From positions 1-22,912 of the forward strand of contig JAJRTR010000175.1 in the NCBI GenBank assembly GCA_024278215.1: a DNA stretch of 22,912 nucleotides, written 5' to 3'. This DNA comes from a bacterium (GTDB lineage Bacteria; UBP15; UBA6099; JAJRTR01). Shown piece after piece: positions 1 to 22,912 of this stretch. The translations under genes and the position numbers were made by a program. Position 1 is the first letter of the stretch, and the number at the start of each line of letters is the position of its first letter. Below the pieces are notes generated by a model. The model worked only from the letters and a program-made list of their open reading frames with translations, was not told the origin of the DNA and ran no database searches.

Positions 1-631
1 AACAACGACCACAGGCAAACTCGCGGCGCTTTACAAGAGGCAGGGCCATAATGTAATGCTGGCAGCCTGCGACACGTTCAGAGCAGCGGCGGTCGAGCAA
101 CTCGAAATCTGGTCGGAGCGTGCCGGTGTGCCGATTATAAGGCAAAAAGAGGGCACCGACCCTTCCGCCGTTATGTTCGACGCCGTGCAAGCCGCCCGCG
201 CGCGCAACATCGACGTGCTTCTTGCAGACACCGCCGGCAGGCTTCACACACAGGTCAACCTGATGGAAGAACTGAAGAAAATACGGCGCATCTCGACAGG
301 CAAAGCGCAGGTCGAAAACTTCAGGTCGTGGCTTGTGCTCGACTCGACTATCGGCCAGAACTCCGTCAACCAGGCCCGTCTTTTCAACGAAGCCGTGACC
401 ATCGAGGGGCTCGTCATCACGAAACTCGACGGCACCGCGCGCGGCGGAATCGTTCTTTCGATTATTAATGAATGGAAACTGCCTATCGAATATATAGGAG
501 TCGGCGAACAGGTCGATGATCTCGTAAGATTCGACCAGACCGAATTCGCCAAAGCCATGCTCGGCGAAGGACTCGAAGACTACTGGACGAAAAAAGAGCA
601 GGCGGGCAATCCTGCCCTGCAGCACCGGTAG
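1..631 (+). CDS. ftsY: Signal recognition particle receptor FtsY, C-terminal part (5' end outside window)
   Basis: FtsY is the SRP-receptor GTPase that docks ribosome-SRP complexes at the inner membrane for co-translational protein insertion. The reading frame is open from base 2, so the true start lies upstream. About 209 residues remain. They begin inside the P-loop (TTTTGKLA) and continue with CDTFRAAAVEQL, the G3 motif DTAGR, the G4 motif TKLDGTARGG, and a C-terminal GVGEQVDDL segment typical of FtsY rather than Ffh. There is no Ffh-type methionine-rich M domain after the GTPase, and the protein ends about 20 residues past the GEGLEDYW segment. The membrane-targeting A domain and N domain are not visible. 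It converges on the minus-strand phosphodiesterase gene 58 bases downstream. Confident call. Confidence 0.95.
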   Translation, partial: TTTTGKLAALYKRQGHNVMLAACDTFRAAAVEQLEIWSERAGVPIIRQKEGTDPSAVMFDAVQAARARNIDVLLADTAGRLHTQVNLMEELKKIRRISTGKAQVENFRSWLVLDSTIGQNSVNQARLFNEAVTIEGLVITKLDGTARGGIVLSIINEWKLPIEYIGVGEQVDDLVRFDQTEFAKAMLGEGLEDYWTKKEQAGNPALQHR

Positions 632-636
632 TTCGT

Positions 637-671
637 AACCGCTCAGAAATAAATTTCTCCCCTGAACGGTT
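637..671. terminator. Inverted repeat between convergent ftsY and phosphodiesterase genes
   Basis: The arms AACCGCTCAG (637-646) and CTGAACGGTT (662-671) pair over ten positions with one mismatch. On the minus strand that mismatch becomes a G-U pair. The loop is 15 bases. It lies between two convergent stop codons, where a bidirectional terminator is expected, but neither strand has a good U-tract after the stem. Termination is therefore only inferred. Confidence 0.4.
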
Positions 672-689
672 TATAACTTATTATCCGTA

Positions 690-1568
690 CTACTTCTGAA
701 CCTGCTTTTTCTTATGCTGCTGCTTTTTCTTCATCTTTTTTATTGTCTTCAGAAGCACAATCGGACGGTCGGTCTGTATTGCATCGCAGCCCATCTCGAT
801 CGCGTGCCGCATATATGTTTCCGCATCACCAAACCCGAGTGTATTTGTGAAAATAAGAATGCCGCGCCTGTGCGCTTCCGCTACGACTTCCTTTTTCAGT
901 GTTTGCGCCGAAGTATTAAACGCCTTCACCGTCGGGAACTTCGCGATTATACCGGGTATCTGGTCCACGGAACCCACGCCCGGCATAATCGGCGCGTCCG
1001 CCACCATCTCCGCAAACTTCGCAGCCCTCTCTCCACCCCCCACAACAACCATGTTGTCCGGATAAAAGTCATATCTTTTCAGCAACTCTACCAGCACCGG
1101 GCGCGGCATCTCCTTCTGGTCGAGATACAGCCGGATATGTCCCTGCATCGCCTCGAGCACTTCCTCGAATGTCGGCACGCGCGTACCCTTGAATTTGTCC
1201 CCGAACCGCGACCTGTACCCGGCGTCGAGTTTTTTTATTTCCGCAAGCGTGTAGTCTGAAACCGGCCCCTCTCCGTTCGTTGTCCGGTCGACTTTCGGAT
1301 CGTGCATCAGCACAGGCACACCGTCTTTCGTGTATCTGACATCCATCTCGATATAGTCCATTCCCAGCTCGATCGCCTTCTCTATCGAGGGTATAGTATT
1401 CTCCGGCGCATATTTCGCCGCTCCACGATGGGCAACTTTCATCACATCGAGATTCGGCTTCTTTGTTTCAATCGGCTCTTTTGCCGCAGATTGTGTCGCA
1501 AAGAAAAACAGAAAAATAATTATGGCACCGATATAATAATCCCGATAATATTTTTCCCTTTTAACCAT
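690..1568 (-). CDS. Glycerophosphodiester phosphodiesterase-family protein, membrane-anchored or exported
   Basis: GDPD enzymes hydrolyse glycerophosphodiesters to glycerol-3-phosphate and an alcohol. The 292-residue product starts at an ATG preceded by GGAG with a 7-base spacer. An in-frame TTG 33 bases upstream lacks such a site. Residues 13-29 are a hydrophobic signal/anchor followed by AKE, so the enzyme probably acts outside the cytoplasm. The TIM-barrel active site is visible as HRG (H47), PENT, EMDV (E74, D76) and HD (H89-D90), and the C-terminal strand reads CDAIQTDRP. The last ~20 residues are a lysine/glutamine-rich tail, unusual for the family and perhaps binding phospholipid or cell-wall polymer. 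It lies 104 bases after lemA on the same strand. The substrate cannot be read from sequence. Confidence 0.88.
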   Translation of the reverse strand: MVKREKYYRDYYIGAIIIFLFFFATQSAAKEPIETKKPNLDVMKVAHRGAAKYAPENTIPSIEKAIELGMDYIEMDVRYTKDGVPVLMHDPKVDRTTNGEGPVSDYTLAEIKKLDAGYRSRFGDKFKGTRVPTFEEVLEAMQGHIRLYLDQKEMPRPVLVELLKRYDFYPDNMVVVGGGERAAKFAEMVADAPIMPGVGSVDQIPGIIAKFPTVKAFNTSAQTLKKEVVAEAHRRGILIFTNTLGFGDAETYMRHAIEMGCDAIQTDRPIVLLKTIKKMKKKQQHKKKQVQK

Positions 1569-1672
1569 CCGCCTTCTCCATTGATCGACATAAAGAAACA
1601 AAAACGCAATTCGATTAATCGCGTATCAGAAAACAGACCGTTTCCGGCCCGACCGAGCGACACGAAGCAAAG

Positions 1673-2260
1673 TTACTCCGTGCCGAAGTTGACTTTCGGC
1701 ACTGCTTTTTCCGACTCGGGCACTTCGAAGAATGAGCGCGGCGCGTAGCCGAATATTGAGGCATAGAATGATCCCGGAAATTTCTTTACATACTTATTAT
1801 AGTCCCTGACCATTTCGTTGAAACGCATACGCTCGACGGCAATGCGGTTTTCAGTTCCCGCGAGTTCCGCCTGCAGCGCGATAAACTGCTGGTTGGCCTT
1901 GAGATCCGGGTATCGCTCGACAATCATAAGAAGCCTCGATAGCGCGCCCTCGAGCTGGCCGGACGCCTTCACTTTTTCATCCACTGTTTTCGCACCTGCA
2001 AGCTTCGCACGCGATTCGGCAATGTCTGTGAATATCTCTTTTTCATGTTTAGCGTAGCCTTTTACCGTGTTCACAAGGTTCGGGATCAGGTCGTTGCGGC
2101 GCTTCAACTGGTTTTCCACCTGTGCCCACTGAGCGTCGATGTTCTCGTTGAGTTCGACCATATTGTTCTTAGCCTTGATAAACATGCTGCCCACTATGAC
2201 AACACATAACACGATCACACCGAAACATCCCAGCGCGATTTTCAGTCCGTTATTTTTCAT
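1673..2260 (-). CDS. lemA: LemA family protein
   Basis: The 195-residue protein begins with one transmembrane helix (about residues 7-29), followed by a long helical domain. Conserved LemA signatures are present: RRNDLIPNLV, the YPDLKANQQF block, the TENRIAVER-type helix and a FPGSF...GYAPRSFFE end. Length is normal for the family. The function of LemA proteins is not well defined. They are membrane-anchored helical-bundle proteins often encoded beside TPM-domain proteins, as here, where the TPM gene lies 58 bases upstream on the same strand. The ATG has a GGAGG site 9 bases upstream. The two products probably work together at the envelope, but this rests on gene context. Confidence 0.9.
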   Translation of the reverse strand: MKNNGLKIALGCFGVIVLCVVIVGSMFIKAKNNMVELNENIDAQWAQVENQLKRRNDLIPNLVNTVKGYAKHEKEIFTDIAESRAKLAGAKTVDEKVKASGQLEGALSRLLMIVERYPDLKANQQFIALQAELAGTENRIAVERMRFNEMVRDYNKYVKKFPGSFYASIFGYAPRSFFEVPESEKAVPKVNFGTE

Positions 2261-2318
2261 TTACATGCTCCTCCGGTTTTGTTTTTTATAAATTATGTTT
2301 CAGCGCGCAGTTGCGCGC

Positions 2319-3110
2319 CTACCACCCGCCAGACGCGCCGCCTCCGCCGCTCATGCCGCCTCCGAAACCGCCGAAACCGCCGCCGAAACCGCCGCCTCCG
2401 CCGCCCGACCAGCCTCGCCCACCACCCATGCCACCGCTGAACAGCAACAGCAGGAACAGACTCGGATGCCTGATGAAAAGCCCTATCATAAATATTGTAA
2501 AGATAATCGAAAAGATACGTTTTCCGATGCTCATAGTGCGTGGTTGCGCGGAACCCATACCGCGTTGTGCGCTCTGGTAACCGGAGACCAGGTCCTGTGG
2601 TGTCATTCCATATTCTTTCAGAACTTCGACAACACAGGCCTCCACCCCCGCTCGGATACCTTCGCCCGGTCTGCCGGCCTTGAACAGCGGTGTCATCCGG
2701 TTGTCGATTATAAATTTCGCAGTCGAATCGGGGACCGCCCCTTCGAGTCCGTATCCGACTTCTATCTTGATCTTCCGCTCCTTCATAGCCACGACTATCA
2801 GCAGTCCGTTGTCTTTCTTCGCCGTGCCGACTCCCCATTTCTTGAAAAGCCGCACTGCATACATTTCGATTGTCTCGGGCGCGATGGAATCGACAACGGC
2901 CACCGCCACCTGTGCAGTTGTCTGCCTGTCGAGCTCTGCGAGCAGTTGCTCGAGCTGCGCCTTTGTTCCACGGTCCATCACCCCGGCATAATCGTTGACA
3001 TATCCCCTGAATTGCGGATAGCTCTGCGCCGAGGCATGATTTGAACATGCGAGCGACGCCGCTATGACAAAGAGTATCGGCAGTATTCTGAAAAATTGTG
3101 TTTTTTTCAT
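2319..3110 (-). CDS. TPM-domain (YgcG-type) exported membrane protein with glycine-rich tail
   Basis: The 263-residue product has a signal peptide (about residues 1-28, ending HASA-QS). A TPM domain spans roughly 33-165, recognisable by VNDYAGVMD, a TTAQVAVAVV strand, NGLLIVVA and the VGYGLEGAVPD motif. A hydrophobic segment at about 199-226 follows. The last ~38 residues are almost entirely Gly, with scattered Phe, Ser and Trp. This layout is typical of TPM proteins paired with LemA; proposed roles in photosystem or respiratory-complex maintenance in other organisms do not define one here. The start codon overlaps the stop of the upstream nucleotidyltransferase gene (ATGA, 3107-3110), so the two are probably translationally coupled. 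Confidence 0.87.
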   Translation of the reverse strand: MKKTQFFRILPILFVIAASLACSNHASAQSYPQFRGYVNDYAGVMDRGTKAQLEQLLAELDRQTTAQVAVAVVDSIAPETIEMYAVRLFKKWGVGTAKKDNGLLIVVAMKERKIKIEVGYGLEGAVPDSTAKFIIDNRMTPLFKAGRPGEGIRAGVEACVVEVLKEYGMTPQDLVSGYQSAQRGMGSAQPRTMSIGKRIFSIIFTIFMIGLFIRHPSLFLLLLFSGGMGGGRGWSGGGGGGFGGGFGGFGGGMSGGGGASGGW

Positions 3111-3871
3111 TCGTTCACCACAAAAGCGTCCACAAATTCAGTTAGTTTCTTGAGTTCTTCGATATAGCCGCGAAAAAGTATATCCAGTTCGGCCTTGTTC
3201 ATTTTCACCTTGTCCACCTTCATCTGTTGCAGACGCCTGATGGTAGTAAGCTCGACACCGGCCTCGTTCTGCACCGCTTCTATCAGCGCGACAGCGTCAC
3301 TGACAGGCGTTTTCCCGATAAGGCGCAGAATGTTCCTGAACACAGTAAGGAAGTTGGGCAGAGTCTCCTCGAGAAACGGCTGGAGCCTGTTCCTGCGGGT
3401 ATCCATCTCGAAGTAGGATTGGATCAGCCTGAGCCGTTTGCCGCGAAGGTTCTCCTCGACCTGGTGGCGCAGATTATCGAGCGAAATATCGATGTCGCGC
3501 AGCGGGTCGTCGCCGAAGATAACCACGCTGTGATCGCGCCATTCGAGAAACTCCATCGGGAACACATCTGTCGAGTGCTCCACAAATTCACGGTCGACAA
3601 CCACAGGACGCGACTTGAGTTTTTTGAAATGGCGGTTGAATATGCCGCGCAGTGAAACGAGCAGTTCGATACCCACCTTATCGAAAACCATAAAAATATT
3701 GATATCCGATTTTCCTGGAATAAAGTTGCCGCCCGTCGCGCTTCCGAAGAGCACCGCCGCCTCGAGCCGGCACCCCGAACCTCCGACACCCGACAGCACA
3801 TCTTCAATCAACGCTTTCAGGACCGGCACAAGCTCGTCTCTTATCTTTTCCCTGTTGGCTAATTCCGCCAC
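3107..3871 (-). CDS. Nucleotidyltransferase-fold (pol beta superfamily) protein
   Basis: The 254-residue protein starts at GTG with a GAGGTG site 7 bases upstream. Residues 37-60 carry the pol-beta-type signature GSATGG (G43-S44) followed by SDIN (D56), and a later Asp (D93) lies on a VVVDREF strand. The usual D-x-D pair is D-I-N here, so one metal ligand of the classical motif is replaced; D-I-N is, to my knowledge, seen in some bacterial members of this fold. The C-terminal half is helical and rich in charged residues. It heads the minus-strand group with the TPM gene, overlapping it by 4 bases. The substrate is unknown. It might be a regulatory or toxin-antitoxin-like nucleotidyltransferase, but no HEPN partner is adjacent. 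Confidence 0.7.
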   Translation of the reverse strand: MAELANREKIRDELVPVLKALIEDVLSGVGGSGCRLEAAVLFGSATGGNFIPGKSDINIFMVFDKVGIELLVSLRGIFNRHFKKLKSRPVVVDREFVEHSTDVFPMEFLEWRDHSVVIFGDDPLRDIDISLDNLRHQVEENLRGKRLRLIQSYFEMDTRRNRLQPFLEETLPNFLTVFRNILRLIGKTPVSDAVALIEAVQNEAGVELTTIRRLQQMKVDKVKMNKAELDILFRGYIEELKKLTEFVDAFVVNE

Positions 3872-4048
3872 TGGTCTTCACCTCTTCGTTTCAGTCATGT
3901 CGATCTCATAAGCGCATCGAACAGATCATTTATATATTTGCTCCATAGCAACCGTTCTTCACCTGTTCATCTCATCGCAGCGAGTTGACTCTCTTTACCT
4001 CATTCTAATTAATATCACCGATAATAACAACACGGAGCGCGGACACGA

Positions 4049-4077
4049 TTGAAATGATGTACCGTTGTCCTTAAACT
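4049..4077 (+). promoter_or_regulatory. Sigma70-type promoter for the DUF6485 gene
   Basis: TTGAAA (4049-4054) and TAAACT (4072-4077) are separated by 17 bases, about 35 bases ahead of the small cysteine-rich gene. The start ATG is preceded by a strong GGAGGT site (4098-4103) with an 8-base spacer. The surrounding 240-base divergent intergenic region also contains two nearly identical 13-mers on the plus strand, near 3875 and 3953. Confidence 0.5.
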
Positions 4078-4111
4078 ATAAAACATTCTGAACAAGCGGA
4101 GGTAAGACAAA

Positions 4112-4312
4112 ATGGCCAGACAATGCAGCGTGGAAAAGAACAAACAGAGATGTTCCTGCACCTACACAGCGTGCGACAAGACCGGCATCTGCTGCGAATG
4201 TATCGTTTACCACAAAAACAGGGGCGAGCTTCCCGGCTGTCTTTTCCCCCCCGAGGCGGAAAGAACTTACGACCGCTCGATCGCCCACTTCGTGAGGCTC
4301 CACTCGAAGTAG
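4112..4312 (+). CDS. Small cysteine-rich protein, DUF6485-type
   Basis: The 66-residue product is soluble with six cysteines, arranged C5, C14, C16, C21, C27-C28, C30 and C43 in the pattern CSC...CDK.G.CCECI...LPGC. This matches my recollection of the DUF6485 family of small proteins from anaerobes, whose function is unknown. The cysteine layout suggests a small metal (Zn or Fe-S) site. It is a genuine gene: promoter and Shine-Dalgarno site are both strong, and it stands alone on the plus strand. It converges on the LUD-domain gene. Cysteine numbering is approximate within one or two positions. Confidence 0.75.
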
Positions 4313-4349
4313 TTTTACAGGGTGTTTTTTGCTATCGTTTTTACGGCTT

Positions 4350-4368
4350 ACCCTGTTTTGTGCAGGGT
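4350..4368. terminator. Hairpin between convergent DUF6485 and LUD genes
   Basis: ACCCTG (4350-4355) and CAGGGT (4363-4368) form a perfect 6-bp stem with a 7-base loop. A third copy, ACAGGGT (4317-4323), can pair instead with ACCCTGT (4350-4356), which is followed by TTT. The two stems are mutually exclusive. The position between convergent stops suggests termination for one or both genes, but U-tracts are short. Confidence 0.4.
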
Positions 4369-4374
4369 ATTCGC

Positions 4375-5022
4375 TCAAAACCCCATGTCTTCGCCGACAA
4401 GTATTACGGATATTCTTTCCGCTACCGCGTTGGCTTCGATTATCGTCAACTGGTTGCATATACGTGTCGGAGGCAGGCAGTTATCCTCGTCGCAGATACC
4501 TGTGTTCGAGCAGGGTGTGTCCACACCGAAACGGATACTGTTGAGCGGAGCGGCAATGGTTTTTATTCTCTTTATCCCGGCTTCTACCGTCGGCACAAGC
4601 TTATTCATCCCCACCATTAGAATGACCTTCTCCGGTCCGAAGATAATGGACGACACACGGTTTCCGAGACCGTCCTCATTCACGAGTTTGCCATCGTGCG
4701 TGACAGCGTTCGAGCTTGCGATGAACACATCGGCCGTGAGGCCGCGCTTTCGCATCTTGAATATTTCTGCCGATGGAATGCCCTCTTTGTACCTGTCCAG
4801 AAGCTCGATGTCCAGATTCCGCAGCGCGTCGACAAGCCCGGATTCGACAATTGTCGTCGAGCCGCCAAGTCCAACTACCGACCCCTTCGGGATCATCTTG
4901 CAAATCGTTGTTATCGCCACATATTTATCTTTGCAGTAGATCCCCTCGATGTTCCTGCGCCTGAGATTTTTTATTACAGTCCGTGCCTGTTTTTTATAGA
5001 TTTCCTTTTTGGGATCAGCCAT
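4375..5022 (-). CDS. LUD-domain (LutC/YkgG-like) protein
   Basis: The 215-residue product belongs to the LUD fold family, which includes LutC of lactate utilisation and many stand-alone members in anaerobes. Visible signatures are VGLGGSTT near residue 50, SSNAVTHDGKLVNEDG-type strands, a GPEKVI..VGMNKLV segment and a C-terminal four-cysteine motif (PC..TGIC....C......C). ATG at 5022 is chosen because GGGAG lies 7 bases upstream and a promoter -10 box (5062-5067) sits between it and the more distant in-frame start at 5073. No lutA or lutB neighbour is present, so lactate oxidation cannot be inferred; the stand-alone family is unassigned. Confidence 0.82.
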   Translation of the reverse strand: MADPKKEIYKKQARTVIKNLRRRNIEGIYCKDKYVAITTICKMIPKGSVVGLGGSTTIVESGLVDALRNLDIELLDRYKEGIPSAEIFKMRKRGLTADVFIASSNAVTHDGKLVNEDGLGNRVSSIIFGPEKVILMVGMNKLVPTVEAGIKRIKTIAAPLNSIRFGVDTPCSNTGICDEDNCLPPTRICNQLTIIEANAVAERISVILVGEDMGF

Positions 5023-5061
5023 TTTTTCCGCTCCCTTCGATGAATAGTTTTTCGTGAAACC

Positions 5062-5090
5062 ATTGTACAGCAAACCGCCGTATTAGTCGA
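5062..5090 (-). promoter_or_regulatory. Promoter for the LUD-domain gene
   Basis: On the minus strand TCGACT (-35, 5085-5090) is followed after 17 bases by TACAAT (-10, 5062-5067). Transcription would start near 5055, leaving about 33 bases of leader before the ATG at 5022. The -35 matches consensus at four of six positions. Confidence 0.5.
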
Positions 5091-5184
5091 TTGTTGCGAG
5101 GATGATTTCGCGCCGACAACGCAGCGATGGACAATTGCAGCCTACCGCGGCAGAATCAGAATGTTTCAACCGGTTCGATTACAA

Positions 5185-6276
5185 TCAGAAATCATTGAAA
5201 AGACCTTTGATAAGCGAGAATCTTGAGAATGGCGAGATGAGCCATAGTCGCTGTTTGTCGTCCTGCACGAGCAGCAATGTGCCGTCAGGCGACCACTCGA
5301 TGGAGTTTCCGTTGACGGCGATTCTCCATCTTTTTTGTGTCGAAAGCCGGAAAACCCATATCTCGACGTTGTCGACGACGAATGCTATCATGTCGCCGGT
5401 CGGCGACCAGGCGGGTTTGTCTCCTTCCGGCGACACGCTGATTATTGTGCCGTCGTCGTGTTTGATCCAGATACCGGACTTTTCGTTGTTGGAGAAGACG
5501 ATGGCTTTGCAGTCGGGCGACCATGATGCGGTTTCGACATCGGTCGCGATTTCTTTTCTCGCTTCACGCAGCGCGTCGAAGGTCCAGAGTATGTGATCGG
5601 ACGATATGTATAGCAGCAGCGATTTGCCGTTCGCACAATAGGCTTTATGGGGCGAACTGGTGCTGATGAGTTTTTTTTCTTTATACAGATCGTCTATTCT
5701 TGCTGCATGATCGTTTTGGGGGGTTGGTTCGTTGTTTTCAGGTTTATACAGCAGGTCTTGAAGATAGCTGTTTATCTCTTGTGTTACGGAGGGGGAGAAG
5801 CCCGAGACGGATTCTACCACTTTTCCGTCGGGTGCGATAATAAAAAAAGTCGGCATCTGCTTGATTCCGAAACGGTTGGAAAGCGCCAGGTCGACATCGA
5901 GGAGAACTCTGAACGGCGATTGTTTTGTTTTCAGGTAGCTGCTTACGGATTCGTCGCCCGGGTCGACATTGACCCCGAGTATCTGGAACGATTTGTTCCG
6001 GGCATATTTTGCCTGTACCCGGTCGAGAAATGTGAAAAGGTCGTCGGAGGATTCACTGTAGATGGAGAAAAAAGCGAATAGCGAATATTTGCCTTGCAGT
6101 TCGGTGGAGTCGAAGACCGCCCCGCCCGAATCTTTCACGGCAGGGAGAGTTGTCAGGATATGTCCTTTATTGATAACGGCTTTTGCGCCTGTGCAGAAGA
6201 GGAGCAGGCATAATAATATGCCGAAACATCGTGCTGCGAATCCGCGGTAGCGAAAAATATGGTCGAACGTTGTCAC
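5185..6276 (-). CDS. Exported redoxin-fold protein fused to TolB-like beta-propeller repeats; CxxC replaced by SxxS
   Basis: The 363-residue product starts at GTG with GAGG 9 bases upstream, inside the end of the preceding gene. Residues 16-33 form a signal peptide or anchor. Residues 38-175 have a TlpA/AhpC-TSA-like thioredoxin fold: LQGKYSLFAFFS, a VNVDPGDE loop and a MPTFFIIAPDG strand carrying the cis-proline. Where TlpA proteins have WCxxC, this one has YSESS (S74, S77), so both redox cysteines are absent. Residues ~210-355 contain three PD40/TolB-like blades (ASWSPD, PAWSPTGD, IEWSPDG). A thiol oxidoreductase role is therefore unlikely; a scaffold or ligand-binding role outside the cytoplasm is more plausible. 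It follows a tiny membrane-protein gene by 4 bases. Confidence 0.75.
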   Translation of the reverse strand: MTTFDHIFRYRGFAARCFGILLCLLLFCTGAKAVINKGHILTTLPAVKDSGGAVFDSTELQGKYSLFAFFSIYSESSDDLFTFLDRVQAKYARNKSFQILGVNVDPGDESVSSYLKTKQSPFRVLLDVDLALSNRFGIKQMPTFFIIAPDGKVVESVSGFSPSVTQEINSYLQDLLYKPENNEPTPQNDHAARIDDLYKEKKLISTSSPHKAYCANGKSLLLYISSDHILWTFDALREARKEIATDVETASWSPDCKAIVFSNNEKSGIWIKHDDGTIISVSPEGDKPAWSPTGDMIAFVVDNVEIWVFRLSTQKRWRIAVNGNSIEWSPDGTLLLVQDDKQRLWLISPFSRFSLIKGLFNDF

Positions 6277-6280
6277 GGTG

Positions 6281-6490
6281 TCAGGCCTCGTAACCCAGAA
6301 ACACGAGACCCGCGATCCAGATGCCGATCATCACGAACATCAGGACGAACCAGCCGAGCGCTTTGCTGAATCGCGGCTCGCCGGTGCTTCTGAATCCGCG
6401 AAAAATAAACATGGCGGTGGATCCGAGCCAGCCGAAAAGCCCAATGTACATAACAGCCAGCGCTATATGGTTCAAATGATCATAAGTCAT
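6281..6490 (-). CDS. 69-residue two-helix membrane protein, unrecognised
   Basis: I do not recognise the family. The ATG at 6490 has AAAGGTGG 8 bases upstream; a GTG 12 bases earlier lacks spacing for this site. Two hydrophobic segments are visible, about residues 10-32 and 46-66, joined by a basic loop (RGFRSTGEPRFSKA), which suggests a hairpin with the loop in the cytoplasm. The stop lies 4 bases from the start of the redoxin/propeller gene, with that gene's ribosome-binding site inside this reading frame, so the two are probably coupled and may form a membrane-anchored pair. It follows hisG by 85 bases, perhaps in the same transcript. Confidence 0.65.
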   Translation of the reverse strand: MTYDHLNHIALAVMYIGLFGWLGSTAMFIFRGFRSTGEPRFSKALGWFVLMFVMIGIWIAGLVFLGYEA

Positions 6491-6509
6491 GGGGCGCACC
6501 ACCTTTTGT

Positions 6510-6523
6510 CCGGCAATGGCCGG
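6510..6523. other. Perfect GC-rich hairpin between hisG and the small membrane protein gene
   Basis: CCGGC and GCCGG flank a 4-base loop, 20 bases ahead of the ATG at 6490. No U-tract follows on the minus strand. It may stabilise or process the mRNA between hisG and the downstream pair, or partly terminate transcription. Function is not shown. Confidence 0.4.
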
Positions 6524-6575
6524 CGCTGTTTCGGTTTGTCAACATATTATGACGCGCGGCGAACAGTCTCCGGGG

Positions 6576-7457
6576 TCAGTTGATTACCTTGGTCAGTTTG
6601 TATTCAATAATATCACAAGCGCCCGCCTGCTTCAAACGCGGTATCAGGTTGCGCACGGACTTGTCCTCAACGACAACTTCGATAGCGAGCCATTCACCGT
6701 TGCTGAGCGGAGACACGGTGGGGTTCTTCATCGAGGGCAGGACCCTTATGACATCATCGAAGGCGTCTTTAGGCAGATTCATTTTCAAGCCGACCAGCGT
6801 CTCGGCGGCCAGTGCGCCCTGGAGCAGCAGGTCGAGGTCTCTGATCTTCTGTTTTTTCCACGGGTCTTTCCACGCCTGGTGGTTGGCGATGAATTTTGTG
6901 TTGGTGGAAAGAATGGTGTCCACTATACGCAACTTGTTGGCCCTGAGCGAGCTGCCGGTTTCCGTCACATCCACAATGGCGTCCACCAGGTCGGGTGTCT
7001 TGACTTCCGTCGCGCCCCACGAGAACTCGATGTCGCAATTGACACCCTGCTTTTTGAAATACTTTTTCGTCACCTTCAGCAGTTCGGTCGCCACCCGCTT
7101 GCCCTCAAGGTCGGCCGGCTTTTTTATCGGGGAGTTCTCCGGCACTGCGAGTACCCACCTGACTTTGCCTGTTCCGGTTTTGGCGTAGACGAGGTCGGAG
7201 ACGGTCTTGACTTTCGCGCCGTTTTCCATGATCCAGTCAAGCCCGGTAAGGCCCGCGTCGATAGCGCCTGCCTCGACATAGCGGGCTATCTCCTGCGCGC
7301 GAATCATCATTCCTTCGATCTCGGGGTCGTCGATTAAAGGTTTGTACGACCTGCTGTGCAGGATAATATTGAAACCGGCTTTTTTGAACAGCTTGAAAGT
7401 CGATTCCTGGAGGCTGCCCTTGGGCAACCCGATTTTCAGTATATTCTTTTTCGCCAT
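6576..7457 (-). CDS. hisG: ATP phosphoribosyltransferase, long form (HisG_L)
   Basis: HisG catalyses the first step of histidine synthesis, joining ATP and PRPP to give phosphoribosyl-ATP. The 293-residue length is that of the long, hexameric type with its own regulatory domain, so no HisZ is needed. Catalytic-domain motifs include GLPKGSLQ at the start, DAGLTGLDW, the PRPP-loop region [12 protein letters not shown], and a STNTKFIAN strand. The last ~75 residues (from about VGLKMNLP) form the ACT-like histidine-binding domain. ATG is preceded by GGGAG with an 8-base spacer. It lies 22 bases after murI. No other his gene is in the window, so histidine genes are scattered in this organism. Confidence 0.95.
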
Positions 7458-7479
7458 CTATTGTTCTCCCTGTGAAAAA

Positions 7480-8295
7480 TCATTGGCCGACATCGACGGA
7501 TTCAACACGGGTGGCCATGTCGCCAATCAGTAGTTTCGAGGTTTTCAAAAAAGCATCGGGGTCGCCCGTAACATAGAATTTCTTTGTACCCGGCGCACTG
7601 TGTTTTTTCCTGCTGATCCCTTTGTCCATCAGTGTCTTGTTGCAGAGCACCGCGGTGCGTTTCGCGGGGTCGATGATCGTGACCGCCGGGGTGAGGATGT
7701 CCTGGATAATCGTCTTAATGAAAGGCAGGTGCGTGCAGCCGAGTATAATCGTGTCGATGTCCTCATTCCTCATGGGCTGGATGCATTTGTCGGTGAGCCG
7801 CCTCATTTCCGGCGAACCCACTTTCCCCTTCTCGATCAGTGGTATCAGGTCCGTGCACGACTCTGTGAGTATCTTCACCGTCGGATCGAAATTGTCCATG
7901 AACTTGCGGTATACCTGGCTGTCGACAGTTCTCTGTGTGGCCCACACTCCGATGCGGAAATTGTATGTAACATACAGCGCGGCGGCGACACAGCCGTAGT
8001 TGATAATGCCGACAACCGGCACTGTGCTCTTTATGTCCTTTTCTATCTGAGGAAGCAGCCCGCTGACAGTGTTGCAGGCGATAACGATCATCTTGCAGTC
8101 CTGTTTTTCGAGAAAATGAATGAGCTGCTCCGAATAGGCTACTATCTCGTCCTCTGTCCTTGTGCCGTAAGGCATTCGCGCGGTGTCGGCAAGATATATA
8201 TAATCCTCGTAGGGCATGAAGCTGTCGAGTTCCCTCAACAGGGTCAGTCCTCCAACACCGGAATCAAAAACACCTACAGGCCTGTTGTCGCTCAT
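7480..8295 (-). CDS. murI: Glutamate racemase
   Basis: MurI makes D-glutamate for peptidoglycan. The 271-residue protein has both catalytic halves: FDSGVGGLT (D11-S12) near the N-terminus, ACNT with C74, and LGCTHLPF with C187, the two cysteines acting as acid and base. MPYGTRTEDEI matches the family's PYG block. Length is normal. The Shine-Dalgarno site (AGGG) is about 14 bases from the ATG, longer than for neighbouring genes. It follows the split dacB gene by 47 bases on the same strand, so two cell-wall genes lie together. Confidence 0.95.
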   Translation of the reverse strand: MSDNRPVGVFDSGVGGLTLLRELDSFMPYEDYIYLADTARMPYGTRTEDEIVAYSEQLIHFLEKQDCKMIVIACNTVSGLLPQIEKDIKSTVPVVGIINYGCVAAALYVTYNFRIGVWATQRTVDSQVYRKFMDNFDPTVKILTESCTDLIPLIEKGKVGSPEMRRLTDKCIQPMRNEDIDTIILGCTHLPFIKTIIQDILTPAVTIIDPAKRTAVLCNKTLMDKGISRKKHSAPGTKKFYVTGDPDAFLKTSKLLIGDMATRVESVDVGQ

Positions 8296-8342
8296 TTTGT
8301 ACGTTATTTCCCTAAAATTTACTTTGATATTCCCTCTAAAAA

Positions 8343-9053
8343 CTATATATTCAACATCTGCAAAACAATACGGTCCTGAAGCTTTCTGATGTAATTCGAG
8401 TGAACTTCATAACCGTTCATTATCATACTGAACGCGGCGGTGTTTCCGTTTGGACGTATGTAATAACCGCTCAGGGAACACACGCCCCGCAATGCTCCGG
8501 TCTTTGCCCAGAAACGCCCTTTTGTCTCGATCAATCGCTTTTTAAGCGTGCCTTTTTCGCCGGGCGTCGCCAGCACTCTCCTGAACTCCTCCCTGAGATA
8601 TGAATTATAGAACGCATACAGCAGCGCATTCAATACTCCCGGGGTTAATCTGTTTTTTCGCGATAGTCCTGAACCATCTTCAATATGTATCGTACCGTCC
8701 GTTGCAATATTGTATTTTTTGATAATATCGCCCACTGTCCGTGTGCCCGATTCGCGAGTGCCCGCCTCTCCCTTGAGCGCTCCGATAACCCTTATCATCT
8801 GCTCCGCGATAAAATTGTCGCTGTAATTCCCCATCACTTCCAGCACATCCACAAGCTCCTCCGACGGAATGCGCCTGAAAAATCTGTAACCTGCCGGAAC
8901 ATCTTTCCTCTTTGCCATCCTTACGTCTACTTCTACTCCCGCCCGCCTTAATGCGCCTGTCAGGACAGAACCATAAAACAATGCCGGATACAAGACGGGA
9001 TATTCGTGTTCGACAACACTGCCGCAATGCACCTTTCCGCTTATCGTTATCAT
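8343..9053 (-). CDS. dacB: DacB/PBP4-type D-Ala-D-Ala carboxypeptidase, C-terminal part of a stop-split gene
   Basis: This 236-residue segment continues in the same frame from the upstream N-terminal part; only a single TAA at 9075-9077 separates them. It carries the SxN motif as SDN (about residues 78-80), the DGSGLSR loop, and KTG (184-186) in FWAKTGALRG, all typical of S13 peptidases. The first ATG after the stop is at 9053, with only a weak CAGGA upstream. Translated alone it would lack a signal peptide and the nucleophilic SxxK, so it should be inactive. Possible explanations are nonsense mutation, sequencing error or read-through. The coding pattern is otherwise intact. Confidence 0.85.
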   Translation of the reverse strand: MITISGKVHCGSVVEHEYPVLYPALFYGSVLTGALRRAGVEVDVRMAKRKDVPAGYRFFRRIPSEELVDVLEVMGNYSDNFIAEQMIRVIGALKGEAGTRESGTRTVGDIIKKYNIATDGTIHIEDGSGLSRKNRLTPGVLNALLYAFYNSYLREEFRRVLATPGEKGTLKKRLIETKGRFWAKTGALRGVCSLSGYYIRPNGNTAAFSMIMNGYEVHSNYIRKLQDRIVLQMLNI

Positions 9054-9074
9054 TCCACGCGCATCCTGGGTAAC

Positions 9075-9788
9075 TTAAATCTCGGTAGCGCCCTTTGATA
9101 CACTCTCAACATTATTCCTTATCAGCGAAATGTCCGGAACCGGATCGAATTCGATATTCGCCGGGCGGCCCGGCGTCGTATCGCCCCGTATTTCCATTTT
9201 AAGACAGTTTCCGCCCGCGGACAGCGCACCCGGCCTCGGCGCGTAGCACCATTCGAGGTCATCCTCCTCCCACGAATCCGGCCTGTCGCTTCCTGCAAAA
9301 AATGTATCATCCAGCCACAGAACCCCTGAAACTTTTTTCAGGCCGCTCCTCACTATCCGGCGCGCAATCTCATCGGCTCCCTCCGTGGCATTCTCCTCGT
9401 AAAACTCATCTTTCATCGTCGGGTCGCCGTAACCCTTAACATAGAGTCCCCCCGCCTTTCCACTTGCTCCATCAAATCCCTTCGCGAAAAAATCTGTGTA
9501 AAATCTGTATCTCGGCCCCAGCGCCAGTATCGCCGCGCCCGCTGTAATAAGCTTCATATTCGATGCCGGTATGAAAACCCTGTTTTCATTTATTTTCAAC
9601 AGCACCTTTCCCGTGTCCAGGTCCTGAATAAGTATTCCTACAACCGCTCCCTTCAACAGCCCGTCACTCGCAATTTTCCTTATCTCATCGACATTCCGAT
9701 TATCCGCCAATGCTCCGGATGCTGCAAAATAAAACATAACAGTGCAAATAACCGCAGTATTTCTTATTGTTTTCAATATCTTTCTCAT
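9075..9788 (-). CDS. dacB: DacB/PBP4-type D-Ala-D-Ala carboxypeptidase, N-terminal part of a stop-split gene
   Basis: The 237-residue part starts at ATG with GGGAG 8 bases upstream. A signal peptide (residues 1-28, ending GALA-DN) sends it to the periplasm. The S13 nucleophile motif is SNMK (S76, K79) in FIPASNMKL. The domain insert typical of PBP4 begins after YGDPTMKD and includes WLDDTFFAG and GALSAGGN. The frame ends at TAA (9075-9077), yet the downstream bases continue the same protein without frameshift. Read through, the whole gene (8343-9788) would give about 481 residues, normal for DacB, with all three catalytic motifs. As written, neither part can be a complete enzyme. Confidence 0.87.
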   Translation of the reverse strand: MRKILKTIRNTAVICTVMFYFAASGALADNRNVDEIRKIASDGLLKGAVVGILIQDLDTGKVLLKINENRVFIPASNMKLITAGAAILALGPRYRFYTDFFAKGFDGASGKAGGLYVKGYGDPTMKDEFYEENATEGADEIARRIVRSGLKKVSGVLWLDDTFFAGSDRPDSWEEDDLEWCYAPRPGALSAGGNCLKMEIRGDTTPGRPANIEFDPVPDISLIRNNVESVSKGATEI

Positions 9789-10446
9789 CTGCGATGCTCC
9801 CTTTGCACCTATATATTATCATCCCCTATTACTGCCATTTTTTGTTACATTCCTTAGAGACCTTCTTTTAGTAATCGAATCGTTCAATGCAGACATGATA
9901 TAATTTCTTGTTTTATCCGTACTATCATGTCGGCCCTAACCCTTAAATGCTTCCACTGCAATCACAAATATAATCACGACAAATTACAAATGTCTGAACA
10001 AAACATTCACCCTGTGTTTTTGCATGTGTATGTTATTATCTAATTCCGTATTTGTACACATATCACTTACGAAAGCACAAAAATATGATAGTCCAATGCG
10101 CTGTTTGCTTTTAAGGTCAATATGCCGTCCCTGTTCTATCCGATGCTTAATTGCGCAATAACATCCATACACACAAAAATGCCAAAGTCGTAATATATCG
10201 ATTATTTAAAGTATATTTTTCTTCTTTACACAATTTCAACGTGCAATAACGCATGATGTATTATTTTTCCATCCCAGGGATTGAACATGCCTGAAAACCA
10301 AATGTTTACCGGAGAACATGTTAAAACGCATTGCATGTAACTTTGCAATAATACATTATCATAAGAACACGGATATACCTTTTTGCCAGTCTTCAGTGAA
10401 ACGAATCATTTAAGTCGTGAAGATATATATTTTTAAAAGCAAATTA

Positions 10447-10464
10447 TGTAATTACGTAATTACA
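10447..10464. promoter_or_regulatory. 18-bp perfect palindrome, candidate operator upstream of ispD
   Basis: TGTAATTACGTAATTACA reads the same on both strands and is also a tandem pair of the palindrome GTAATTAC. It lies about 110 bases upstream of the ispD -10 box and about 180 bases before its start. Such a site suits a dimeric repressor or activator. Which gene it controls, if any, is not known. Confidence 0.45.
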
Positions 10465-10569
10465 CACCGGGATTGTGTTCCGGCATTCAAGCATATTACA
10501 TGATGAATATGGTGTAACTATAAAATTACGAGAGATTAGAAAGATTACAGAGCCAATCGCTGTTGAATG

Positions 10570-10578
10570 TGGTATACT
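10570..10578 (+). promoter_or_regulatory. Extended -10 promoter for ispD
   Basis: TG (10570-10571), one base, then TATACT (10573-10578) form an extended -10 element. No good -35 is present at the expected spacing, which an extended -10 can tolerate. The leader before the ATG would be about 60 bases, with GAGG at 10633-10636 as ribosome-binding site. Confidence 0.45.
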
Positions 10579-10647
10579 ATAGTGAAAAGCTGCTTGTTCC
10601 GGAGAGCCACACGTTCAAATGATTATTTCTGATGAGGTTATGACACT

Positions 10648-11319
10648 ATGATTTACGCAATTATCCTTTGTGCCGGCTCAGGAGCCAGACTCGGGGCGGA
10701 TACACCTAAATGCTTTGTAGAAATAAATGAAAAACCAATGTTTTTCTATTCCGTTCGACTCATGGCGAATAATAGCATGATAGATAATATCGTGCTAACC
10801 TGCCCGGCAGGATGGAAAAAAAGCACTGAAAATCTGATCGCCGGATGGGGATTCAATAATATAGTTGTAATTGAGGGCGGTAAAAGCCGACAGGAAAGTG
10901 TTTTTCTCGCTCTGAAAACCCTACCGGAAAATACATCATATATCGTTATACATGATGGCGCCAGGCCCTGCGCGTCGAATGACCTTCTGTCTCTTGTCCT
11001 TTATAATGCAATTGAGCACAGCGCCTGCGTTCCTGTTATTCCAGCTACCGATACTATAAAAATTCTCGATGACAACAAATATGTCTTAAAAACCCTCGAC
11101 CGTGCATCACTCGTTATGGCCCAAACACCACAGGCCTTTAATTTCAATATCCTGCTCGCTGCTCATATCCACGCAGCCGAAAATGATTTTATCGCAACTG
11201 ACGACTCTTCAATCCTGGAACATTATGGAAGAAAGACTTTCGCTGTCGACGGAAGTATTGCAAATATTAAAATCACACACCCACAGGATATAATTCTCGC
11301 AAAACGCCTGCTTTTATGA
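10648..11319 (+). CDS. ispD: 2-C-methyl-D-erythritol 4-phosphate cytidylyltransferase
   Basis: IspD transfers CMP from CTP to methylerythritol phosphate in the MEP isoprenoid pathway. The 223-residue protein shows the nucleotide-binding start (LCAGSGARLG, then PKCF), the HDGARP motif, PATDTIK, LDRASLVMAQTPQAF and the ATDDSS-to-NIKITHP end, all IspD signatures. The related ribitol-phosphate enzyme TarI is less likely given the TPKCF and QTPQAF context. It stands alone: no ispF, no operon partner, and more than 1.4 kb of non-coding AT-rich DNA downstream. Its base composition is clearly more AT-rich than that of the genes on either side, with many AAT, ATA and ATT codons. This fits a different history or relaxed composition in this island. 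Confidence 0.9.
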   Translation: MIYAIILCAGSGARLGADTPKCFVEINEKPMFFYSVRLMANNSMIDNIVLTCPAGWKKSTENLIAGWGFNNIVVIEGGKSRQESVFLALKTLPENTSYIVIHDGARPCASNDLLSLVLYNAIEHSACVPVIPATDTIKILDDNKYVLKTLDRASLVMAQTPQAFNFNILLAAHIHAAENDFIATDDSSILEHYGRKTFAVDGSIANIKITHPQDIILAKRLLL

Positions 11320-11930
11320 TATTTTTGTTATCCAACGTATGCCTAATCACAATCCTTCCTGCTCTTTTAGATCTAACGTACTGATATTATTAAGCATCTT
11401 TATACATCATACCGCTTCATAAACTATCATAAAGAATCATAATATTTCTTTCCTGTTTCCTCGATAATCATTGAAAGAACACAAAACATGATCGTTCTAT
11501 ACCTTATCAAAACTCCCTATAACACTCTTTCACACGCCATTTACCGCTTTTGGCTCTTTGTCTTCGATATTATTGGTACGACACAAGCAGTAACAATACA
11601 ACAAATCATATAACATTATTTCAGTCTCCTTTTTCAGCAATATCTCACTTTTAAATATCTGCTACAATGTAATTTTATATTTAATATATTTTGATTTTAG
11701 TTTCCCTCTATGTTTTGTGTGATTTAATCTGATTTTGTGTATAAATCAGTTAATTATGTTTTTACAAATATCAGATTTTCAATAGCATCTTATGTATCCT
11801 GTTTGCATTTTATGTGCATCCTTTAAATATCATTTCCTGACTTTTCAATATATTTGTTGATATCTGATAATGGTAATTTGCCATATTTTTTTCATTATTT
11901 TTGTGTAATATTGAAAAAACCGATTGTTTG

Positions 11931-12125
11931 TATTGCAATAGCAATATGTTTTCTGCTTTTCCATAATCAATTACGGTATTGCATAATAACAAAGCGCTGT
12001 ATATTGCTATTATCGTCGGAAGATTGCCATTTTATTAAAATCAATCTCATATATCATATAATGCAATATTTACCCATTAAAAGCCTGAAATTAGCAATAT
12101 CGTGTTTTCAATGATTTTATATTGC
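11931..12125. repeat. Cluster of GCAATA/TATTGC hexamers
   Basis: Eight copies of GCAATA or its complement TATTGC occur in 195 bases: at 11931, 11935, 11941, 11977, 12002, 12063, 12094 and 12120. The first two form the palindrome TATTGCAATA (11931-11940). For random DNA of this composition I would estimate well under one copy. They are irregularly spaced and in both orientations, so this is not a simple tandem repeat. Confidence 0.5.
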
Positions 12126-12577
12126 CTTTTATATCCATTGGAGAAATACATATTGTAATATTTTAGTTGTACATCGGGAATACATAAGAAGCGCCTCAAA
12201 GAATACATCAAAGCTGAACAGTGTAAAACACGTCGTAGTGTCGTGTCAACAAGAAAAGATGTAAGAGCCAATTGCACAATTCTGATTTCTGCTGCGGTCG
12301 CGCGAAATTGTCCTCGACATATTCTACAGAACGCCTGAGAGGATTTTATACATCCGCCTTACTCTGAACAATTTTGCTCGACCTCACTACGAACATTATT
12401 TTGCAATCGACGCTCTGTTTTATAAAAAAATGTTATGACAGACCTGATATACTTTTGTGCTTTTGGGAAAGGTGACTGTTTCAATTTTAAAGGGCAATGA
12501 GATAATTGACTGAAAAGCATGGTTTTTTGCAAGTGTATATATCATGTGAGTTATCCGGATTACGTAAGGCTATGTAC

Positions 12578-12605
12578 TTGCATTTCTATAACTTCATATT
12601 ATAAT
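12578..12605 (+). promoter_or_regulatory. Sigma70-type promoter for the hdrCBA-mvhD-metVF operon
   Basis: TTGCAT (12578-12583) and TATAAT (12600-12605) are separated by 16 bases. The -10 is a perfect consensus. Transcription would start near 12612, leaving a leader of about 130 bases before hdrC. It is the best promoter in the region and faces the right way. Confidence 0.6.
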
Positions 12606-12666
12606 GTCGTAAGTTTGGGATTATGAAAATGATATCGGGCGATTGTTCAGGATACGAGGACAAAAC

Positions 12667-12709
12667 GCTGTTAACAGCATAGAGAAGGCAACGCGAAGCA
12701 CAACGTGCT
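12667..12709. promoter_or_regulatory. Palindromes in the hdrC leader
   Basis: GCTGTTAACAGC (12667-12678) is a perfect 12-bp palindrome, and AGCAC-AAC-GTGCT (12697-12709) is a short hairpin. Both lie between the proposed transcription start and the hdrC ribosome-binding site. They could be an operator and an mRNA hairpin that limits access to the start. A redox- or C1-responsive control is possible, but nothing in the sequence identifies the regulator. Confidence 0.4.
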
Positions 12710-12742
12710 GTGAAGGTTGCGGCGCGGAAAGGGGGCGCGGAA

Positions 12743-13288
12743 ATGAGCACAACCGTAGTAAAACCCGATAGGGAATTCACGAAAAAGATAAGCGAGGCGA
12801 GTGGGGTGGATGTCAGCGCGTGCTACCAGTGCATGAAATGCTCGGCGGGCTGCCCGGTGGCGGAAGTTTCGGACTCGACGCCGGCGCATATACTTAGAAA
12901 AGTGCTGCTGGGGATGAAAGACGAGTTGATGCAGGGCGACTTTATATGGCTGTGCATCGGATGCGAGACATGCAAAACACGATGTCCGCAGGATATAAGC
13001 ACGCGCGCGGTAGTGGACGCGCTCAAACACATGGCATTTGAAGAAAACGCGGAACCAAAGGAAAAGAACGTGGCACTGCTTTATAGAACGTTCCTCAATA
13101 TAGTGAAGACCAGAGGGCGAATAAACGAGCCGCTCCTGATGATGCACTACAAGATGGGTTCGAAGGATTACATGGGCGATATGGACCTTGGAATGGAAAT
13201 GATAAAGAAGGGCAAGATGGGCATCAATCCGCTCTCGGGCAGGATCAGAGGAAGCCGCCAGGTGAGAGAAATCATCGGGGAGAAATAG
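12743..13288 (+). CDS. hdrC: Heterodisulfide reductase-type subunit C (iron-sulfur)
   Basis: HdrC carries two [4Fe-4S] clusters that pass electrons between HdrA and HdrB. The 181-residue protein has two ferredoxin-type motifs, C27-C30-C33-C37 (CYQCMKCSAGCP) and C71-C74-C77-C81 (CIGCETCKTRCP), the normal HdrC layout. ATG at 12743 is preferred because AAGGGGG lies 8-9 bases upstream; a GTG at 12710 adds 11 residues without a good site. It is the first gene of a six-gene cluster and ends 4 bases before hdrB. There is no methanogen CoM/CoB metabolism in view, so the heterodisulfide name reflects homology only; the likely role is electron transfer in a soluble complex. Confidence 0.93.
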   Translation: MSTTVVKPDREFTKKISEASGVDVSACYQCMKCSAGCPVAEVSDSTPAHILRKVLLGMKDELMQGDFIWLCIGCETCKTRCPQDISTRAVVDALKHMAFEENAEPKEKNVALLYRTFLNIVKTRGRINEPLLMMHYKMGSKDYMGDMDLGMEMIKKGKMGINPLSGRIRGSRQVREIIGEK

Positions 13289-13292
13289 GTCA

Positions 13293-14165
13293 ATGGCAAA
13301 AAAATACACATATTATCCCGGCTGCTCGTCGCACACGTCGGGAAAAGATTTTGAGGAATCGCTGCAGGCGGTCTGCCGGCATCTCGGAGTGGAACTGATC
13401 GAGTTGCCGGACTGGAATTGCTGCGGAGCGAGCGCGACACATATCGCCGAGCACGAAGTGGGTGTCCAACTCAGCCTGCGAAACCTCGCAATGGCGGAAA
13501 AGTTGGCCGACCGCGATGTGGTTACTGCCTGCGCCGCCTGCTACTCGCATCTCAAATACGCAGAGTACGCGGCGAAGAACGAAGGCGTAAAAAGCAAGAT
13601 CGGGCAGTATGACGGCAAGATCGGCGCTCGCAATCTCATAGACATTCTGCACAACGATGTCGGTCTCGACGAGATTGCCGCAAATGTGAAACATAAACTA
13701 GAAGGGCTCAGGCCTGTCGGTTACTATGGTTGCCTGATGCTGCGCCCGCCGGAAGTGATGCAGCTTGACGATGTCGAAAATCCGAAGTATATGGAAGACA
13801 TTGTCGGCGCGCTGGGCGGCGAGCCGGTACACTGGTCGTACAAGACGGAATGTTGCGGCGCGAGCCTCGCGATTCCCCGCACGGACATTGTTCTGAAACT
13901 TGTCGGCAAACTACTCGCGAAGGCAGAAGAGGCGGGCGCGAACTGCATAGTCACGGCGTGTCCGCTCTGCCAGCTCAACGTCGATTCGAGGCAGAAGCAG
14001 GCGGGCGAACTGCTTGGAAAATCGTTTAATCTGCCTGTGTATTATTTTACCGAACTAATAGGCATCGCATTCGGCATACAGGAATACCGGACATGGCTCA
14101 ACCGCCACATAGTAGACCCGAAGCCTCTCATCGACCAGGTGCTCTCCGCACCTGCCGCTCGCTGA
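13293..14165 (+). CDS. hdrB: Heterodisulfide reductase-type subunit B (CCG domains)
   Basis: HdrB holds two unusual noncubane [4Fe-4S] clusters in its CCG domains. In this 290-residue protein the first motif is C11, C43-C44, C80 and C83, matching CX31CCX35CXXC exactly. The second is C147, C187-C188, C223 and C226, also complete. In methanogens these clusters reduce the CoM-S-S-CoB disulfide; in bacterial Hdr-Met complexes the true acceptor is uncertain, and HdrB may serve as the electron exit toward MetF or an unknown disulfide. It begins 4 bases after hdrC, which supports coupled translation, and precedes hdrA by 21 bases. Confidence 0.94.
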   Translation: MAKKYTYYPGCSSHTSGKDFEESLQAVCRHLGVELIELPDWNCCGASATHIAEHEVGVQLSLRNLAMAEKLADRDVVTACAACYSHLKYAEYAAKNEGVKSKIGQYDGKIGARNLIDILHNDVGLDEIAANVKHKLEGLRPVGYYGCLMLRPPEVMQLDDVENPKYMEDIVGALGGEPVHWSYKTECCGASLAIPRTDIVLKLVGKLLAKAEEAGANCIVTACPLCQLNVDSRQKQAGELLGKSFNLPVYYFTELIGIAFGIQEYRTWLNRHIVDPKPLIDQVLSAPAAR

Positions 14166-14186
14166 CAACAAGGAAGGGACTTGATC

Positions 14187-17100
14187 ATGAGCAAGAACAA
14201 GTATAAAGATACAAACAATAAGAAAGGCGAAGTGGTCGGGACTGGCGGCGGCAAAGTCGGCTCGGTCATGGTAGTGGGCGCCGGCATAGCCGGCATGGAA
14301 TCGTCGCTTGGCCTTGCCGATTCCGGTTATCTTGTCTATCTTGTTTCCAAGGAACCGACAGTCGGCGGCCGCATGGCGCAGCTCGACAAAACATTTCCGA
14401 CAAACGACTGCTCGACCTGCATGATTTCGCCCCGGATGGTCTCCGTCGGCTCGCATCCCAACATCGACATCATTACCATGGCGGATGTAGACAGTGTCAG
14501 CGGCGAAGCGGGCAACTTCAAAGTCAAAGTCAGGAAGCAGCCGCGTTACATCGACGAATCCAAATGCACCGGCTGCGCCGAATGCACGACTGTATGCCCG
14601 GTGCATATACCCGACCCGAACAATGAAAACCTCAGCGACCGAGGAGCGACATACCGGCTGTTTCCGCAGGCGGTGCCCAACTGGTTCGCGATCACCCGCG
14701 ACCGCACCGCGCCCTGCAAAAACAGGTGCCCGGCGCACATCAGCGTGCAGGGCTATGTCAATCTCATCGCCGAAGGGCGTTTCAAGGACGCGCTGGAAGT
14801 GATCCGTCAGCGCAATCCCTTCCCGTCGGTCTGCGGCAGGGTTTGTTTCCATCCCTGCGAGGAAGTTTGCAACCGAGGACAGGTCGACGAGCCTGTCGCA
14901 ATCAATAATCTCAAGCGTTTCGTGTCAGACATCGAACTTGAAGAGGCGGGCGTGATCCCGAAAAAGCTTGGCGTCACCGAAGACCCGTCGAAGAATCCCT
15001 GGAAGAATATCGAACCGGCGCAAAAGCGTGAGGAGAAGGTCGCCATCATAGGCGCGGGCCCGTCCGGACTCACCGCCGCGCACGATCTCGCTCTGTGGGG
15101 TTTCAAATGCACAGTGTTCGAGAAACTGCCCATGGCGGGCGGAATGCTCGCGGTCGGCATACCCGAATACAGGTTGCCCATGAAGGTGCTCCAGTATGAA
15201 ATAGACCGTGTGAAACAGCTCGGAGTGGAAATAAAACTGAATACGGCAATAGACAAAAACAATGGAATCGACAAACTGTTCGAGCAGGGCTACAAGGCCG
15301 TCTACATAGCGGTCGGCTCGCACGGCAGCATGAAACTGCGCGTCAGGGGCGAGGAACTACCCGGTGTGATGAGCGGCATAGACTACCTGCGCGACATCAC
15401 GCTCGGAGAGAAGACCGAACTGGGCAAAAATGTGGCGGTCATCGGCGGCGGCAACGTCGCGATGGACGCGGCCCGCACCGCCATCAGGGAAGGCGCGAAA
15501 GTCACGGTCGTATACCGCAGGAGCCGCCAGGAGATGCCCGCCCACGAGTGGGAAATCGCCGAGGCGGAGAGAGAAGGAATCGAATTCAAGTTCCTCACGA
15601 CGCCGCTGGAGATAGTCGCGGGCGCAGGCGGCAGGGTCGACCGGTTAAAGTGCATACAGAACGAACTGGGCGAACCCGACGCGAGCGGTCGCCGCAGGCC
15701 CGTTCCCATCGACGGCTCGGAATTCGACATCGAGCTCGACACAGTCATCGCGGCCATCGGGCAGGCGACGGAAGTGGACTTCCTCACCGGCAAAGACGGT
15801 GTGGAAACCACGAAATGGGGCACAGTCATCACAAATGAAAAGACCGGTCGTACCGACCGTGAAGGCGTGTTCTCCGGCGGCGACTGCGTCACTGGCCCCG
15901 GCATGGCGATCGAAGCTATCGGGGCGGGCAAGAACGCCGCAGAGTCCATCCGCCGCTACCTGCTCGGTGAAGACATAGACGGCGCACGCCTCGAAGACGA
16001 ACTAATGGCTTCCACTCCCCTCGACGAGCACACTATAAACAACGCGCAGAAAGCGTCGCGCCCCAGGCCCAAACTGTTGCCTTACGACCAGCGCACAGGC
16101 AACTTCGACGAAGTGGAGATGACGATCACCGCCGAAGAAGCCGTCGCCGAAGCAAAGCGCTGCCTCAACTGCGGCCCCTGCGCGGACTGTCGCCTCTGCG
16201 AGATCACCTGCCAGAAAGAAGCCATCGACTTCACCCAGACCGAGCAGATAACAACTTATGATGTCGGCGCCATGATCCTGTCGCCCGGCTACAAGCTGTT
16301 TGACCCGCGCGAGCTCGGCGAATTCGGCTTCGACCACATGGACAATGTCATCACCAGCATGCAGTTCGAGCGAATGCTCAGCGCGTCCGGCCCATACGAG
16401 GGACACGTCGCCAGGCCGTCGGACCACGAAGAACCCAAACGCATAGCGTTCATCCAGTGCGTCGGCTCACGAAACGAACGCATCGGGCGCGGCTACTGCT
16501 CGTCGGTGTGCTGCATGTACGCCACGAAGCAGGCGATTATCGGTATGGAACACTGCAAGGGGTCGGAAGTATCCATCTTCTACAGGGACCTTCGCGCATT
16601 CGGCAAAGGCTTCGACCGCTACTGGCAGTCGGCGCGCGACAAGAACGGTGTGCGCTACGTCAAGGCGTCGATCTCGACAATCAAGGAAGACCCGAACAAC
16701 AAAAATCTCATATTGAGGTATCTCGAAGGCGATTCGTTAAAAGAAGAAGAATTCGACATGGTGATCCTCTCCTGCGGCCTTGTGCCGAACCCCGACGGCA
16801 TAGCGCTCTGCAACCGCCTCGGCGTCGATCTCGACAAATACGGATTCGCCGAAACCGACCCGAACATGCCCATCGCAACAAACCGGGAAGGCATTTATGT
16901 ATGCGGCGCGTTCGAGAGTCCGAAGGACATACCTGAATCGGTCGTGCAGTCGACAGGCGCGGCGGGCAAAGCCATGGCGTTGCTGGGCGACGCGCGCTGG
17001 ACGGCGACAAGCACGAAAGAATATCCCGAGCCGTTGGACGTCAAACCCGAGGACGAAGTCCGCATGGGTGTCTTCATCTGCCATTGCGGCATAAATATCG

Positions 17101-18761
17101 CGGGCGTCGTCGACGTGAAACGTGTCGCGGAAGACGCCGGCAAACAGCCGGGCGTTGTTCATGCCGAGGACATTCTATTCACCTGCTCGCAGGACTCGCA
17201 GGACCTCATACGCAGAATCATCAAAGAAAAAAATCTTAACAGGGTTGTCGTCGCGTCCTGCTCGCCCAGGACACACGAACCGCTATTCCGCGAGATGCTC
17301 AAGGAAGCCGGCCTCAACCCCTACCTGTTCGAGATGGCCAACATCCGAGACCAGTGTTCATGGGTACACTACAGCCACCCGGAAAAAGCGACAGAAAAAG
17401 CTATCGGACTCGCCCGGATGGCTATCGCCAAGGCCCGGAAGCTCGAATCGCTGCAATCGGCGACACTCGATGTCACACACACGGGTCTTGTCATAGGCGG
17501 CGGCGCGGCGGGCATGACGGCGGCACAGTCACTCGCAGACCAGGGTTTCGACGTGCATCTGGTCGAGCGCGCGGCGCAGCTCGGCGGCGAAGCCCTGAAC
17601 CTGCGCTACGCGATGGACGGCTCGGACATAAGACCGGTTGTTGAAAAAATGATCGACCAGATCACGAACAACCCGAAAATAACTATTCATTTCAACAGCG
17701 AACTCGCGGACCTTTCCGGCGGCGTCGGCGCGTTCAAGAGCACACTTACTTCCGGAAACGGCGACGGCACGCAGGTAATCGAACACGGCGCGCTGGTAAT
17801 CGCCACCGGCGCGAAGGAATACAAGCCGACGGAATACATGTACGGCCAGGATGAACATGTCATGACGACGCGCGAGCTCGAGATGGCTGTGGCCTCAGGC
17901 AAACTGAACCCTAAAGAGCTCAACGACATAGTCTTCATACAATGCGTCGGCTCGCGCTGCGACGAACGCGACTACTGCAGCCGCGTGTGCTGTTCGCAGA
18001 CGGTGAAAAATACGATCAAACTTAAAGAGATGAATCCCGACCTGAATATCTATGTGATGTACCGCGACATAAGGACATACGGGATGCGTGAAGACTACTA
18101 CCGCAGGGCGCGCGACCTGGGCGTTATCTTCGTCAGGTACGACAAGGACGAGCCGCCCGAAGTAACGAAGAACAGCGGACGGCTTGCCGTAACGGTGAAA
18201 GACCAGATGATGGGCCGTGTGCTGGAGTTCCCGGCGGACGCTGTGTCGCTCGCGGCGGCGGTGGTGCCGAGAACGAGCACCAGGAAACTTGCAAAAACCA
18301 TCAAGGTGTCTGAGAGCCAGGACGGCTTCTTCCTCGAAGCACATGTGAAGCTGCGCCCGATAGACTTCGCGCTCGAGGGCGCGTACATGGCGGGCACGGC
18401 GCACTCGCCGATGTCGCTGGACGAAGCGGTGTCGCAGGGTCTGGCGGCTGCGGCGCACGCGGGCGGCGTGCTGGGCAAAGAGAAGCTCCAGGGCGACGCA
18501 CACGTGGCGCATGTGAACGAAGACCTGTGCGCCGGCTGTGTGACATGCGTTAGAGTATGCCCCTACGGTGTGCCGCAGATGAACATGCGGGGCAAGGCGG
18601 AAATATCGCCGCTGGCATGCCACGGCTGCGGAACCTGCGTCAGCCAGTGTCCGGCGAAAGCCATTGAACTGCCCGGCTTCACCTACGACCAGATATCCTG
18701 CATGTGCAATGAAACATATTCGTTCGATTTCGATAAAGACAAGGCGCCGGCAGGCTCCTGA
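14187..18761 (+). CDS. hdrA: Giant HdrA: two HdrA modules with an inserted GltD/NfnB-like NAD(P)H-FAD module
   Basis: HdrA is the flavin subunit that splits electron pairs in Hdr complexes. This 1524-residue version starts at ATG 14187 (GGAAGGG 9 bases upstream). Order: FAD motif GAGIAG (31-36), NDCSTCM (C75, C78), ferredoxin C127-C130-C133-C137, then a GltD-like insert at ~175-655. The insert has cysteines of the Fer4_20 type (C177, C181 onward), GAGPSG (289-294), GGGNVA (420-425) and YRRSRQEMP, where R444-R445 suggest NADPH. The first HdrA module resumes with a CLNCGPCADCRLC cluster (659-671) and FIQCVGSR. A second HdrA module starts near M960 (FICHCG), with GGGAAG (1104-1109), another FIQCVGSR, and a C-terminal two-cluster ferredoxin (C1448-C1458, C1478-C1488). 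Ordinary HdrA is about 650 residues. Confidence 0.93.
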   Translation: MSKNKYKDTNNKKGEVVGTGGGKVGSVMVVGAGIAGMESSLGLADSGYLVYLVSKEPTVGGRMAQLDKTFPTNDCSTCMISPRMVSVGSHPNIDIITMADVDSVSGEAGNFKVKVRKQPRYIDESKCTGCAECTTVCPVHIPDPNNENLSDRGATYRLFPQAVPNWFAITRDRTAPCKNRCPAHISVQGYVNLIAEGRFKDALEVIRQRNPFPSVCGRVCFHPCEEVCNRGQVDEPVAINNLKRFVSDIELEEAGVIPKKLGVTEDPSKNPWKNIEPAQKREEKVAIIGAGPSGLTAAHDLALWGFKCTVFEKLPMAGGMLAVGIPEYRLPMKVLQYEIDRVKQLGVEIKLNTAIDKNNGIDKLFEQGYKAVYIAVGSHGSMKLRVRGEELPGVMSGIDYLRDITLGEKTELGKNVAVIGGGNVAMDAARTAIREGAKVTVVYRRSRQEMPAHEWEIAEAEREGIEFKFLTTPLEIVAGAGGRVDRLKCIQNELGEPDASGRRRPVPIDGSEFDIELDTVIAAIGQATEVDFLTGKDGVETTKWGTVITNEKTGRTDREGVFSGGDCVTGPGMAIEAIGAGKNAAESIRRYLLGEDIDGARLEDELMASTPLDEHTINNAQKASRPRPKLLPYDQRTGNFDEVEMTITAEEAVAEAKRCLNCGPCADCRLCEITCQKEAIDFTQTEQITTYDVGAMILSPGYKLFDPRELGEFGFDHMDNVITSMQFERMLSASGPYEGHVARPSDHEEPKRIAFIQCVGSRNERIGRGYCSSVCCMYATKQAIIGMEHCKGSEVSIFYRDLRAFGKGFDRYWQSARDKNGVRYVKASISTIKEDPNNKNLILRYLEGDSLKEEEFDMVILSCGLVPNPDGIALCNRLGVDLDKYGFAETDPNMPIATNREGIYVCGAFESPKDIPESVVQSTGAAGKAMALLGDARWTATSTKEYPEPLDVKPEDEVRMGVFICHCGINIAGVVDVKRVAEDAGKQPGVVHAEDILFTCSQDSQDLIRRIIKEKNLNRVVVASCSPRTHEPLFREMLKEAGLNPYLFEMANIRDQCSWVHYSHPEKATEKAIGLARMAIAKARKLESLQSATLDVTHTGLVIGGGAAGMTAAQSLADQGFDVHLVERAAQLGGEALNLRYAMDGSDIRPVVEKMIDQITNNPKITIHFNSELADLSGGVGAFKSTLTSGNGDGTQVIEHGALVIATGAKEYKPTEYMYGQDEHVMTTRELEMAVASGKLNPKELNDIVFIQCVGSRCDERDYCSRVCCSQTVKNTIKLKEMNPDLNIYVMYRDIRTYGMREDYYRRARDLGVIFVRYDKDEPPEVTKNSGRLAVTVKDQMMGRVLEFPADAVSLAAAVVPRTSTRKLAKTIKVSESQDGFFLEAHVKLRPIDFALEGAYMAGTAHSPMSLDEAVSQGLAAAAHAGGVLGKEKLQGDAHVAHVNEDLCAGCVTCVRVCPYGVPQMNMRGKAEISPLACHGCGTCVSQCPAKAIELPGFTYDQISCMCNETYSFDFDKDKAPAGS

Positions 18762-18784
18762 CATAATTCTTGGAGGAAATGGAA

Positions 18785-19264
18785 ATGGCGGAGACAGAGG
18801 AAAAGGTAGAAGAAAAGCAGCCGAAGCAACCGGTGGACCCGAACTTTGTGCCGAAGATCGTAGCTTTCTGCTGCAACTTCTGCGCTTATGCCGCGGGCGA
18901 CCTGGCAGGCTCCACAAGGACGGAGTATCCATCGAATATAAAGGTAATCAGGCTTCCCTGTTCCGGCAGGGTGGACACCCGGCTGCTGCTGCGCGCGTTC
19001 GAGGAAGGCGCGGACGGGGTGTATGTCGCCGGCTGCGAGGAGGGAAGCTGCCACTTCGCCGAAGGCAACTACTGGGCGAAGCGGCGCGTCAAAAATGCAA
19101 AGAAACTACTCGATGAAATAGGCATCGGCGGCGAGCGGCTCGAGATGTTCAACTTCTCGGCCTCCATGTTCGATAAGTTTGTCGCAAACGCGAAAATAAT
19201 GGATGAAAGAATAAGAAAACTTGGGCCGAGCCCCGTTAACGTGGCGGCCGCAAAATCAAAATAA
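18785..19264 (+). CDS. mvhD: MvhD-type iron-sulfur subunit
   Basis: MvhD carries a [2Fe-2S] cluster and links HdrA to an electron-donating or accepting partner such as a hydrogenase or formate dehydrogenase. The 159-residue product shows FCCNFCAY (C29-C30, C33), GDLAGSTRTEYP, LPCSGRVD and GCEEGSCHF, the family signature. ATG at 18785 is chosen since GGAGG lies 8 bases upstream; the ATG at 18779 is too close. An acidic/lysine-rich N-terminal extension of about 20 residues precedes the fold. No mvhA, mvhG or fdh gene is nearby, so here it probably joins HdrA to MetV, as in Moorella-type complexes. It follows hdrA by 23 bases. Confidence 0.92.
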   Translation: MAETEEKVEEKQPKQPVDPNFVPKIVAFCCNFCAYAAGDLAGSTRTEYPSNIKVIRLPCSGRVDTRLLLRAFEEGADGVYVAGCEEGSCHFAEGNYWAKRRVKNAKKLLDEIGIGGERLEMFNFSASMFDKFVANAKIMDERIRKLGPSPVNVAAAKSK

Positions 19265-19277
19265 TCGGAGTGACAAT

Positions 19278-19991
19278 ATGATAGTAGCTGAAACAAAACC
19301 GATCGAAGAAATATACGGATTCATCGAACCGTACAACAAGATCATGGTGCTCGGTTGCGGCGGATGCGTATCGGTGTGCCTCTCCGGCGGAGAGAAAGAG
19401 GTCGGCGTGCTGACTTCCGCGCTCAAGCTGAAGAGGAAGATAGACGGCCGCGAACTCGAGGTGGTCGAGATGACCATACCGCGCCAGTGCGACTGGGAAT
19501 ACTTCGACCTGATGGGCAGCCGGCTCGACGAGGTGGAAGCTGTCGTGAGCATCGGATGCGGCGCGGGCGTGCAGGCGCTCGTCAAAAAGTTCCCGGATTC
19601 GCTCGTCTATCCCGGCCTCAACACCAGCTTCCTCGGCGTGGGCGAAAAGCCCGGCGTTTGGGTCGAATACTGCCAGGGCTGCGGCAGTTGCGTGCTGGGC
19701 CTCACAGGCGGTATATGCCCCGTGGCGCGCTGCTCGAAACACATCCTCAACGGCCCCTGCGGCGGCTCGGAAAAGGGAATGTGCGAAGTCGACCCAAAGA
19801 ACATTCCCTGCGTCTGGCAGCTCATCTACGACCGCCTCAAGTCCATCGACAGACTCGACCTCATCGAGAAGATCATGGACATGAAAGACTGGAGCACCGC
19901 GACCGACGGCGGTGTGCGCAGGATGGAGAATCCCGAAGTCTTCGCGCTCGAACACAAGCAGCAGGAAGACAAAGAGCCCGCTAAGGGTTGA
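19278..19991 (+). CDS. metV: MetV-type methylenetetrahydrofolate reductase partner, zinc/iron-sulfur
   Basis: MetV-like proteins pair with MetF in acetogens and related bacteria, feeding it electrons in place of direct NAD(P)H use. The 237-residue product has an N-terminal cysteine cluster CGGCVSVC (C27, C30, C34) with a Rossmann-like region. Its C-terminal domain contains YCQGCGSCVLG, GGICPVARCSK, NGPCGGSEKGMCEV and CVWQLIYDRL, matching the MetF-associated C-terminal family (PF12225 type, from memory). Several cysteines could bind Zn or Fe-S. ATG at 19278 has CGGAG 7 bases upstream, and the gene follows mvhD by 13 bases. The stop is 106 bases before metF. Confidence 0.88.
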   Translation: MIVAETKPIEEIYGFIEPYNKIMVLGCGGCVSVCLSGGEKEVGVLTSALKLKRKIDGRELEVVEMTIPRQCDWEYFDLMGSRLDEVEAVVSIGCGAGVQALVKKFPDSLVYPGLNTSFLGVGEKPGVWVEYCQGCGSCVLGLTGGICPVARCSKHILNGPCGGSEKGMCEVDPKNIPCVWQLIYDRLKSIDRLDLIEKIMDMKDWSTATDGGVRRMENPEVFALEHKQQEDKEPAKG

Positions 19992-20011
19992 GTCGACATA
20001 TAACAACTATC

Positions 20012-20025
20012 CTGCCGCGCGGCAG
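20012..20025 (+). other. Perfect GC palindrome in the metV-metF gap
   Basis: CTGCCGCGCGGCAG is a 14-base perfect palindrome, folding as a 5-bp stem with a GCGC loop. It sits 20 bases after the metV stop and 72 bases before the metF start, in the only long gap of the operon. No U-tract follows, so it is more likely an mRNA stability or processing element than a terminator. Confidence 0.4.
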
Positions 20026-20097
20026 CGCATACGGCGGCGGCACGGATTGCGATGATGCCGAAATTATAAAATAAATTCTGTACAGGGAGTTGAACCC

Positions 20098-21057
20098 ATG
20101 GGTGAAGCACAGGAAAAAGCAAATAGCTCTGAAATGATCTCGGGCAGCAATCTCGAAAAAATATTCCGCGCGGGCCACTTCGCGATTACCACCGAATGCG
20201 GGCCGCCCAAAGGCGCAGACGTCGAACGCCTCAAGGAAAAGATCAACCACATAAAAGGCTGCTGCGACGCCGCGAACGTCACGGATAACCAGACCGCCGT
20301 CGTGCGCATGTCCAGCATCGGCGCAAGCGCGATACTCGTCCAGGAAGGCGTCGAACCCATCATGCAGATGGTCACTCGCGACCGCAACCGCATCGCCGCC
20401 CAGAGCGACATGTTCGGCGCCCACGCGCTCGGCATCCGCAACATGCTCTGCCTCACCGGCGACCACCAGAAGTTCGGCAACCACCCCACCGCCAAAAATG
20501 TCTTCGACATGGACTCGATACAACTTCTGAAGGTCATTGACCACATACGCACCGAGAACAAAGTCATCGGCGGCGACGATGTGGAAGGCCCCGCGAAGAT
20601 GTTCCTCGGCGCGGCGGCCAACCCCTTCGGCGACCCCTTCGAGTTCCGCGTCTTCCGGCTCGCCAAAAAGATACAGGCCGGCGCCAACTTCATCCAGACC
20701 CAGTGCATCTACGACATGGACCGCTTCAAAAAATACATGCAGATGGCCTGCGACCACGGCCTCGACAAGAAAGCCTTCATCATGGCGGGCATCACGCCGC
20801 TGAAGTCCGCCGGCATGGCCAACTACATGAACAAATTCGTCGCGGGCATCTCCGTTCCCGACGAAATCATCCAGCGCCTCAAGGGCACGCCCAAGGAAAA
20901 ACAGGCCGAAGAAGGCATCAAAATATGCCTCGAACAGATCGAAACCGTGCGCAACATACCGGGTGTCGCGGGCGTGCATCTCATGGCCATCGAATGGGAA
21001 CACAAGGTCAGGGGCATACTCGAACAGACCGATCTTCTGCCCAGGCCGCAGGTCTGA
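20098..21057 (+). CDS. metF: Methylenetetrahydrofolate reductase
   Basis: MetF reduces 5,10-methylene-H4folate to 5-methyl-H4folate with a bound flavin, in the methyl branch of the Wood-Ljungdahl pathway and in methionine synthesis. The 319-residue TIM-barrel protein shows TTECGPPKGAD with the conserved acid E33, CLTGDH (D122) at the flavin site, AAANPFGDP, FIQTQCIYD (Q202 region) and AGITPLKS. Length is slightly above the ~296 of E. coli MetF because of an N-terminal extension. GGGAG lies 8 bases before the ATG. Placement after hdrCBA-mvhD-metV argues that it receives electrons through MetV and the Hdr complex rather than only from NADH. It converges on the 198-residue gene. Confidence 0.95.
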   Translation: MGEAQEKANSSEMISGSNLEKIFRAGHFAITTECGPPKGADVERLKEKINHIKGCCDAANVTDNQTAVVRMSSIGASAILVQEGVEPIMQMVTRDRNRIAAQSDMFGAHALGIRNMLCLTGDHQKFGNHPTAKNVFDMDSIQLLKVIDHIRTENKVIGGDDVEGPAKMFLGAAANPFGDPFEFRVFRLAKKIQAGANFIQTQCIYDMDRFKKYMQMACDHGLDKKAFIMAGITPLKSAGMANYMNKFVAGISVPDEIIQRLKGTPKEKQAEEGIKICLEQIETVRNIPGVAGVHLMAIEWEHKVRGILEQTDLLPRPQV

Positions 21058-21115
21058 AATAAACGACATCATTGCAGTGTCGAATTCGATATCCTTGAAA
21101 CACGGTGGCAAATAT

Positions 21116-21712
21116 TCAAACCACAATATGCTCGGCGGCGAAGATGTCGCCGTCTTTTGTGGTGGCGGTAATCATGGCCCGGAAGGGGAGCCCGGCGATG
21201 TCGGTGTTTGTGATGAGGTACCACCATGATTTCAACTGCGCCTGCTCGGCGGCTCCGGATTCGACAAATGTTTTATCAAGTTCAGACAGTGAGACCTCGA
21301 GTTTTTTGAAAGGTGCAGGTTCGGGAAAGTTTATTTTCAGAAACATCAGGTCACCGCTCTTTTCCGCCACGACATCCTCGAACTCCAGTGTCTTGTGTAT
21401 GTTCCGGTCGCTGCGGTGTTCCGCGATATAATCTGAGATTGCAAGGTGATAGACGGACCGGCCCGATTGCTTTGATTCCTCGATATATTTTTCTTTTTTC
21501 TCTTCGTCGGCTATGACTTCCTTCGCATACAGTACAGCCTGTCGGAATAAATCCACCTGTTTCTGTTCGGCATCACTTTTCTTGCGCTTCGGGTCCCTTT
21601 TCGGTTTGCGGCTGAGGTAAGGTTTTCCGTTGCGCACTTTTATCACGAAGTCCGTGCCGTGTGTTTCCACCCATTGCTTGAGGTCGATTGTGTTTTTCTT
21701 ATGTTTTGCCAA
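21116..21712 (-). CDS. Unrecognised 198-residue basic protein
   Basis: I cannot name this family. The start is TTG at 21712, fixed by a strong GGAGG (21721-21725) 8 bases upstream inside the end of rlmN; the two genes overlap by 14 bases. The N-terminal third is strongly basic (KPKRDPKRKKSD). A helical stretch (DLFRQAVLYAKEVIAD) and a GRSVYHLAISDYI block follow, a pattern I recall from unnamed small bacterial proteins, without certainty. The C-terminal half looks like beta strands (SWWYLITN, PFRAMITATTKDG). There is no signal peptide or membrane segment, so it is probably cytoplasmic. Coupling to rlmN suggests an RNA- or ribosome-related setting, but that is only context. Confidence 0.75.
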   Translation of the reverse strand: MAKHKKNTIDLKQWVETHGTDFVIKVRNGKPYLSRKPKRDPKRKKSDAEQKQVDLFRQAVLYAKEVIADEEKKEKYIEESKQSGRSVYHLAISDYIAEHRSDRNIHKTLEFEDVVAEKSGDLMFLKINFPEPAPFKKLEVSLSELDKTFVESGAAEQAQLKSWWYLITNTDIAGLPFRAMITATTKDGDIFAAEHIVV

Positions 21713-22739
21713 CTTCTATTCCTCCAAGCTGTCCGCAGGCCGCGCTGATTTCTTTTCCCCGGCTATCGCGCAGCAATACATCGTAACCCCTGTCGCGCAG
21801 AATCCCATGGAATCTTTCGATCCCGGCTTCACCCGGCCTTCTGTATTCAAGTTCCTCACACTCGTTGAACGGTATGAGGTTTATTTTACATTGAATACCC
21901 TTCAGAAGTCTACCCAGTTTTTCAGCATCACGCTCCGAGTCGTTTAAGCCCTCGAGCAGAACGTACTCGAAAGTTATTTTTCCACGCACCGGCGATTTGT
22001 AGTTTCGGCAGGCGTCGAGCAGCTTTTTAAGAGGATAGCGGCGCGTGACGGGCATGATGCGCGCGCGCAGTTTGCCGTCCGGCGCGTTGAGCGACACCGC
22101 CAGCCTGCCGAGTCCCAGCCTGCCGAACTGCCGCACCCTGTCGGTGATCCCCGAAGTCGACACAGTGATGCGCCGGGGCGCGATGCCCATCGCGCCGGGC
22201 GATGTCAGTGTTTGCAGAGCACGCACCACATTTGCGAAATTAAGAAACGGCTCACCCATACCCATAAAAACTATATTTGTTATCTCCGCGACGGGTCCGG
22301 CTTCCTTCCGCGACACCATTACCTGGTCGATGATCTCCGCCGCCTCGAGGTTCCGCCGGAAACCCCTCCTGCCCGTGAGACAGAACCGGCAGCCCAGTGC
22401 ACAGCCCGCCTGGCTCGACACGCACAGTGTGAGCCGGCCGCCCCCGGGTATCAGCACACTCTCGATCGTACGGCCATCGCCGAGTTCGTACAGGATTTTC
22501 TTCGCCCCGTCACTCGCGCACTCCACCTTCAACGGCCTCACGCTTATAACTTCAAACGCCTCCGACAACTGCCGTCTCAACAAAGAAGACAGGTTTGTCA
22601 TGGCATCGAAACTGTCCGCTTTTGCTTCGTACAGCCATTTCAGTATCTGGTCCGCGCGATATGCCGGTTCGCCCATCTGCTCCATTCGCACCCGCAGTTC
22701 ATCCGGCGACAGATTCTTAATTTTTTCTTTTGCACTCAT
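21699..22739 (-). CDS. rlmN: Dual-specificity 23S rRNA/tRNA adenine C2-methyltransferase RlmN
   Basis: RlmN is a radical-SAM enzyme that methylates A2503 of 23S rRNA and A37 of some tRNAs. The 346-residue protein has the radical-SAM cluster motif C113-x3-C117-x2-C120 (CALGCRFC), the GMGEPFLN SAM-binding block, and the second catalytic cysteine C335 in SAACGQL near the end. C-x-x-x-C-x-x-C spacing and PGGGRLTLCVSSQAGC are typical. The N-terminal RNA-binding helices (AYRADQILKWLY) are present. ATG at 22739 has a GGAA about 9 bases upstream. Its last bases overlap the following gene. Confident; Cfr is excluded by family signatures and context rather than by test. Confidence 0.95.
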   Translation of the reverse strand: MSAKEKIKNLSPDELRVRMEQMGEPAYRADQILKWLYEAKADSFDAMTNLSSLLRRQLSEAFEVISVRPLKVECASDGAKKILYELGDGRTIESVLIPGGGRLTLCVSSQAGCALGCRFCLTGRRGFRRNLEAAEIIDQVMVSRKEAGPVAEITNIVFMGMGEPFLNFANVVRALQTLTSPGAMGIAPRRITVSTSGITDRVRQFGRLGLGRLAVSLNAPDGKLRARIMPVTRRYPLKKLLDACRNYKSPVRGKITFEYVLLEGLNDSERDAEKLGRLLKGIQCKINLIPFNECEELEYRRPGEAGIERFHGILRDRGYDVLLRDSRGKEISAACGQLGGIEVGKT

Positions 22740-22789
22740 TATGCTTTTCCAACAGACTTTGGCGTCCGTATTGAAAATCAGCCTTCGTA

Positions 22790-22795
22790 ATTATA
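22790..22795 (-). promoter_or_regulatory. Possible -10 box for rlmN
   Basis: A perfect TATAAT on the minus strand lies 50 bases before the rlmN ATG and within the 88-base gap after the upstream partial gene. No good -35 was found at 16-18 bases, so rlmN may have its own weak promoter or be co-transcribed. Confidence 0.35.
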
Positions 22796-22827
22796 ATACT
22801 GGACAGTACCAAGTTCTGGATAATACT

Positions 22828-22912
22828 TTACCCCTTTTTTACTGATTTGCGAAGCTTGGCGAGTTCGACGGATAGGTCGATCCATTCGCCGGTAAGTTTT
22901 TTGAATTGCTTA
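22828..22912 (-). CDS. C-terminal end of an unidentified minus-strand gene
   Basis: An open frame enters from the window edge and ends at TAA (22828-22830). The last 27 residues end in KLTGEWIDLSVELAKLRKS and a lysine-rich tail, and look like a real amphipathic, basic helix. Codon use resembles the neighbours. Too little is visible to name the protein. It lies 88 bases upstream of rlmN on the same strand. Confidence 0.55.
   Translation of the reverse strand, partial: KQFKKLTGEWIDLSVELAKLRKSVKKG

Follow-up and report, generated by a model that had tools for sequence, protein, structure and literature searches.

How a whole GltD-like flavoprotein unit fits inside an HdrA protein, and what it would do there, is the question raised by one gene in the window (the whole stretch of DNA analysed here, 22,912 nucleotides of contig JAJRTR010000175.1). 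A sequence-only reading had placed a GltD/NfnB-like module within the ferredoxin region of a doubled HdrA, and Pfam, PDB and alignment results bear this out. The gene lies in a single cluster with the order hdrC-hdrB-hdrA-mvhD-metV-metF (12743-21057, Table 1). Its product probably belongs, as HdrA, to a methylenetetrahydrofolate (methylene-THF) reductase of the Hdr type (type IV), HdrCBA-MvhD-MetVF, in which electrons from NAD(P)H, probably NADPH, would pass through the insert and HdrA to methylene-THF, probably coupled to a second partner.

Anatomy of the fused gene and its operon

The frame is free of stops from 14181 to 18761, and the ATG at 14187 opens a chain of 1524 residues. A domain search of the full chain returns the order HdrA, GltD insert, HdrA, second HdrA. 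Pfam detects Fer4_20 at residues 174-253 together with several Pyr_redox_2 stretches, and the solved HdrA 5odc_A aligns to residues 28-172 and 659-869 as one chain flanking the insert, and to residues 956-1128 and 1331-1501 as a second copy. The insert itself holds Fer4_20, a GAGPSG FAD site, an NAD(P) site and a C-terminal tail ending in RCLNC; the GltD-like profile NF009410 scores 545 bits on the protein (cut-off 516). No solved chain in the PDB searches spans both the HdrA and the GltD parts. FIQCVGSR, claimed earlier for both HdrA modules, is indeed found twice. The motif count gives three FAD-type glycine motifs (GAGIAG, GAGPSG and GGGAAG) and one for NAD(P) (GGGNVA, residues 420-425). 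Judged by PDB and motif comparison, the internal ferredoxin is absent from module 2. Equivalents of the E356/K409 pair are present in both modules (E728/K781 and E1232/K1274), and the ligand cysteines of ferredoxin motifs I and II are, like E728 and K781, invariant in the alignment (35/35 fused rows).

Table 1. Coordinates of the hdr-met operon and of the parts of its fused hdrA gene
Feature	Position	Strand	Basis or content
hdrC	12743..13288	+	HdrC/QmoC models below cut-off; Fer4_8
hdrB, two CCG domains	13293..14165	+	profile searches
hdrA fusion gene	14187..18761	+	1524 aa; GltD unit splitting HdrA module 1, then HdrA module 2
HdrA module 1, first half (residues 26-172)	14262..14702	+	GAGIAG FAD Rossmann motif, Cys75/Cys78, ferredoxin motif I C127-C130-C133-C137
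GltD unit, inserted (residues 173-662)	14703..16172	+	Pfam Fer4_20 (174-253)/Pyr_redox_2; PDB 9bov_A, 9n5u_A, 8oh5_C, 4ylf_B
NAD(P)-binding stretch GGGNVA...VVYRRSRQEM (residues 420-450)	15444..15536	+	YRR type
HdrA module 1, second half (residues 663-955)	16173..17051	+	ferredoxin motif II C665-C668-C671-C675, FIQCVGSR, bifurcation-signature E728 + K781
HdrA module 2, N-terminal iron-sulfur domain (residues 956-1096, CHCG...)	17052..17474	+	PDB match, motifs
HdrA module 2, TrxR/FAD domain (residues 1097-1430)	17475..18476	+	E1232 + K1274 present
C-terminal 2[4Fe-4S] ferredoxin domain (residues 1436-1500)	18492..18686	+	Fer4_10, Fer4_7
mvhD	18779..19264	+	FlpD PF02662, E 3e-48
metV, iron-sulfur partner of MetF	19278..19991	+	PF12225, E 2e-36
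metF, methylenetetrahydrofolate reductase	20098..21057	+	PF02219, E 4e-41

When aligned to insert-free HdrA, every GltD-bearing row has the insert bounded by FPQAVPNWFAI on one side and ferredoxin motif II on the other. In the insert-free HdrA of related operons FPQAVP runs directly into the CxxC...C of motif II; the insert thus splits one ferredoxin fold between its cysteine motifs. The far boundary had to be moved: HdrA had been thought to resume at KRCLNC (657-662), but comparison with PDB structures assigns C659 and C662 to the GltD C-terminal tail. HdrA resumes at about 663-665 with motif II (C665-C668-C671-C675), which makes the earlier 3' boundary 6-8 residues too early. The same tail bears on how the unit could be accommodated. 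Its RCLxC segment is N-terminal in NfnB (4ylf, residues 13-42 before a core at 44-462) and C-terminal to the GltD core in the window protein, StnC and NfnABC. Such a circular permutation would place both ends of the GltD unit close to each other and may have eased its insertion into a loop.

An AlphaFold2 model of residues 26-935, computed with 43 aligned copies, reached a mean pLDDT of 89 and a pTM of 0.85. Foldseek matches the GltD part of the model to NfnABC, StnC and NfnB. Its matches to HdrA run across the insert over 912-917 columns (8rwn_A with TM 0.93 by target over 917 columns, 5odc_A with 0.62), so that the HdrA fold is predicted to be complete around the GltD unit.

The operon neighbours likewise stand beside many other fused hdrA copies. 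This context was missed by the sequence-only reading, which was right on the anatomy except for the 3' boundary and, by homology, on direct NAD(P)H use. The host assembly (207 contigs, estimated completeness 95%) carries its Wood-Ljungdahl set together on contig C177: FTHFS, CooS, CODH/ACS alpha-beta, gamma and delta, methyltransferase, AcsV and FolD, with the FTHFS gene divided between the ends of C111 and C177. A second metV-metF pair lies without adjoining hdr genes on contig C195 (L154), which means that the window complex need not be the only methylene-THF reductase of the host; two kinds of this enzyme may be present. With regard to menaquinone, the assembly yielded no MqnA/MqnD family protein and no MenD above cut-off. 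Such a pairing of a Wood-Ljungdahl cluster with no detected menaquinone pathway was not met in the literature examined. A search of the assembly for 16S rRNA gave none.

Two other parts of the window deserve mention. The region 9800-12700, which separates the hdr operon from the leftward genes, is AT-rich and looks foreign or recently changed; its sole gene is ispD-like (10648-11319) and has a low GC3 of 0.40, where the other genes have about 0.55-0.8. At 8343-9788 two adjoining frames of 237 and 236 aa resemble the halves of a DacB-like D-alanyl-D-alanine carboxypeptidase, possibly a split or broken gene.

Distribution of the fusion and history of the insert

Genomes from three phyla were searched with the full window protein, retaining matches with E <= 1e-290. 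Such matches occur in 160 of 395 genomes of the phylum centred on a Desulfobacterales MAG, in 41 of 299 for the one centred on a Bacillota MAG and in 12 of 301 for the one centred on a Chloroflexota MAG. Among the matches listed, nearly all span from about residue 20 to residue 1500 in a single frame. Fused copies also occur in MAGs labelled Bacteroidales, Myxococcales, Lokiarchaeota and Methanomassiliicoccales. With more than 200 genomes of three phyla the order of domains is not rare, a point on which the sequence-only reading had taken no stand, and what the sequence-only reading had named as speaking against novelty, namely many well-described HdrA proteins of identical architecture, is largely the case: the arrangement is both widespread and published. 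The architecture is not new; the window protein joins the published Moorella thermoacetica kind, common in anaerobes.

These copies also bear on whether an assembly error joined hdrA to a separate gltD-like gene. The assembly is fragmented and different parts of the protein resemble different relatives, which would fit such an error. Full-length copies are however present in more than 200 other genomes, the frame is unbroken with even GC3 along the gene, and the donor-like homologs, which share no more than about 60% protein identity, are too distant for a misjoin. The probability of an artefact is accordingly next to nil, and we regard a chimera as ruled out by the independent full-length copies and the even GC3.

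The survey yielded some further observations. A fused hdrA of another phylum (L130, genome G280) has an in-frame TGA at 3607, the position of Cys78 in the window, where the window copy has Cys. Several other fused copies contain one in-frame TGA each, which fits selenocysteine in HdrA. In an archaeal MAG (L017, 5314-11025) the fused HdrA has an MvhD domain at its C-terminus, within an open frame of 1904 residues. A large group (L026-L085) consists of doubled HdrA proteins that lack the GltD insert and are about 1000 aa long; many have an MvhD-like gene beside them, and they may represent the HdrA-like subunit found in other complexes, for example BamE. Two seeming HdrA-GltD fusions (L133 and L134) were left out due to their weak HdrA match.

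A tree built from the HdrA parts requires seven changes between presence and absence of GltD, at least six of them forced by well-supported branches. The nearest relative of the window HdrA is that of G002, a genome of the same order; it is without the insert, and its hdrA is adjoined by hdrB, mvhD and metV. Residues of about 80-700 of the window protein are closest to the fused copies of order-mates G001 and G005 (47-78%, with one G001 stretch at 32%), and residues 700 to the end mostly to G002 (47-77%). In the segment tree of residues 112-690 the window, G001 and G005 form one clade. For residues 700-1230 the data reject a clade of these three that excludes G002 (p 0.0009) but do not reject one that unites all four (p 0.29). 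Together these patterns suggest that the cassette was transferred between hdrA genes. Given that the four-member clade is not rejected, a possible alternative is that G002 simply lost the insert and that rates are uneven. In the GltD tree of sampled fused rows, with the window row left out, a single and a multiple origin of the insert both fit. We did not meet this coming and going of the insert in the literature examined.

The NAD(P) fold varies as well. The residues following GGGNVA at the end of its second strand were compared in 35 fused copies: 22 have YRR and the other 13 xLE (Cys/Ser/Met-Leu-Glu). YRR is present in the window and in G005, CLE in G001 and its relatives. On a tree built without the motif columns the state changes six times, at least five of these forced by well-supported branches. 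Such repeated switching between YRR and CLE was likewise not met in the literature examined. Rossmann folds as a rule prefer NADP(H) when this position is Arg and NAD(H) when it is acidic. The YRR relatives with structures among the PDB matches include NfnB, StnC and bacterial GltD, all NADP(H) users. From its YRR motif, the window protein is predicted to prefer NADPH.

Tentatively, and with slightly more doubt than confidence, the GltD insert of type IV reductases might be seen as an exchangeable electron-entry cassette. It would have come and gone many times at a single position, recombination would have carried it from one hdrA gene to another, and its choice of nucleotide would have switched repeatedly between NADH and NADPH; the window copy would be NADPH-dependent and quinone-independent. 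If true, different donors drive the same methyl-branch enzyme in closely related organisms.

Proposed electron route and predicted cofactor preference

The simplest route that would use all conserved parts runs as follows. The GltD FAD would oxidise NAD(P)H, in the window copy probably NADPH, and electrons would travel singly through the Fer4_20 clusters of the insert to the ferredoxin that it splits in HdrA module 1; in methanogen HdrA this site serves ferredoxin. From there they would pass to the HdrA flavin(s), HdrC/HdrB, MetV and the flavin of MetF, which would reduce methylene-THF to methyl-THF in the last reduction of the Wood-Ljungdahl methyl branch. One or both HdrA flavins probably couple NAD(P)H oxidation to a second redox partner. 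StnC takes in NADPH, without bifurcation, through a GltD unit with this type of tail (PMC10482914), and DPD sets a precedent for connecting a GltD unit to an 8Fe ferredoxin (PMC8097209). The proposal of the sequence-only reading that one polypeptide takes NAD(P)H directly appears right by homology, and its three flavins and many Fe-S clusters are in line with the three FAD-type motifs and with the prediction for Moorella HdrA (three FAD, eight 4Fe-4S clusters and one NAD(P)H site; PMC9430772).

The main competing view retains the complex but has NADH as donor, as in Moorella, with YRR being an unreliable sign of NADPH. We take it as a serious contender, though with somewhat less than an even chance. 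The Moorella HdrA of the same architecture is reported to oxidise NADH (190 U/mg; PMC9430772), and GltD-like units of the glutamate synthase family include NADPH- and NADH-dependent forms. Nonetheless, the YRR relatives with both a structure and a known donor are NADP(H) enzymes, and two copies with the Moorella E/K spacing of 54, 454 and 42 residues (L106 and L112) carry CLE rather than YRR. It is also conceivable, if rather unlikely, that the complex operates in reverse, oxidising methyl-THF and making NAD(P)H as in syntrophic oxidation of acetate or methyl groups; related anaerobes use Wood-Ljungdahl gene sets both ways according to the available part of PMC6895022, but direction is not readable from sequence. 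We find it improbable that the GltD flavin bifurcates as in NfnB while HdrA merely relays. Homology to NfnB, with its bifurcating FAD, speaks for this; against it, the C-terminal tail of the insert is of the StnC/NfnABC type, StnC has lost bifurcation, and the two HdrA modules of the window protein both keep the Glu/Lys signature pair. The closest GltD units retain the Arg near FAD N5 (compare R239 of StnC), so that this residue has no bearing on the point.

Since 2014 it has been a standing question how type IV reductases couple NAD(P)H to methylene-THF and which second partner they use. According to PMC13040438, reduction of methylene-THF with NADH is not demonstrated for Moorella, and its second partner is not known. 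Mock and co-workers, as cited, proposed an unknown acceptor, whereas a 2026 paper proposed menaquinol confurcation (PMC13040438). The latter is disfavoured in the window host, where no menaquinone genes were detected in a still incomplete genome. The insert-free operon of an order-mate, the order-mates with the other motif and a host without detected menaquinone pathway offer natural comparisons, which help to separate the published models (an acceptor such as ferredoxin or flavodoxin versus menaquinol confurcation).

Comparison with known systems

With NfnB and GltD the insert shares Fer4_20 and the FAD and NAD(P) folds, though in permuted form. In StnC and the NfnABC large subunit (8oh5_C, 9bov_A, 9n5u_A) a GltD unit with the same C-terminal RCLxCG tail serves as the NAD(P)H entry domain of a larger chain, but there GltD is fused to NuoG-like parts and in the window to HdrA. 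A GltD unit inserted in the internal ferredoxin is also described for type III HdrA of methane- and alkane-metabolising archaea (nine sequences, otherwise like type I). In the available part of the source (PMC12054007) these have one TrxR domain and a GXGXXG NAD site, against two modules and GGGNVA in the window, and no MetVF operon is reported there. The type IV reductase of Sporomusa ovata matches the window in its HdrCBA-MvhD-MetVF operon and two TrxR modules, but its HdrA is without the GltD unit and the extra ferredoxin, has E/K in one module only and shows much lower NADH activity (PMC9430772).

The closest system is that of Moorella thermoacetica, whose HdrCBA-MvhD-MetVF is the type IV reductase of Mock 2014 (as cited in PMC5861303). 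Differences concern the length of HdrA (1524 aa in the window, 1487 aa in Moorella), the host, which belongs to another bacterial lineage and has no detected menaquinone pathway, and the NAD(P) motif, with YRR in the window against a CLE surmised for Moorella from the spacing-matched copies and not from its own sequence. In the Moorella HdrA (162.8 kDa) a GltD domain interrupts an extra ferredoxin and TrxR domain; the HdrA part that comes next is without internal ferredoxin, and both modules have E/K pairs (PMC9430772). The window protein has the same gene set, the same doubled HdrA with GltD interrupting the first TrxR/ferredoxin module, a second module likewise without internal ferredoxin and the E/K pair in both.
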